Shown here: positions 1 to 64,000 of the stretch, in pieces
How positions within the stretch are numbered: the stretch's first letter is position 1
Layout: each line of letters opens with the position of its first letter
Source of the DNA: Thermochromatium tepidum ATCC 43061
Lineage (GTDB): Bacteria > Pseudomonadota > Gammaproteobacteria > Chromatiales > Chromatiaceae
Assembly (NCBI RefSeq): GCF_009664085.1
Contig: NZ_CP039268.1
Span: forward strand, 1,659,501 to 1,723,500
Reading direction: 5' to 3'
DNA: 64,000 bases
Translations under genes and position numbers: made by a program
The notes under the pieces: generated by a model
Told to the model about the DNA's origin: nothing
Database searches by the model: none
The model's input: only the letters and a program-made list of their open reading frames with translations

Positions 1-396
1 GCCCGAGACCAGCGCCGCGGCACGACAGGACGGCAGTCCGCTGTAGTTGGCGCGCAGAGAGGCGACGTTGCCGCCACCTGCGCAGGCCAGACGCGCCACC
101 CAGCGCTCGCGCGTGCTCAACTCGACGCCCAGGAAGTCGGCGATGACCTGATTCATCGACTTGGCATTGACGGTGCAGCGTGCCGGGTCGATCTCGCCTC
201 GCACCAACTTTTCAGCAAAGGGACGACAGCCGGCCTCGCCACAGGCACCGCAGTTGGCCTTGGGCAGCAGATCCTCGACCTGATCGATGCGCGGATCCTC
301 AAACACATAAAGCCGTCGATTGGCGACGACGAGCATCAGGGCGAGCAACAGGCCGAGCGTGGTCATGAAACCCACGGCGGTTAGGATGGTTGCCAT
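1..396 (-). CDS. rnfB: RnfB-like electron transport complex subunit B (partial, cut by left edge)
   Basis: Reading on the minus strand from an ATG at 396 gives 132 residues with no stop before the window edge. Residues 1-25 form a hydrophobic membrane anchor, followed by a Cys cluster (CGACGEAGC, then a fourth Cys about 17 residues later) that matches the 4Fe-4S motif of RnfB/RsxB. In this family the subunit passes electrons between ferredoxin, NADH and the membrane through the Rnf complex. Only the N-terminal part is visible, so the ferredoxin-type domains expected further on cannot be checked. A stand-alone RnfB-like Fe-S protein is the main alternative, because no other rnf gene lies in the window. 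Confidence 0.75.
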   Translation of the reverse strand, partial: MATILTAVGFMTTLGLLLALMLVVANRRLYVFEDPRIDQVEDLLPKANCGACGEAGCRPFAEKLVRGEIDPARCTVNAKSMNQVIADFLGVELSTRERWVARLACAGGGNVASLRANYSGLPSCRAAALVSG

Positions 397-561
397 AGAC
401 AGCTCGATCTGGTGGAGACACTCAGGGGCGCGACACCGCGGAGGGCAGCGCTTCCCCGGTTCGGGCGGCAGGGGTCTGGGGTCAGGCCCTGTGCCCCCAA
501 GGGGGCGCGCTCAGACCGCCAGCCTGAAGTGCGGAGAGTTTAAGTGGTCAAGGTTTATTGA

Positions 562-580
562 ATTTACAAATTATGTAAAT
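562..580. promoter_or_regulatory. Perfect palindrome, possible operator upstream of rnfB
   Basis: ATTTACA-N5-TGTAAAT is a perfect 7-base inverted repeat in an AT-rich patch of otherwise GC-rich DNA. It is followed by a direct repeat of TATTGCA (587-593 and 597-603), spaced one helical turn apart. The location, about 170 bases upstream of the rnfB-like start, fits a transcription factor site. No regulator can be named from the sequence. Confidence 0.35.
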
Positions 581-680
581 CGTTAGTATTGCAAAATATT
601 GCAGGTGAAGGCGGTGATTCATCACAGGACGGGACGCCGGAGGCGGATGGGTGGTGGGGGCGGAACAGGCTAGAACCCTG

Positions 681-760
681 GACTTGATTCAGCTTGCCTC
701 GTCGCGGTCCAGGCCCGAACGGGCGGGCGCATCCAAGGCATTAAGCCCTGATTCGCGCCG
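681..760. repeat. Left copy of inverted repeat flanking the R-M genes
   Basis: The reverse complement of this segment begins with 24 bases identical to 7053-7076 behind the res gene. It then continues with diverged similarity through a shared block (gctgaatcaag). The two copies face each other and bracket mod and res. Confidence 0.7.
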
Positions 761-876
761 TGGTCCCCTGCCCCGGACGGGAAGCCCCGATGTAATCAGC
801 GCTTCCCTTGCCTGGGGTAAGGCCGAATACTGTAATTTATGTGTAAACACCCTCATTTAAGCGGGAAAGGCGAAAA

Positions 877-3800
877 ATGGCACGCCGCAAGAAAAGCGAC
901 ACCCCAACCACCGACACAGACCTTGCCGTCGCAGACTACCGCTTCGACGCCAAGCGCAAGAACAATCCCCCCGCCGGTCTGGCAGCCCAGGGCAAGGTCC
1001 AGCAAGCCCCTCGCATTCGCTACGAATACAACCCCCACCTGCCGCCGGTGCTGCGTTTCGACGCCAGCGGCAAGGCGGATGCCCTGCCGGAACTGCTGCA
1101 AGCCGCGCGGCAGCGCCCCCTCAACGCTGAAGAGGTGGCGCAACTGGCGGCAGCCCTCAAACGCTTCGAGCCCTGGCTGGAGTGGGCGGGCAAGCGGGAG
1201 GCGAAGGGCTTTGCGGTGGAGCCGGTGGCGCTGCACATCCACGAGCGCATTTCCACCCAAGCCATCTTGAGGGTGGCGTCCCGCCAGGACGTGCAACGGG
1301 ACCTGTTCGCCGACCCCCAGCAGGACTACCGGGAGGCGGTGCAGTTCTATCAGCACGAGGTGGACTGGGCGAACCGCATGATCCTGGGCGATAGCCTGCA
1401 AGTCATGACGTCCCTCGCCCGGCGGGAAGACCTGGCGGGCAAGGTGCAGATGATCTACATCGACCCGCCCTACGGCATCAAGTTTGCCTCCAACTTCCAG
1501 CCCGAGGTGGGCAAGCGGGATGTGAAGGACAAGGAGTCCGACCTCACGCGCGAGCCGGAAATGGTGAAGGCCTACCGCGACACCTGGACGCTGGGCGTGC
1601 ACTCGTATCTCGCCTACCTACGCGACCGGCTGATGGTGGCGAAGGAGCTGCTGGCCGACAGCGGCAGCATCTTCGTGCAGATCTCGGACGAGAACCTGCA
1701 TCGGGTGCGGATGGTGATGGATGAGGTGTTTGGGGCGGGGAATTTTGTGAGTCAAATCGCGTTTCGCACCACGGCGGCACGAGCGGGGGGGCTGCTGGAC
1801 AACATCTCCGACTATGCTCTCTGGTATGCAAAAGATAAGTCGCGAGCGAAGTACCGGCAATTATTCGTGCATCGGCCCCTTGAAACAGAGAGTAACTACG
1901 ACTGGATTGAGTCCGAGGGTGCGTGCCGCCAGTTGACTGAGGTGGAGCGTTGGACGCCGGAAGAGAAGCTACAGGGCAAGAAGTACGCTCTCGCTGACCT
2001 TACCTCACAAGGCTACACGGAAAGCGGCGCTTTCCAGTTTGAATACGGCGGACAGACTTTTGCGCCAAATGCAGGCCGCCACTGGTCAACAACCGAAAGC
2101 GGCATGAAAAACCTTGCCGCAGCTGGCCGATTGCAGATCAAGGGTCAGAACGTTTTTTATCGACGTTTTCTGGTCGACTACCTAGTACGCGCAATCCCGA
2201 ATTCCTGGGATGATACTGCGGCGGGTGGATTTCTCAAGGGCGAGAGCAAAATTTATGTGGTTCAGACAAATACGCTTGACATCCAGCGCTGCCTCCTGAT
2301 GACCACCGACCCCGGCGACCTGGTGCTCGACCCAACTTGCGGTTCCGGCACCACGGCCTATGTGGCCGAGCAGTGGGGCCGGCGCTGGATCACCATCGAC
2401 ACTTCCCGCGTGGCGCTGGCGCTCGCCCGCCAGCGGCTGATGACGGCGAAGTTCGACTACTACGAATTGCGCCCGCTCAACGACGCCGACGCCCGCCGCA
2501 ACCCCACCGGTCCCTGGCTGAAAAGCGAAGAAATCGCAGGTCCGGCGACCCTGGACTGCGAGACGGTTCCGCATATCACGCTCAAATCCATTGCCCAGAA
2601 CGCCGCCTTGGACCCGATCTTCGAGAAGCACCAAGCCATCCTGGATGAGAGGCTCGCAGCGCTGAATGCCGCCCTCGCCCAGGTCAAGCCGGAACTGCGC
2701 CACAAACTCAAAGCCAAGCTCGCCGCCAAGCAGAAGGCCGAGGGCAAGAAGGCGATCACCGAGGCCGACCGCCGCCGCTGGCTGCTGCCGCCGGCCAACC
2801 GCGCAGGCGCGAACTACACCACCGTGCCGATGGACTTCGTCGGCTGGTATGAGTGGGAGGTACCCTTCGATACCGATCCAGACTGGCCGAAGGAGTTGCA
2901 GGTGGCACTCCTCGACTACCGTGCCGCCTGGCGGGCGAAGATGGACGAGGTGAATGCGGCGATTGCCGCCAATGCGGAGAACGAGGAACTCGTCGACAAG
3001 CCGCGCGTGAGGAAGAACGTGGTGCGTGTTTCCGGTCCGTTCACGATGGAAGCGGTGATGCCCGCCGAGCTGGGGCTGGACGAAACTTCGCCCATCGAGG
3101 GCGTAGGCGGCGATTTGGATGGCTTCGATGTGGCCGACGCGCCGCAGAACGCCGAGGCCTTCCTGGACAAAATGCTGCGTCTGCTGAAAGCAGACGGCGT
3201 GCAGTTCCCCAACAACAAGAAAATGTCTTTCACCCGCCTGGAAGCCGTGGCGGACGAGTTTCTGCATGCCGAGGGAGAATGGGTCAACGGCGACGGCAAG
3301 CCCCAGTCGGTGGCGGTTTCCGTGGGTCCCGAGTTCGGACCCGTGACCGCCTACCAGGTGGAAAACGCCCTCGCCTACGCCAGCCGCCGGGGCTTCGAAA
3401 ACCTGGTGTTCGCCGGCTTTGCCTTCGACGGCGCCGCCCAGGCGATCATCCAGGACGACCCCAACCCGCGGGTGCGCTGTCACCTAGCGCACATTCGCCC
3501 GGATGTGCAGATGGACGGCTTGTTGAAAGAGACCGCCAACAGCCAGTTGTTCACGGTGTTCGGCAGCCCCCGCACGACCCTGCAAGCCGCGGGCGAGGGG
3601 ATGTTCCGCATTGCCCTGGAAGGCGTGGACATTTACAACCCGGTGGAGAACACCATTACCGCCACCCGTGTGGACAAGGTGGCGGCATGGTTCGTGGACA
3701 GCGATTACGACGGACGCACCTTCTGCATCACCCAGGCGTTTTTTCCGGACAAGTCCGCCTGGGGAAAACTCGCCAAGGCATTGAAGGGGGTCATAGACGA

Positions 3801-3936
3801 ATCCGCCTTCGACCGCCTGAGCGGCACCGTATCCCTGCCCTTCCCGGTGGGCAAGCACAAGCGGGCGGCGGTGAAGGTCATCGACCCACGGGGCAACGAG
3901 GTCATGCGTGTGCACCGGCTGGGCGAGGGGTATTGA
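877..3936 (+). CDS. mod: Type III-like DNA adenine methyltransferase (Mod)
   Basis: A 1019-residue protein whose catalytic motif DPPYG lies at residues 196-200, before the SAM-binding motif DPTCGSGTT near 484-492. That order is the beta class of amino-methyltransferases, which includes type III Mod proteins that methylate adenine N6. The stretch between them (about residues 290-470) should hold the target recognition domain. The long C-terminal part is larger than in classical Mod proteins (about 600-700 residues) and was not assigned. The start follows a good ribosome site at 863-870. The gene ends 3 bases before res, so the two are cotranscribed. Methylation protects host DNA from the partner nuclease. 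Confidence 0.88.
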   Translation: MARRKKSDTPTTDTDLAVADYRFDAKRKNNPPAGLAAQGKVQQAPRIRYEYNPHLPPVLRFDASGKADALPELLQAARQRPLNAEEVAQLAAALKRFEPWLEWAGKREAKGFAVEPVALHIHERISTQAILRVASRQDVQRDLFADPQQDYREAVQFYQHEVDWANRMILGDSLQVMTSLARREDLAGKVQMIYIDPPYGIKFASNFQPEVGKRDVKDKESDLTREPEMVKAYRDTWTLGVHSYLAYLRDRLMVAKELLADSGSIFVQISDENLHRVRMVMDEVFGAGNFVSQIAFRTTAARAGGLLDNISDYALWYAKDKSRAKYRQLFVHRPLETESNYDWIESEGACRQLTEVERWTPEEKLQGKKYALADLTSQGYTESGAFQFEYGGQTFAPNAGRHWSTTESGMKNLAAAGRLQIKGQNVFYRRFLVDYLVRAIPNSWDDTAAGGFLKGESKIYVVQTNTLDIQRCLLMTTDPGDLVLDPTCGSGTTAYVAEQWGRRWITIDTSRVALALARQRLMTAKFDYYELRPLNDADARRNPTGPWLKSEEIAGPATLDCETVPHITLKSIAQNAALDPIFEKHQAILDERLAALNAALAQVKPELRHKLKAKLAAKQKAEGKKAITEADRRRWLLPPANRAGANYTTVPMDFVGWYEWEVPFDTDPDWPKELQVALLDYRAAWRAKMDEVNAAIAANAENEELVDKPRVRKNVVRVSGPFTMEAVMPAELGLDETSPIEGVGGDLDGFDVADAPQNAEAFLDKMLRLLKADGVQFPNNKKMSFTRLEAVADEFLHAEGEWVNGDGKPQSVAVSVGPEFGPVTAYQVENALAYASRRGFENLVFAGFAFDGAAQAIIQDDPNPRVRCHLAHIRPDVQMDGLLKETANSQLFTVFGSPRTTLQAAGEGMFRIALEGVDIYNPVENTITATRVDKVAAWFVDSDYDGRTFCITQAFFPDKSAWGKLAKALKGVIDESAFDRLSGTVSLPFPVGKHKRAAVKVIDPRGNEVMRVHRLGEGY

Positions 3937-3939
3937 GCC

Positions 3940-6900
3940 ATGGCGAGGAAGAGCGGTCCTGGTAAGGACGCCGCCCAGGACGAGCTGGACATTCCGGTCC
4001 AACCCGTCAGCAAGCCCATCCTGTGCAACCCCTACCAGGCGCCGGACAAGCACTGGGTCTATGACAACGATGGCACTGCTCGACTGGAAGTAGGACGGCG
4101 CCCGGCGGGCTATTGGTACAAAAGTAAGCGCACCGGCTCGGCGCAGCTGTCCCTGGCGGGTTTCACGGAAGAGCAGCGGGATGACATTCCCCTGGTGAAT
4201 CTCCTGCGGGATGATGTGGAGCGCTGGCGCAATGCCAAGTATGAAGGCGCCACCAGTATCACCAAGCAACTGTTGCACCATTGGGCGCGGGAAGACCGTC
4301 CCCGGCGCCTGTTCTTCTGCCAGCGGGAGGCGGTGGAAACCATCGTTTACCTGACCGAAATCCTGGGCTCCGGCAAGCGTCCGCGCTGGAACACCAAGCT
4401 GTTCAGTGAGGACTACCAGAAGCTGCGGCTGGGCGAGCAACCTTCCTTCATCACCTCCGTGGAAGGCGTGGTGCCGCCCACCCTGGTGGACCTGCCAAAC
4501 GAAGCGGGCTTGCCGCCCTTGACCCGCTATGGCTGCAAAATGGCGACCGGCTCGGGCAAGACCGTGGTCATGGCAATGCTCATTGCCTGGGCGTTCTGCA
4601 ATCGGGGACGCGTGTCCGGGGACAGCCGCTTCCCGAATGCCGCCCTGGTGGTCTGCCCCAACCTGACCATTTACGAGCGGCTGCAAGTGCTACGCCCGGA
4701 GCGGGAGGACAACTATTACGAGCGGTTCGACCTCGTGCCGTCCCAGCTTCTGCCCGAACTGCGCAAGGGCAAGGTGTTGATCACCAACTGGCACAAGTTT
4801 GCCCCCGAGTCCGAGCACGCCGAGGGCGGCAAGAGCTATGCCGTGGTGAACAAGGGCGAGGAAAGCCCGGAGGCTTTCGCCCGCCGGGTGCTGGGCGACC
4901 TCTACGAGCGGGCGCCGATCATGGTGCTGAACGACGAAGCCCACCATGCCTATCGACCCCGCCCCGTGGGTGAGGACGAGGACCTGACCGCCAAGGAAAA
5001 GGCGGAACGGGAGGAGGCGACGGTTTGGGTATCCGGTTTGGACAGGCTCAACCAAGCCTGCGGTGTCGCCTTCTGCGTGGACCTGTCCGCCACGCCGTTC
5101 TATCTGGCGGGCAGCGGCTATGTTGAGGGCTCGCCCTTCCCCTGGCTGGTGTCCGACTTCGGGCTGGTGGACGCCATCGAGTCCGGCATCGTGAAAATCC
5201 CCCGCCTGCCAGTCTCCGACACCACCGGCAGACCCGACCCCAAATACTTCAAGTTGTGGGAATGGGTGGTGGCGGAAGCCAAGAGGAACGGCGACCGCCT
5301 CACCCGTGGCAAGCCCAGCCCAGAAACCGCCTGGAAGTATGCCGAGGACGCGCTGACCACCCTGGCAAGCCAATACAAGGAGCGGTTCGAGTATGTCCAG
5401 AATGCGGACAACCGCCAGGACAAGGTGCCGCCGGTCATGATCGTCGTGGCGGACAACACCCAGATTGCCGAGTTGTTCTACAAACAGATATCGGGCGAGG
5501 AGACCGTCGAGGCGGTCGGTGCCGAGGACTTCGAGGACGAAGATGAGGAAGCCGCTGGCAAGAAGTCCAAGAAGAGAGCCAAGACCCGCACCACCTATGG
5601 CACCGGCAAGCTGTTCCCGGAGCTATTCAGCAACACTCAGGACAGCAAACCCACCCTGCGCATCGACTCCAAGCTGTTGGCGGAGGCGGAATCCGGCACT
5701 GCCAGCGGTACCAAGCGGGATGCCGCCGAGGTGTTGCGGGAGATCGTGGACACCGTGGGCAAGGTCGGCAAGCCCGGCGAGCAGGTGCGTTGCGTGGTGA
5801 GCGTGCAAATGCTGTCCGAGGGCTGGGACGCCAACAACGTGACCCACATTTTCGGGCTGCGGGCATTCGGTAGCCAGCTCCTATGTGAGCAGGTTGTCGG
5901 GCGGGGATTGCGCCGCATGGACTACACCCTGGACCCGGAAACGGGGCTGTTCACGGAAGAATATGTGGATGTGTACGGTGTGCCCTTCTCGATCATTCCC
6001 TTCAAGGGTCGCACCACCCAGGAACCAGCGCCTGAAGACAAGCCCAAGCAACATGTCCGGGCGCTGCCAGAACGGGCAGGCTTCGAAATCAAGTTCCCGA
6101 ACATCGAGGGCTATGTCTTCGGCTTGAAGAAGAACACCATCCGGGCGGACGTGGCGAGCATGGAGCCCCTGACCCTGGAACTGTCCAACAATCCCACGGC
6201 GGTCTTCGTGAAGCCCCAGGTGGGCTACGGCAGTGGGCACCCGGGCATGGGCGGCGGTTTCGCTACCGAGTTGCAGGACCGGGAGGCGTATTACCGCTCC
6301 ACCCACTTGCAAACGATCCAGTTCGAGATCGCCCGCCTGGTGACGACGGCACTCACCGAGGGCATACCCGGTGTCAGCGTCAGCGAAGCCAAGAAGCGAC
6401 TGGTGGCACGCCATCAGCTGTTCCCCCAGGTCTATCGTCTGGTGGACGCCTACGTGCGGCAGAAGGTGGATTTCCGGGGCTGTAACCCTTGCGAGCTTGG
6501 GCTGGAAACCTATGTCAAGCGCATCGTCTCGCGCCTGGTGGACGCCATCGAGCCAGACACTGAAAGCGGCGAGCCGCCGCTGATGCCCCGCCTCAATCGC
6601 TACAAGCCCATTGGTTCCACAGCGGAAGTGAACTTCAAGACCACCCGCCCGACTGTGGCCACCGAGCGCAGTCATATCAACCAAGTGGTGAAGGACAATG
6701 CTTCCTGGGAAGGTAAGGCGGTGTTCCAACTGGAGAGCGCCAGGGAGACCGTGTTTTGCTACGCCCGCAACGACCACCTGGAACTGGGCATTCCCTACGA
6801 ATACCTGGGCAACCAGAAAACCTACTTTCCGGACTTCGTCGTGCGGCTCAAGAATGGCGTGACCCTGCTGTTGGAAATCAAGGGCTACGCCGACAACCAG

Positions 6901-7044
6901 GACCATGCCAAGCACGACGCCGCCAAGCGCTGGGTGTCAGCGGCAAACAACTGGGGACAGTTGGGGCGCTGGGCCTTCCATGTTTGCAAGGACCCGGACC
7001 TGCTGGTTAGCGAACTCCAGCGCCTCGCCACGCCGCAGCAGTAA
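3940..7044 (+). CDS. res: Type III-like restriction enzyme, helicase-nuclease subunit (Res)
   Basis: This 1034-residue protein has the superfamily 2 helicase motifs in order: Walker A ATGSGKT near residues 202-208, DEAH near 332-335, LSATP (motif III), and QVVGRGLRR near 650 (motif VI). Its C-terminus carries a PD-(D/E)xK nuclease signature, PDF followed by LEIKG near residues 964-983. This is the arrangement of Res subunits, which use ATP to communicate along DNA before cutting. It lies directly behind mod, with only 3 bases between stop and start. No frameshift or motif loss is visible, so the system looks intact. Confidence 0.9.
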   Translation: MARKSGPGKDAAQDELDIPVQPVSKPILCNPYQAPDKHWVYDNDGTARLEVGRRPAGYWYKSKRTGSAQLSLAGFTEEQRDDIPLVNLLRDDVERWRNAKYEGATSITKQLLHHWAREDRPRRLFFCQREAVETIVYLTEILGSGKRPRWNTKLFSEDYQKLRLGEQPSFITSVEGVVPPTLVDLPNEAGLPPLTRYGCKMATGSGKTVVMAMLIAWAFCNRGRVSGDSRFPNAALVVCPNLTIYERLQVLRPEREDNYYERFDLVPSQLLPELRKGKVLITNWHKFAPESEHAEGGKSYAVVNKGEESPEAFARRVLGDLYERAPIMVLNDEAHHAYRPRPVGEDEDLTAKEKAEREEATVWVSGLDRLNQACGVAFCVDLSATPFYLAGSGYVEGSPFPWLVSDFGLVDAIESGIVKIPRLPVSDTTGRPDPKYFKLWEWVVAEAKRNGDRLTRGKPSPETAWKYAEDALTTLASQYKERFEYVQNADNRQDKVPPVMIVVADNTQIAELFYKQISGEETVEAVGAEDFEDEDEEAAGKKSKKRAKTRTTYGTGKLFPELFSNTQDSKPTLRIDSKLLAEAESGTASGTKRDAAEVLREIVDTVGKVGKPGEQVRCVVSVQMLSEGWDANNVTHIFGLRAFGSQLLCEQVVGRGLRRMDYTLDPETGLFTEEYVDVYGVPFSIIPFKGRTTQEPAPEDKPKQHVRALPERAGFEIKFPNIEGYVFGLKKNTIRADVASMEPLTLELSNNPTAVFVKPQVGYGSGHPGMGGGFATELQDREAYYRSTHLQTIQFEIARLVTTALTEGIPGVSVSEAKKRLVARHQLFPQVYRLVDAYVRQKVDFRGCNPCELGLETYVKRIVSRLVDAIEPDTESGEPPLMPRLNRYKPIGSTAEVNFKTTRPTVATERSHINQVVKDNASWEGKAVFQLESARETVFCYARNDHLELGIPYEYLGNQKTYFPDFVVRLKNGVTLLLEIKGYADNQDHAKHDAAKRWVSAANNWGQLGRWAFHVCKDPDLLVSELQRLATPQQ

Positions 7045-7052
7045 ACGTGCCC

Positions 7053-7121
7053 CGGCGCGAATCAGGGCTTAATGCCCTAGGATGCGTCCGCCCGTCCAGG
7101 TCCAGGCGAGCTGAATCAAGC
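7053..7121. repeat. Right copy of inverted repeat flanking the R-M genes
   Basis: The copy begins 8 bases after the res stop. Its first 24 bases match the reverse complement of 737-760 exactly, and the rest is recognisable but diverged, with a short deletion relative to the left copy. Confidence 0.7.
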
Positions 7122-7137
7122 TCTGGAGGGCTTTTTT
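7101..7137 (+). terminator. Probable rho-independent terminator after res
   Basis: An imperfect hairpin (CCA plus GAGCT paired with AGCTC plus TGG, loop gaatca) is followed within a few bases by a run of six T residues at 7132-7137. It overlaps the end of the right inverted-repeat copy. Confidence 0.55.
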
Positions 7138-7146
7138 CAGCGCCTC

Positions 7147-8007
7147 CTAGTCGAACCCCTCGATTACACCGGTGATGAGTCGGGCTGCCAGGGCCTCGGC
7201 GAGCGAGATGATGAGGATGCGATCATTGGGGACGGTCGCAGCAGCGATGGCGACATCAGGATCGACGCCCATCTCGCGTAGATAAAGGAAGGCGTCGGCG
7301 ACATAGAGCTGGCCGCCCTCGTGGCTGCTGTAGCGGTGTGGAACCTTGCTCTGATGGACGCCGATCCGTGCGCTCCGTGTGGCGTAACGCTCGACCCCCC
7401 CCGCCAGCACATCGATACAGGCCGAGGCACAGTAGTCATCGACGGCGGTACGCAGTCCGTTGGCGCGCAGATAACGTCCGAGCTTGCGCGCCTCCTCGAC
7501 CGAGCCGCCGGGGCTGTTGATGACCAGCCCAATCGCCTTGCGCCGACGCAGCTCGGCGATGGTGCGCTGGGCGAATCCAGGCGTGATCTCGACGCCGTCG
7601 ATGCGCAGCCAGGCGGTGCGCAGGGTGCCGTCGGATTCGAAACGCACCAAGGCAGGTGTCGTGCCGGTCAATTCGGACAGCCGATCGCAGGACTCTAGGG
7701 CGCGCGCGATGAGGTCCGACGGACGCTGCTCATAGTCCTTGACCATGCGGTTGGCGCGTTCGACGATGCTGGTGATCGAGAGGTGATATTTATCTGCGGC
7801 GACGATGACGGTGGCGTCCGTGGCCGCCACGTCGTTGGTCTGGCCCACGCGCAGCAGATGACAGGAGGCGACGGTCGTAAGCAGGGCTTCCCGGTCCAAG
7901 GGCGTCGCGGCATCATCTGGCCGCTCACCAGAAGATCCGCAGCCGGCCAGCATCAATCCTGTCAGCAGGATCACGCCCAACCATCCGACCGGTCTCGGCA
8001 TGCCCAT
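7147..8007 (-). CDS. ClpP-like serine peptidase-fold lipoprotein
   Basis: A 286-residue protein with an N-terminal signal and a lipobox (LAGC, near residues 20-23), so it should be anchored to a membrane and face the periplasm. The C-terminal half has the ClpP/crotonase-fold pattern: NSPGGSVEEA, then YCASAC with the candidate nucleophile Ser, then a GVH with the candidate His. Proteins of this type are common but mostly uncharacterised; peptidase activity is inferred. The start codon overlaps the hisHF stop (TGATG), which implies translational coupling. A second ATG two codons later is possible. Confidence 0.7.
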   Translation of the reverse strand: MGMPRPVGWLGVILLTGLMLAGCGSSGERPDDAATPLDREALLTTVASCHLLRVGQTNDVAATDATVIVAADKYHLSITSIVERANRMVKDYEQRPSDLIARALESCDRLSELTGTTPALVRFESDGTLRTAWLRIDGVEITPGFAQRTIAELRRRKAIGLVINSPGGSVEEARKLGRYLRANGLRTAVDDYCASACIDVLAGGVERYATRSARIGVHQSKVPHRYSSHEGGQLYVADAFLYLREMGVDPDVAIAAATVPNDRILIISLAEALAARLITGVIEGFD

Positions 8008-9611
8008 CAGCTCCGGATCTCGATCCCCTGCTCACGCAGATAGGACTTGACTGCCTGGATCGGCACCTCGCGGCGGTGGAAGATGCCGGCGGCCAGCGCG
8101 GCCTCGACGCCGGTGGCGGCGAAGACCTCAGCGAAGTGCTCGACACAGCCGGCACCGCTGGAAGCAATGATCGGAATCGACACAGCCGCGCGCACCTGGG
8201 CGATCAGCTCCAGGTCGAAGCCGGCGCCTGTGCCGTCGCGGTCGATGGAATTGAGCAGGATCTCGCCGGCGCCTAGATCTTCGCAGGCGCGCGCCAGCTC
8301 GACCACATCGAGGTCGCGCCCTTCACGACCGCCCTTGATGGTGCACTGAAACCAGCAGTAGCGCTCGCCCTTGGGACCGGGCAAGGACGTTTCGACGACG
8401 GCGTGGTGGGTCGACTCGGGTGTCTCGACATAGACGCGACGCGGATCGATGGAGATGACCACGGCCTGATTGCCATAGACGGCGGCGATCTGTTCGATCG
8501 CCGTTGAGCCATCCTTGATGCCGCCACGCGCCAGATAGTCCTCTACGGCCAAGACCGCCTCTGAACCGATCGAGACCTTGTCGGCCCCAGAGCGGAAATA
8601 TTCGTGCGCCACGTCGAGGGCTGAGTAGTGCCGCCCCTCGGCGTCGGTGAAGGCACGAATGCCGCCGCCGATGGTCAGGGGCACGAAGACCCGCTCCGAG
8701 GCGCGTCTGAGCACCTCCAGCATCGGCTGATCGGCGAGCGGGAAGTCGCGAAAGGCGGTGATGTTGAGGAAACTAATCTCATCGGCCCCCTCGTCGTAAT
8801 AACGTGCGGCCAGATCGACTGGCTGGCCCAGGTTGCGCACGTCGCGTGCCCCGGATTTCTCGCGCACATCGTATTGATCACCCTTGGTAACGACCAGGTC
8901 GCCCTGGTCGTTGGTGCGCACATCGAGACAGGCGACGATGCGTTTGGCCAGGCGCGTCGGTTCGTTGAAGGTGGGCGGAACCACAATCGAGGGGCGGCCG
9001 ACCTCGTCCGCCGCAAGGAAGCGACGCAGCAACGCCAGCCCCGCCGACCCGCTCTTTTCGGGATGGAACTGGACCGCGTTCAGGGCGCCGCGTTGCACCG
9101 CGCTCAAAAAGGGGTCGCCATAATCGGTGAGTGCAAGCTGCCAGTCGGCGTTGTCCGCGCTCGGCACGGCATGGTAGGAGTGGACGAAATAAAACTTTTC
9201 ACCCGCATACCGTGCAAACAGCGACGAGGGCCGCCTCAACCGGACCGAGTTCCAGCCCATATGGGGTACCGATAAGCCCGACTTGGCGAAGCGACGGATT
9301 TGACCTGGGATGAGGCCCAGACCCGGGATGCCCGGCGACTCCTCACTGCCCTCGAACAGGGTCTGGAGTCCGACGCAGATGCCTAGGAAGGGCCTGTCGG
9401 CGGCCAGATATTCCTGGAGCGGCTCGACATAACCCAAGTGGTGCAAGCGCTCCATGACGGCCCCAAAGGCACCGACGCCCGGGAAGATCAGGCGCTCGGC
9501 CTTGAGAATATCCTCTGGGCGTTCGATCTCGGTGAGTTCAAAGCCGAGGGTTTGGATGGCATTGCGCAGACTGCGGACGTTGCCCGCGCCATAATCCAGG
9601 AGCGAAATCAT
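8007..9611 (-). CDS. hisHF: Bifunctional imidazole glycerol phosphate synthase (HisH-HisF fusion)
   Basis: One 534-residue frame holds both subunits of IGP synthase, step five of histidine biosynthesis. Residues 1-205 are a class I glutamine amidotransferase with nucleophile Cys79 (GICVGLQ) and His183/Glu185 (FHPE). Residues 220-534 are the HisF cyclase barrel with the catalytic Asp pair near 230 (ACLDV) and 389 (SIDPRR). The fusion and the cyclase inserts (TNDQGDLVVTKGDQYDVRE; a segment around HYSALDVAHEYF) resemble eukaryotic HIS7-type enzymes rather than the usual separate bacterial proteins. The gene follows sucD by 74 bases on the same strand and is not beside other his genes. Confidence 0.93.
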   Translation of the reverse strand: MISLLDYGAGNVRSLRNAIQTLGFELTEIERPEDILKAERLIFPGVGAFGAVMERLHHLGYVEPLQEYLAADRPFLGICVGLQTLFEGSEESPGIPGLGLIPGQIRRFAKSGLSVPHMGWNSVRLRRPSSLFARYAGEKFYFVHSYHAVPSADNADWQLALTDYGDPFLSAVQRGALNAVQFHPEKSGSAGLALLRRFLAADEVGRPSIVVPPTFNEPTRLAKRIVACLDVRTNDQGDLVVTKGDQYDVREKSGARDVRNLGQPVDLAARYYDEGADEISFLNITAFRDFPLADQPMLEVLRRASERVFVPLTIGGGIRAFTDAEGRHYSALDVAHEYFRSGADKVSIGSEAVLAVEDYLARGGIKDGSTAIEQIAAVYGNQAVVISIDPRRVYVETPESTHHAVVETSLPGPKGERYCWFQCTIKGGREGRDLDVVELARACEDLGAGEILLNSIDRDGTGAGFDLELIAQVRAAVSIPIIASSGAGCVEHFAEVFAATGVEAALAAGIFHRREVPIQAVKSYLREQGIEIRS

Positions 9612-9685
9612 CGTTGATACAATTCCGGGGGCTGTTACGTATAGGGTTATGATCGAGCGCGGGCTTAAGACCTAGGATATCACCT

Positions 9686-10564
9686 TCAGAGACAGGCGCT
9701 TAACCGCTCGGCCAGACATGCACCCATCCGCGCCGCTGAACGCACGGTCGCGACACCGGCGGCCGCAAGCGCCGCATACTTGTCCTCGGCCGTGCCCAAG
9801 CCGCCGCTGATGATGGCCCCGGCATGACCCATCCGTTTGCCAGGAGGCGCTGTGACCCCAGCGACATAGGCCACCACCGGCTTGCTGATCTCAGTACGGA
9901 TGACCTCGGCGGCCGCCTCCTCGTCGGCGCCGCCGATCTCCCCGACCAGCAGGATGGCCTCGGTCTGGGGGTCGCGCTCAAACAGACGCAGACACTCGAT
10001 AAAGCCGATCCCATGGATGGGGTCGCCGCCGATCCCGACACAGGTGCTCTGGCCCAGACCGACCTGGGTGGTCTGATAGACCGCCTCATAGGTCAGGGTG
10101 CCCGAACGCGAGACGATCCCGACCCGCCCCGGCTGATGGATATGACCAGGCATGATCCCGATCTTGCAGGCGCCCGGGGTGATGATCCCGGGACAGTTGG
10201 GGCCGATTAGGACCGTCTCGCTGCCGGCGAGCGCCGCCTTGACCCGCAGCATGTCGAGCACCGGGATGCCCTCGGTGATGCAGACGATGACCCGGATCCC
10301 GGCATCGGCGGCTTCCAGGATGGCATCGGCGGCGAAGGGCGCCGGCACATAGATCATGCTGGCATCCGCGCCTGTTGCGCGCACCGCCTCGCTTACGGTG
10401 TTGAATACCGGCCGGTCGAGATGGCGTTGTCCGCCCTTGCCGGGTGTCACACCGCCGACCAGCTTGGTGCCGTAGGCGATGGCCTGTTCGCTATGAAACG
10501 TACCCTGTTTGCCGGTGAAACCCTGACAGATGACGCGCGTATCGGCGTCGACCAGGATGCTCAT
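9686..10564 (-). CDS. sucD: Succinyl-CoA ligase, alpha subunit
   Basis: At 292 residues it matches the usual SucD length. The N-terminal CoA-binding fold includes [13 protein letters not shown], and the phospho-histidine region [10 protein letters not shown] is present near residue 247. With SucC it interconverts succinyl-CoA and succinate with nucleotide formation in the TCA cycle. Its ATG overlaps the sucC stop (ATGA), typical of a coupled subunit pair. A related acid-CoA ligase alpha chain is the only serious alternative. Confidence 0.92.
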
Positions 10565-11775
10565 ACGCCGCCCTCCCCGTCCACAGTGTGCGATGCCGTG
10601 CCTGAATCCAAACCACGCTGTGCGGCGGCGACTGCCAGGGCCGCCGCCGCCTCGAGGTCCTCGGCCGTCTGCAGCGCCAGCCCGCTCTCAGCGAGCATAC
10701 GCCGCCCCAGCGCGGCATTGGTGCCCTCCAGACGCACCACGATCGGCACCGAGACCCCGACCTCGCGCACCGCCTGGATGATGCCCTCGGCAATCAGATC
10801 GCAGCGCACGATACCGCCGAAGATATTGACCAGGATCGCGGCGACCTTGGGGTCGGAGAGGATGAGCTTGAATGCCTCGGCCACGCGCGCTGCCGTTGCC
10901 CCGCCGCCGACATCGAGGAAGTTGGCCGGCTGTCCACCCTGGAGCTTGATCAGATCTAGGGTCGCCATCGCCAGCCCAGCCCCATTGACCATGCAGCCGA
11001 TGTGACCGTCGAGATGGATATAGTTGAGTGCGTGCGCCCGCGCCGCCGTCTCACGCGGGTCTTCCTGGCTTGGGTCATGCAGTGCGGCCAAGGCCGGATG
11101 CCGTATGAGCGCATTATCGTCGAGCCTGATCTTGGCATCGAGCGCCAGTAAGTCGCCCTCATCGGTCAGGACCAAGGGATTGATCTCGATCAGGCTGGCG
11201 TCCGTGTCGATGAAGAGCCGATAGAGTCGCTCCATCAGGGTCCCAAGCGCCTGGATCCTGGCCTCGTCTAGCCCCAGCCCGAAGCCGAGTCGGCGCGCCT
11301 GGTAGGGCTGGACGCCGACCACTAGAGGCACCGGCACCCTGAGGATCTGCTCCGGTGTCTCGGCCGCCACCCGCTCGATGTCCATACCGCCGGCGGATGA
11401 GGCGATGAACAGCAACTGCTCGCTGGTGCGATCGACCAGTAGTCCTAGATAGAGCTCGCGCACGATCGCCGTCGGGCGCTCGATCAGGACTGATCCGACC
11501 GGAAGCCCCCCCAGACCAGTCTGGTGGGTGACGAGCCGGGATCCAAGCAGACGGCGCGTCTCGCGCTCGGCCTGGTCTGGACCCTCGACCAGCACCACAC
11601 CGCCGGACTGGCCGCGCCCGCCGCTATGGATCTGGGCCTTGACGACCCAGCGCGTGCCGCCGAGCCGGGCGCAGGCCTCAGGGACAGCTTCTGGCTGCTC
11701 GACCAGGACCCCATCTGGGACCGCGAGTCCGCGCTCCCGCAACAACTGTTTGGCTTGAAATTCGTGTAGGTTCAT
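10561..11775 (-). CDS. sucC: Succinyl-CoA ligase (ADP-forming), beta subunit
   Basis: A 404-residue protein beginning [12 protein letters not shown], the conserved N-terminus of SucC. An ATP-grasp domain follows and then the C-terminal ligase domain with [12 protein letters not shown] chose the ATG at 11775 because the open frame upstream has no family similarity and would run into the divergent kinase gene. It overlaps sucD by 4 bases. The slightly longer length than the E. coli protein (388) is unremarkable. Confidence 0.93.
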
Positions 11776-11893
11776 TCGGATCGACCCTGAATGAGGCGCC
11801 GGCCCCGCGGAGGGGATCGGCGCAACGGCTGAGTCGGCGCATAATACAACCGAATACCCGCTCAGTCTGGCGGGTCCGATCTCTCTCGATCGC

Positions 11894-13504
11894 GTGCCTT
11901 GGCCCACCCAGATGGATGTCGCCCCCGCCACAGATTCTGTCTATCCGAGCTGGAGCGCCCTGCGCTGGCTCTTTCTCTTCCGTCTGCTGATGGTCATAGG
12001 TTTGGTGTTGGCGTTCTCACCTGCCGCCGACGACCCGGCGTTGGCCCGCTCCAATACGCAATTGGTCTGGGACATCTTGGTCGTCTATGCCGTGGTCGTG
12101 CTTGCGAGCGGTCTGGGACTCTCGACGCGCCGACCCGGGCGGATCACTCAGGTCCAGCTCGCCATCTTCATCGATATCTTGTTCTATACCGCGCTCATGC
12201 ACACCGCCGGCGGCGTTACCAGCGGGCTCGGTATCCTGCTCGCACTCGCCGTGGCCGCAGGCGCGCTCATGCTGGAGGGGCGACTGTCGCTCCTGTTTGC
12301 GGCACTCGCCTCGCTGGCCGTCATCATCGAGCAGATCTACAGCGCCCTGCTCGCCAGCCATGCGGCGATCTCCTTCACCCAGGCCGGCCTGCTGGGTCTG
12401 CTCTTCTTTACTGTTGCCCTGCTGGCGCATGTGCTCTACCGACGGGTGCGCTCAGCCGAGGCGCTGGCCGCACAGCATCAGGTCGATATCGACGATCTGT
12501 CGCAGCTCAACGAGTTCATCATCCAGAGTATTGGCACCGGTATCCTGGTCGCCGACGGAAAGCGACGGCTGAGATTGATCAATGCCGCCGCCTTGAAACT
12601 AATTGGCGCGCGGCGCATCCGCTCAGGCACGGCGCTTCATGAACTCTCGGTCGAACTGGATCAATGGCTCGTCGATCAAGTCTGTGCCACCCATCCGCGC
12701 GAGGGCCGTCTGACCATCGCCGACCGCGAGGTCCGGGTCTCGCTCAAGCAGCTTGGACACAGGTGCGCCAACGGTGTCGTCGTCTATCTGCGCGACAACC
12801 AGGAGGTTGAGCACAAGGCCCAGCAGATCAAGCTCGCCTCGCTCGGCACCCTGACGGCCAGCATCGCGCACAACATCCGCAATCCGCTGAGCGCCATCAG
12901 TCATGCCAGTCAGCTGCTCTCGGAAAGCCCGGCGCTGTCAGACGAAAATCGGCATCTGCTCGACATCATCCAGCGCAACAGCGCACGTATCGAGGAGACG
13001 GTGCGCAGCGTGCTCCAGCTCTCGCGCGGTCTTCGGATCGAGCCCTGCCCGATCGAGTTAGTGACCTGGGTATTGGCCTTCGCCGAGGAGTTTCGTGAAC
13101 AGCATGGGCTTGCGCCCTCCAGCCTCGAGGTACGGATCGAGTCGCGACCGCTCGAGATCGAGACCGATCCACGCCATCTCCATCAGATCCTGGCCAATCT
13201 ATGCGAAAACGCCCTCATCCATGGCCGCTGCCCCGGCGAACCTGTGCGCATCCAACTCAGGCTGGGGCGAGGACAGGATCCGGACCAGATCCATCTAGAG
13301 GTCGAGGACGCCGGGCCCGGGATCGATCCGAAGATCGCACGCGACATCTTCAGTCCATTCTTCACCACCAGGAGTCAGGGCACCGGGCTTGGGCTCTACA
13401 TCGCCCGCCAGCTGGCCGAATCCAACGGGATCCAGTTGAGCTACCGCCCTGCCAGCCCCCAAGGCAGTCGTTTCATCCTGAGCTTCACTGAGGCCGCGCG
13501 ATGA
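11894..13504 (+). CDS. PilS-like membrane sensor histidine kinase
   Basis: A 536-residue protein starting at GTG 11894 or ATG 11912. The N-terminal 190 residues contain about five or six membrane helices, followed by a PAS-like segment and then the kinase core. The ATPase motifs are clear: NLCENALIHG (N box), EDAGPGID (G1), FSPFFTT (F) and GTGLGLYIA (G2). The layout resembles PilS, the sensor controlling type IV pilus transcription. Its H box reads AHNIRNP, where the family normally has His-Glu. No response regulator gene follows; glgP comes 79 bases later. The sensing role is therefore uncertain. Confidence 0.8.
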   Translation: MPWPTQMDVAPATDSVYPSWSALRWLFLFRLLMVIGLVLAFSPAADDPALARSNTQLVWDILVVYAVVVLASGLGLSTRRPGRITQVQLAIFIDILFYTALMHTAGGVTSGLGILLALAVAAGALMLEGRLSLLFAALASLAVIIEQIYSALLASHAAISFTQAGLLGLLFFTVALLAHVLYRRVRSAEALAAQHQVDIDDLSQLNEFIIQSIGTGILVADGKRRLRLINAAALKLIGARRIRSGTALHELSVELDQWLVDQVCATHPREGRLTIADREVRVSLKQLGHRCANGVVVYLRDNQEVEHKAQQIKLASLGTLTASIAHNIRNPLSAISHASQLLSESPALSDENRHLLDIIQRNSARIEETVRSVLQLSRGLRIEPCPIELVTWVLAFAEEFREQHGLAPSSLEVRIESRPLEIETDPRHLHQILANLCENALIHGRCPGEPVRIQLRLGRGQDPDQIHLEVEDAGPGIDPKIARDIFSPFFTTRSQGTGLGLYIARQLAESNGIQLSYRPASPQGSRFILSFTEAAR

Positions 13505-13583
13505 TCATGGTTTGGTGGTGGACGGCCATCTACAAGCGTTTTAGAGTGCCGGTGCCCCGCCAAATATGATTTGAGGAGACAGC

Positions 13584-16097
13584 ATGAGTACGCCGAACTC
13601 CCAAGAATCAGTACCCAGAACAGGTGAACACACCCGCACCGGTCTGTCCAAGGCCGCGCTGAAACAGGACTTCCTCGACAACCTCTTTTATATCCAGGGC
13701 CGCTTCCGCGAGGTGGCCTCTCCGCACGACCTCTATATGGCGGCTGCCTTCACGACCCGCGACCGCTTGCTCAAACACTGGGTCGAATCAGCCCAGGTCT
13801 TTAAGACCAGTCATGCACGCACCGTCTGCTATCTCTCGGCCGAATATCTGCTCGGCCCGCATCTGGCGACTAACCTCGTCAATCTCGGCATCATGGAGAC
13901 GGCGCACGAGGCCAGTAAGGAACTGGGGCTGGATCTCGAGGCCATCCTCGAGGAAGAGGAAGAACCCGGACTGGGGAACGGCGGACTCGGACGGTTGGCC
14001 GCCTGCTTCATGGAGTCGCTCTCGACCTGCCAGATCCCGGCCATCGGCTATGGGATCCGCTATGAGTTCGGGATCTTCGATCAGGCCATCGAGGACGGCT
14101 GGCAGGTCGAGAAGACCGACAACTGGCTGCGCAACGGCAATCCCTGGGAGATCCCCCGGCCCAGGATCCGTTTTGCGGTCGGCTACGGCGGATACACCGA
14201 ATCCTATCGCGACGAAAGGGGCCAGACACGCCGGCGCTGGCAACCGGCACTCGTGATCAACGGTATGGCCTACGACACGCCCATTCTGGGCTACCGCACC
14301 GCGAACGCCAATCTGCTGCGGCTATGGAAGGCCGAGGCCACGTGCTCGTTTGACTTCCAGGCCTTCAACACAGGTGACTATTACGGTGCGGTCCATGCCA
14401 GCATCCAGGCCGAGACCATCTCGAAGGTGCTCTATCCCAACGACGAACCCGAGGCGGGCAAGGAGTTGCGGCTCAAGCAGCAATATTTCTTCGTCTCCTG
14501 CTCGGTACAAGACATGATCCGGCTGCATCTGAACACGGTCGGACCACTGGAGACCTTTGCCGAAAAGTTCGTCATCCAGCTCAATGACACCCATCCGGCG
14601 CTCGCGGTGGTCGAGCTGATGCGCCTGTTACTCGACGAACATGCCATGAGCTGGGAGCAGGCCTGGGATATCACCCATCGGACTTTCTGCTACACCAACC
14701 ACACGCTCCTGCCCGAGGCCCTGGAGACCTGGTCGGTGAGCCTGTTCGAGCGTCTGCTCCCACGACATCTCGAACTCATCTATGAGATCAACCGCCGCTT
14801 CCTCGATGAGGTGCGGATGCGTTTCCTAGGCGACGAGGCGCGCGTCTGGCGGATGTCGCTGATCGCCGAGGGCAGCGAGCGACGGGTACGCATGGCCAAT
14901 CTGGCGGTCGTCGGCAGCCGGGCGGTCAACGGCGTGGCTAAACTGCATTCCAAGCTGGTCAAGACCATGCTTTTTAAGGATTTCGCCGATCTCTGGCCCG
15001 ACCGTTTCCACAATGTCACCAATGGGGTCACGCCGCGGCGGTTCATGGTGGTCGCCAACCCACGTCTCTCGAAGCTCATCACCCGGACCTGCGGTCACGA
15101 CCACTGGATTCGCGACCTGGAACTGCTGCGTGAGCTGGAGGCGCATGTCGATGACGCCGGCTTTCAGGCAGAGTGGCGCGCGGTCAAGTACGCCGCCAAG
15201 CGGGATCTGGTCGAGTGGATGCAGCAGACTACGGACATCCGTCTCGATCCAGAGTCTTTGTTCGACGTCCAGGCCAAGCGCTTTCACGAATACAAGCGCC
15301 AGCATCTCAAGGTGCTGCACGTCATCCGCTGTTATCAGCAGATCAAACAGGGCCAGACGCAGGACCTGGTGCCGCGCGCCTTTATCTTCGGGGGCAAGGC
15401 TGCACCCGGTTATTTCATGGCCAAGCTCATGATAAAGCTCATCAACGCCGTCGGCGCGGTCATCAACAATGACCCCCAGGTCAACGGCTGGATTCGGGTG
15501 GCCTTCTTACCCAATTTCAACGTCAAGAATAGTCAGCGGCTCTATCCAGCAGCCGACCTCTCGGAACAGATCTCGCTTGCCGGAAAGGAGGCATCGGGGA
15601 CAGGCAACATGAAGTTCTCGATGAACGGGGCGCTGACCATCGGCACCCTCGACGGGGCCAATGTCGAGATCCGCGAGGCCGTAGGGGCGGAAAACTTCTT
15701 TCTGTTCGGGATGACGGCCGAGGAGGCGCTACAGCGTCAGATAACCGGTTATCGGCCCTGGGAATTCTATCAAAACGACCCCGAACTCAAATCGGACATC
15801 GATCTGATCAACTCGGGACTCTTCTCGCACGGCGACACCCAGCTCTTCCGCCCGTTGACCGACAACCTCATCAATCACGACCCCTTCATGGTGCTCGCCG
15901 ACTATCGCGCCTATCTGGATTGCCAGAAGACGGTAAGCGACACCTACAAGGACAGAGAACGCTGGACGCGGATGTCGATCTTCAATGTCGCGCGCATCGG
16001 GCGCTTTTCCTCGGATCGAGCGATCCGCGAGTATGCCGAACACATTTGGAAGGTAGAACCCAGGGTCATCGATCCAGTGACCGAAGTGGATTCATAG
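13584..16097 (+). CDS. glgP: Glycogen/starch phosphorylase
   Basis: An 837-residue protein of standard glycogen phosphorylase length. It releases glucose 1-phosphate from alpha-1,4-glucan with pyridoxal phosphate as cofactor. The PLP-site region SGTGNMKFSMNGA, with the cofactor lysine near residue 676, and the conserved GNGGLGRLAACF block near residue 130 are intact. A ribosome site (gaggag) sits just before the ATG. It would mobilise stored glycogen; no other glycogen gene is adjacent. Confidence 0.95.
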   Translation: MSTPNSQESVPRTGEHTRTGLSKAALKQDFLDNLFYIQGRFREVASPHDLYMAAAFTTRDRLLKHWVESAQVFKTSHARTVCYLSAEYLLGPHLATNLVNLGIMETAHEASKELGLDLEAILEEEEEPGLGNGGLGRLAACFMESLSTCQIPAIGYGIRYEFGIFDQAIEDGWQVEKTDNWLRNGNPWEIPRPRIRFAVGYGGYTESYRDERGQTRRRWQPALVINGMAYDTPILGYRTANANLLRLWKAEATCSFDFQAFNTGDYYGAVHASIQAETISKVLYPNDEPEAGKELRLKQQYFFVSCSVQDMIRLHLNTVGPLETFAEKFVIQLNDTHPALAVVELMRLLLDEHAMSWEQAWDITHRTFCYTNHTLLPEALETWSVSLFERLLPRHLELIYEINRRFLDEVRMRFLGDEARVWRMSLIAEGSERRVRMANLAVVGSRAVNGVAKLHSKLVKTMLFKDFADLWPDRFHNVTNGVTPRRFMVVANPRLSKLITRTCGHDHWIRDLELLRELEAHVDDAGFQAEWRAVKYAAKRDLVEWMQQTTDIRLDPESLFDVQAKRFHEYKRQHLKVLHVIRCYQQIKQGQTQDLVPRAFIFGGKAAPGYFMAKLMIKLINAVGAVINNDPQVNGWIRVAFLPNFNVKNSQRLYPAADLSEQISLAGKEASGTGNMKFSMNGALTIGTLDGANVEIREAVGAENFFLFGMTAEEALQRQITGYRPWEFYQNDPELKSDIDLINSGLFSHGDTQLFRPLTDNLINHDPFMVLADYRAYLDCQKTVSDTYKDRERWTRMSIFNVARIGRFSSDRAIREYAEHIWKVEPRVIDPVTEVDS

Positions 16098-16107
16098 CGC
16101 CATCCAG

Positions 16108-16147
16108 TCCGGTGTTCGATCGGGACACCGGACCTTTGCTCGCTTTT
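16108..16147 (+). terminator. Terminator hairpin after glgP
   Basis: A perfect 8-base stem (TCCGGTGT paired with ACACCGGA) around a 9-base loop is followed by a T-rich tail ending in TTTT. It lies between the convergent glgP and dnaJ genes. Confidence 0.65.
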
Positions 16148-16197
16148 GGGCGCGCTGACGGCCGGATCCCCTGTTCGCCCTCCTGAGCCTGCCTGAT

Positions 16198-17349
16198 CTA
16201 GAGGCCCATCTTCTCGAAGAAGTGCTTGACCCCGTCGAGCCAGGAATGCGACTGCGGATTGTGCCGCGACCCGCCTGCCTGGAGGCTGGCCTCGAACTCG
16301 CGCAACAGTTCCTTCTGGCGTTCGGTGAGGTCTACCGGCGTCTCGATCTGGACGCGACAGATCAGATCCCCGACCACGCCGCCGCGCACGGGTTTGACGC
16401 CCTTGTTGCGGATACGGAACATCCGGCCGGTCTGGGTCCCGGGCGGGATCTTGAGCACCACCTTACCGTCGAGCGTCGGCACCTCCAGTTCGCCGCCGAG
16501 CGCCGCCGTGACGAAGCTGATCGGCACCTGACAGTAGAGGTCAGACCCCTCGCGGGTGAAGATCGGATGCTCCATGACCTGGATCTGGACATAGAGATCC
16601 CCCGGGGGCCCGCCGTACTCACCGCGCTCGCCCTCGCCCGCCAGCCGGATACGGTCGCCGGTATCGACCCCCGGCGGAACCTTGACCGCCAGCGTCTTTT
16701 CTTCCTGGATCCGCCCCCGCCCATAACAGTGCGGACAGCGCTCCTCGATGATGGTGCCTGTACCCCGACACTCGGGACAGGTCTGCTGGATAGAAAAGAA
16801 CCCCTGCTGCATCCGCACCTGACCATGACCGCCGCAGGTCGGACAGGTCTTGGGCTTGGTGCCCGGCTTGGCGCCAGTGCCGTTACAGAACTGACAATCG
16901 ACCCAGGTTGGGATGCGGATCTTGACTTCCTTACCCGCGACCGCCTCTTCTAGGGTCAGCGACAGGTCGTAGCGTAGATCGACCCCGCGCTGCGCGCGCC
17001 GCCCGCTGGCGCGCCCGCCGCCGAAGATGTCGCCGAAGACGTCGCCGAAGATGTCGGAGAAGGAGCCTGTGCCGGCAAAGTCGCCTGGCCCGCCGCCGAA
17101 ACCGCCGAACCCGGATCCGGCCCCCTCGACGCCAGCATGACCGAACTGATCGTAGGCCGAACGCTTCTTGGGATCGGTCAGCACGTCATAGGCGAGCTTG
17201 GCCTCCTTGAACTTGGCCTCGGCCTCGCTGTCGCCCGGATTGCGGTCAGGGTGGTACTTCATCGCCAACCGCCGGAAGGCCTTCTTGATGTCGGCCTCAC
17301 TGGCGTTGCGCTGAACCCCAAGCACTTCGTAATAGTCGCGTTTTGCCAT
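16198..17349 (-). CDS. dnaJ: Chaperone protein DnaJ (Hsp40)
   Basis: A 383-residue type I DnaJ. It has an N-terminal J domain with the HPD motif (YHPDRNPGD), a long Gly/Phe-rich linker, four CxxCxGxG zinc-binding repeats between about residues 145 and 220, and the C-terminal client-binding domain. It stimulates the DnaK ATPase and delivers unfolded substrates. It is the last gene of hrcA-grpE-dnaK-dnaJ, 180 bases behind dnaK. Confidence 0.97.
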
Positions 17350-17529
17350 GTATTCAGTGTCGAGTGGTCGGTTTTCAGTCGTCAGCGTCGGCTGCCGAAT
17401 GACACCAGGCGAATTTGACCGACCGATGTACCCGTGGTCCTTGTATCCTCCCTAAAAGGAAGGGGCGCCAGGGCCGCGGGCGCCAGTACACTTCGACGGA
17501 TGGTCGGTGAGTCGGCCATGCCCATCGAC

Positions 17530-19458
17530 TCACTTGCGATCGTCCTTGACTTCTTCGAACTCGGCGTCGACCACGTCGTCATGGGTGCCGCTGCCGGACG
17601 AGCCGGCGCTCGACGACTGCCCACCCGCGCCGGCATCACCGGATTTGGCATAGATCCGCTCGGCCAGCTTGCCGGAGACATCGCCGAGCTTCTTGGTCAG
17701 CGACTCGATGCGCCCCCGATCCTCACCCTTGACCGCCTCTTCCAGCTCCTTGATGGCGGCCTCGATCGACTCCCTCTCGCCGCGCTCGACCTGATCGCCA
17801 AGCTGTTCCAGCGACTTGCGCACGGCATGGATCATGGTATCGGCCTGGTTGCGCGCAGCGACCAGCTGATGGAACTGGCGGTCGTCCTCGGCATGGGCCT
17901 CGGCATCCTTGATCATGCGCTGGATCTCTTCTTCAGACAGCCCTGAAGAGGCCTTGATGACGATCGACTGCTGCTTGCCGGTCGCCTTGTCCTTGGCCGA
18001 GACATGGAGGATGCCGTTGGCGTCGATGTCGAATTTGACCTCGATCTGGGGGACACCGCGCGGGGCCGGTGGGATGTCAGTCAGGTCGAAGCGACCGAGC
18101 GACTTGTTGTACTTGGCCTGTTCGCGTTCGCCCTGGAGGACGTGCACGGTGACAGCGGTCTGGTTGTCGTCGGCGGTCGAGAACACCTGGCTCGCCGAGG
18201 TCGGGATGGTGGTGTTCTTCTCGATCAGCTTGGTCATCACACCGCCGAGTGTCTCGATGCCGAGCGACAGCGGGGTGACGTCCAAAAGCAGCACGTCCTT
18301 GACCTCGCCCGCGAGCACACCACCCTGGATCGCCGCCCCGATGGCGACGGCCTCGTCGGGGTTGACATCCTTGCGCGGGGTCTTGCCGAAGAAGCGTTCG
18401 ACCTGCTCCTGGACCTTGGGCATGCGGGTCTGACCGCCGACCAGGATAACCTCGTTGATCTCACTGGCGGTCAGCCCCGCGTCCTTAAGCGCGATGCGGC
18501 AGGGTTCCATGGTGCGCTCGATCAGATCCTCGACCAGGGACTCCAGCTTGGCGCGGGTCAGCTTGATGTTGAGGTGCTTGGGTCCGGTCTGATCGGCAGT
18601 GATATAGGGCAGATTGATGTCGGTCTGCTGGCTCGAAGAGAGCTCGATCTTGGCCTTCTCGGCGGCCTCCTTCAGCCGCTGGAGCGCCAGCGGATCATTG
18701 CGCAGATCCACCCCCTGCTCTTTTTTGAAGGTCTCGACCAGGTAGTCGATGATGCGCAGGTCAAAGTCCTCGCCGCCGAGGAAGGTGTCGCCATTGGTCG
18801 AGAGTACCTCGAACTGGTGCTCGCCCTCGATCTCGGCGATCTCGATGATGGAGATGTCGAAGGTACCGCCGCCCAGGTCATAGACGGCGATCTTCTGATC
18901 CCCGCGCTTCTTGTCCATGCCGTAGGCGAGCGCCGCCGCCGTGGGTTCGTTGATGATGCGCTTGACCTCGAGACCGGCGATGCGCCCGGCATCCTTGGTC
19001 GCCTGACGCTGCGAGTCGTTGAAGTAGGCCGGGACCGTGATCACTGCCTCGGTGACCGGGTGACCGAGATAGTCCTCGGCGGTCTTCTTCATCTTCTGCA
19101 ACACCTTGGCCGAGATCTCGGGCGGGGCCATCTTTTTGCCATTGACCTCGACCCAGGCGTCGCCATTGTCGGCACGCACGATCTTGTAGGGGACCATGTC
19201 GCGGTCCTTGCTGACGACAGCGTCATCGAAACGTCGCCCGATCAGGCGCTTGATGGCAAAGAGGGTGTTCTTGGGGTTGGTGACGGCCTGGCGCTTGGCC
19301 GACTGACCGACCAGGATCTCGCCATCGCTGGTGTAGGCGACGATCGAGGGTGTGGTCCGGTCGCCTTCGGCGTTCTCGATGACCTTGACGTTGCCCCCTT
19401 CCATCACGGCTACGCACGAGTTGGTGGTGCCGAGGTCGATACCGATGATCTTTCCCAT
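17530..19458 (-). CDS. dnaK: Chaperone protein DnaK (Hsp70)
   Basis: A 642-residue Hsp70 starting [15 protein letters not shown]. The nucleotide-binding domain is followed by the substrate-binding domain and a Gly/Ser-rich C-terminal tail ending in acidic residues ([10 protein letters not shown]). The ATG at 19458 is chosen because the frame upstream carries no family similarity. It works with DnaJ and GrpE in protein folding and heat-shock recovery. It sits 150 bases downstream of grpE in an operon preceded by CIRCE. Confidence 0.97.
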
Positions 19459-19608
19459 AGGTTTTATTCTCCGAAAGCGTTTGGAATGGCACGGTGCGCG
19501 CCACCTAATCCGTTGCAATTGGGGCAAGACCCCAAAACCTTCAAGCCTATTGCGCCGCCCGCTGACCGAAACCACGGGAGGGTTAGGGCGCGGCGATCCC
19601 CATGCGCG

Positions 19609-20283
19609 CTACTGTTCCGGCGCCTGCGAGACCATGACCAGTGCCGGACGCACCAGGCGCCCGTTGAGGGTATAGCCCTTCTGGATGACCAGCACCACGG
19701 TATTGGGCGGTACATCATCGCGCGGCTGCATCGACATGGCCTGATGGAACTCGGGGTCAAAGGGCTGACCGGTCGGATCGACCACGCCCACGCCGAACTT
19801 TTCCATCACGTCGCCGAGCAGTTTGAGCGTCAGTTCCGTGCCCTCGCGCAGCTTACCGACGTCGGTGTTTGCGTCCCGTGCCGCGTTGCAGCCGAGTTCG
19901 AGACTGTCGCGCACCTGGAGCAGCTCGCGCACGAAGCCGTCGAGTGCAAACTTGTGCACCTTTTCTAGCTCCTGGGCATGACGGCGCTTGAGATTCTCCA
20001 ACTCGGCGCGGGCGCGCAGGACCTGATCACGGCTCTCCTCAATCTCGGCGCGCGCGGCATCCAGGGCCGCGCTTAGCTCCTCGACCGAAGGTTCCTCAGG
20101 CTGGGCGGCCTCGGACTCGGGCGTCGCCGCGGGCTCGGCGTTCAACCCGTCCGTCGGCATGGATATCTCGTCGAGCGTGCTGTCGGCTTCCCTGTAGGCC
20201 TCCACGGCCGCGCGCACGGCGGCCTCGTCGTGCTGGCGCGCTTCCTGAGGCGCCACCTCCGGGCTCTGGGGTTCAGTGCTCAT
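19609..20283 (-). CDS. grpE: GrpE nucleotide exchange factor
   Basis: A 224-residue protein. It has an acidic, poorly conserved N-terminal tail, a long coiled-coil segment (about residues 65-110) and the C-terminal beta domain ending in a GYTLNGRLVRPALV motif. It releases ADP from DnaK. The ATG at 20283 follows a strong ribosome site (ggaggt), and this decides the start over an upstream in-frame alternative. It begins 14 bases after hrcA ends. Confidence 0.94.
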   Translation of the reverse strand: MSTEPQSPEVAPQEARQHDEAAVRAAVEAYREADSTLDEISMPTDGLNAEPAATPESEAAQPEEPSVEELSAALDAARAEIEESRDQVLRARAELENLKRRHAQELEKVHKFALDGFVRELLQVRDSLELGCNAARDANTDVGKLREGTELTLKLLGDVMEKFGVGVVDPTGQPFDPEFHQAMSMQPRDDVPPNTVVLVIQKGYTLNGRLVRPALVMVSQAPEQ

Positions 20284-20297
20284 CAAAAGACCTCCGG

Positions 20298-21395
20298 TTA
20301 AAACTCTGTTTCGCACTCTCGCTGCCGCAGCGCCGCTGCTAGTAGGCGCGCCGTAACATCGACGATCGGGATCACCCGCTGGTAGTCCATGCGCGTCGGG
20401 CCGATGACACCCAGCACACCGACGACCCGATCATCCACCCGATAGGGCGTGGTCACGAGACTGCAATCGCCAAGCAGCGCATAGCCCGACTCCTCGCCGA
20501 TGAAGATCTGCACCCCCTCGGCGGCGATGCAGCGATCCAGGATGTGCAGGATCTCACGCTTCTGGGTGAAGGCATCGAACAGCGCCTTGAGCCGATCCAC
20601 ACTCGCCAGCTCGCCGAACTCCATCAAATTGGTCTGTCCGGCGATGTAACAGTCGTCGTGGTCTTCGGCCGAGGCCACCAGGTTCTGCGCCATGGCCAGG
20701 GCGTGCATCATCATCTGATCCATGTGGGCATGGGTGTTCTGGAGATCCTCCAGCAACCGCTTGCGGACATCTTTGATGTCCTGCCCGGTGAACATCTGGT
20801 TGAGATAGTTCGCCGCCTGCTCGAGCTGCGAGGGCGTGAAACGCCGTTCGGTGTTGATGATGCGGTTGTGAACCTCACCCTCGCTGGTTACCAGGATCGC
20901 CAGCACGCGCGTGTCCGACAACGGCAGCAGCTCGATCTGGCGGAAGGCTTGACGCTCATGGCGTGGCATCATCACCACCCCAGCCAGATGGGTGATGTCC
21001 GATAGCAGATTCGAGGCGGTCTCAACCAGGGACTTGGGATCCTGGAGCGCCTCGAACTGGGCGCGCAATGAGGCGATATCGTCCTCCGAGGGCGGACGCA
21101 CCGTCAGCAATGTGTCGATAAACAGGCGATAACCGGCCACCGTTGGTACCCGCCCCGCCGAGGTATGGGGCGAGGTGATCAGCCCCAGATCCTCCAGATC
21201 GGCCATGACATTGCGCACGGTCGCCGGACTGAGATCGAGTTTGGTATCCTTAGCAAGGGTGCGTGAGCCGACCGGCTGGCCCTCACGGATGTAGCGCTCG
21301 ACCAGTGCCTTGAGAAAATGCTGCGCGCGCTCACTGACCCGGCCCTCGGTCTTCAGGAGCTTATCACGGGTAGATGTGCGTTTCCCGATACCCAC
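20298..21395 (-). CDS. hrcA: Heat-inducible transcription repressor HrcA
   Basis: HrcA binds CIRCE and represses chaperone genes until heat stress. The N-terminal winged helix (VSERAQHFLKALVERYI, then SPATVRNVMADLEDLG) and the C-terminal domain are both present. The start is uncertain. A farther upstream GTG lies inside the CIRCE operator and is unlikely, so a GTG at 21395 is given (365 residues), though none of the candidates has a convincing ribosome site. It heads the operon hrcA-grpE-dnaK-dnaJ and should be autoregulated. Confidence 0.93.
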   Translation of the reverse strand: MGIGKRTSTRDKLLKTEGRVSERAQHFLKALVERYIREGQPVGSRTLAKDTKLDLSPATVRNVMADLEDLGLITSPHTSAGRVPTVAGYRLFIDTLLTVRPPSEDDIASLRAQFEALQDPKSLVETASNLLSDITHLAGVVMMPRHERQAFRQIELLPLSDTRVLAILVTSEGEVHNRIINTERRFTPSQLEQAANYLNQMFTGQDIKDVRKRLLEDLQNTHAHMDQMMMHALAMAQNLVASAEDHDDCYIAGQTNLMEFGELASVDRLKALFDAFTQKREILHILDRCIAAEGVQIFIGEESGYALLGDCSLVTTPYRVDDRVVGVLGVIGPTRMDYQRVIPIVDVTARLLAAALRQRECETEF

Positions 21396-21439
21396 GATGG
21401 TCGATAGCAATACTGTCTGAATTGCGTTCGCGCATGATT

Positions 21440-21466
21440 TTAGCACTCACAAAGCTAGAGTGCTAA
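21440..21466. promoter_or_regulatory. CIRCE operator
   Basis: The sequence is a perfect CIRCE: TTAGCACTC, 9 bases, GAGTGCTAA. It lies about 45 bases upstream of the hrcA start proposed here. It should be bound by HrcA to repress the hrcA-grpE-dnaK-dnaJ operon. The divergent nadK start is 145 bases away on the other side. Confidence 0.97.
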
Positions 21467-21610
21467 CACCCAATTTAGGGATTCCCACTCAGGCTGTCAA
21501 GGTGAGTACGCCCTGATCCGAGCATCGAAAACGCCTGGAGCCATTGCTAGAATCCGCAACGTCGTCCAACAGGACGCCTTTAGCCTCCACACACAAACGC
21601 GGTTGAGCCC

Positions 21611-22510
21611 ATGCCCGCCTTCCAGACCCTCGGTCTCATCGCCAAGCAGGGCGACCCCGAGCGGGTGCGCGGAACCCTCGTGCGACTGCGCAAACATCTG
21701 CGCGCGCGCGCCGTCGAGGTGCGGCTGGAGGCCGAGAGCGCCCGCCTACTCGACGCCCCGATCGGCGAGGCCCTAACCCTGGACCAACTGGGTGCAGTCT
21801 GCGACCTGATCGTCGTGGTCGGCGGCGACGGCACCCTCCTGCATGCTGCGCGGGTCATGGCGCCGCACGACGTTCCGATGCTCGGTATCAATCTCGGGCG
21901 ACTGGGTTTTCTGGTCGATGTCTCGCCCGAACATATCGAATCGACGCTGGACCGTGTCCTGGCCGGTGAGTTCGCCTCCGATCGACGCTCGATGCTCGCG
22001 GCCCGGATCGTCACCGACCAGGACAGCGGCGAACCCGAGGCCGCGCTCAACGACGTGACCATTCACAAATGGGGCACAGCCCGCCTGATCGAGTTGGAGA
22101 TCCGGATCGATGGCATCTTCGTCAGCGTCCAGCGCTCCGACGGACTCATCGTCTCGACCCCGACCGGCTCGACCGCCTATGCGCTCTCGGGCGGCGGCCC
22201 ACTGGTCGATCCGGCGCTGGAGGCGATCCTGCTGGTCCCCATCTGCCCGCACGATCTGAGCAATCGCCCACTCGTGGTACCGGCTGGACGCACCATCGAT
22301 GTCCGGGTGCTCGGGTCTGAGCAGGGCCATGTCCAGGTCACCTGCGACGGCCAGACCGATTTGCGACTGCCGCCCGGTGCCTGGGTACGGATCGCGCGCC
22401 ATCCGCACACGGCCCATCTGATCCATCCCAAGGGCCACGACTATTATCAGATTCTGCGTGCCAAGCTCCACTGGGGCGGGCATAACATTACACGGACCTC
22501 GCCATGCTGA
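21611..22510 (+). CDS. nadK: NAD kinase
   Basis: A 299-residue protein with the hallmark GGDGT motif (VVVGGDGTLLHAA, near residue 70), the substrate-binding LNDVTIHKW segment and the STPTGSTAYALSGGGP block. NadK phosphorylates NAD to NADP in the cytoplasm and so controls the NADPH pool. Its last 7 bases overlap the start of recN, an arrangement common in gammaproteobacteria. Confidence 0.96.
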   Translation: MPAFQTLGLIAKQGDPERVRGTLVRLRKHLRARAVEVRLEAESARLLDAPIGEALTLDQLGAVCDLIVVVGGDGTLLHAARVMAPHDVPMLGINLGRLGFLVDVSPEHIESTLDRVLAGEFASDRRSMLAARIVTDQDSGEPEAALNDVTIHKWGTARLIELEIRIDGIFVSVQRSDGLIVSTPTGSTAYALSGGGPLVDPALEAILLVPICPHDLSNRPLVVPAGRTIDVRVLGSEQGHVQVTCDGQTDLRLPPGAWVRIARHPHTAHLIHPKGHDYYQILRAKLHWGGHNITRTSPC

Positions 22511-24171
22511 CTTATCTCCAGATCCGGGATCTGGCCATCGTCAGTCATCTCGAGCTCGAATTGCGCCCCGGCATGACCGCGCTCACTGGCGAGACGGGTG
22601 CCGGCAAGTCGATCCTGATCGAGGCGCTGGGACTGGTGCTTGGCGACAAGGCCGAGGCCGGACTGATCCGTGTCGGATGCGAACGCGCCGAGATCCTGGC
22701 CGAGATCGACCTCGATCGTGCGCCGGACGCGCGCGACTGGCTGGTCGCGCAGGGCCTGGACGATGACAATGCCTGCGTGATCCGGCGCCTGATCGCGCGC
22801 GAGGGCCGCTCGCGTGCCTTCATCAACGGACGCGCGGCGACCAGTGCCCAGTTGCGCGACCTCGGCGAACGCTTGGTCGACATCCACGGCCAGCACGCCC
22901 ACCAATCGCTGCTGCGCCCCGATGCCCAGCGCGACCTGCTCGATGCCTATGGCAGGCACGGTGACAAGAGCGCGGCAGTCGCAACGGCCTTTCGTACCTT
23001 CCGCGACCTCGACCAGCGCCTCCAGGCGCTGGAGGCGGCCAGTACCGACCGCGCCGCACGGCTGGATCTGCTGCGCTTCCAGGTTGCAGAACTCGCAGCG
23101 CTGGGATTGAGCGTCGCGGACATTCAAAACCTCGATCAGGAACAGCGCCGCTTGAGCCATCTCGGACGGCTGCAGGAGACGGTTGGACGCCTGCTGATCC
23201 TGCTGGCGGACGGTGAACCTGCAATCGACGATCAGCTGCGCACCGCCACGCGCGAGCTCGATGAGCTGGCCGGCATCGATCCGGCGTTGACCGAGAGTCG
23301 GGATCTGCTAGAAACAGCCGCCATCCATGCCAGCGAGGCGGCGGCCGGACTGCGCCGCTATCTCGATGGGCTGGATCTGGATCCGGCCCTGCTCCAAACA
23401 GTCGAGCACCGTCTCGGTCAGATCCATGATCTCGCGCGCAAGTATCGCGTCAAGCCGACCGAACTGCCCGAGCTGCTCGAGCAGCGTCGCGCCGAACTGG
23501 AGGCGCTCGAACAGTCCGACCTCACGCTCGGCGATCTGCGCGAGCGCCGCGAACGGATGTGGTGCGACTTCCTTGCCGCTGCCACCGAACTCACGCACGC
23601 CCGCCGGGCCGCCGCCGAGCAGCTTGCGCCCACGGTCACACGCTCGATGCAGCAGCTCGGGATGAGCGGCGGTCAATTCGAGATCCAGCTTGATCCACTG
23701 CCCGCGGAACGCGCGAGCGCCCATGGCCTGGAGCGGGTCGAGATGTGGGTCAGCGCCAATCCCGGCCAGCCCCTGCAACCCCTGGCCAGGGTCGCCTCCG
23801 GCGGCGAGCTCTCGCGCATCAGTCTCGCCATCCAGGTCGCCACCGCCGAATGTGGACGGGTGCCGACCCTGGTCTTCGATGAGGTCGATGTAGGCATTGG
23901 TGGGGGCGTGGCCGAGATCGTCGGACGCCTGCTGCGCAAACTCGGTGAGTCGCGCCAGGTGCTCTGCGTCACCCACCTGCCCCAGGTCGCCGCCCAGGCG
24001 CATCATCAGCTGCGTGTGCGCAAAGAGATCATCGAGGGTGAGACCTTCACCCGCATCGAACCGCTCGACGACCGCGCCCGCATCGATGAGATCGCCCGGA
24101 TGCTCGGTGGCACCGAGATCACCGCCCGCACCCGCGACCATGCCAGCGAGATGCTCGACTGGACGCGCTGA
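22504..24171 (+). CDS. recN: DNA repair protein RecN
   Basis: A 555-residue SMC-like ATPase. The Walker A site (GETGAGKSILIEAL) is at about residue 30. Two coiled-coil arms occupy the middle, and the ABC signature (ASGGELSRI) and Walker B (LVFDEVDVGIGG) lie near residues 435-465. RecN acts in recombinational repair of double-strand breaks. The start overlaps nadK by 7 bases, implying coupled translation. Confidence 0.96.
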   Translation: MLTYLQIRDLAIVSHLELELRPGMTALTGETGAGKSILIEALGLVLGDKAEAGLIRVGCERAEILAEIDLDRAPDARDWLVAQGLDDDNACVIRRLIAREGRSRAFINGRAATSAQLRDLGERLVDIHGQHAHQSLLRPDAQRDLLDAYGRHGDKSAAVATAFRTFRDLDQRLQALEAASTDRAARLDLLRFQVAELAALGLSVADIQNLDQEQRRLSHLGRLQETVGRLLILLADGEPAIDDQLRTATRELDELAGIDPALTESRDLLETAAIHASEAAAGLRRYLDGLDLDPALLQTVEHRLGQIHDLARKYRVKPTELPELLEQRRAELEALEQSDLTLGDLRERRERMWCDFLAAATELTHARRAAAEQLAPTVTRSMQQLGMSGGQFEIQLDPLPAERASAHGLERVEMWVSANPGQPLQPLARVASGGELSRISLAIQVATAECGRVPTLVFDEVDVGIGGGVAEIVGRLLRKLGESRQVLCVTHLPQVAAQAHHQLRVRKEIIEGETFTRIEPLDDRARIDEIARMLGGTEITARTRDHASEMLDWTR

Positions 24172-24494
24172 ACCTCGCCGCGGTTTTAGGGTCCCAACCC
24201 TGAGCAGCCGCTTCGAAAGGGATGGGTCTGGAGTCTGGAATCATCTGTGTTAAGTAGTCATACGGATTCCTGAGATTCCATAAACCTATGTTAATAATGG
24301 GCTTGTACGCAAAGCCCCCTGCCCGGCCATCGAGAACCACGAGACTGGACTGACGGGACACTGGCCAAACACTGATCAATGGGTCCATAATCAGCGCCGC
24401 CCGGTCATCAGGGCCTCCCGACTGCTCAGAAGAGACCCAACCCCTTGCCGTAAACCCTGACCGGCTTGCGGCACCTCACTGGAGGATGGTTACC
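24172..24494 (+). other. Intergenic region between recN and the STAS gene
   Basis: No gene is supported in this 323-base stretch. A weak inverted repeat (agggt ... accct) near 24190 may help end recN transcription. The region is less GC-rich around 24240-24310 and probably contains the promoter of the STAS gene. A ggagg ribosome site sits at 24481-24485. Confidence 0.4.
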
Positions 24495-24830
24495 ATGCCG
24501 TTGATAACGTCGTTTATCCCAAGCGAGGATAGGCTCGACCTCTCCTTCCATGGCAACCTGGATCTGACGAGCACCGACGAAGTCTGCCGGGTGTTCGCTG
24601 CGATCCCCGCCAATCTTCAGACCTGTGTCATGGATCTGACCCAATTGGAACGCCTCTTCGACTCAGGTCTGGCGTTGCTGTGGATGCTCAACGAACGGCT
24701 CCAGCACATCGGCGCCCGGGTCGTGGTCCTCAGTGACCATCCCGAGATCCTCAGCCGCATTCAGCGCTTCATGCGAAACGTCTTGGGCGTCATCCCCCAG
24801 GACTCGGCCTTGGGCACCGCCGTCACCTGA
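24495..24830 (+). CDS. STAS-domain protein (anti-sigma factor antagonist type)
   Basis: A 111-residue single-domain protein matching the STAS fold. After the beta strand VMDLTQLERL, the loop FDSGLALL carries the conserved Ser that is phosphorylated in SpoIIAA-like regulators. Such proteins act as phospho-switches binding anti-sigma kinases. The ATG at 24495 is preferred over one at 24486, because only it is correctly spaced from the ggagg site. No partner kinase or phosphatase lies next to it, so its pathway is unknown. Confidence 0.8.
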   Translation: MPLITSFIPSEDRLDLSFHGNLDLTSTDEVCRVFAAIPANLQTCVMDLTQLERLFDSGLALLWMLNERLQHIGARVVVLSDHPEILSRIQRFMRNVLGVIPQDSALGTAVT

Positions 24831-24853
24831 ACGGGGCGAGCAAACGCCGTTCA

Positions 24854-24882
24854 ACCGAGGCCCGCTGGATGCGGGCCTCGGT
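24854..24882. terminator. Bidirectional terminator hairpin
   Basis: A perfect 12-base stem (ACCGAGGCCCGC with its complement) encloses a 5-base loop between the convergent STAS and HD-GYP genes. There is no strong U-tract on either side, so termination strength is uncertain. Confidence 0.6.
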
Positions 24883-24885
24883 CTG

Positions 24886-26109
24886 TCAGCACGGCAGCAT
24901 CAGGATCGCGTCGCAATCTATCCCCCATTGACTGGGGTCTTCGATACCCAGGATGCGATCCTGTCTGCCGCGGACTTTACGGGACAGATCCAGATCCTCA
25001 ACCGGCAGAAAGCGGCGCCAGCGCGCATCCATCACGACCCGAACGATGGGTGCCTTGTGCCCTTCTCGTCCATTCTCAAGCACCACACCAAGCCGGTTGC
25101 TCTCCAGCCGGACCAGACTGCCGACCGGATAGATGCCGACACAGCGGATGAAATGCCGGACCAGATCAGGGTCGAGGTGAAAACGGCTCCATTCGAGCAG
25201 CTTGCGCAACGCCTGATGGGGCTCCATCCCATTGTGATAGACGCGATCCGCGGTGATGGCGTCATAGACATCGACGATGGCCGCCATCCGACCATAGACC
25301 GAGATCGACTCGCCGCCCTTACCGTCCGGATAGCCGGTGGCATCGAAGCGCTCGTGATGCTCGGCGGCAACCGCCAGCGCCATCGGTGAGAACCCCGGGA
25401 TGGCGGCGAGGATGTCGCGGCTATGGACGACGTGGCTGCGCATGATCGCGAACTCATCGTCCGAGAGCCGGCCGGGTTTGTTCAGGATGGCGTCCGGAAC
25501 CTGGGTCTTGCCAATGTCGTGCAGCAGGGCGCCGATACCGATCTCCTCGATCACCGAGGGCTCCATCCCCAGCTCGCGCGCAAACGAAACCATGAGCACT
25601 GCGACATTGACCGAGTGTTCGAAGGTATAGCGATCGCGATGGCGGATGCGCCCCAAGGCCAGGAGCGCGTTTTGATTGCGAAAGATCGAGCCGACCATCT
25701 CGCCAATGGTGTTACGCGCCTGGTCCAGCGTGATCGGCAGACCGAGCCGGGCATCCCGCATGAGTCCAGTGACGACCTCAAGCGCATCCTCATGGATGCG
25801 CTTGGCTTGTACCCGCTCCTCACCGAGCGAGGTTGGCTGTGGCAGGAGACGAGCCTGCTCACCGACATCGGTCAATTCCTGCTCGAGCTGCGAGACCACC
25901 TCACCTTCGCTGGGCGCCTCCGGGACATCGAGACCCTTGGTGGTGTCGATGTAGAGTTCCTGGATACCCAGACGCCGGATGCGCTCGATATTGGACTCGG
26001 ATTTGATGTGAAATCGATTGAACAGAAAGCTATGATCCAGCCAGCCGCAGTTGAGGTCATGGACATACATGCCGACGCGCAGGTCGGCGACGTCGATCTT
26101 CTTGATCAT
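24886..26109 (-). CDS. HD-GYP domain protein, probable cyclic-di-GMP phosphodiesterase
   Basis: A 407-residue cytoplasmic protein. The N-terminal 120 residues resemble the DUF3391 region that often precedes HD-GYP domains. The catalytic part has the metal-binding HD pair (LLHDIGKTQVP), then HHERFDATGYPDG, which carries the HHE and GYP signature. These enzymes degrade cyclic-di-GMP and affect motility and biofilm formation. All key residues appear intact. It is convergent with the STAS gene; a second protein of the same design lies at 48627-49901. Confidence 0.88.
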   Translation of the reverse strand: MIKKIDVADLRVGMYVHDLNCGWLDHSFLFNRFHIKSESNIERIRRLGIQELYIDTTKGLDVPEAPSEGEVVSQLEQELTDVGEQARLLPQPTSLGEERVQAKRIHEDALEVVTGLMRDARLGLPITLDQARNTIGEMVGSIFRNQNALLALGRIRHRDRYTFEHSVNVAVLMVSFARELGMEPSVIEEIGIGALLHDIGKTQVPDAILNKPGRLSDDEFAIMRSHVVHSRDILAAIPGFSPMALAVAAEHHERFDATGYPDGKGGESISVYGRMAAIVDVYDAITADRVYHNGMEPHQALRKLLEWSRFHLDPDLVRHFIRCVGIYPVGSLVRLESNRLGVVLENGREGHKAPIVRVVMDARWRRFLPVEDLDLSRKVRGRQDRILGIEDPSQWGIDCDAILMLPC

Positions 26110-26329
26110 TTAAGCGAGATCCATGACGAAGGCCAATTGATTGCCGAAATGCTTCATCTTTGTGCGCCATCGGCATGGCGCGTCCTCTACGGCCTCATGC
26201 ACGCCGTGGAGACGAAGCCACCCCCAGGCGGGCGTTTATCAGGAGGAAACTCAGCGGCCTTGTGGAGGCTGACCATCTTGCGTGAAACGTTCGAAACATA
26301 CACGAATGCGCAATGAAATGCGATTTCAA

Positions 26330-26590
26330 GTAAACAACCCTCGACTGAAGTCGAAGGCTTTATTGTGAGACGCAGCAAACATGGTTGACCGCATCCCCAA
26401 CATTGGGCGTGTTTACAGCCGCCCTTGGCAGCGGGGCTCCGCTGCCAATCCGGGCCAGGTTTCGACTGGCGTTGCAGTCGGCGTGCGCCCGGAGACCACA
26501 CTGTATTATACACCACATGGTGCGCTTCGCGCACCCGCCATTCCTCCCGCGACTCAAGTCGCGGGTTTCCTTGCGGAGGGTCTATGAAGC
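26330..26590 (-). mobile_element. IS200/IS605-type deletion derivative with TnpB C-terminal remnant
   Basis: On the minus strand the left part contains an 8-base-stem hairpin (26546-26565) and a promoter-like TATAAT. It runs straight into a frame reading CGLRAHADCNASRNLARIG, the end of the zinc-ribbon region of TnpB. After that comes a second hairpin (about 26339-26357) followed by ttgtttac. This looks like the two ends of an IS605-family element joined by an internal deletion that removed the transposase and most of tnpB. It would be non-autonomous. Exact ends were not determined. Confidence 0.65.
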
Positions 26591-27103
26591 TATGCAAGCC
26601 CCAGACATGGCATCCGGGCTTGAAAATAGTAGCAGAATATACAGCCAGGACGCACCGCCCGCCCCGAGCCGCTCGAACACGCCCGGCCATCAGGCCAAAC
26701 TCGATTGCCAGGAGACTCAAACTGAGCATCTCGATGGACCGCCACATGCCCGAGTGCTTCGACGCGACCGTCAAGGATATGCCAGACGTGCTTGATGCCT
26801 GACCATCACGGGTCGGAAAGCCGACGCTCCGCTCAAGGTCGTGGTACGCGACCTGGACGTCGATCAGGTTCTTTATTCAACAAGATCGAGGGTTGGAAGG
26901 TGTCGCGGGCGCGCATTCTAGTTTCGCCCTCAAGATGGGTCTTGGGACGCCTGGATCTGCCGATAACCTGCATACAAGCGTGCGGGTCGGAGAGAGTGCC
27001 TTCTGTCCCACCCCTAGGGCCGACACCGACCGACACCACCAGGTTGGCACGCCCAATGCGGTTTGATTCGCACAGAGTGCGTACTCGCCCATCGAGGTGA
27101 GCC
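26591..27103. other. Region without recognised genes
   Basis: About 510 bases between the IS remnant and the next gene. Short frames exist on both strands, but none shows a recognisable domain or a good ribosome site. I regard it as decayed or regulatory sequence. A ribosome site (gaggtg) for the next gene is at about 27095-27100. Confidence 0.35.
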
Positions 27104-27538
27104 ATGAGCGACCATGATGAATGCCTCCAACGACAGATTGTCGGCCAAGGACACCAGGAACATGAACGGCGACCGAGCGGTGTCCTGAACGCCAGGACGC
27201 TGCGTCGCGAAAATCGGCTCTATGCCAATACCCTTGGTGTCAGTCAGAACAATGCCGGTCTCGGTTTCCGTCCGGGCTATCTGAATCGGCGCAGCGGTGA
27301 ATATGTGCTGTCACGCTTCAGCGATGGGACTCCAGCGCCCATCCATGTGCTCGACGGCCTGCCCGACTCCTGGGTGCGGGCACGCGACGCCGCGGGTCAT
27401 GTGCTGGAGGTCGCCCCTGAGGTCGTCTCCGGCTTCGTGCGCGGGAACAGGTTCTATACCCGCGAAGAGGCCGCATGGGCGGTCAACGTTCAGCATCCGC
27501 GGCGGTGCGCAGTGCCGTCCGCTGCATGCTGTTGTTAG
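27104..27538 (+). CDS. Hypothetical protein
   Basis: A 144-residue protein with a well-spaced ribosome site (gaggtg) before its ATG. The central part (NRLYANTLGVSQNNAGLGF, then DGTPAPIHVLDGLPDSW and FYTREEAA) looks like ordinary folded cytoplasmic protein. It has no membrane segment or signal. I do not recognise a family with a known function. The C-terminal tail after EEAAWAV is Cys- and Arg-rich and looks unlike the rest, so the gene may be frameshifted near its end. Confidence 0.55.
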   Translation: MSDHDECLQRQIVGQGHQEHERRPSGVLNARTLRRENRLYANTLGVSQNNAGLGFRPGYLNRRSGEYVLSRFSDGTPAPIHVLDGLPDSWVRARDAAGHVLEVAPEVVSGFVRGNRFYTREEAAWAVNVQHPRRCAVPSAACCC

Positions 27539-27719
27539 GGAACCTCAATCCGTACCTTAACGGTCTCAATCCGCTCGTTCTGGCCTCGACGGCGACGGGA
27601 AACATCGTTGTTTTTGCCCTGTCGTGGTTTAATCGCCCCGATCCGAACCCACACCGCCCAGAATACTGACACCCCATCGCCATGCCATCACCACCTCAAG
27701 GGCTCTTTGAGAAACCCTT

Positions 27720-29171
27720 ATGAAATTCGATGCGGTCCAGAAGGTCCTGGGGCTGCTCTTGACCCTCTTCAGCCTCAGCATGCTCCCGCCGGTGGTCGTC
27801 TCGCTCATCTACGATGAGGGCGACGTTGGACCCTTTCTGGCGGCCTTCACGCTGATCTTTGTCTTGGGGCTGCTGATCCTGCTGCCGGTGGTGCGCTCCC
27901 AGGAGGTGTTGCGAGTGCGCGATGGTTTTCTCGTCGTGGTGCTGCTCTGGACCATGCTCGGGCTGGCCGGCGCCCTGCCTTTCTGGCTGGCGCCCAATCC
28001 GGCCCTCTCGGCCACGGATGCGGTGTTCGAATCCATCTCGGGTCTGACCACGACCGGGGCTACGGTCATCATCGGGTTAGATGGCCTCCCCAAATCGATC
28101 CTCTTCTATCGCCAACAGCTCCAGTGGCTCGGCGGCATGGGCATCATCGTGCTGGCAGTGGCGGTGCTACCGATGCTCGGGGTCGGCGGGATGCAGCTCT
28201 TTCGCGCCGAGATGCCGGGCCCGATGAAGGAGTCCAAGCTCACACCGCGTATCACCGAGACCGCCAAGGCGCTCTGGTATGTCTATCTGTGGATGACGCT
28301 CCTCTGTGCACTCGCCTACTGGTGGGCCGGGATGACGGCCTTCGATGCCATCGGACATGCCTTCGCGACCGTGGCCATCGGCGGCTTCTCGACCCACGAT
28401 CTAAGCATCGGTTATTTCGACAATACCGCCATCGAGCTGATCGCCGTGGCCTTCATGACCCTGGCCGGGATGAGCTTTACCCTGCACTTCATGGTGTGGC
28501 GGCGCCAGGATCCGCGTCTGTATTTTGAGGACAGTGAATTCAGGCTCTATCTGTTGGTGCTCCTGACAGTCATCGCTATCACGACCCTGGCCCTCTATGA
28601 GGGCCGGGTCTATGCGACCTGGTGGGAGGCGTTCACCAAGGGCCTGTTCCAGGCGGTCTCGATCACCACGACCACCGGCTTTGCGACCGCCGAGTTCTAT
28701 ACCTGGCCGCCCTTTCTTCAGATCCTGCTGCTGTTGGCCAGCTTCATCGGCGGCTGCGCGGGCTCGACCGGCGGCGGAATCAAGGTCATCCGCTTCCTCT
28801 TGCTCATCAAGCAGGGCGTGCGCGAGATCGGGCGTCTGATCCATCCCAATGCCCAGATCCCGGTGCGAATCGGCGGTAAGACCGTCAATCATCGCGTAGT
28901 CGATGCGGTTTGGGGCTTCTTCTCGCTCTATGTGGCGAGTTTCATCCTCATGTATCTGCTACTCGCCGCCACCGGGCTGGACCTGGTGACGGCCTTTTCG
29001 GCGGTCGCGGCCTGTATCAACAACCTGGGACCGGGGCTGGCCACGGTCGGCCCAAATTATGCCGATCTCAACGATACGGCCAAGTGGATCCTCTGTGTGG
29101 CCATGCTGCTCGGACGGTTGGAGATCTTCACCGTGCTGGTGCTGCTGTCACCGACGTTCTGGCAGCGTTGA
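27720..29171 (+). CDS. trkH: Trk-type potassium uptake protein TrkH
   Basis: A 483-residue integral membrane protein, the usual TrkH length. Several pore-loop signatures typical of the four-repeat K+ channel fold are visible, such as SGLTTTGATV, TTTTGFATAEF and STGGGIKVIRF. TrkH forms the K+-translocating dimer regulated by cytoplasmic TrkA. trkA is not nearby. Confidence 0.93.
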   Translation: MKFDAVQKVLGLLLTLFSLSMLPPVVVSLIYDEGDVGPFLAAFTLIFVLGLLILLPVVRSQEVLRVRDGFLVVVLLWTMLGLAGALPFWLAPNPALSATDAVFESISGLTTTGATVIIGLDGLPKSILFYRQQLQWLGGMGIIVLAVAVLPMLGVGGMQLFRAEMPGPMKESKLTPRITETAKALWYVYLWMTLLCALAYWWAGMTAFDAIGHAFATVAIGGFSTHDLSIGYFDNTAIELIAVAFMTLAGMSFTLHFMVWRRQDPRLYFEDSEFRLYLLVLLTVIAITTLALYEGRVYATWWEAFTKGLFQAVSITTTTGFATAEFYTWPPFLQILLLLASFIGGCAGSTGGGIKVIRFLLLIKQGVREIGRLIHPNAQIPVRIGGKTVNHRVVDAVWGFFSLYVASFILMYLLLAATGLDLVTAFSAVAACINNLGPGLATVGPNYADLNDTAKWILCVAMLLGRLEIFTVLVLLSPTFWQR

Positions 29172-29430
29172 GCATTTGTCCACCAACGATCGGCTCGATC
29201 TCATCGACCTCAAGACAAATCGGTGAAGCTGGCCATGACCAGCCTACGCCCGAACGTATCACCATCGAACCTGGAAAATGCGGTGGCAGACCGGTCCATC
29301 AGACTTACTCATTCATCCTCGAGCATCCACAAAGCTGACCTCCTGTTTCACAGAGGCTGGTTTCACGCACGTCTTTTGATGCCTGGGTCAAGCGCTGTAG
29401 GAATCTCTGCCCTTCAGGCCAGGGAGGATG

Positions 29431-30864
29431 TCAAAGTCTGGCTTGACTGAAAATGAAATCAACCAGTGCATCGATCTCGGTCAATGGCAGGACGGGCGGA
29501 TGAGGGAAGACGGGCGGCGGATCATCGGTCGCGAGGGCGATGATCTCGGGATCGTCCGGATAGAACGGCGCCTGACCCAACGCGGCGCGATAGACCTCGA
29601 TCTTGGGATAGTGGGCGTGCTTGAAGCCCTCGACCAGAACCAGATCGAGCCGGTCGCGCTCAAAGCGTGCCAGCATTGCCTCTAGATCCGGGTCCTCACC
29701 CGTGCGGTCGTTCTCCATCTGCAAGGCCCAGCGCTCGCGTGAGGCGAGCAGGGTCTGGTCGGCCCCGGCGGCGCGGATCTCGTAGCTGTCCTTGCCGGGA
29801 CGATCCAGATCGAAGCTGTGGTGGGCGTGCTTGAGATAGCCGACGCGCAGCCCGCGCGACTGAAGTGCCGCGGTAAGACGTCGCAACAGCGTCGTCTTGC
29901 CGCTGCCGCTGGGCGCGACGAAGCCGACGACGGGGAGAGCGCGTCTGTCCGGGACCAGGGTTCTGGGGTCGGCGGACGGTTTTATTCGTAGGTTCGCCGG
30001 GTGTGCCTGATCGACATAGCGATCGCGCGCCGCCTTGGCGCGGGCGAAGATTTCGAACAGATGTTCGCCGTCGGCGCGGCGGATGCTCTCGGCCAGATCG
30101 GTCATCTCGACGCTGAACCGGGCCAGCATCGCGCTCAGTGCCTCGCGGTTGGCCAGACAGATGTCGCGCCACATGACCGGATTGCTGGAGGCGATGCGGG
30201 TGAAGTCACGGAAGCCACCGGCGGCATAGCGAAAGATCTCGTCGTTTTCGTGCATCCGCGCCAGTGAATCGACCAGTCCGAAGGCGAGCATGTGCGGCAG
30301 ATGACTGGTCGCGGCCAACACCTCGTCGTGATGGGCAACCGACATCGTCGCGACCTCAGCCCCGCATGCCTCCCACATGGCGGTTACCTGGACCACGGCC
30401 TCAGGGTCGGTCTCAGGCAAAGGCGTCAGGATCACACGCCGTTGCCGGTAAAGCTCGGCAAACGAGGCCTCCACCCCACTGTGTTCGGTGCCGGCGATCG
30501 GATGCCCGGGTACCAGACGCGGTGGCACGGCGCCAAAGACCGCACGCGCGTCCTCGACCACACTGCACTTGACGCTGCCTCCATCGGTGATGATGGCCTC
30601 AGGGCGCACCTGGTCGCGGATGGCCGCCAGCACCCCGCGCATGGCCCCAAGCGGCACCGCCAGGAACACCATGTCCGCCTCGTGCACCGCTTCGGCCGGG
30701 TTCTGGGTGATACGGTCGACCACGCCCAGTTCGAGCGCGCGCTCAAGATTGGCAAGCGAGCGCCCGCAGCCGATGATCTCACTAACGGCGCCGGCGGCCC
30801 GCAGCGCGCGCGCCAAGGAACCGCCGATCAATCCGACTCCGATGATCGCAAGCCGCTCGATCAT
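29431..30864 (-). CDS. tyrA: Prephenate dehydrogenase fused to MobB (TyrA-MobB)
   Basis: A single 477-residue frame. Residues 1-285 are TyrA: the NAD-binding GVGLIGG at 9-15, GHPIAGTEHSG around 120-130 and the dehydrogenase helical domain. It converts prephenate to 4-hydroxyphenylpyruvate for tyrosine. After a linker (about 286-308) residues 309-477 match MobB, the GTP-binding helper of molybdenum cofactor guanylation, with Walker A (APSGSGKTT, 317-325) and VEGFKHAHYPKIEVYR. No stop or start signal separates the two. Its ATG overlaps the hisC stop (ATGA). A sequencing error that removed a stop codon is the alternative. Confidence 0.88.
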   Translation of the reverse strand: MIERLAIIGVGLIGGSLARALRAAGAVSEIIGCGRSLANLERALELGVVDRITQNPAEAVHEADMVFLAVPLGAMRGVLAAIRDQVRPEAIITDGGSVKCSVVEDARAVFGAVPPRLVPGHPIAGTEHSGVEASFAELYRQRRVILTPLPETDPEAVVQVTAMWEACGAEVATMSVAHHDEVLAATSHLPHMLAFGLVDSLARMHENDEIFRYAAGGFRDFTRIASSNPVMWRDICLANREALSAMLARFSVEMTDLAESIRRADGEHLFEIFARAKAARDRYVDQAHPANLRIKPSADPRTLVPDRRALPVVGFVAPSGSGKTTLLRRLTAALQSRGLRVGYLKHAHHSFDLDRPGKDSYEIRAAGADQTLLASRERWALQMENDRTGEDPDLEAMLARFERDRLDLVLVEGFKHAHYPKIEVYRAALGQAPFYPDDPEIIALATDDPPPVFPHPPVLPLTEIDALVDFIFSQARL

Positions 30865-31973
30865 GACGCCAGCACGTCCTCGAAGGCGGCGATGAAGCGC
30901 GCGTTCTCCGACTCCAGCCCGATGCTGATGCGCAGATGGTTTGGCATCCCGTAGTTGCCAAGCGGGCGCACGATGACACCCCGCTTGAGCAGGGCCTCGT
31001 TGATGGGCGTAGCCGGGCGTCCACAGTCGACAGTGACGAAGTTGCCCACCGATGGGATGTAGGCGAGCCCGAGCCGCTCAAAGGCCGTGGTCAGTTGCTT
31101 CATCCCGGCACGGTTGAGTTCGACCGAGGCGCGTATGTGCTCAGGGTCGTTGATCGCCGCGATCGCGGCGGCCTGGGCCAGGGCATTGACGTTGAACGGC
31201 TGGCGCACCCGATTGAGCAGCTCGGCGATCCGCGGATCGCTGAGCGCATAGCCCACGCGCAGCGCCGCCAGACCATAGGCCTTGGAGAAGGTGCGGGTAA
31301 CGATCAGGTTGGGGAAGGTCTCGATCCAGTGGGTCGCGTCCGGGAAATCCGGCTCGGAAACATACTCGGTATAGGCCTCGTCGACCACGACGAGGCAGGT
31401 CTTGGGCAGTGCACCGATGAAGGACTTGAGCGGCGCGGCGGCCAGCCAGGTCCCGGTCGGATTGTTGGGGTTGGCGATCCAGACCACCCGCGTCCGGTCG
31501 GTGACCAGCCGCGCCATGGCCTCCAGGTCATGGCCATAGTCGCGGGCCCGCGCCACACGCGCCTTGGCCCCGACCGACTGGGTCGCGATCGAATAGACGG
31601 CGAAGGCATACTCAGAAAACACGGACTCGGCGCCGGGTTGCAGGAAGACACGCGCGATCAGATCCAGCACATCGTTGGATCCGTTGCCGATCGTCACGGC
31701 GGCGGGCGAGAGCCCATGATGCTCGGCCAGGGCGCGGCGCAGCGCAAATCCGCCGCCATCTGGATAGCGACCCAGCTCAGCGAGTGCGGTCTCGATCGCC
31801 GCACGCGCACGCACGCCCGGACCCAATGGATTTTCGTTCGAGGCCAGCTTGATCGAGTCGCTGATACCCAGTTCGCGTTCCAGCTCTGAGATGGGTTTGC
31901 CGGGCACATAGGGCGTGAGTCCGGCGATCCAGGGGGCTGCCAGTGACTGGAAGGGGTTGTCGGCTTGATGCAT
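30861..31973 (-). CDS. hisC: Histidinol-phosphate/aromatic aminotransferase
   Basis: A 370-residue class I/II PLP aminotransferase. SNENPLGPG lies near the N-terminus, VVDEAYTEY in the middle, and the cofactor lysine in TRTFSKAYGLAALRVGY. The ATG at 31973 is chosen because the upstream frame belongs to the end of pheA on the other register. The position between pheA and tyrA suggests that it transaminates phenylpyruvate and hydroxyphenylpyruvate, although the HisC family also serves histidine synthesis. It overlaps tyrA by 4 bases. Confidence 0.92.
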   Translation of the reverse strand: MHQADNPFQSLAAPWIAGLTPYVPGKPISELERELGISDSIKLASNENPLGPGVRARAAIETALAELGRYPDGGGFALRRALAEHHGLSPAAVTIGNGSNDVLDLIARVFLQPGAESVFSEYAFAVYSIATQSVGAKARVARARDYGHDLEAMARLVTDRTRVVWIANPNNPTGTWLAAAPLKSFIGALPKTCLVVVDEAYTEYVSEPDFPDATHWIETFPNLIVTRTFSKAYGLAALRVGYALSDPRIAELLNRVRQPFNVNALAQAAAIAAINDPEHIRASVELNRAGMKQLTTAFERLGLAYIPSVGNFVTVDCGRPATPINEALLKRGVIVRPLGNYGMPNHLRISIGLESENARFIAAFEDVLAS

Positions 31974-32016
31974 GACGGATATCCAAAAAATTACGTTCAA
32001 TTGGGATCGTGCGCCT

Positions 32017-33120
32017 TCAGAGCACCGCAACCGGGTAGGAGCCCAGCACCTTGAACAGCAGGGCCTCCTGTTCAAGGATCTGCAGGGCGGCGGCGACCTC
32101 GGGATCCTGGCGATGGCCGAGGATATCGATGAAAAAGACATAGTCCCAGAGGCCGCGACGCGAGGGGCGGGACTCGATGCGGCTCATGCTGATGCCGTGC
32201 TTGGACAGTGGCGCGAGCAGGTGATATAGACCACCTGCCTGATTCTTGCACGAGAGCAGCAGGCTGGTTTTGTCTTGACCGCTCGGCGGCGCGTCCTGCT
32301 GGCCGATGACCAAAAAGCGTGTGGTGTTGCTCGGCTCATCCTCGATACGCTCGGCCAGTACCCCGAGTTTGTAGATCTCGGCGGCCTGGAGACCCGCGAC
32401 GGCCGCGGCCTCTGGATCCCCGGCCACCAGACGCGCCGCCTCGGCATTGCTGCCGACTGGCAGCCGCTCGGCGCTCGGTAGATGGCGGTCGAGCCATTCG
32501 CGGCACTGGGCCAACGACTGCTGATGCGAATACACCCGCCGGATGCTCGCCAGATCCGGCGCCTTGCTCAACAGGTGCTGATGGACGCGCAGACAGACCT
32601 CGCCCGTGATCATCAGCGGTGAGCTCATGAACAGATCGAGCGTGTGACTGACCACGCCCTCGGTCGAGTTCTCGACCGGCACCACCCCAAAGTCGCAGGC
32701 GCCGGCCTCGACCTCACGAAAGATCTCGTCGAGGGTGGCCATGGCCTGGGTCACCACCGAATGGCCGAAATGCTTGATCGCCGCCGCCTGGGTGAAGGTG
32801 CCCTCGGGCCCCAAAAAGGCGGCCTTGAGCGGACGCTCAAGGGCCAGACAGGCCGACATGATCTCACGGAACAGACGCGCGACCTCCTCGCCATCGAGTG
32901 GTCCCGGATTGGCCTCCTTGATCCGGCGCAGGACGGCGACCTCGCGCTCGGGGCGATAGAATTGCACCGATCCACCCCGCGCCTCGGTCTTGATGCGCGC
33001 GACCTGCTGGGCACAGCGGGCGCGCTCGCTGATCAGCCGCAGGATCTCCAGATCGATGGCGTCGATGCGGTCGCGCACCGCCGCCAGCGCCTGGTGTTCC
33101 TGATTGGCGCTCTCGCTCAT
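32017..33120 (-). CDS. pheA: Bifunctional chorismate mutase/prephenate dehydratase
   Basis: A 367-residue P-protein. An N-terminal AroQ-type chorismate mutase helix bundle (RDRIDAIDLEILRLISERA) is followed by the dehydratase domain (GPEGTFTQAAA; ENSTEGVVSHTLD). A C-terminal ACT domain (ESRPSRRGLWDYVFF) normally gives feedback inhibition by phenylalanine. It makes phenylpyruvate from chorismate. It starts 22 bases after serA and is followed by hisC. Confidence 0.95.
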   Translation of the reverse strand: MSESANQEHQALAAVRDRIDAIDLEILRLISERARCAQQVARIKTEARGGSVQFYRPEREVAVLRRIKEANPGPLDGEEVARLFREIMSACLALERPLKAAFLGPEGTFTQAAAIKHFGHSVVTQAMATLDEIFREVEAGACDFGVVPVENSTEGVVSHTLDLFMSSPLMITGEVCLRVHQHLLSKAPDLASIRRVYSHQQSLAQCREWLDRHLPSAERLPVGSNAEAARLVAGDPEAAAVAGLQAAEIYKLGVLAERIEDEPSNTTRFLVIGQQDAPPSGQDKTSLLLSCKNQAGGLYHLLAPLSKHGISMSRIESRPSRRGLWDYVFFIDILGHRQDPEVAAALQILEQEALLFKVLGSYPVAVL

Positions 33121-33142
33121 GTCGTCTTCCGCCCTCGCCGAC

Positions 33143-34312
33143 TCAAGCGTCGAGCTGGCGCACCGAAAGCACGCCATCGATGGCCTGGATCTGGGCAAGC
33201 GTTGCCTCGGGACAAGGCTGATCGACATCGATCAGGGTCACGGCGATGTCGCCGCGCGAGCGATTGAGCATATCGACGATATTCAAACCGGCGGCCGCCA
33301 GATCGGTCGAGATCTGTCCCACCATATTGGGCACATTGCTGTTGACGATGGTCAGTCGATAACCCTCGGTGCGCGCGAGGATGATGTCCGGGAAATTGAC
33401 CGAGTTGGTGATGTTGCCGTCCTCCAGATAGTCACGGATCTGATCGGCCACCATGATCGCACAGTTGTCCTCGGCCTCCTTGGTCGAGGCACCGAGATGC
33501 GGCAGGGCGATGACCCGCGGATGGCCCTTGAGCCTGTTGTTCGGGAAATCGCAGCAATAGGCATAGAGGTGGCCTGCATCGAGCGCCGCGATCACCGCCT
33601 CGTCGTCGAGGATACCCTGACGCGAGAAGTTCAGCAGCACCGCACCCTTGGGTAGGACCCGAATCCGCTCGGCGTTGATCATGTTCCGCGTCTGATCGGT
33701 GAGTGGGACATGGAAGGTCACGAAGTCCGAGCGCGCGAGCAGGTCGTCGAGGCTGAGTGCCTGCTTGACGTCGCTCGCCAACTGCCAGGCGCGCTGCACG
33801 GTGATGGTCGGGTCATAGCCGATGACCTGCATCCCGAGCGCACGCGCGGCATTGGCGACCCGGACACCGATCGCCCCCAGACCCACGACCCCAAGGGTGC
33901 GCCCCGGCAGCTCAAAGCCGACGAAACGCTTCTTGCCGGCCTCGACCGCCTCATGGATGGCGGCATCGTCGCCCTGAAGCTCGCAGGCGAACCGCCAGGC
34001 CTGGGCGATGTTGCGCGCCGCCATCAGCATCGCGGCGAGCACCAGCTCCTTGACCGCGTTGGCATTGGCGCCCGGGGCGTTGAAGACGACCACGCCGCGT
34101 CTGGTCATCTCGGCCACGGGCACATTGTTGGTGCCCGCGCCGGCGCGCCCGATGGCCTTGACCGAGGCAGGGATCTCCATGTCGTGCATGTTGGCCGAAC
34201 GTACCAGGATGGCATCGGGATTGGCGATCTCGGAGGCGATCTCGTAGCGCTCGCGCGGCAGGCGCTCCAGGCCGACCACCGAGATATTGTTGAGCGTCTG
34301 GATTTTGAACAT
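33143..34312 (-). CDS. serA: D-3-phosphoglycerate dehydrogenase
   Basis: A 389-residue protein of the D-isomer 2-hydroxyacid dehydrogenase family. It has GRAGAGTNNV, the Rossmann motif GVVGLGAIGVRVANAA, and a catalytic His in LPHLGAST, followed by a short C-terminal ACT domain. It starts serine biosynthesis from 3-phosphoglycerate. It is the first gene of serA-pheA-hisC-tyrA, where many gammaproteobacteria have serC. Confidence 0.92.
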   Translation of the reverse strand: MFKIQTLNNISVVGLERLPRERYEIASEIANPDAILVRSANMHDMEIPASVKAIGRAGAGTNNVPVAEMTRRGVVVFNAPGANANAVKELVLAAMLMAARNIAQAWRFACELQGDDAAIHEAVEAGKKRFVGFELPGRTLGVVGLGAIGVRVANAARALGMQVIGYDPTITVQRAWQLASDVKQALSLDDLLARSDFVTFHVPLTDQTRNMINAERIRVLPKGAVLLNFSRQGILDDEAVIAALDAGHLYAYCCDFPNNRLKGHPRVIALPHLGASTKEAEDNCAIMVADQIRDYLEDGNITNSVNFPDIILARTEGYRLTIVNSNVPNMVGQISTDLAAAGLNIVDMLNRSRGDIAVTLIDVDQPCPEATLAQIQAIDGVLSVRQLDA

Positions 34313-34483
34313 GGGCGTCGATTCGGACCTCTAGGTGGTGAATGTGCAAGCGCCTCGGATCAGTCCCTGAAGCATGGCAAGGGATGAGGCGCGGCCTTGG
34401 CTTCGAACGTTCGGTTGCCCGCTCATGGCAGATGGCTAAGCGGCGTGCGCTACGTCGGTCTGTATCCCCAAACGACAATCACC

Positions 34484-36052
34484 TCATCGCGCCAGCGCCA
34501 ACAACGCATCCAGATCCAGACAGCCCTCGATGTGATCGGCGAGGTCATCGAGCGCAGACTCGATCCGCGCCTCGAAGTCGAGGCGCGCGGCCTGGGCGCC
34601 GACCTGTTCGAGCCAGTGGGCGCGGAAGGCGTCGGCAGCGAAGATCCCGTGCAGATAGCCACCCATGACCCGCCCGTCGGCGCTGATCGCGCCTTCCGGA
34701 CGCACCCTGCCCAAGCTGTCTTCCAGCATCAGCCAGGGGCGCTCCAACCCGGGCCCGGTGGTGCGCCCCATGTGCATCTCGTAGCCGCGGATCGGGCAGC
34801 CGCTGCGGCGGTCACGTCCGGCGATCTCGGTCAGACGCTTGTCTGGGCCGATCTCGGTCTCGAGATCGAGCAGACCCAGCCCCGGGGTCTCGCCCGGCGC
34901 GCCCTCGAGCCCGAGCGGATCGCGCACCACACGCCCGAGCATCTGATATCCACCGCACAATCCGACCACCCGCCCGCCGCGCCGGACATGGGCCAGGATG
35001 TCGATATCCCAGCCCTCGCGCCGCAACACCTCTAGATCGGCGCGCGTGGCCTTGGAACCGGGCAGGATGACGACGTCGGTCGTGGCCGGGAGCGCTTGCC
35101 CGGATTCAAGCCAACGCAGATTGACCGCCGGCTCGGCGGACAATGGGTCCATGTCGTCGAAATTGGCCACGCGCGACAGACGCGGGATGACCACATTGAG
35201 CGTACCGCCCGTGGTCGCGGCCGGGCGTGCGAGCGCCAGCGAGTCCTCGGCAGGCAGACGCGAGGCGCCCTCAAACCAACGCACCACACCCAGAAAGGGC
35301 CAGCCGGTGATCGCGGTGATGGTGTGACAGGCCGGCTCGAACAGCGAAAAATCGCCGCGGAATTTGTTGACGATGTAGCCAACGACCCGGTCGCGGTCGG
35401 CCTGATCGAGCAGCCGCCAGGTGCCGACCAGGGCGGCCATGGTCCCCCCCTTGTCTAGGTCGCCGACCACCACCACCGGTACCCCCGCGCGCTCAGCAAA
35501 GTGCATATTGGTGATGTCACAGTGCCGCAGATAGATCTCGGCGCCGCTGCCCGCGCCCTCGACCAGCACCAGATCGGCCTCGGCGCACAGACGCTCGAAG
35601 GAATCGAGCACGGCGGGCATCAGCCCCTGGCGCATCTCGTGATAGACCCGCGCCGGACAGTTGCCGAGCACGCGCCCGCGCAGCACCACCTGTGACCCGA
35701 CGTTGGTCTGGGGCTTTAAGAGCACCGGGTTCATGTGGATCGAGGGCGGAACCCTGCAGGCACGGGCCTGGAGTGCCTGGGCGCGCCCGATCTCGCCGCG
35801 CGGCGGTTCGCCATCGGGCCCGGGCGGCAGGTCGCTGTCGGCGGTCACGGCGGCGTTGTTGCTCATGTTCTGGGCCTTGAACGGGCGCACACTCAGACCG
35901 CGCTTGGTGTAGGCACGGCAGAGTCCGGCGACGAGCAGGCTCTTGCCGACGTCGGAGGCCGTGCCCTGGATCATCAGGGCGCGCGCGCGGCGCGGTCCGT
36001 GGCGGCCGAGTGACGGGAGTTCGAGACGGATGCTAGGGGCTGAATCTGTCAT
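34484..36052 (-). CDS. cobQ: Adenosylcobyric acid (cobyric acid) synthase
   Basis: A 522-residue amidotransferase of the CobQ/CbiP family. The N-terminal ATP-binding part has MIQGTASDVGKS and the conserved FKAQNMSNNA. The C-terminal glutaminase domain carries the nucleophile Cys in GLCGGYQMLG and a later HG pair in YLHGIF. It amidates four carboxylates of the corrin ring. The ATG at 36052 is plausible, although the conserved part begins only at MIQGTAS. It lies next to bchE, whose product needs cobalamin. Confidence 0.94.
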   Translation of the reverse strand: MTDSAPSIRLELPSLGRHGPRRARALMIQGTASDVGKSLLVAGLCRAYTKRGLSVRPFKAQNMSNNAAVTADSDLPPGPDGEPPRGEIGRAQALQARACRVPPSIHMNPVLLKPQTNVGSQVVLRGRVLGNCPARVYHEMRQGLMPAVLDSFERLCAEADLVLVEGAGSGAEIYLRHCDITNMHFAERAGVPVVVVGDLDKGGTMAALVGTWRLLDQADRDRVVGYIVNKFRGDFSLFEPACHTITAITGWPFLGVVRWFEGASRLPAEDSLALARPAATTGGTLNVVIPRLSRVANFDDMDPLSAEPAVNLRWLESGQALPATTDVVILPGSKATRADLEVLRREGWDIDILAHVRRGGRVVGLCGGYQMLGRVVRDPLGLEGAPGETPGLGLLDLETEIGPDKRLTEIAGRDRRSGCPIRGYEMHMGRTTGPGLERPWLMLEDSLGRVRPEGAISADGRVMGGYLHGIFAADAFRAHWLEQVGAQAARLDFEARIESALDDLADHIEGCLDLDALLALAR

Positions 36053-36063
36053 GCAGGGGGTCT

Positions 36064-36110
36064 CAAAACGACACGACCCGCATCCGTCGCGCAAACGAAT
36101 ACGGGCCGTG
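36064..36110 (-). terminator. Rho-independent terminator after bchE
   Basis: On the minus strand a 12-base stem (including G-U pairs) formed by 36099-36110 and 36072-36083 is followed by a TTTT run at 36065-36068. It lies 45 bases after the bchE stop and would separate bchE from cobQ transcription. Confidence 0.65.
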
Positions 36111-36154
36111 GCAGTTTGGTAGCCTGATGGGCAGGATCGCTGGCCGCTTAAGGG

Positions 36155-37909
36155 TCAGGCGACCTCGGCCCGCTGGGTCTCGGTCGCACGACTGGCGCGG
36201 GCGACCGCTTCCATCTGCTCTTCGGTCATCTGCTCGGTTCCACCGCCACAGGCCTTGGCGCTGGCGCGGGCGACTGCGGCCATCTGTTCCTCGGTCATCT
36301 GCTCGGTTCCACCGCCACAGGCCTTGGGGCTGCCGCCGGCGCAGGCCTGGGGCGCGGCGCCCACGGCGCTGACTACAGCCTGACGCTTGGCAGGCGGGGC
36401 CTTCTTCCAGGCGTTATGATCGGGCACCATGATCGGCCCCTTGGTCTTGTCGTATTCGAAGCGGATGAACTTTTTAAACAGCGGTCCCCAATAGTTCTGC
36501 TGACCGAGTTGATAGAAACGGCGCTGGAAGGCACTCCGCAAGAAGGCCTTGATACAACCGATCAGATATTTGCGCCGGAAGGGGTCGCGTACCCAGGGGT
36601 ACTGGAACAGCATCCGCCTCATATAGAAGCGCCGATAATTGGACATAACGCCGTCGAGTAGCTCGGCGCGGTCGATGTTGTCCGGCTTCATGATCGGCGA
36701 GACGAAGTTGTATTTGGAATAGTCGAATACCTCGACCCGATCGCCCAGCTCGGCGAACATGTCCGAGAACGGCCAAGGGGTGTACATCGACCAGTTGGCC
36801 ATGTCGGCGCCCCAGTCCATGACGTACTGATAGGTCTCTTCGAGCGTCTCGCGGGTCTCGTTCTCGAGCCCCACGATGAACTGAGCCTCGGTGACGATGC
36901 CGTTTTTCTGCAACAACTGCACCGCGCGTCGGTTCTGCTCGATCGTGGTCTCCTTGACGAAGCGGTCGAGATTGAGCTGGGCCGCCGCCTCGGTACCGAG
37001 CGAGACATGGACCAGACCGGCCTTGCGATAGAAGGGCAATAGGTCCTCGTCGCGCATGACGTCGGTGACGCGGGTGTTGATGCCCCAGTGGATGCCGAGC
37101 TTGCGATCGATGAGCTCCTGACAGAACTCGACGAACATCTTCTTGTTGATCTGGGGTTCCTCGTCGGCCAGGATAAAGAAGCCGACGCCATGGACCTTCA
37201 CCAGCTCCTCGATCTCATCGACCATGCGCTTGGGGTTGCGCACCCGATAGTCGCGCCAGAACTTCCACTGCGAACAGAAGCTACAGGTAAAGGGGCAGCC
37301 GCGCGCCATGTTTGGGGTCGCGACCGGTACGCCGAGTGGGATGTAGATGTATTTCTTCCAATCGAGGATGCTCCAGTCCGGCCAGATCGAATCGACGTCC
37401 TTGATCGAGGGCTCGGCCTCGGTGGCGACCACCTTGCCCGAGTCGTCGCGAAAGGCGATGCCACGGATCGATGCGCGCGCCTCGGGCCAGCGCCCCTCAT
37501 CGATACAGCGCACCAGATTCAAGGTGACGGCCTCGCCCTCGCCGCGCACGATGGCGTCGATCCAGGGCGCCTCCTTGAGGACCTGCTCGTACATGAAGGT
37601 ACCGTGGATACCCCCGAGCACGGTGATGGCGTTTGGATGCTCTTCCTTGGCGATCTGCAGTACCCGCTGGGCGGCATAGATCATGGGCGTCATCGCCGTG
37701 GTCGCGATGATGTCGGGTCGGTCGGCACGGATGGCCGCGCGCAGCTGGTCATCATCGAGCTTGTCCACCAGACCATCGATGAATCGATAATCTTGATAGC
37801 CACCCGACTTCAGATAGCCCGCGATATAGGCGACCCAGGCCGGCGACCAATTGCCGGCGATGTCGGCGGCACCGGCGCTATAGTTGGGGTGGATAAAGAG
37901 GATTCGCAT
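36155..37909 (-). CDS. bchE: Anaerobic Mg-protoporphyrin IX monomethyl ester cyclase BchE
   Basis: A 584-residue radical SAM enzyme. An N-terminal cobalamin-binding-type domain (residues 1-150, [11 protein letters not shown]) precedes the CxxxCxxC iron-sulfur site (GCPFTCSFC, near 210). In anaerobic phototrophs BchE forms the isocyclic fifth ring of bacteriochlorophyll without oxygen, using SAM and cobalamin. The C-terminal 60 residues are unusual: short Cys/Gly-rich tandem repeats beyond the catalytic part. A strong terminator follows, and the gene is divergent from cobF. It is the clearest sign that the host is photosynthetic. Confidence 0.92.
36188..36325 (-). repeat. Two tandem 69-base repeats at the end of bchE
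   Basis: Residues 529-551 and 552-574 of BchE are near-identical 23-residue units of the form [15 protein letters not shown] followed by AVARAS. A partial related unit (PQACAGGSP) lies just before. The DNA copies are nearly identical, indicating recent duplication. Confidence 0.9.
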
Positions 37910-38216
37910 CGTCAGCTCCGGGTTTTCTCATGAAGGGTCGGTCACAGACGCCTCATTTGAGGACGGCGGCTCGGCCAGGGATAATGGAGAATGCGTCGGT
38001 CGTGGCGGGTCCGGCAACCCTGGACCGAGAAGGGCCTTGGGATACCATCGCACCAGTGCTTGGGACCGAATAGGGCTCAAGTTGATAATGTTACCAACGA
38101 CGCGCCAGAATCGCCATGCTGGACTTGGCCCACACCGACGCGATGCACACTGATCGCGCGCCCACGAATGCGCCCGCCGACGATTCCGTCCGGGCGCCCA
38201 TCGCCATCGCCATCGC
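37910..38216. other. Divergent intergenic region between bchE and cobF
   Basis: The 307 bases between the divergent genes must contain both promoters. No clear regulator site was found: a TTGAT half-site near 38082 lacks a matching second half. Three tandem CCATCG units (38198-38215) abut the cobF start in place of a ribosome site. Confidence 0.45.
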
Positions 38217-38990
38217 ATGAAACACTTGTATCTGATCGGCATGGGCCCAGGCGGCCCGGAGTATCTCACGATCCAGGCCATCGAGACCCTCAAACGGGTC
38301 GATGTCTTCTTTATGCTGGAAAAAGAAGGGCGCGGCAAGGAGGAGCTGCTCGAGAGGCGCCATGCCATCCTGAGACGGTATCTTGGCGACTCCGGCTACC
38401 GGGTGGTCACCGCGACCAGCCCGGAACGGCGTACCCTGCCGGGGGGATATCAAGAGACGGTCCGCGCCTGGCATGCAACCAAGCGCCAGCTCTTCGCCCA
38501 GTTGATCGATACCGAACTTCAGGACGGCCAAAATGGCGCCCTACTCCTCTGGGGCGATCCCACACTCTATGACCAGACCCTCAGCCTCATCGCCGAGCTG
38601 GCTGCGGCATCTGCGGGCACACTCGAGTTCGAGGTCATCCCGGGCATCACCTCGGTGCAGATGCTGACTGCCAAGCACAAAATCCCGCTCAATCGGGTGG
38701 GCGAAAGCATCCTTATCACCACCGGACGTCATGTCGAGCATTGTGACCCGTCCGCGATCGACAATGCGATCGTCATGCTCGATTACAACGCCTCGTTTCG
38801 GCGTTTCACCGGGCAGGACATGGACATCTATTGGGGTGGCTATCTCGGTTGTCCGGACGAGGTCCTGGTCTCCGGTCCGGTCGATGAGGTGCTTGATGCG
38901 CTGCTGGAGACCAAGGCGCGCGTCCGCGAGGAGAAGGGCTGGCTGCTCGACATCTATCTCTTGCGCCGGCGCCGGGCTTCGGATGACTGA
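38217..38990 (+). CDS. cobF: Precorrin-6A synthase (deacetylating), CobF-like
   Basis: A 257-residue SAM-dependent tetrapyrrole methyltransferase. The N-terminal LIGMGPGGPEYLT binds SAM; LLWGDPTLYDQTL and FEVIPGITSVQMLTAKH are further family blocks. The pattern fits CobF, which methylates C-1 with loss of the acetyl group in the aerobic (late cobalt) cobalamin route. Another precorrin methyltransferase is possible but less likely. It is divergent from bchE and near cobQ, forming a small cobalamin group. No ribosome site precedes the ATG. Confidence 0.8.
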   Translation: MKHLYLIGMGPGGPEYLTIQAIETLKRVDVFFMLEKEGRGKEELLERRHAILRRYLGDSGYRVVTATSPERRTLPGGYQETVRAWHATKRQLFAQLIDTELQDGQNGALLLWGDPTLYDQTLSLIAELAAASAGTLEFEVIPGITSVQMLTAKHKIPLNRVGESILITTGRHVEHCDPSAIDNAIVMLDYNASFRRFTGQDMDIYWGGYLGCPDEVLVSGPVDEVLDALLETKARVREEKGWLLDIYLLRRRRASDD

Positions 38991-39001
38991 GTGGCTTGAC
39001 C

Positions 39002-40177
39002 TCAGCGTGGCACGACCGAAAACAGAAAACGCCGTTTGATCATCCACCAGATCATCGCGATCGTACCGAGTTGGAGCAGGGTGTTGACCCAAAACGAATC
39101 AAGGTCAGACAGTGGGCTGTTGTACAGGATCAACAATGCATAGACGTGCAGGGTGAACACATAGAGCGAGTTCTGGCCCAAGGGGATCAATAGCCAGCCG
39201 AGCGCGCGCTCGATCGGACGCCAGTAGCGGCTCAGAAGATGGTAGGCAACGATGAATGCCGCCGCATTGTTAAGCACACGCCCCAACCCCAAGGTGGTCT
39301 TCAAAAACCAGGTCCGATACAGCGCTTCGAAGGTCCGCGCCTCGATGAACCCGAACTGACCCCAAGGCCAAAACACTGGGTGAGGGTTGTTGTTAGCGAG
39401 AAACAGAAAACCAGCCAGCAGGACAGGGCCTAGATAGACCAGCCAGCGGCTCGCCGGGCCGGCGAGAAACTCCAGGGTGCGGTCGCGGTGGTACCCGATC
39501 ACGAGCCCGTTAAAAAACAACAGCTGCCAGGTCAGGGTCGGAAAGGCATATTCATAGCGCGCGCCGGTCAGGTTGATCGGGAAGACATGATTCAGGGCAT
39601 AGCCGCCCCAGCTCAGGAGCAACACGGCCCAGACCAAACGTCGCCTAAGCAGATAGAGGGCGAGCGGGGCGCAGACCAGGAGCACTACGTACAGACCAAT
39701 GACCTGGAACTGATGAGGGCCGATCCGAAGCAATAGGATCTGGATCCCATAGTCCAACCAGCCGGTCCCCGGGGCTGGGTAGAGTGGAAACGTCCGGCCC
39801 GCCCCTGGGTTGGTCCAGTGCGTCAGCTCGAATACATTGACACCCGGCACCCAGCCGAGCAGCGCGATGCTGGCGATCACGAATAGATTTAGCCGGTAGA
39901 GCTGCCAGGCGCGCCGCCACAGCAGACGACTCGTCTCTGCCAGCCCATAGGACTCCATCCGGCGCCGATAGACCATCCCGACCACGACCCCGGACAAAAA
40001 GACGAACCCCTCTGCGCTCGAAATGAACCCGAGCCGACCCCAGGCAAGAAGACTCAGGGCCGAGGGCAGCTCCAGATGCACGATGATCAGATAGACCATG
40101 ATCAGCCCGCGCAACAGATCGATGCGCAGATCGCGCTCCCCGGCAGAGGTCGGATAGGCGAGACTCGAGTACGGCAT
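39002..40177 (-). CDS. OpgC-like membrane acyltransferase
   Basis: A 391-residue protein with about ten membrane helices. The N-terminal LRIDLLRGLIMVYLIIVHLE and the SSAEGFVFLSGVVVG loop are typical of OpgC-family proteins. OpgC transfers succinyl groups to periplasmic glucans; here the substrate is unknown. The start at 40177 gives a short cytoplasmic tail before the first helix. It ends 11 bases from cobF and shares orientation with tatD 10 bases upstream, so it may be cotranscribed with tatD. Confidence 0.8.
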   Translation of the reverse strand: MPYSSLAYPTSAGERDLRIDLLRGLIMVYLIIVHLELPSALSLLAWGRLGFISSAEGFVFLSGVVVGMVYRRRMESYGLAETSRLLWRRAWQLYRLNLFVIASIALLGWVPGVNVFELTHWTNPGAGRTFPLYPAPGTGWLDYGIQILLLRIGPHQFQVIGLYVVLLVCAPLALYLLRRRLVWAVLLLSWGGYALNHVFPINLTGARYEYAFPTLTWQLLFFNGLVIGYHRDRTLEFLAGPASRWLVYLGPVLLAGFLFLANNNPHPVFWPWGQFGFIEARTFEALYRTWFLKTTLGLGRVLNNAAAFIVAYHLLSRYWRPIERALGWLLIPLGQNSLYVFTLHVYALLILYNSPLSDLDSFWVNTLLQLGTIAMIWWMIKRRFLFSVVPR

Positions 40178-40187
40178 AGCGGGTCTC

Positions 40188-40967
40188 TTACCGGCGAAAC
40201 AGACACCGATAATTGTCCGCCGTCACCTCGGCCAGACGCTCGACCTCGAGGCCGCGTAGCTCGGCAAGACAGCCGGCGACATATCCGAGATAGAGGGGTG
40301 TATTGGACCTGCCGCGATGCGGCACCGGGGCCAGATAGGGTGCATCAGTCTCGATCAGCAACCGATCGAGGGGTACCCGGCGCGCCACCTCGCGCAACGG
40401 CTCAGCCTTCTTGAAGGTGAGAATCCCGGAGAACGAGAGATAGAGACCGAGATCCAACCCGGCGCGTGCCGTCTCCCAGTCCTCGGTGAAACAATGCAGC
40501 ACCCCGCCGACCGCCGCGGCGCCTTCCTCGCGCAACAGACGCAGGGTGTCGGCGCGCGCCGCGCGGGTATGGATGATCAAGGGCTTGCCGCAGGCGCGCG
40601 CTGCGGCGATCTGGATGCGAAAGCGTCTCTGCTGGACCGAGGCGTCCCCGTCTCCGAGCCGATAATAGTCAAGCCCAGTCTCACCGATGGCGACCACGCG
40701 CGGATCAGCGGCGAGCGCGAGCAGACGCTCGAGGCTCGGCTCCTCCCCGCCGCTCTCATTGGGGTGAACACCGACTGCGACATCGATCTCCGGGTAGGGA
40801 TCGACCAGATCACGCATCGCTGGATAGGAATCGAGATCGATCCCGACACAGAGCATCCGCGCGATGCCTGACTCGGAACACGCGCGGATCAGAGCGGCAA
40901 AGTCCTGGTCATAGGGCCCGAGGTCCACCCGGTCGAGGTGGCAGTGCGAATCGATCAATCTGTTCAT
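40188..40967 (-). CDS. tatD: TatD-family metal-dependent hydrolase/DNase
   Basis: A 259-residue protein of normal TatD length. It starts MNRLIDSHCHLD with the HxH metal motif, followed by GETGLDYY, HTRAA, GVLHCFTED and ETDAPYLAP, which supply the remaining metal ligands. TatD proteins act as 3'-5' nucleases in DNA repair or RNA quality control. The open frame continues upstream for 130 codons, but that part overlaps a transposon remnant, so the ATG at 40967 is used. Confidence 0.92.
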   Translation of the reverse strand: MNRLIDSHCHLDRVDLGPYDQDFAALIRACSESGIARMLCVGIDLDSYPAMRDLVDPYPEIDVAVGVHPNESGGEEPSLERLLALAADPRVVAIGETGLDYYRLGDGDASVQQRRFRIQIAAARACGKPLIIHTRAARADTLRLLREEGAAAVGGVLHCFTEDWETARAGLDLGLYLSFSGILTFKKAEPLREVARRVPLDRLLIETDAPYLAPVPHRGRSNTPLYLGYVAGCLAELRGLEVERLAEVTADNYRCLFRR

Positions 40968-40989
40968 TGAAGCGAGAGATTCCTTAAAA

Positions 40990-41257
40990 AGAGCGCCCAT
41001 GTCGGCAATGGAGCGGGCCCGTGCCGATTCGCCATCCTGCCGCGCAGGTTCAAGTCCTCGATCACCCGGGGGCAAAACCGCCGGGCGAGGTCGGTTGTGA
41101 ACCTGTGCAGCGCATCCTGCCGGATGTTGGCGATGCGGGCATGGGGCCTTGCCCGCTTCGCGCGGGCCTTGGCACGGCGGGCCAGGCCCCTTGGCGTGCG
41201 CGATAGACGTCGTGACACGCGCTCGAGACCGGCAAGTGCGCAAAAAGGCAATTTCAA
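40990..41257 (-). pseudogene. TnpB (IS605 OrfB) fragment, frameshifted
   Basis: The minus-strand frame contains RAKARAKRARPHARIANIR and VIEDLNLRGRMANRH, the central part of TnpB that includes the RuvC-like Glu in the IEDLN motif. A one-base loss near 41020 shifts the continuation (ARSIADMG) into the next frame. The N-terminal third and the C-terminal zinc ribbon are absent, so the gene is dead. It lies directly upstream of tatD and abuts the end of the Cys-repeat protein gene. Confidence 0.8.
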
Positions 41258-41799
41258 TGGGGGCTATGCAAGCCCTTTCCGCCCAGAGGGGGAGGCGGGT
41301 TACTCGGGATACAGACCAGGCCCTGGGGATCGGTCGCGCAGCGACCAGCGACCTCACCGCGCGGTGTCTGAATCAGGCAGGCCGAACCTGAGGTCAGACC
41401 CAGACAGGCCACGAAGGCCTCGTGCGGTGGACGCGGCGGGCGTTCGGACTTACCCAGTGCGGATGGCGGCGGGGTGTCGCTGCTGAACGCCGTTCCACCC
41501 GGCTCGCTGGGCGACGAGCGTCCGCCTGGAGGGGGGCGATCTGGGACACAGACCCAGTCGCGACCCCGCTCCTGGCAGGTCCCCGTGATTGCATGGAGGC
41601 CGTCCTCGAAATAGCAGGTGGCTGAGGCGGCCTTGTAGAGACAGGCGTCGATGGCCGCGCGTGGCGGACCCGGCGGGGGTGCCGTGTCAGGCGGTCGCGG
41701 TAAATCCTCTGCACAACCCTGACCACAGACCACTAACCCCAGCACGCCAGCGAAAGCCACATGCCTGCGTCTGATCCAGTCCTGCTTTACCATCATCAT
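41254..41799 (-). CDS. Exported protein with two four-Cys repeats
   Basis: A 181-residue protein starting at one of three consecutive ATG codons (41799 taken). Residues 8-30 form a signal sequence ending near GQGCAEDL, so it may be a lipoprotein or secreted. Two units of about 40 residues follow, separated by a Pro-rich linker. Both have the pattern AC, about 8-9 residues, C, then GxC and VCxP. The function is unknown; the paired Cys pattern suggests disulfides. It starts 3 bases after the HemN-like gene. The C-terminal end touches a tnpB remnant and may be altered. Confidence 0.7.
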   Translation of the reverse strand: MMMVKQDWIRRRHVAFAGVLGLVVCGQGCAEDLPRPPDTAPPPGPPRAAIDACLYKAASATCYFEDGLHAITGTCQERGRDWVCVPDRPPPGGRSSPSEPGGTAFSSDTPPPSALGKSERPPRPPHEAFVACLGLTSGSACLIQTPRGEVAGRCATDPQGLVCIPSNPPPPLGGKGLHSPH

Positions 41800-41802
41800 A
41801 TC

Positions 41803-43278
41803 TCAAGCCTCGACTGAGTCCTGACGGACCCGATAAGGATTGAGCGGCCCCGGGGCATACTCGTCCGGTTCGAACGGGATATAGGAACGCGCATGGAACT
41901 GATGGCAGACCTCGTCGGCGAAGAAGGCCCCGGTGCGGGTCAGACCGGCAAAGCGACCCTTGTCCTCGACCAGCCCCTCAGCGACGAGCTGGTCCCAGAG
42001 CTCGGGAAAGGCGTCTTCGAACGCGATCCCGGTCAGTTCAAGGTAGCGCGCCTTGTCGATGTCACGGTTTTTGAGTGGGAGCACTGCCGCCCAACGTTTT
42101 TGATCATCGAGGCCGCGTTTGAGACCGCGATTGACTGGCAGTCGGCCCGACTCGATCCGCCGATAATAGTCCTCGAAACTCTGGGTATTGAGCAGGAAGC
42201 GATCGCGCAGACTGCTGAAGGCGGTCAGGCCAAAGCCAACCTGATCATAGAGCTCACAACACTGATTGTGCGCATAGTGTGAGTATTTAGACGGGTCCTT
42301 GGAGAAGACCCGGCGCAGATTCTCGGTGTAGCCGTGTTCGGCCAGGATCTCGATCGCGGCCTCCTTCATGCGGATCGCCTCCTCGAACGCCGGCAGCTCC
42401 TGCGGACGGAGGCGGACGATTTTATCGATCGGGCCCTGGGCATCGCCATAGGCCTCGATCTTGAGCCGATAGAGCTGGATCTCATCCACCCCCAGGCGCG
42501 CCGCCTGGTCGATCATGCGCACCCAGCCGGCGAGCGTCTGGCCCGGATAGCCGAAGATGAACTCGATGTTGAGCTGGAAGCCATCGGCCTGGCAGGCCTC
42601 GATCGAGGCGAGCGCGGTTGCAACGTCGTGCGGACGGTGCATCTTGCGCAAGATCGCATCGTCGAGCGACTGCACACCGATGGTGAGCCGGTCGACACCA
42701 TGCTCACGCAGGATGCGCCGGCGCTCGGCACCGTATCGGTCGGTCAGGGTGCCGGGATCGACGTCGAAGTTGAACTGGGTGACGTGCGAACAATCGACCC
42801 GCTCCTTGAAGCCGGTCAGCATCCGGTCGAGCTGTGCCGGGGTGAGTAGGGTCGGGGTGCCACCCCCGACCAGGATCGAGCGCGCCTGGAACCGCTCGAT
42901 CCCAAGCCGCCGACGAAACAGGTCCATCTCGCGTTCGAGTGCGTCCAGATAGCGTTCGGTCTCGGGATGGGTTTTATCGCCGAACCTCCCGAACTTCACC
43001 GGATAGTGACAGAACAGACAGCGCTGCTCGCAGAACGGCAGGTGTAGATAGACATCGAACCGCCCATCGGGCGGAAGCACATAGTCGTCGAGCAGCGCCT
43101 CCTCGGTGGTCTCCGGATACATGGTGATCGGCGGATAATGGACCGAGGGGAAGAAATCGCCCGAGCGGACGATCAGCCCCAACTCGCGAAAGCGCGTGAA
43201 ATCGCGGACCCGCGCCTCCAGGCGCTCGCGATGCGTGGCGATCCAGGTCTCTTCACTCTTGATGCTCATGTCATTCAT
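41803..43278 (-). CDS. HemN/HemW-like radical SAM protein of unknown substrate
   Basis: A 491-residue protein with the HemN-type signature HLPFCEQRCLFCH (Cys at about 83, 87 and 90), then GGGTPTLL and GVQSLDD. It looks like oxygen-independent coproporphyrinogen oxidase relatives, but the N-terminal 70 residues and the genomic context differ from HemN. Enzymes of this subfamily also act as heme chaperones, methylases or cyclases, so the substrate is open. The ATG at 43278 lies 6 bases after a gaggtg site. It is between a biotin-synthase-like gene (15 bases upstream) and the Cys-repeat gene. Confidence 0.82.
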   Translation of the reverse strand: MNDMSIKSEETWIATHRERLEARVRDFTRFRELGLIVRSGDFFPSVHYPPITMYPETTEEALLDDYVLPPDGRFDVYLHLPFCEQRCLFCHYPVKFGRFGDKTHPETERYLDALEREMDLFRRRLGIERFQARSILVGGGTPTLLTPAQLDRMLTGFKERVDCSHVTQFNFDVDPGTLTDRYGAERRRILREHGVDRLTIGVQSLDDAILRKMHRPHDVATALASIEACQADGFQLNIEFIFGYPGQTLAGWVRMIDQAARLGVDEIQLYRLKIEAYGDAQGPIDKIVRLRPQELPAFEEAIRMKEAAIEILAEHGYTENLRRVFSKDPSKYSHYAHNQCCELYDQVGFGLTAFSSLRDRFLLNTQSFEDYYRRIESGRLPVNRGLKRGLDDQKRWAAVLPLKNRDIDKARYLELTGIAFEDAFPELWDQLVAEGLVEDKGRFAGLTRTGAFFADEVCHQFHARSYIPFEPDEYAPGPLNPYRVRQDSVEA

Positions 43279-43293
43279 CGCGCTCACCTCGAT

Positions 43294-44316
43294 TCAAGTG
43301 GGGACGACCAGGCCTGCCCGGGCGGCGATGGCGCGCAGATGGTCGTCATTGGGGCGGTAGCGGGTCTCGTCATAGATCGGGAACAAATGTTGGAGCGACT
43401 GTGGCGTGCCATCGTGGACGGTGAGGGTGTTGGCACCGGCCATGAGCCCCAGATACTGACCATCGACCTTGAGTTTCTCAAGGGAGCTCGTGGTCGGCAT
43501 GAGCGCATTCGGATTCAGGAGGCGCAGCAGGGCCATGAAGTTGAGCGTCGTCTCGACATCACCGGGCGGCTCGTGCGCATAGACGGTCCCATGACCCGGG
43601 ATGAAGACCGAGGCGCTAACCATGTCCAGATCCAACTCGGTCAAGAAACGCAGATCGGCGACCAGGTCGTCTTCGGTTTGACCCGGTAGGCCAACGATGA
43701 CGCCGCTGCCGACCATGAAACCCAGCTCGATCAGGTCGTCGAGACAGCGGCGCCGTTCACTCCAGGTGTCGTGCGGCTTGACGGTCTCATAGAGCGCGGG
43801 ATTCGAGGTCTCGATCTTGAGCAGATAGCGATCGACACCGGCCTCGCGCATCTCCCGATATTGCTCACGGCTGAGATTGCCGATACAGCCGATCAGATGG
43901 ATATCGGGCAGGCGATCCTTGATCCGGGCACAGGCACGGATGACGTTTGCGACGAAACGCCGGTCTTTGTTCTCGCCCGATTGCAAGAGCAGCACGCGCC
44001 GACCGCGCTCGCGATAGAGAAAGGCGGCGATCTCGACCAGGTCCTCGCTCGGGATGACATATTTTGGGGTGTCTTCACAACCGATGTTGCAATAGTTGCA
44101 ACGCTGCTTGCAGATATTGGAGATCTCGATGACGCTGCGCACCTCGGCACGCCGGTCGGGAAACCCTTTGAGCCGCACCTCGCGGGCAATCTCAAACAGC
44201 GCCTCCTGCGTCTGACCACGTGCGTTCAGGGCGATCTTGACCGACTCGGCGAACGCCTCGCCGGCCTGGATCCGCGCGCAAAGCTCGCGGGCCTGGATGG
44301 ACTCGACTGTCTTCAT
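43294..44316 (-). CDS. Biotin-synthase/HydE/PylB-like radical SAM protein
   Basis: A 340-residue radical SAM enzyme. The CxxxCxxC site (NICKQRCNYC) is near residues 69-76, and the C-terminal half resembles the BATS region of BioB, HydE and PylB. The pattern IEISNICKQRCNYCNIG followed by LLLQSGE is nearer the HydE/PylB side than classical BioB. HydF, HydG or biotin genes are absent, so a hydrogenase or biotin role is unsupported. It starts at ATG 44316 (a TTG four codons upstream is possible) and sits in the transporter-radical SAM-radical SAM unit. Confidence 0.8.
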   Translation of the reverse strand: MKTVESIQARELCARIQAGEAFAESVKIALNARGQTQEALFEIAREVRLKGFPDRRAEVRSVIEISNICKQRCNYCNIGCEDTPKYVIPSEDLVEIAAFLYRERGRRVLLLQSGENKDRRFVANVIRACARIKDRLPDIHLIGCIGNLSREQYREMREAGVDRYLLKIETSNPALYETVKPHDTWSERRRCLDDLIELGFMVGSGVIVGLPGQTEDDLVADLRFLTELDLDMVSASVFIPGHGTVYAHEPPGDVETTLNFMALLRLLNPNALMPTTSSLEKLKVDGQYLGLMAGANTLTVHDGTPQSLQHLFPIYDETRYRPNDDHLRAIAARAGLVVPT

Positions 44317-44343
44317 ACGACGCAACACCTCGCTGGATGCGCA

Positions 44344-45252
44344 CTAACCGAAAAACGTCCTGGCCGAGAGGATGGCGACACCCAAGACCCCAACTAGGCT
44401 CCCGATTAAGCGCTGGATGCTCGGTCTATCGCGATAGAACAGGACCATGATCAAGAGCACAAATAGCGGCTCGGTCGACAGCAATGTGTTGGCGATCGCC
44501 AGGGGTGTCAGCTTCATCGCCAGCAACGACAGGAAAAATCCGCCCAGGGTCACCAGTGTGGCGATCAGACAGAAGCGAAGCGCCAGACGCCAGTCGGCTA
44601 AGATCGGGGTCAACCAGTTACCACCGCGCCCGAGATAAAACAGGGGGGCGAACAGGAACAGAGACAAGACCCCACCTGCGATCCGCAGCCAGGTCGCGAC
44701 GAGCGCATCGGACGTCTCCAACGCACCCTTGGCCAGGGTGACAGAGACGGCCATGGAGAGCACGGAGCCCAGACCGAACAACACGCCGCGCCGGGTCGCC
44801 CGCCCCTCGGTCCTTTCTGCCTCGCCCTCGGACGCCATCAGCACCACGGCCACGCCGAGGATCACCAACCCGACACCCAACCATTGTAGCCAAACCAATG
44901 ACTCACCTAGAAAGACCACCGCCAGGGCGATGGTGACCACCTGACCCAGCAGCATGAGCTGCACGACCGTATGTGACGACAGCTCGCGCAAGGCCTTGAA
45001 GAAGAGGGTGTCGGCAACCCCGATCCCCAACACGCCGCTGAGGAAAAGCAGGGTGGCTGCCGTCCAGTTCGGGCCCAGGGGGCGGATCACGAGGATCAGC
45101 AAACCAAGCACAACCAATCCAAAAACGCCCTTGGCGAAGGCCAGCGCCGTAGCCGGCAGCCGCTCGGCAAAGGGTTTGAGCAGGATCGCGCCGACCGCCC
45201 AGGTCGCTGTCGAACCGAGCGCGGCAAGGATGCCGATCAGCTCTAGCGCCAC
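44344..45252 (-). CDS. EamA/DMT-family transporter
   Basis: A 302-residue membrane protein with ten predicted helices in two EamA repeats. It starts at a GTG (45252). Drug/metabolite transporters of this type move small molecules such as amino acids or purines, or export toxic metabolites. It is the first gene of a same-strand unit with two radical SAM enzymes and an exported Cys-repeat protein, so it may export or import the substrate or product of that pathway. The specificity cannot be read from the sequence. Confidence 0.85.
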   Translation of the reverse strand: MALELIGILAALGSTATWAVGAILLKPFAERLPATALAFAKGVFGLVVLGLLILVIRPLGPNWTAATLLFLSGVLGIGVADTLFFKALRELSSHTVVQLMLLGQVVTIALAVVFLGESLVWLQWLGVGLVILGVAVVLMASEGEAERTEGRATRRGVLFGLGSVLSMAVSVTLAKGALETSDALVATWLRIAGGVLSLFLFAPLFYLGRGGNWLTPILADWRLALRFCLIATLVTLGGFFLSLLAMKLTPLAIANTLLSTEPLFVLLIMVLFYRDRPSIQRLIGSLVGVLGVAILSARTFFG

Positions 45253-45357
45253 GCCTGCACCACAACGATCCGGAAGCTGTAAGTCCAGCTAAGCCTTACT
45301 GTAGTCAAATCCAATTCAGGGATTCCATCACGGATTTTGACGTTTTCGGCGCCCATC

Positions 45358-46278
45358 CTAGGGCCCTGGAGCCAGGCGCTGGCGCAGCTCGTTCACGATC
45401 GAACCCACGGACTGGGTGATCGGCTCACCCATCTCGTTGGGCTCAACGATGAGCCGATCGGGCTGAGCGCTCAGTGCGTCGAGGATGGCCGAGGCCTCGG
45501 CCGTGCGCCCATCCTGGATGTATTGGCGGGCCAGATAGGTCTGGAGCGTTGGAATGGCGTCGATCCCCTGTTCGGTCACGACCTCGCTATAGGGCGAGGT
45601 ACTGATGAGCGATTCATAGTACATCTCGACACTCTGGGTATTGCGGTTTCTAGCCGCATCAAGCGCCTGCTCGGCGACCGCCACGCTCGTGGCCCAGGAC
45701 TCAGGATACTGGCTCATAAGACTGCTGAGCGCGGCCTCGCGCTCGGAGCGCTCAGCCTGGGTCTCATTGCCGCGCCTAGGACGGGCCTTTTGGCTAAGTT
45801 CGGTAATACGTTCGAAGTCGCTCGGTCCATAGGTCTCCAGATCACGCTGGCGCATCTGTTTGGCGCGCTCGCTAAGGCGCTGACGGTTCTCCTCGAAGCG
45901 CGCGCGCGTGGCGTACTGCTCGCTGATGGTCGCCAGCAAAGGCTCACCGCCAGGCGAGCTACTCAGGAATGGAGCCGCTGTTTCGAGCCCTGAAGCCCGC
46001 ATGACGCGCGTGATTTGGGCAAGCTGGCGCTCCAATCCCTCGATGCGTCGCGCCTGTTCCTCGAGTGCGCGTTGAGTGCCCTGATCGACGGAGGTCCCGG
46101 AAGTGGCCATGGCGATCTTCTCGGTGGGCGCCATCTGGGGCGATCCGATCGGTTGGGCGCCGGTTACCTCAACGGAGGCGGTGCGTTCATGGATCGAGGA
46201 CAGTTGCAATCCAATCGCCATGAGCGACAGGACCAGGGCACTCGCGCTCAGAATCAGTATCGATCGCTGGGAATTCAT
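45358..46278 (-). CDS. Membrane-anchored coiled-coil protein of unknown function
   Basis: A 306-residue protein. Residues 5-25 form a membrane anchor, followed by a low-complexity linker and a coiled coil (about 65-95). The rest is helical and rich in Arg, Glu and Ala. The ATG at 46278 is correctly spaced from an aaggg site. No family is recognised. The orientation and domain layout suggest a bitopic inner-membrane protein with a periplasmic helical domain. It is separated by 105 bases from the EamA gene and may not belong to that operon. Confidence 0.6.
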   Translation of the reverse strand: MNSQRSILILSASALVLSLMAIGLQLSSIHERTASVEVTGAQPIGSPQMAPTEKIAMATSGTSVDQGTQRALEEQARRIEGLERQLAQITRVMRASGLETAAPFLSSSPGGEPLLATISEQYATRARFEENRQRLSERAKQMRQRDLETYGPSDFERITELSQKARPRRGNETQAERSEREAALSSLMSQYPESWATSVAVAEQALDAARNRNTQSVEMYYESLISTSPYSEVVTEQGIDAIPTLQTYLARQYIQDGRTAEASAILDALSAQPDRLIVEPNEMGEPITQSVGSIVNELRQRLAPGP

Positions 46279-46482
46279 GATGGTTGAACCCTTCAATTAT
46301 TCATCCGGCCCAAATCCCTTCCTTGGTCTTTTGGGGCAACGCCTAAGGCCGGTCCAGACCCGACCCTGGCTTAAGCGGTTTAATGGCCGCACCGGGGCAT
46401 CCAGGCCCCGAGTGAACCCGGCCTGTTGAAGGGCCGGGTCAATAGAGGTGAAAACCCTGTATAGTCCGAGGACGCCGGGCAC

Positions 46483-48582
46483 TCAGTGCGAGAACACCAT
46501 GAGATAGCGCTGTGGAATCACAAGTTCACTGGATTCGAGTTTGAAACCATAGGCCTGCAACTGTGAGGCAATCAGTTCCTGGCGGATATAGGGGCCATGA
46601 TAGGGCAATAGACCGGCCTGAACCGGCCCATTGTCTACGACCACCAAACGCCCATCGGGTTTCAGTGCCTTGTGGATGCTGGCGATCATGCCCTCACGCT
46701 CGGCCTGGGAAGAGACACCATAGAGGATGTGATAGAGCGAGCACATGAAGACCAGGTCGGCGGTGCCGGGCTCCGGGATCTCAAAGCCATCGACGGAAGA
46801 AACCGCGCCCTTAAGCTGCTTCAGCCCCCATTTGTTCGCCAAACCGTTAAGATAATCGATGTGTGACTCCTTGGTATCAAAGGCCAACACCTGGCCGGTC
46901 GGTCCAACACGCTCGGCGAACTTGAAGCTATAGAAACCCGGACCACTTCCGATGTCGACCACACGGTCACCGGCCTTGAGCGGCAGGCGCTCCATGATCT
47001 TCGGCGACTGTTCCCAGGTATCTCGGCGCGGGTTGTTGAAGAGGATGAAGTCCTCGAGCGCCTGACGGCGGATGATCCCGATCTCGCGCGCCTTTTCGTC
47101 GGTGGCGTCTTCGGTTGGAATCGCGGTCGTCTTCAGGTCCAGCTTGTATTTTCGAGCGACATAGAGCTTGAGATCGGCGTAGTCGTCCCGTGCCAGATAG
47201 GCGATGAACTCGGCTGCGAGCGGATCCCGGGTCAGTTCGCGTCGCTCGTCCTCGGTCGCAACCAGATACTGGGCGATCCATTGCAGCGCCGTGTATTCAC
47301 CGCCGAAGTTTTCCTTTGGGATGAGGGTGTCGTAGATCCGGATCGCCTGGCGCGCCGCGTCCCTATCTTTCTCAGAGAGGGCCTTGAGCATCAGCCGTCC
47401 GGCGGCGATCCCGGACGGCGTGATGTCGAAGGAATCGAGACTTCCGATGTGGATCACCGAATTCGCATCCGTCACCCGAATCACATCCTGCCCAGGCATC
47501 CGGTCATAGACAGGCGGTTTGGGCGGCTGGGACATGCTCTTGCGCAGCACCAGAATGTAGCGATAGGGCGACAGATCCTCATTTAAGACCAGTTCGAAGC
47601 CATAGTGATAGAGCTGGGCCTGGACGAACTCGCGATCGACATAGGCATTGTGCAGCGAGCGGCCTTCGTCGTCGCGGTTGTCGAGCACGACCAGATAGCC
47701 GCCCGGGCGCAATGTCCGGTGCAGGGTCTCCATGAAGGCGTCGCGTTCGCTTGGCTGGCTCCAGGCATAGAGCACATGATAGAGCGAGGCGATGAAGACG
47801 AGATCGGTCGGCTCACGTACCACGATGTCGTTGGGCTTGGAGAGCACGGGTCGCACACCGGCGATGCCATAGCGATCGACGAAGGTCTTGAGCTGCTCGA
47901 CATAGGTCTCCTCGGTATCAGCGGCATAGACGATCGCCTCCGGTCCCAGGGCCTCGGCGATCCGGGACGAGAAATAGCCGAAACCCGCGCCCAGGTCGAT
48001 CACTCGCCTCACCTCGGGCTTAAGGCCGGCGAGGATCTCGACCACCCGTTCGGTCGCATCCCAGTGTGAGCGCATCGGGTTGTTGAACAAGAGCAGGTCT
48101 TCGAGAAAGGTGAGGCGATCCAGATGCGTCTCGGGGTCGCTCGGGGTGTAGTCGGCCACGCGATACTTGCGCTGGAGATATTCCTTGAGAGGCTTGGCCT
48201 CCTCACGGAGGAAGAAATCGAAATACGCCTGCTCCAGCTTGGACTCGGGACGGGCGGCCTCCAGACCGAGTTCGTTGGCTCGCAACCAGGCCCGCGCCAG
48301 CCAGATCAGGGCCGAGCTGTTCCCACCCAGAACCTCCTCGGATTGATGCGCCTTCAGATGTTCGATCGCTTGGTTGACTTGGGTCGGATCCTTGGTCATG
48401 AGTCCATCGAACAACCGCTGGGCAGAGACGCGGGCGGTCTCGGTGACCGGATTGGGGATGGCACCGACGCGCACCATAGAACGCTTGCCCGGCAGCGGTA
48501 CCTCGAGGGTTGGTTCGGCAGCCAGCTGAGAATGAGCCACCAGCGTGATCATTAGCAATGACACCAGCACCAAAGACCGCAT
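46483..48582 (-). CDS. Exported tandem SAM methyltransferase (internal duplication)
   Basis: A 699-residue protein with a signal-peptide-like N-terminus (cleavage near AHSQLA-AEP). It consists of two similar units of about 330 residues: a helical lead-in ending in FNNP, then a Rossmann methyltransferase core. SAM-binding loops are VIDLGAGFGYF (near 194-204) and VVDIGSGPGFY (near 540). Both cores continue with LVF...SLYH and LRPGG/LKPDG motifs. The signal would put a SAM-dependent enzyme outside the cytoplasm, where SAM is not expected, so its substrate and activity are open. The ribosome site gaggg precedes the ATG. Confidence 0.8.
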   Translation of the reverse strand: MRSLVLVSLLMITLVAHSQLAAEPTLEVPLPGKRSMVRVGAIPNPVTETARVSAQRLFDGLMTKDPTQVNQAIEHLKAHQSEEVLGGNSSALIWLARAWLRANELGLEAARPESKLEQAYFDFFLREEAKPLKEYLQRKYRVADYTPSDPETHLDRLTFLEDLLLFNNPMRSHWDATERVVEILAGLKPEVRRVIDLGAGFGYFSSRIAEALGPEAIVYAADTEETYVEQLKTFVDRYGIAGVRPVLSKPNDIVVREPTDLVFIASLYHVLYAWSQPSERDAFMETLHRTLRPGGYLVVLDNRDDEGRSLHNAYVDREFVQAQLYHYGFELVLNEDLSPYRYILVLRKSMSQPPKPPVYDRMPGQDVIRVTDANSVIHIGSLDSFDITPSGIAAGRLMLKALSEKDRDAARQAIRIYDTLIPKENFGGEYTALQWIAQYLVATEDERRELTRDPLAAEFIAYLARDDYADLKLYVARKYKLDLKTTAIPTEDATDEKAREIGIIRRQALEDFILFNNPRRDTWEQSPKIMERLPLKAGDRVVDIGSGPGFYSFKFAERVGPTGQVLAFDTKESHIDYLNGLANKWGLKQLKGAVSSVDGFEIPEPGTADLVFMCSLYHILYGVSSQAEREGMIASIHKALKPDGRLVVVDNGPVQAGLLPYHGPYIRQELIASQLQAYGFKLESSELVIPQRYLMVFSH

Positions 48583-48626
48583 GACACATGACCCTCGCGG
48601 TGGAAAGGTTGACCAAGACAGGCCCC

Positions 48627-49901
48627 TCAGCGCCCCAGATCGCCCCGGGCGCCTTGGAAGTAATAACTGAGCTTGTCCGAAAGATTGAGATATTCGATCT
48701 GCTTTTCGGTCAGCTCGGAGCGATGCAGGCTCTCGCGAATTCCGATCCCCTCCTCGGTCAGATCCAACACCAGGGCCTCCTCGGCAGGGATCTCTTCGGA
48801 ATAGACCAGCACATTGGGCTTGAGCAGGTCGTCAGCATTGATCGAGATGACCACGGCGATACGCGCGTCGTTCAGTCGCACCACGGTCCCAGGCGGATAG
48901 ACGCCCAGGTTGGTGATGAAGGTCGTCAAGACCTTGGGATCGTAGCACTGACGTTCCTTGGAATACATGCGCGAGACGGCCTGATGCGGCGAGAGCGCAC
49001 GTTCGCCGCCAAAGCCATTGCAGAGATTGTCGTAGCGGTTGACCACGGTCAGGATGCGCGTGAGCAGGCCGATGTCGTTGGCCCGCAGTCCTCCGGGATA
49101 ACCGCTACCGTCCAGATGCTCATGATGTTTGGCGATGATCTCGATGACACCGACTGGAAGCGTGCCGATCTGGCGCGCGATCTCGGCACCATAGCGCGGA
49201 TGCTGTTCATAGAAACGCCGCTCGGGTTCGGTGAGCGGGCCTTTTTTCATGAGGATCTGGGTCGGAATCTTTAAGTGACCCAGGTCATGAAAGAGTGCGC
49301 CCTGGCCGAGTAGGCGCAGCTGCACCTCGTCGAGCCCCAGCTTGCGTCCAAGCACCAGGGCCAGGGCCGAGACATTAATGGCATGGTGGTAGCTGTTCTC
49401 GTCCTGGTGCTTGAGATTGACCAGTTGCACAGTCGTCTCGGCATCCTCGATCAGTTCACCCACCATCCCATCGACCAGTTCATGGGCCTCCTCGGCGGCC
49501 TGGGCCGGCGCGGAACGCAGATGTGACATCAGCTTACGCGCCAGACTCACCTTCTGCATATAGCACTTGGCGCACTGATTCAGGCGTGAGCGGCGCTGCT
49601 TGAGGCGACGGATGCGTTCATTCTTCTCGGCCCAGAGTGTCGAACCGGGATCCTCGTCGGCCTCGGACGTCTCGGTCGCTTCAAGTGTCACAGTCTCGCC
49701 GAGTTCATCCTCGGAGAAGATATCGCTGCGATCCAGGTCGACCCTGACCTGATCGATATCGAGTTGGCGCAGGATGCGCAGCTGACGCTGATTGCGAATC
49801 TTAAAGCTGTTCGTCAAAAACGGATGGCTCATCCAGGGCAGATCGAGCATCACGAACAGCCCAATGCGTAGCTGGTGCTTGTCAAGCGTCTTTTCTTTCA
49901 C
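48627..49901 (-). CDS. HD-GYP domain protein, probable cyclic-di-GMP phosphodiesterase
   Basis: A 424-residue protein with the same plan as the one at 24886-26109: a DUF3391-like N-terminal segment (about 1-130), a metal-binding HD (LFHDLGHLKIP), KHHEHLDGSGYPGG with HHE and GYP, and a C-terminal tail. All signature residues are present. It likely hydrolyses cyclic-di-GMP. A cluster of Lys/Arg and Cys residues (KRRSRLNQCAKCYMQK) near 100-115 is unusual for the family. It is divergent from ileS. Confidence 0.88.
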   Translation of the reverse strand: MKEKTLDKHQLRIGLFVMLDLPWMSHPFLTNSFKIRNQRQLRILRQLDIDQVRVDLDRSDIFSEDELGETVTLEATETSEADEDPGSTLWAEKNERIRRLKQRRSRLNQCAKCYMQKVSLARKLMSHLRSAPAQAAEEAHELVDGMVGELIEDAETTVQLVNLKHQDENSYHHAINVSALALVLGRKLGLDEVQLRLLGQGALFHDLGHLKIPTQILMKKGPLTEPERRFYEQHPRYGAEIARQIGTLPVGVIEIIAKHHEHLDGSGYPGGLRANDIGLLTRILTVVNRYDNLCNGFGGERALSPHQAVSRMYSKERQCYDPKVLTTFITNLGVYPPGTVVRLNDARIAVVISINADDLLKPNVLVYSEEIPAEEALVLDLTEEGIGIRESLHRSELTEKQIEYLNLSDKLSYYFQGARGDLGR

Positions 49902-50137
49902 GGATCAAACAGCATCCTGCCTGATAGGCGTGGATTGCGTGGGTTGTATGCGTGCCTCGGTTTCGCGATCCCGTCCGGGCGATCGGAGGAAGGTGGTTGG
50001 GGCGATTTTATAACGGCTCCATCCCTCCCTACCCTATCTCGTCCCATCACGCACGGCTTGATTCCGCGCGCGCCCGCTTGTAGCTTGCATCATCAAGCCG
50101 CATCCGGCATGACATGTCTCTTCAGGATCGAACCCCA

Positions 50138-52966
50138 GTGACCGACTACAAGCCCACACTCAATCTCCCCCAGACCGATTTTGCCATGAAGGCCAACCTT
50201 GCCCAGCGCGAACCCGAGATGCTCAGGCGCTGGGAGGCGCTCGACGTCTATGGCCGGATCCGCGCCGCGCGCGCCGGCGCACCGACCTTCATCCTGCACG
50301 ACGGCCCACCCTATGCCAACGGCGAGATCCACATCGGTCACGCGGTCAACAAGGTCTTGAAGGACATCATCGTCAAGTCGCGCACCCTCGATGGTTTCGA
50401 TGCCCCTTATGTACCGGGCTGGGACTGTCATGGCCTGCCGATCGAGTTGCAGGTCGAGAAGACACACGGCAAGCCCGGCCACAGGATCAGCGCCGCTGAG
50501 TTTCGGGTCGCCTGTCGCGACTATGCGGCCAAGCAGGTCGACAAGCAGCGCGCCGACTTCAAGCGCCTCGGCGTGCTCGCCGACTGGGGGCACCCCTATC
50601 TGACCATGGATTTCGGCTTCGAGGCCGAGATCATCCGCTCGCTCGGGCGCATCATCGCCAACGGGCACTTGCAGAAGGGTGAAAAGCCGGTGCACTGGTG
50701 CATCGACTGCGGTTCGGCGCTGGCCGAGGCCGAGGTCGAGTATGCCGACAAGTCATCAATCGCAATCGATGTGCGCTTTTCGGTGGTCGATCCGGCGCTC
50801 CTGGAACAGCGCTGTCATGGAAGTCCCACTGGCTGTGGGCAGGGGCCGGTCTCGGTCGTGATCTGGACCACCACGCCCTGGACATTGCCCGCCAACCAGG
50901 CGGTCGCGCTCAACCCGGAACTCGAATACGTGATCGTCGAGGCCGTCACCGAGCAGGGGCGCGAGCGGTTCCTGGTCGCCGAGGGGCTACTCAAGGACAC
51001 CATGGACCGTTGGAGTGTCGAGGACTATCGGGTGGTCGGTTATGGGCGCGGCAGCGACTTCGAGGGGATCAGGCTGCGCCATCCCTTCTACGCGCGTGAG
51101 GTGCCGATCATCCTCGGCGAGCACGTGACCCTGGAGGCCGGGACCGGGGCGGTACACACCGCACCCGGTCATGGTCTGGAAGACTATCTCGTCGGACAAC
51201 GCTATGGCCTGGCCGTCGACAATCCAGTCGGCGGCGACGGGCGTTTCCTACCCGGCACCCCGCTGTTTGCGGGTGAGAACGTGTTCCAGGCCAATGAGCA
51301 CGTAGTCGAGGTGCTCAAGCAGCACGGGGCGCTGCTCTTGGAGACCCGCTTCACGCATAGCTACCCGCACTGCTGGCGCCACAAGACGCCGATCATCTTT
51401 CGCGCCACCCCGCAGTGGTTCATCAGTATGGACAAGCAGGGGTTGCGCGACACCGCCCTACGCGAGATCGAAAGGGTACGCTGGACGCCCGATTGGGGCC
51501 AGAGTCGCATCGAGGGCATGGTGCGCAACCGTCCCGACTGGTGCATCTCGCGCCAGCGCACCTGGGGAGTGCCGATCCCATTGTTCGTCCACAAGGAGAC
51601 GGGTGAGCTGCACCCGCGCACCCTGGATCTGATCGAGCTGGTCGCCAAACGGGTCGAGAAGCACGGCATCGAGGCCTGGTTCGCGCTGGAGCCGGCCGAT
51701 CTGCTCGCCGAGGAGGCCGCGCTCTACGACAAGGTGCATGACACACTCGACGTCTGGTTCGACTCGGGCGTGACCCATGCCTGCGTGCTCGAACGGCGCG
51801 CGGGACTCAGCACCCCGGCCGATCTCTATCTGGAAGGCTCGGATCAGCATCGCGGCTGGTTCCAGTCCTCGCTCATGACCTCGGTGGCCATGTATGGGCG
51901 CGCCCCCTACCGCCAGGTGCTCACCCATGGTTTCACGGTCGATGCCAAGGGCGAGAAGATGTCCAAGTCCAAGGGTAATGTGGTCAGCCCCCAGGAGGTG
52001 ATGAAGACACTCGGCGCCGACATCATCCGGCTATGGGTGGCGGCGACCGACTATCGCGGCGAGATGAGCGTCTCCGACGAGATCCTCAAACGCACCTCAG
52101 ACGCCTATCGGCGCATCCGCAATACGGCGCGCTTTCTACTGGCCAATCTCGCCGGCTTCGATCCAGCGCGCGATCTGGTCGCGCCCACCGTGATGATCGC
52201 ACTCGACCGCTGGGCCGTTGATCGCGCGCACCGGCTGCAACAGGAGGTGATCGCCGCCTATCGCGACTATCAGTTCCATCTGATCTATCAGAAGGTGCAG
52301 CAGTTCTGCGTGGTCGACCTGGGCAGCTTCTATCTCGACGTCATCAAGGATCGCCAGTACACCACCCCGGCCGACAGTCTGCCGCGTCGCTCGTGCCAGA
52401 CGGCGATGTATCACATCATCGAGGCCATGAGCCGGTGGCTCGCGCCCATCCTGAGCTTCACGGCGGACGAGATCTGGGCCGCGATTCCAGGTAAGCGTGC
52501 CGAGACCATCTTCACCGAGACCTGGTATGAGGGGCTATTTGCACTCGATGCCGGCGATCCGATGGATCGCGCCTTCTGGGATCAGGTGATCGGCGTGCGC
52601 CTGGCGGTCGGCCCAGCCCTGGAGACGGCGCGTAAGGCTGGGGCCATCGGTTCATCGCTCGACGCCGAGCTGGATCTGTATTGTTCAGATACACTGCTCG
52701 ATAGGCTGGGCCGGCTCGATGACGAACTGCGCTTTGCGCTCATCGTCTCCGAAACGCGCCTGCACCCGCTGGCCGAAAGGCCCGAAGATGCTGTCGCAAC
52801 CGAGCTGGATGGACTGGCGGTGCGTGTCAGCGCCTCCGCGCATGCCAAGTGCGTGCGTTGTTGGCACCATCGCGCCGATGTGGGCCTCAATCCGGAACAT
52901 CCCGAACTCTGCGGACGCTGTGTCGTGAATGTCACTGGCAGCGGCGAGACGCGGCGTTTTGCGTAG
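50138..52966 (+). CDS. ileS: Isoleucyl-tRNA synthetase
   Basis: About 942 residues, normal for bacterial IleRS. The class I motifs are present: HIGH ([12 protein letters not shown]) and KMSKS (KMSKSKGN). The editing domain and the C-terminal zinc ribbon ([12 protein letters not shown] and CGRC) are intact. A GTG at 50138 gives the N-terminus [11 protein letters not shown], which matches E. coli IleRS, and is preferred over an ATG at 50114. In many bacteria lspA follows directly; here a small island lies between them. Confidence 0.96.
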
Positions 52967-53030
52967 AAGTAGATTTGCCTCACCCTGACCCACCACCGCC
53001 GCCGGATCCATCCGCCGAGAAAGCAGCCTA

Positions 53031-53611
53031 ATGTGTCAGCTCGACAGACTCTCCCGGTTCCATGCCTTCCAGGGACTCGACCCCGATCTGCGCGCGGCGC
53101 TGCTGGCCCAGATCCCGATCTCTGGACGCATGGCTCGACCGCCATCGAAGGCAACACCCTGACCCTCGGCGAGACCAAATTCGTCATCGAGGAGGGGCTG
53201 ACGATCTCCGGCAAGCCGCTGAAGGATCATCAGGAGGTCATGGGCCATGCCCGCGCGATCGAGCCGATCTATGCCTGGCTGGATGAGGATTTGACGACCG
53301 AGCAGCTCGGGTTCATGCACATCCATCCGTTCTGGGACGGCAACGGTCGGTTCGCACGGCTACTGTCCAATGTGCCGGTGCTGCGCGCCGGTCATCTGCC
53401 GGTCGTGATCGAGGTCAGGGATCGCAAGCGCGATATCGACACCCTGTCTGGGTACCAGTTGACCGTGGGACCGCTGACGCCGACGACGGGCGTCTGGCCG
53501 AAGGCCGATCTGGAGGCGGATTTCCGGGCCTTCTGCCGCGCGGCCTATGTGGCGATACGGGCACTGGTCGAACAGGCGCAGGCACACCAGGCCAAGCGGA
53601 GTTCTCATTGA
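53031..53611 (+). pseudogene. Degenerate Fic-family gene (frameshift and internal deletion)
   Basis: The frame from ATG 53031 begins like a Fic protein (LDRLSRFHAF then LDPDLRAALLAQ) but shifts near 53110-53130 into the frame that continues with STAIEGNTLTLGETKF. That segment matches the class II inhibitory motif. The catalytic Fic motif HPFWDGNGRFARLL follows too soon: about 100 residues that normally separate these parts are missing. It is probably non-functional. Fic proteins AMPylate target proteins and often act as toxins; here it may be the wreck of a toxin gene. It starts 64 bases after ileS. Confidence 0.75.
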
Positions 53612-53635
53612 GCGTGCCGTTTCCGGGAGTTAACT

Positions 53636-54007
53636 ATGTCCAAAGTGATCGTGGAAACATCCGCCGCTGGCGATTACTTCGGCAAGGGGTTGGAGGTGGC
53701 GCGCTTGGTCGATGCGTGCGAAGCGCTTCCAGAGACAGACTATTCTCTCGGCTTCAGTAGCGCAGCCCAACTCTTTGGTGAGCTGACGTCCGCGCGCATG
53801 GGGCTGCTGGAAGCCCTCAAGGGTCTGGGACCGGTTTCAATCCATGCACTGGTCAAGCAGGTAGGACGCAACTACAGCAACGTGCATTCGGATGTGACCA
53901 AGCTGCTGGATCTGGGGCTAATCGAGAAGGATGCCGCCGGCAAGATCTTCGTTCCTTGGGAGGAAATCCAGGTCCGGGTCAGTGTTGGCAAAGCAAAGAT
54001 GATTTAG
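53636..54007 (+). CDS. Winged-helix protein, antitoxin-like
   Basis: A 123-residue protein. The C-terminal half (residues 55-110) is a winged helix: LLEALKGLGPVSIHALVKQ, then the recognition helix region GRNYSNVHSDVTKLLDLGLIEK. It resembles HVO_A0114-like DNA-binding proteins, many of which occur in toxin-antitoxin loci. It follows the ruined fic gene by 24 bases, so the partner may have been lost. DNA binding is inferred; the specific target is unknown. Confidence 0.7.
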   Translation: MSKVIVETSAAGDYFGKGLEVARLVDACEALPETDYSLGFSSAAQLFGELTSARMGLLEALKGLGPVSIHALVKQVGRNYSNVHSDVTKLLDLGLIEKDAAGKIFVPWEEIQVRVSVGKAKMI

Positions 54008-54210
54008 ACTTTCTATTCAATCGTGTTTATGAGGCTGTTATAGCGCTTCGGTCACCAAAAATTTAGAGCATTTTCCACATTCTCTTATTTGGGAAATTTG
54101 GGAACACCGCGCTAGCGCCTTCATTCAAGCAATGCAACATTCTAATGCTAGAAAGTCACAGGCTTTAGCTACCACACTGGAGCACAGTAGCCATCTAGAG
54201 GATTCGGTTA

Positions 54211-54825
54211 ATGCTGAGTTCAAACGCCCATCCCGGCCTCGATCAATATGTCCGGCTGCACGGCGCTGACTGGGACGATTACGAGCGTCTGATAACCCTG
54301 CGCGCCGAGCGCGCCGACCCTCGCCTGACCTATCTGGATGGAGAACTGGAACTGATGACCCCCTCCATTGAGCACGAGGGCGACAAGAAGCGCCTGGGGC
54401 GTTTGATCGAGACCTATGCCGACGAGATCGGAATCGAACTGGAAGGCTTCGGCTCCTGGACGCTCAAGTCACCCGACAAGCGACTCGGCGCCGAGGCCGA
54501 TGAATGCTATGTGGTCGGCCCCCTGACCCAGCCCCTGAACGTGCCCGACTTCGTCATCGAAGTCGTCCGTACCTCAGGCGGACTCGACAAGCTCGCCGTC
54601 TATGCGGGTCTGGGCGTGCCCGAAGTCTGGATCTGGCGCGACGGGCGACTCAGCATTCACCAACTCAATGACACGGGCTATCAGGAACAGGGGCGTAGCC
54701 GCTTTCTGCCCGGACTCGACCCGCGCCTGATCGAGACCTGCATGACCGAGCCGAGCCAGACTCAAGCGCTTCGCACCCTGCGGGCCGGACTCGATCACAC
54801 AACAAAGCGTGACGCTTCACACTAG
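54211..54825 (+). CDS. Uma2-family (DUF820) putative endonuclease
   Basis: A 204-residue protein with the PD-(D/E)xK fold typical of the Uma2 family: YLDGELELMTPS, then EADECYV and PDFVIEVV supplying the nuclease acid residues, and GVPEVWIWRDGRL near the end. Members are widespread and mostly uncharacterised. The low-GC 200 bases upstream differ from the surrounding DNA. It ends 12 bases before lspA and may be cotranscribed with it. Together with the fic wreck and the HTH gene it forms an island between ileS and lspA. Confidence 0.75.
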   Translation: MLSSNAHPGLDQYVRLHGADWDDYERLITLRAERADPRLTYLDGELELMTPSIEHEGDKKRLGRLIETYADEIGIELEGFGSWTLKSPDKRLGAEADECYVVGPLTQPLNVPDFVIEVVRTSGGLDKLAVYAGLGVPEVWIWRDGRLSIHQLNDTGYQEQGRSRFLPGLDPRLIETCMTEPSQTQALRTLRAGLDHTTKRDASH

Positions 54826-54837
54826 GAACGACGACTC

Positions 54838-55329
54838 TTGAAACACTGGCTTTGGCTCTCGCTGGCAATCCTCATCCTGGATCAGGCCAGCAAATGGATG
54901 CTGCTCCTGGCGCTCGAACCCTATGAGGTCGTCGCCCTGATGCCCAACGTCAATCTGACGCTCATGTTCAACCCAGGCGCTGCCTTCAGCTTCTTGGCCG
55001 ACTCCGGTGGCTGGCAGCGCTGGTTCTTCATGGGACTTGCACTCATGGTTAGCGCGGTGCTTACGGTCTGGCTGCTACGGCTTCCGGACGATGCACGCCT
55101 GCATGCCACCGCGCTCGCGCTCATCATCGGCGGGGCGCTCGGCAACCTCATCGACCGCGCCTGGCTCGGTCATGTGGTTGATTTCATCCAGGTCTCTCTG
55201 CCGTTCATCCCGCTGGCGATCTTCAACCCCTGGCCGGCGTTCAACCTTGCCGACAGCGCCATCACGCTCGGCGTGGTCCTGCTGCTGATCGTCACCCTGC
55301 GTGCCGAATCCGCACCTCCGACCCCGTGA
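54838..55329 (+). CDS. lspA: Signal peptidase II (lipoprotein signal peptidase)
   Basis: A 163-residue membrane protein with four helices. The catalytic aspartates lie in VVDFI and FNLADSAIT, and the conserved FNPGAAFSFLAD and GGALGNLIDR are present. It cleaves signal peptides of prolipoproteins, including the lipoprotein at 7147-8007. The TTG at 54838 is the start, with an aggaac site upstream. It is the normal downstream partner of ileS, here displaced by an inserted island. Confidence 0.95.
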   Translation: MKHWLWLSLAILILDQASKWMLLLALEPYEVVALMPNVNLTLMFNPGAAFSFLADSGGWQRWFFMGLALMVSAVLTVWLLRLPDDARLHATALALIIGGALGNLIDRAWLGHVVDFIQVSLPFIPLAIFNPWPAFNLADSAITLGVVLLLIVTLRAESAPPTP

Positions 55330-55372
55330 GACGAGCGGGCTCGCCCCCTGCAGGCTGGGGCGTCCGCTCGTC
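55330..55372 (+). terminator. Terminator hairpin after lspA
   Basis: A long compound stem: GACGAGCGG pairs with CCGCTCGTC, and an inner CGCCCC pairs with GGGGCG. It begins directly at the lspA stop. A T-rich tail is lacking, so its efficiency is uncertain. Confidence 0.55.
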
Positions 55373-55440
55373 CCGGACATCCGGAGGATGCTGGATTCCG
55401 GTATCATGCCTCAGGTTTCCACACCGCCCAGACCACATCG

Positions 55441-56346
55441 ATGCGAATCGCCATCCTCTCGCGCCATGCCACGCTCTATTCCACGCGCCGTCTGGTCGAG
55501 GCGGCGCGCGCGCGCGGACACGAGACTAAGGTCATTGATGTATTGCGCTGCTACATGAACATCACCTCGCACGCCCCCACGATCCACTACAAGGGCGACG
55601 ACCTCACCGACTTCGATGCCGTCATCCCACGCATCGGCGCCTCCGTCACCTTCTACGGTACGGCCGTGCTGCGTCAGTTCGAGATGATGGATGTCTATCC
55701 GCTCAACGAATCCGTGGCCATCTCACGCGCCCGCGACAAACTGCGCTCGCTCCAGTTACTTGCACGCAAGGGCATCGGTCTGCCGATCACCGGCTTCGCC
55801 CATGCACCAGACGACGTCCAGGATCTGATCAAGATGGTCGGTGGCCCACCACTGGTCATCAAGCTCCTGGAAGGCACCCAGGGTATCGGTGTCGTGTTGG
55901 CCGAGACCCAGCAGGCCGCCGAGAGTGTGATCGAGGCCTTCATGGGCCTCAAGGTCAACATCCTGGTGCAGGAATACATCAAGGAGGCCAATGGCGCCGA
56001 CATCCGCTGCTTCGTCATCGGCGACAAGGTGGTGGCGACCATGAAGCGTCAGGCCAAGCCCGGCGAGTTTCGCTCCAATCTCCATCGCGGCGGCACGGCC
56101 TCACCGATCCGGATCACCCCGGAGGAGCGCTCGACCGCGGTGCGCGCGGCCCGCATCATTGGGCTGAACGTGGCCGGTGTCGACATCCTACGCTCCAATC
56201 ACGGCCCGGTGGTGATGGAGGTCAACTCCTCGCCTGGACTCAAAGGCATCGAGGGAACCACCGGCAAGGACATCGCTGGGCTCATGATCGAGTTCATCGA
56301 GAAGAACGCCGCCCTCGGCAAGACGCGCACCCGTGGTCAGGGCTGA
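55441..56346 (+). CDS. rimK: RimK-type alpha-L-glutamate ligase
   Basis: A 301-residue ATP-grasp enzyme. [19 protein letters not shown], the ATP-binding [17 protein letters not shown] and the metal-binding [18 protein letters not shown] match RimK. It adds glutamates to the C-terminus of ribosomal protein S6 (or related targets). It is convergent with a retropepsin-like protease gene, with three bases between their stops. Confidence 0.92.
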
Positions 56347-56349
56347 GGG

Positions 56350-57114
56350 TCATTTCGGAACCAGGGTGAGCTGATTCTTCTCATCGTCGATGGTCATGCG
56401 AAAGCGCCCGAGCAGACTCATGCCTGCAAGCGGGGTTGTGCCCAGCCGCTGATCGTCGATGAAGGCGACCTCGACGTTCTCGATCCGCCTGGGTCCCACC
56501 CAGATAGCGGGCACCCGTCCGACACGCGCATCGACCGCGCCATTGGCCGTCTGTACCTGCTGTTGCTGGAGTGCATCCAGCGCAAATCCCAGCGAGGAGA
56601 TCAGCGAGACCGGCAGCACCACGCGGTCAGCGCCCGTATCGATGAGCATCGATTCCTGGATAATCTCGCCACCAGACACCCCTTCCACCCCCAGCGTCAC
56701 CAGATGAGACGAGCCACGGCGCTGAGTCGCCAGGACGACTGCATCCGCGCCCGCCGACGACCCCACCCCCTCACCGACCACGGGCGGCGGCACAGAGGCC
56801 GCCTTCTCGCCGAGAATGATGACGCGCTCGACCCCGGATGCACCCGGCGCCTGCACGATCACATGATCGAAGTCCTCCAGCAGGAGATGGAGACGTTCGA
56901 CGATCGACTCCCCGTCGGCGCGCGCCGTGGCGCCCTTGGTCTGCTCGATGCCGCGCACCTCGAAGTTGAGTTCGCGGCTGAGCCGATCGAGTTCGGCGGC
57001 AACCTCAACCCGCTTGGATTGAACCGGCACTGTCGATGCCGGTCCTTGAGCCTGGACCAGGCCGACCATGAGCAAGCACACCGCCGTCAACAAGCGTGGA
57101 TCAAACCTGGGCAT
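56350..57114 (-). CDS. Retropepsin-like aspartic protease, exported
   Basis: A 254-residue protein. The ATG at 57114 begins a signal sequence (LLTAVCLLMVGLVQAQG); an upstream TTG-like start would add 13 residues. The catalytic signature MLIDTGADRVVLP occurs near residue 155, and a GMSLLGRFRMTIDD block near the end matches the single-domain aspartic protease family. Activity would require dimerisation. The export signal places it in the periplasm, unlike the cytoplasmic RimB-type relatives that sometimes accompany rimK, so a link to rimK is uncertain. Confidence 0.78.
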   Translation of the reverse strand: MPRFDPRLLTAVCLLMVGLVQAQGPASTVPVQSKRVEVAAELDRLSRELNFEVRGIEQTKGATARADGESIVERLHLLLEDFDHVIVQAPGASGVERVIILGEKAASVPPPVVGEGVGSSAGADAVVLATQRRGSSHLVTLGVEGVSGGEIIQESMLIDTGADRVVLPVSLISSLGFALDALQQQQVQTANGAVDARVGRVPAIWVGPRRIENVEVAFIDDQRLGTTPLAGMSLLGRFRMTIDDEKNQLTLVPK

Positions 57115-57263
57115 GGTCAGACGCTCCAGAATGGGGATAAGACCTCTTGCCATTATAGTCGTGGCTCGCCGACCCGCTGGAGGTCCCTGAAAAAGGCAGA
57201 AATATTAGCGTTTCTTAAAGTAACATGCTGTCTTTTCAACACACCCTAAACGAGGACTTGCCG

Positions 57264-59225
57264 ATGCTCGATGCCATCCGTGCCCTGTCCAAAACGGACA
57301 TCGCGGGCGCCGCCTTCACCGCTTTTGCGATCTATCTAGCCGGAATCGCCCCTACACCCGAGATTGCCTGGGTGAATGGCTTTCTACTGCTGACGATCTT
57401 TCTGTTCGCCTTCGAGGTGGTCAGTGTCGATGTGGCGGCGATCACTGTCATGGTGCTGCTGGGCCTGACCAGTCTGGCTGCACCCCTGATGGGGCTCAAA
57501 CAGGGCCTGGTGCCGGTCGAACATCTGTTCGACGGGTTTGCCAGTAACGCCGTGATCTCGATCATCGCGGTCATGATCGTTGGGGCCGGCTTAGACAAGA
57601 CTGGGGTCATGTCCAGGGTCGCTGCCTTCATCATGCGCATCGGCGGCTCGACCGAACAGCGTATCATCCCCCTGATCTCGGGCACGGTCGGGGTCATCTC
57701 CAGCTTCATGCAAAACGTCGGCGCCGCCGCACTCTTCATCCCGGTCGTCAGCCGCATCTCGGCGCGCACCGGGCTGCCGATGTCGCGTCTGCTCATGCCC
57801 ATGGGGTTCTGCGCCCTGCTCGGTGGCACCATCACCATGGTCGGCTCCAGTCCACTGATCCTGCTCAATGACCTGATCCTGACCTCGAACAAGACCCTGC
57901 CTGCCGGCGTGACGCCGATGCAGACCTTCGAGCTGTTCGACGTGACGCCGATCGGCGTTGCGCTCCTGCTCACGGGGATCATCTATTTCGTGCTGGCTGG
58001 ACGTCTGGTGCTTCCGGCCCATCGCACGACCAAGCCCGAGCCCGGCGATACCCGGGACTACCTGGCCAAGACCTATGGCCTGACCGACTTCGAGATCGGC
58101 GAGTTCCGCGTACCGATGCGCGACAGCCATCTGATCGGGATGAGCGTCGACGAAATGGAGCGGATCTGGAAGGTGCATTTGGTTGGTGTCGAGAAGGGCG
58201 ACGGACTGCGCTTTGGGGCCGATGGCGTCGACCGCACACTCGGCATCACCCCCGGCAGCACCCTGGCGCTGCTCGGTACGGCCGACTCGCTCCTGGATGT
58301 GGCCAATGCCAACAAGCTCGAACGCAAGCGCGACCTCGACCTCTTCGCCGAGGCCATGTCACCGGCCAAGGCCGGCATCGCCGAGATCCTGATCCCGCCC
58401 GGCTCCAGCCTGATCGGCAAGACCGCGCGCGACATCTGGATGCGCAAGACCTATGGCCTGTCGCTGCTGGCGATCAATCGCGGCGGCCATCAGATCACCT
58501 ACAAGACCGGCGGGGTGCGCAATACGCCCTTTATGGCAGGCGATGCCTTGGTGGTCCACACCACCTGGGCCGATCTGGCGCGCATCGAGAAGGATCGTAA
58601 CTTCGTGGTGGTCACGACCGAGTATCCCCACGAAGAACTACGCCCACATAAGATCTGGGCCGCGCTGGCGCTCTTCATCCTGACCTTGAGCCTGGTCCTG
58701 TTCACCGACCTGCGGCTCTCGATCGCCCTGTTCGTGGGCGCGCTCGGGATGGTGCTCACGCGGGTGCTAAGCATGGAGGAGGCCTATCAAGCGGTGAGCT
58801 GGAAATCGGTATTTCTGCTCGCCTCGCTAATCCCGCTGGGTCTGGCGGTCGAACAGAGCGGCACCGCGGCCTGGATCGCCGAACAGACGCTGGCTGCGCT
58901 CGGTGAGGTCCCGATCTGGGTGGTACAGGCCGCGTTGGCGCTGTTGGCCACCGCCTTCACCCTGGTGATGTCGAACGTCGGCGCCACAGTGCTCTTGGTG
59001 CCGCTGGCGGTCAACATGGCGCTGGGCAGCGGCGCCGATCCGGCGGTCTTCGCCCTCACGGTCGCCATCGCCACCTCCAATTCGTTCTTCCTGCCCACGC
59101 ATCAGGTCAATGCCCTGATCATGGGGCCGGGCGGCTATCGGGTCACCGACTATATGCGCGCTGGTGGCATCATGACGGTGCTGTTCCTGGTGGTGGCCCT
59201 GACCATGATCAATCTGGTGATGTAG
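57264..59225 (+). CDS. SLC13/DASS-type anion transporter with TrkA_C domains
   Basis: A 653-residue membrane protein with about eleven helices. Between the two halves (about residues 265-440) lie two cytoplasmic TrkA_C-like regulatory domains, as in sulfate and dicarboxylate permeases of this type. Helix-associated motifs include SFMQNVGAAALFIPV and TLVMSNVGATVLLVP. Sulfate is a plausible substrate in a sulfur-oxidising phototroph, but the sequence does not prove it. The ATG at 57264 follows a gagga site; an ATG at 57225 is the alternative. Confidence 0.85.
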   Translation: MLDAIRALSKTDIAGAAFTAFAIYLAGIAPTPEIAWVNGFLLLTIFLFAFEVVSVDVAAITVMVLLGLTSLAAPLMGLKQGLVPVEHLFDGFASNAVISIIAVMIVGAGLDKTGVMSRVAAFIMRIGGSTEQRIIPLISGTVGVISSFMQNVGAAALFIPVVSRISARTGLPMSRLLMPMGFCALLGGTITMVGSSPLILLNDLILTSNKTLPAGVTPMQTFELFDVTPIGVALLLTGIIYFVLAGRLVLPAHRTTKPEPGDTRDYLAKTYGLTDFEIGEFRVPMRDSHLIGMSVDEMERIWKVHLVGVEKGDGLRFGADGVDRTLGITPGSTLALLGTADSLLDVANANKLERKRDLDLFAEAMSPAKAGIAEILIPPGSSLIGKTARDIWMRKTYGLSLLAINRGGHQITYKTGGVRNTPFMAGDALVVHTTWADLARIEKDRNFVVVTTEYPHEELRPHKIWAALALFILTLSLVLFTDLRLSIALFVGALGMVLTRVLSMEEAYQAVSWKSVFLLASLIPLGLAVEQSGTAAWIAEQTLAALGEVPIWVVQAALALLATAFTLVMSNVGATVLLVPLAVNMALGSGADPAVFALTVAIATSNSFFLPTHQVNALIMGPGGYRVTDYMRAGGIMTVLFLVVALTMINLVM

Positions 59226-59229
59226 CCAT

Positions 59230-59264
59230 GGACTCGGCACGTCTGAGTCAGGCGTGCCGAGTCC
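59230..59264. terminator. Bidirectional hairpin between transporter and ubiG
   Basis: A 12-base perfect stem (GGACTCGGCACG with its complement) around an 11-base loop lies between two convergent genes and overlaps the ubiG stop. No strong T-tract is present. Confidence 0.5.
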
Positions 59265-59997
59265 AGACCATCATGTAATTGACGCCCATCCAGCGTGTCG
59301 GCCCGAAGGTGCGCCTGAACGGATTGACGCGAACCCCGGTCTCATGCACCAGACGATAACCTGGGCCTAGCCCCTGGGCGATCTCGTCGGGTCGCACCAG
59401 CTTGTGGTAGTGATGGGTTCCGCGCGGCAGCCAGCGTAGGATGAATTCGGCCCCTAGGATGGCCATGAACCAGGCGGCTAGGGTGCGGTTGATGGTGGAT
59501 ATGACCATGAGCCCCCCGGGTCGCACCAGATGCGCGCACTCGGTGAGGAAGGCGGGGAGATGCTCGACGTGTTCGATGACCTCCATATTGAGCACGATGT
59601 CGAACGCGACCCCCTCCTTCGCTAGCTGCTCGACGCTCACCAGGCGATAGTCGATCGCCAATCCGCTCCACTCGGCATGGATCCGGGCGACCTGGAGATT
59701 CTTTTCGGTGATGTCGATCCCGGTGACCTCGGCCCCCAGTCGAGCCATGGATTCACTCAGGATGCCACCGCCACAGCCGATGTCGAGTATCCGCAGGTCG
59801 GCAAAGGGGCGCTCGCACCCCGGATCGCGACCCAGTGCCGCACACAGCCAGTGCCTGAGATACTCGACCCGGAAGGCATTGAGCCGATGGAGCGGCCAAA
59901 AGGGGCCCTCGGTGTCCCACCAGCGGTGGGCAAGCCGCTCGAAATAGGCGATCTCCTCGGGATCGATACTTGGCGCGGAGAGATGGGCAGTGGACAT
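59248..59997 (-). CDS. ubiG: Ubiquinone biosynthesis O-methyltransferase UbiG
   Basis: A 249-residue SAM-dependent methyltransferase. The UbiG-typical N-terminus (EIAYFERLAHRWWDTEGPFWPLHRLN) precedes the SAM motif ILDIGCGGGILSESMA and the later NMEVIEHVEHLPAF. It performs both O-methylations in ubiquinone synthesis. It is convergent with the SLC13-type gene and separated from dnaB by 124 bases. Confidence 0.95.
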   Translation of the reverse strand: MSTAHLSAPSIDPEEIAYFERLAHRWWDTEGPFWPLHRLNAFRVEYLRHWLCAALGRDPGCERPFADLRILDIGCGGGILSESMARLGAEVTGIDITEKNLQVARIHAEWSGLAIDYRLVSVEQLAKEGVAFDIVLNMEVIEHVEHLPAFLTECAHLVRPGGLMVISTINRTLAAWFMAILGAEFILRWLPRGTHHYHKLVRPDEIAQGLGPGYRLVHETGVRVNPFRRTFGPTRWMGVNYMMVWTRHA

Positions 59998-60121
59998 GCT
60001 GGTCTACTCGGATGAATGGGCGTCGGACGGATGGCAGATCCAGATGGTGGCGAACCGCGCCGACGGCAAGCCGGCGACCCGAGGAGCGATGCGCCGGCGA
60101 TGGGCGACCGAGCAGTGCATC

Positions 60122-63100
60122 TCAGTGCTCATCCTCGCCGTAATAGTGGCCAACATAGTTCTCGAACTTGGTGTATTTGCCAAGGAAGGTCAGGCGCACG
60201 GTCCCGATCGGGCCATTGCGCTGCTTGCCGATGATGATCTCGGCGATGCCCTTGTCGCTGCTGTCCTTGTTGTAGACCTCGTCGCGATAGATGAAGACGA
60301 TGAGGTCTGCATCCTGTTCGATGGCGCCAGAGTTGTGACTGACGATACCGTCCGCCAACCAGCACGCCGGCCCCGGAACGGTCAGATCGAAGACATCTTC
60401 CTCTCCGTCGGGCTCGATCGCGACGACGGTATCCCAGAACAAATCGCTGGTGGCGGCAGCCTGTAACTCCGGATCTTGAAGCCGCTCTCCGTAATCCGCC
60501 AATACATTTCGCGACGGCGCAAAACGAAAGTGAGAAGAACCACCATAGGCAGTTCCACGCAATTCCGCCATTTTTCTTTGCGAAATACCTCGCTCTTGCA
60601 TCAACGCGCGTACACGCCCGAACATCTCGCGCGGTAGCGTGTCAATATTTGTGTTCGATTTGACATCATTCAGTGCGGCTTGCAGTGCTGTAGCTTGCGA
60701 TGCACGCGGGCCGAAAGCGCCGACTTGACTCAAAAAACGTCTTTGATTGTCAGCGCCTCTAATCCAAACCATATAGGTCGTTCGATAACCGGCTTGCAAT
60801 ACAGACTGAATCCGCGCAACGATTCCCAAGCGCATCAATACAGCCGCGACATCTTCCGCAAGACCTCGACTGTTCGTGCTCAAATGCACGCCGTGACTAC
60901 CTTTCTGCCCCGGCTTACGTAATGAAATCCTGCCATCAGTTGCCCAAAGATGGCGCAGAAACAATGCCAGCTGGTCATTATCCAAACGGAACAAATCGGT
61001 TGGCAGACGCTTTTCATGAGATCTTTGCCCAAAAATACCCAGATCACGCAGCCAAAGATTGATGCCCGCCGGATGCCAGCGGTTTCCGTTGCCACTGAAA
61101 ACGAGCTGATGCCAAGCACCGACTCCCGCATGGCGGTTGACGCGCACGCCGAATTGAGATGCACATGCAGATACAATGCGGCTGTTGTCCTCCGAAGCGG
61201 TCGTATAACGCAATGGCTGATCACGCAGATAGCTGCCGCCACCGACCAAATGAGCAAGCAGTATCAAATGATGATCCGGCCAGCGCTGGCTATCTAAAGG
61301 GGAAGGTAAGCGACGCGCAATCGCTAGACGTGACCCTGGAGTCAACTCACCAACGGTTTGCCACCCATTCGCGCCCACCAAACGATGCTCAGTCGTGGCT
61401 CGAATCCGACGCCCGCTCGCGAGCCGGACGATGGATACAGGGCGGCGCCCCACGCACCACACACAGTCGGACTTGGCCTTGATCAAGCGACCGGACTCGT
61501 CTATCGACACCACATCGGGACAGGTACCCACGAGATCTCGAATCGGCACACGACGCCCATCCGCCAGCACGACTAGGGTTTCTCCCGTCACACATTCCCT
61601 GAGATCCGACATCACCGGGCGCTTGTTGGGGCGATTCTCCAGGCTGCGGTTGAGCTGTGAGAGCGCAATGACCGGAACGTTCAGCTCCCTGGCCAGCCCC
61701 TTGAGCGCACGCGAGATGGCCGAGATCTCGGTCGCGCGGTTTTCGCCCACGCTAGGCGCCTGCATGAGCTGGAGATAGTCGATCACGATCAAGGCCAGAT
61801 CGCCCTGCTCGCGTTTCAGGCGGCGCGCACGCGCGCGCACCTCGATTGGCGATAGCGCCGGCGAGTCGTCGATGAAGATCGAGGTCTCCGACAGCAGATT
61901 GACCGCCGAGGTCAAACGCGGCCATTCATCGTCCTCCAGCCTGCCGGTTCGCACCCGATGCTGATCGATCCGTCCGAGCGAGGACATCATGCGCATGGCC
62001 AGCGAATCGCCGGGCATCTCCATACTGAAAACGGCCACTGGGCGCTTGGACTGGATGGCGATGTTTTCGGCGACATTCATCGCAAAGGTGGTGTTGTGCA
62101 CACAGATGTCGTTGGCGACGAAGTTGTGTGTCTCGGGGATGGTCAGATCATAGACCTGCCGCTCACCGAGCGACTCGATGGCGACGATCCGATCCCAATA
62201 GACGTCGCCGGCGGCCACATCCGCCAAATAGCGATCTTCTAAGGCTTCAGCCAAGGCTACAAGACGTGGCCGCGACAGGTCGCGACGCCCGACATGGATA
62301 TTGCTCGTCCCTCGAAGGCCGGCGCACTGAGCAAGATGTGACCAGGACTCATCCCCCCTGAGTCGCGCAATGCGCTCCCAAAAGGCGCGTGGAATCAGAT
62401 CGCAATTGGTCTGGCGTCGGCGTCCCTGGAGCGCCTCCAGAACCCGGCTCAGTGCGGATTCCTTCGCGAAGATTCCGATCTCACGCGCGAAGATCTCGAT
62501 CGACTCGGCATCCGTGATATCCAGTTGCCAGATGCGGCTTTCCCCTTCCAGGCGCTCGATGCGTCGCTGTCGGCGCTTGGCGATGATGCCGAAGCGCAAG
62601 AGTAGATGCTGTATTTGTCGACTCAGGCGCTCGCTGACCGTCGCGTAACCGAGCTGAGGTTGTCCGCTCGTCAACACAGTCGCCCAGCCGTTGGTCGTGA
62701 AGAGTCGATTGAGGAAGAGCGCCAACTGGTCCTTGGGCAGACAAAATACAGGCGCCGGGACGAACTTGGCGTGAGCATCATGGCCCCAGAGTCCCAGCGT
62801 CTTCAGCCAGCGAGTCAAGGCGTTGGGCGCATTCTTTGCCGCACTCTCCCGCCCGTCGGGCAGGCAGGTCGTCAGTTCATCACCAAATACGGACTCAAGC
62901 GCTGCAAACATCGCGGGATTCGGCAGACGGCGGCCATGTGCCCAATTGCAGACGCTGGCCGGACTCGCACCGATGGACAGGGCGAGCGACCGCTGCGACA
63001 ACTCGATTCGCTCGCAAGCCGAGCAAAGCGCGTCGGCAAAACACTGCCGAAGCTCAGCGAGACGCGACTGGTCGGACGCAACAGAGACCTGAGCCGTGCG

Positions 63101-64000
63101 GTCCCGAAACAGCTTGACGGTCGCACGCACTCCGCCAAAGGCCTCGACAGCCGCACTGAAATCCGCCCGAACCCGAGGGTCGGAATTGGTGAAGAGCGGT
63201 CGGGTCCCGGTCAGGCTGCCATCGCCGATCAAATAGCCGAGCAATTTGACCTCGCAATCACGCATGGCCTCCCGACCGAAGATCGGCAGGCGGCGCGGCA
63301 CGGCGATCGACTCCCCGACCTGCAATTCGGACAGCGGACGCCAGCCGGCAGGCGTCAGGTAGGGATGGGGCGCCGTGGTCTCGATCCGGCGACCCAGCCG
63401 AGTAGTGACACGAAACACCGGCTTGCGGCCGTCATCGACGAAGGCGCTCGGCTGCGTCCACCCGAACCGCCAGTCGTCACCCAGGGTCAGCAGACGCGCC
63501 TGACGCGCGCGCACGATGTCTTCTATGGTGGCGACCCGACCATCGTCGAGCAGGATCTCGGTGTCGGCGGCCACGCACTTGCCCATCGACGGACGCCCCG
63601 CCACGATGATGAGATCCGAGGGCTGGAGCCCTGAGGTCATCTCATCGAAGTCAGCAAACCCCGTGGCCAGCCCCGTAATCGGTTCATCGCGCAGATAGAG
63701 CGCATCGATGCGCTCGACGGCCTGAGTCAGCAGGCTGCGAATCGGCTGAAAACCGCCGCCGCCACGCGACTCCTGCTCGGCGATGGCAAAGACTCGCCGC
63801 TCGGCCTCGTCGAGCAGCTCGGAGGTCTCGCGGCCATCTGGATGGTAGGCGCTATCGGCGATCGCGATACCGGCCGCGATCATCTGACGTCGTACCGACG
63901 CCTGACGCACGATCTTGGCATAGGCCGTGATATTGGCTGCGCTCGGCGTCTGGCCGGCCAGTATACCCAGATAGGACAGGCCACCGACCTCATTCAGGCG
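60122..64000 (-). CDS. dnaB: Replicative DNA helicase DnaB with two inteins (5' end beyond window)
   Basis: The frame runs from the right edge to 60122 without a stop (1292 residues visible). After removal of two inteins the remaining 376 residues read as a DnaB lacking about 90 N-terminal residues. Extein pieces: the N-terminal helical region up to GRPSMGK (Walker A), the central core with VIDYLQLMQ and SDLRE, and the C-terminal part from SGAIEQDAD. Both inteins sit at the known catalytic hot spots. DnaB unwinds DNA at the replication fork, so splicing is needed for growth. Confidence 0.96.
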   Translation of the reverse strand, partial: RLNEVGGLSYLGILAGQTPSAANITAYAKIVRQASVRRQMIAAGIAIADSAYHPDGRETSELLDEAERRVFAIAEQESRGGGGFQPIRSLLTQAVERIDALYLRDEPITGLATGFADFDEMTSGLQPSDLIIVAGRPSMGKCVAADTEILLDDGRVATIEDIVRARQARLLTLGDDWRFGWTQPSAFVDDGRKPVFRVTTRLGRRIETTAPHPYLTPAGWRPLSELQVGESIAVPRRLPIFGREAMRDCEVKLLGYLIGDGSLTGTRPLFTNSDPRVRADFSAAVEAFGGVRATVKLFRDRTAQVSVASDQSRLAELRQCFADALCSACERIELSQRSLALSIGASPASVCNWAHGRRLPNPAMFAALESVFGDELTTCLPDGRESAAKNAPNALTRWLKTLGLWGHDAHAKFVPAPVFCLPKDQLALFLNRLFTTNGWATVLTSGQPQLGYATVSERLSRQIQHLLLRFGIIAKRRQRRIERLEGESRIWQLDITDAESIEIFAREIGIFAKESALSRVLEALQGRRRQTNCDLIPRAFWERIARLRGDESWSHLAQCAGLRGTSNIHVGRRDLSRPRLVALAEALEDRYLADVAAGDVYWDRIVAIESLGERQVYDLTIPETHNFVANDICVHNTTFAMNVAENIAIQSKRPVAVFSMEMPGDSLAMRMMSSLGRIDQHRVRTGRLEDDEWPRLTSAVNLLSETSIFIDDSPALSPIEVRARARRLKREQGDLALIVIDYLQLMQAPSVGENRATEISAISRALKGLARELNVPVIALSQLNRSLENRPNKRPVMSDLRECVTGETLVVLADGRRVPIRDLVGTCPDVVSIDESGRLIKAKSDCVWCVGRRPVSIVRLASGRRIRATTEHRLVGANGWQTVGELTPGSRLAIARRLPSPLDSQRWPDHHLILLAHLVGGGSYLRDQPLRYTTASEDNSRIVSACASQFGVRVNRHAGVGAWHQLVFSGNGNRWHPAGINLWLRDLGIFGQRSHEKRLPTDLFRLDNDQLALFLRHLWATDGRISLRKPGQKGSHGVHLSTNSRGLAEDVAAVLMRLGIVARIQSVLQAGYRTTYMVWIRGADNQRRFLSQVGAFGPRASQATALQAALNDVKSNTNIDTLPREMFGRVRALMQERGISQRKMAELRGTAYGGSSHFRFAPSRNVLADYGERLQDPELQAAATSDLFWDTVVAIEPDGEEDVFDLTVPGPACWLADGIVSHNSGAIEQDADLIVFIYRDEVYNKDSSDKGIAEIIIGKQRNGPIGTVRLTFLGKYTKFENYVGHYYGEDEH
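60332..61594 (-). other. DnaB intein 2 (421 residues)
   Basis: The intein begins with Cys after SDLRE and ends in SHN before Ser of the extein, so the splice junction residues are intact. Block B is TTEHR. The LAGLIDADG region is altered: motif 1 reads LVGGGS, with Gly where the catalytic Asp should be (near intein residue 119), while motif 2 (WATDG, near 217-221) keeps it. Block F reads ACW where HNF is usual. The homing endonuclease is probably inactive while splicing may persist. Confidence 0.9.
62093..63577 (-). other. DnaB intein 1 (495 residues)
   Basis: Inserted in the Walker A motif between GRPSMGK and TTF. It begins with Cys and ends VHN before Thr. Block B (TTAPH) and block F (THNF) are present. 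The first LAGLIDADG motif (LLGYLIGDG, near 112-120) is intact; the second (LFTTNG, near 292-297) has Asn in place of the catalytic Asp. A helix-turn-helix-like stretch (LSQRSLALSIGASPASVCNWA) lies between them. As with intein 2, splicing looks possible but homing doubtful. Confidence 0.92.

Follow-up and report, generated by a model that had tools for sequence, protein, structure and literature searches.

A fused tyrA-mobB gene in Thermochromatium tepidum and its probable origin from two neighbouring genes

Gene fusion is commonly taken as a sign that the joined proteins cooperate. In the 64,000-nucleotide stretch of the Thermochromatium tepidum genome that was analysed here (the window), prephenate dehydrogenase (TyrA), the enzyme of the final step in tyrosine synthesis, was predicted to be joined to the molybdenum cofactor helper MobB, a partner with which we know of no metabolic link, and the locus offers a good opportunity to ask whether function can be read from fusion. 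Is the fusion real, how did it arise, and does it speak for a working connection between its halves? We consider it highly probable that the gene encodes a single bifunctional protein, the product of joining two neighbouring genes.

The fused gene and its protein

TyrA and MobB are encoded in one continuous frame that opens with ATG and runs without an internal stop on the minus strand, which the original prediction had left unstated (Table 1). The product has a computed mass of 52.1 kDa, against the 52 kDa or so that had been expected, and contains three Pfam domains, all far above their cut-offs: PDH_N at residues 17–171 (E-value 1e-39; 136 bits against a cut-off of 26.5), PDH_C at 177–274 (2.2e-28; 99 against 22) and MobB at 312–447 (2.7e-47). 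These identify the first half as TyrA, and the second half is assigned to MobB by both PF03205 (160.4 against 26.6) and TIGR00176 (130.3 against 76.2). Profile searches of the whole genome (2,958,290 bases in one contig, 99.97% complete) gave a single match each to PF02153 and PF03205, both within the fused gene, and thus revealed no second tyrA or mobB able to free one of the halves.

Table 1. Position, strand and basis of the features described at the tyrA-mobB locus of the window
Feature	Position	Strand	Basis or remark
tyrA-mobB fused gene, 477 aa	29431..30864	-	Open frame and Pfam; sole PF02153 and PF03205 match in genome
TyrA half, residues 1–286 (PDH_N, PDH_C)	30007..30864	-	Pfam and residue alignment
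Linker, residues 287–308, about 22 residues	29941..30006	-	Boundaries chosen by the authors; no in-frame ATG, GTG or TTG; pLDDT <50 at 288–307
Lost ATGA stop/start overlap, approximate place	29960..29972	-	Net 2-nt deletion relative to four relatives
MobB half, residues 309–477 and stop	29431..29940	-	Pfam, P-loop, alignment to E. coli MobB
hisC-like ORF, upstream neighbour	30861..32141	-	Named by inspection; actual start probably internal to the listed ORF
pheA-like ORF, same gene string	32017..33228	-	Named by inspection
serA-like ORF, same gene string	33143..34312	-	Named by inspection
Convergent ORF, TrkH-type transporter-like, downstream	27720..29171	+ (opposite to tyrA-mobB)	Inspection only

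Both halves keep the residues by which they can be compared with characterised proteins. In the TyrA half, all positions aligned with S126, H147, H217 and R250 of the Aquifex aeolicus prephenate dehydrogenase, residues that we presume to have functional roles in that enzyme, are conserved. The MobB half keeps PSGSGKTT in its P-loop region (from residue 318) and aligns with E. coli MobB (1NP6/1P9N) across residues 2–164 of 169. An AlphaFold model of the protein is good for the TyrA half, with pLDDT above 90 across most of it, and poor for the MobB half because only two alignment rows cover that part; between the two, pLDDT drops below 50, as in a flexible linker.

The prediction of a short linker without an internal ribosome site agrees with the absence of any in-frame ATG, GTG or TTG for 55 codons upstream of the MobB core in the window genome. 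An internal restart that would yield a separate MobB was considered and judged unlikely: because the nearest in-frame start lies 55 codons upstream, inside TyrA, such a product is hardly possible.

The junction in close relatives and the number of fusions

The genus comparison comprised eight genomes, the window genome (G000) and G001 to G007, among which are A. palmeri (G002), A. humboldtianum (G004) and Allochromatium warmingii (G007). In all eight tyrA and mobB are adjacent or fused, so that the slot behind tyrA is filled by mobB throughout. The fusion, which would have been read as an artefact or a private rearrangement had it been absent from all relatives, occurs in two of them: the match spans query residues 1–477 in the window genome and 2–472 in A. 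warmingii, where a single 460-aa frame carries the identical domain order, confirmed by Pfam. A second PF03205 match was seen for A. warmingii in the profile search of the family; the protein search found one MobB.

The remaining six genomes carry separate, adjacent genes. In five of these (G001, G002, G003, G004 and G006) the tyrA stop and the mobB start overlap exactly in the sequence ATGA, an arrangement known from translationally coupled genes. The mobB gene of G005 has its nearest in-frame ATG 31 nt past the tyrA stop and another one further upstream, overlapping tyrA; either may be its true start. Compared to G001, G002, G004 and G006, the window genome has a net deletion of 2 nt at the junction, and both the stop and the ATG are gone (the gap from tyrA to the MobB core also reads 66 versus 71 when the core is counted one codon earlier, the net deletion being 2 nt). 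The corresponding net deletion in A. warmingii, obtained by arithmetic from the junction comparison, is 47 nt, and the linkers of the two fused species are unlike in both length and sequence. Outside the genus the two genes can lie far apart, as in two relatives with single-contig genomes (2.32 versus 3.50 Mb in G500; 4.63 versus 0.08 Mb in G030). The group as a whole therefore displays side by side the states of distant (in other genera), neighbouring, ATGA-overlapping and fused genes.

The original prediction of a true fusion with a short linker, at a place where some relatives have an aroA-like ORF, stands, but it offered no origin or mechanism. We propose that the inner Allochromatium group, and probably the genus as a whole, descends from an ancestor with a serA-pheA-hisC-tyrA string and mobB as the next gene after tyrA, the tyrA stop overlapping the mobB start as ATGA. 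In the lineage of the window, the stop and the mobB start codon would then have been lost, and the frames aligned, through a net 2-nt deletion together with point changes; a net 47-nt deletion would have had the equivalent effect in A. warmingii. Coupled translation would already have yielded both proteins together before the fusion, which may therefore have changed dosage little and been fixable at low cost. At the other end of the fused gene, the hisC-like ORF and the tyrA ATG share 4 nt (30861–30864 of the window), thus overlaps extend upstream in the gene string.

The ATGA state is not certain to be ancestral for the whole genus, since TyrA of G003 and G005 is less similar to that of the window (79% identity) than is TyrA of three genomes from other genera in which mobB lies elsewhere (83–84% in G403, G030 and G500). 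We nevertheless argue that the tyrA-mobB arrangement of G003 and G005 is the same as in the rest of the genus, because the downstream neighbour is shared: on inspection, ORFs resembling TrkH-type transporters hold the same downstream place in the unfused members of the genus, including these two.

In a tree of the rpoB-rpoC region (12,075 gapless columns) the two fused species do not group as sisters, and a single clade of the pair is rejected (AU p 2.3e-5); two separate fusions of the same gene pair are therefore most likely on these sequence comparisons. This longer region was used because single-gene protein trees placed the fused species poorly; under RY coding, applied because base composition is uneven, the single clade is also rejected (p 0.014). 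The best protein trees of rpoB, tyrA, mobB and serA likewise hold the fused species apart. The position of each is less consistent: in the rpoB-rpoC DNA tree the window species is outermost of the inner six and A. warmingii lies beside G002, while in the conflicting rpoB protein and tyrA+mobB trees A. warmingii is the outermost of the six. A passage of PMC7427194 places T. tepidum within Allochromatium, with A. warmingii more distant.

A single fusion, in the common ancestor of the inner Allochromatium species, that was later undone by a split in the lineage leading to G001, G002, G004 and G006 is in our judgement unlikely. One old fusion and one later split amount to an equal number of events on the trees, and the DNA of the fused genes themselves does not reject a single clade (AU p 0.226 for tyrA+mobB, 0.0995 with positions 1 and 2 only, 0.058 for mobB alone); the pheA and hisC protein trees even unite the fused species, with weak support (37/68 and 38/55). 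However, such a split would have had to recreate the ATGA overlap in a form similar to the one in G003, which is more distant, and no clear extra sequence is common to the two linkers.

In the serA protein tree (loci L047–L057) the window species lies on one branch with G003 and G005 (100/99), contrary to the rpoB-rpoC tree. Transfer or recombination at serA would be a possible explanation for that gene.

Constraint on the two halves and the case for a functional link

Ratios of dN/dS were obtained from 15 pairs among six of the eight genus genomes, those of several A. warmingii pairs being rough because dS exceeds 1. For TyrA they range from 0.050 to 0.102 in pairs with a fused member, compared to 0.058–0.104 in unfused pairs, and for MobB from 0.063 to 0.192 compared to 0.103–0.175. 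Both halves thus look constrained by purifying selection. Decay of one of the halves was also considered; the dN/dS ratios and the kept motifs speak against it.

MobA is found above its cut-off in all eight genus genomes and the window genome contains five PF00384 matches, so that with MobA and molybdoenzymes of this family present MobB has partners and work to do. According to parts of PMC13197769, MobB is needed for a tungsten enzyme of Methylorubrum extorquens and not for the molybdenum route. From conserved residues and constraint we infer that the TyrA half is catalytically active and that the MobB half is active as well. The former would be expected to form the usual dimeric dehydrogenase core, and the MobB half, on its flexible linker, would be expected to serve MobA and MoeA in the production of guanylated molybdenum cofactor. 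The two halves most likely act independently, as parts of a two-headed protein.

Alternatively, a benefit of the link may explain why the pair was fused on two occasions. The half with the MobB GTPase might sense the demand for GTP or cofactor and alter TyrA, or one half might otherwise regulate or position the other, TyrA for example anchoring MobB; selection would then have driven the fusions and thereby connected the synthesis of tyrosine with the guanylation of molybdenum cofactor in these phototrophs. Such coupling would fit the probable occurrence of two fusions of the same pair, the adjacency or fusion of the two genes in every genus member, and the title of PMC10666635, according to which coupled pairs often code for subunits of heteromeric complexes. 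We regard it as very unlikely, however, as the linkers of the two fused species are unlike in length and sequence and that of the window is predicted to be disordered, MobB has also been joined to an unrelated aldolase within the family (see below), and no pathway link between TyrA and MobB is known to us.

That the fusion reflects an error in the sequencing or assembly of the window genome, such as a missed stop or frameshift, is barely credible: with a one-base indel in the linker corrected, mobB would still lack a start codon of its own, the record of a second species shows the identical domain order, and the completeness of the single-contig genome also argues against it.

The independence of the halves therefore remains our preferred reading. 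Given a probable origin by small deletions, and given that many family members have MobB joined to an aldolase, an unrelated enzyme, the TyrA-MobB fusion is by itself weak evidence of a functional link. It suggests that a small deletion can merge two overlapping genes into one that encodes a single protein, as probably happened on two occasions here, without a known link between the partners, and it advises caution in prediction of function from fusions.

Spread of the fusion and comparison with other fusions

Among 55 relatives a match across both halves was found in two, the window species and A. warmingii. The matches listed for 146 family genomes (six of them of the genus) include no further TyrA-MobB match beyond these two, and among those listed for 369 class genomes and 398 phylum genomes only the window genome displays one. 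Since a fused protein is expected near the top score, absence from the matches listed at these three levels is still informative, at least for TyrA types more than weakly similar to that of the window, as others joined to MobB might escape the search. The method does detect TyrA in fused form: the phylum matches listed include TyrA within open frames of 740–841 aa, which by their length, if not by a domain scan, fit TyrA-AroA fusions. Our searches of an open-access library of papers gave no description of a TyrA-MobB fusion.

The best 25 of 38 NCBIfam families matched include no model for the combination. The closest model for the TyrA half is that of TyrA-AroA (NF011381), with 386.5 bits over residues 2–284 only, which does not reach the cut-off of 902; MobB-MoeA (NF011060) matches the MobB part only, with 195.6 bits against a cut-off of 532. 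The place of AroA at the equivalent operon position, pointed out in the original prediction, was recovered in relatives: behind tyrA, 6 of 22 loci from outside the genus (G012, G014, G018, G019 and G027 in the family, G054 outside it) carry an aroA-like ORF, recognised by the motif VPGDKSI, which we take to be that of EPSP synthase (AroA), rather than by domain scan.

TyrA-AroA fusions (the EPSP synthase fusion called tyrA-aroF in PMC1173090) resemble the protein of the window in that the partner follows TyrA at its C-terminus, at a position where some relatives have an aroA-like ORF, and differ in that MobB lies outside aromatic biosynthesis. The sections of PMC1173090 that treat TyrA fusions name aroQ, aroF (EPSP synthase), hisHb, ACT and REG as partners (AroQ-TyrA, HisHb-TyrA, TyrA-ACT, TyrA-REG), along with a four-domain TyrA-AroQ-PheA-ACT, and describe each of the catalytic partners as relevant to aromatic biosynthesis. 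They present TyrA as a frequent fusion partner and describe recent fusions confined to one organism or to a few near relatives, much like the case described here; MobB is absent from the partners in section 21 of that paper. The TyrA-MobB protein thus extends the partner range of TyrA beyond the aromatic pathway.

MobB is likewise joined to other proteins in MobB-MoeA (NF011060), MobA-MobB (NF011056, NF011057 and NF011059) and MobB-FeS (NF011062 and NF011063), and it is the MobB part of these that the second half of the window protein matches. Their partners differ, being by their NCBIfam names cofactor-pathway or iron-sulfur domains, and the window protein does not reach the combined cut-offs. 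MoeA-MobB fusions in several gammaproteobacteria are mentioned in part of PMC13197769.

Within the same bacterial family MobB has also been joined to a class II aldolase, an enzyme for which we know of no cofactor role. MobB matches occur in 127 of the 146 family genomes, and among 27 hand-chosen loci with MobB in a long frame 18 (L088, L091, L097, L116, L134, L136–L138 and L140–L149) carry the aldolase domain behind MobB in the same frame, as detected by a model built from three of those 18 loci. Pfam confirmed MobB and class II aldolase in all seven of the 18 that were scanned. As in the window, MobB is attached to an enzyme, but it is N-terminal there and C-terminal in the TyrA-MobB protein. 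The aldolase partner had no match in any of the eight genus genomes, a result that carries no weight because the search was run without a positive control. A search of the open-access library gave no paper on the MobB-aldolase fusion.

Two further MobB loci of the family are unusual. One 373-aa open frame of G009 (L118:536-1654, minus strand) contains HupH_C and MobB; start codons lie close before MobB, and the two may be separate proteins. In G440 (L150, contig C629) the MobB match falls in two pieces, 1–77 and 77–133, separated by a gap within a single 326-aa open frame, possibly reflecting an insertion within MobB.
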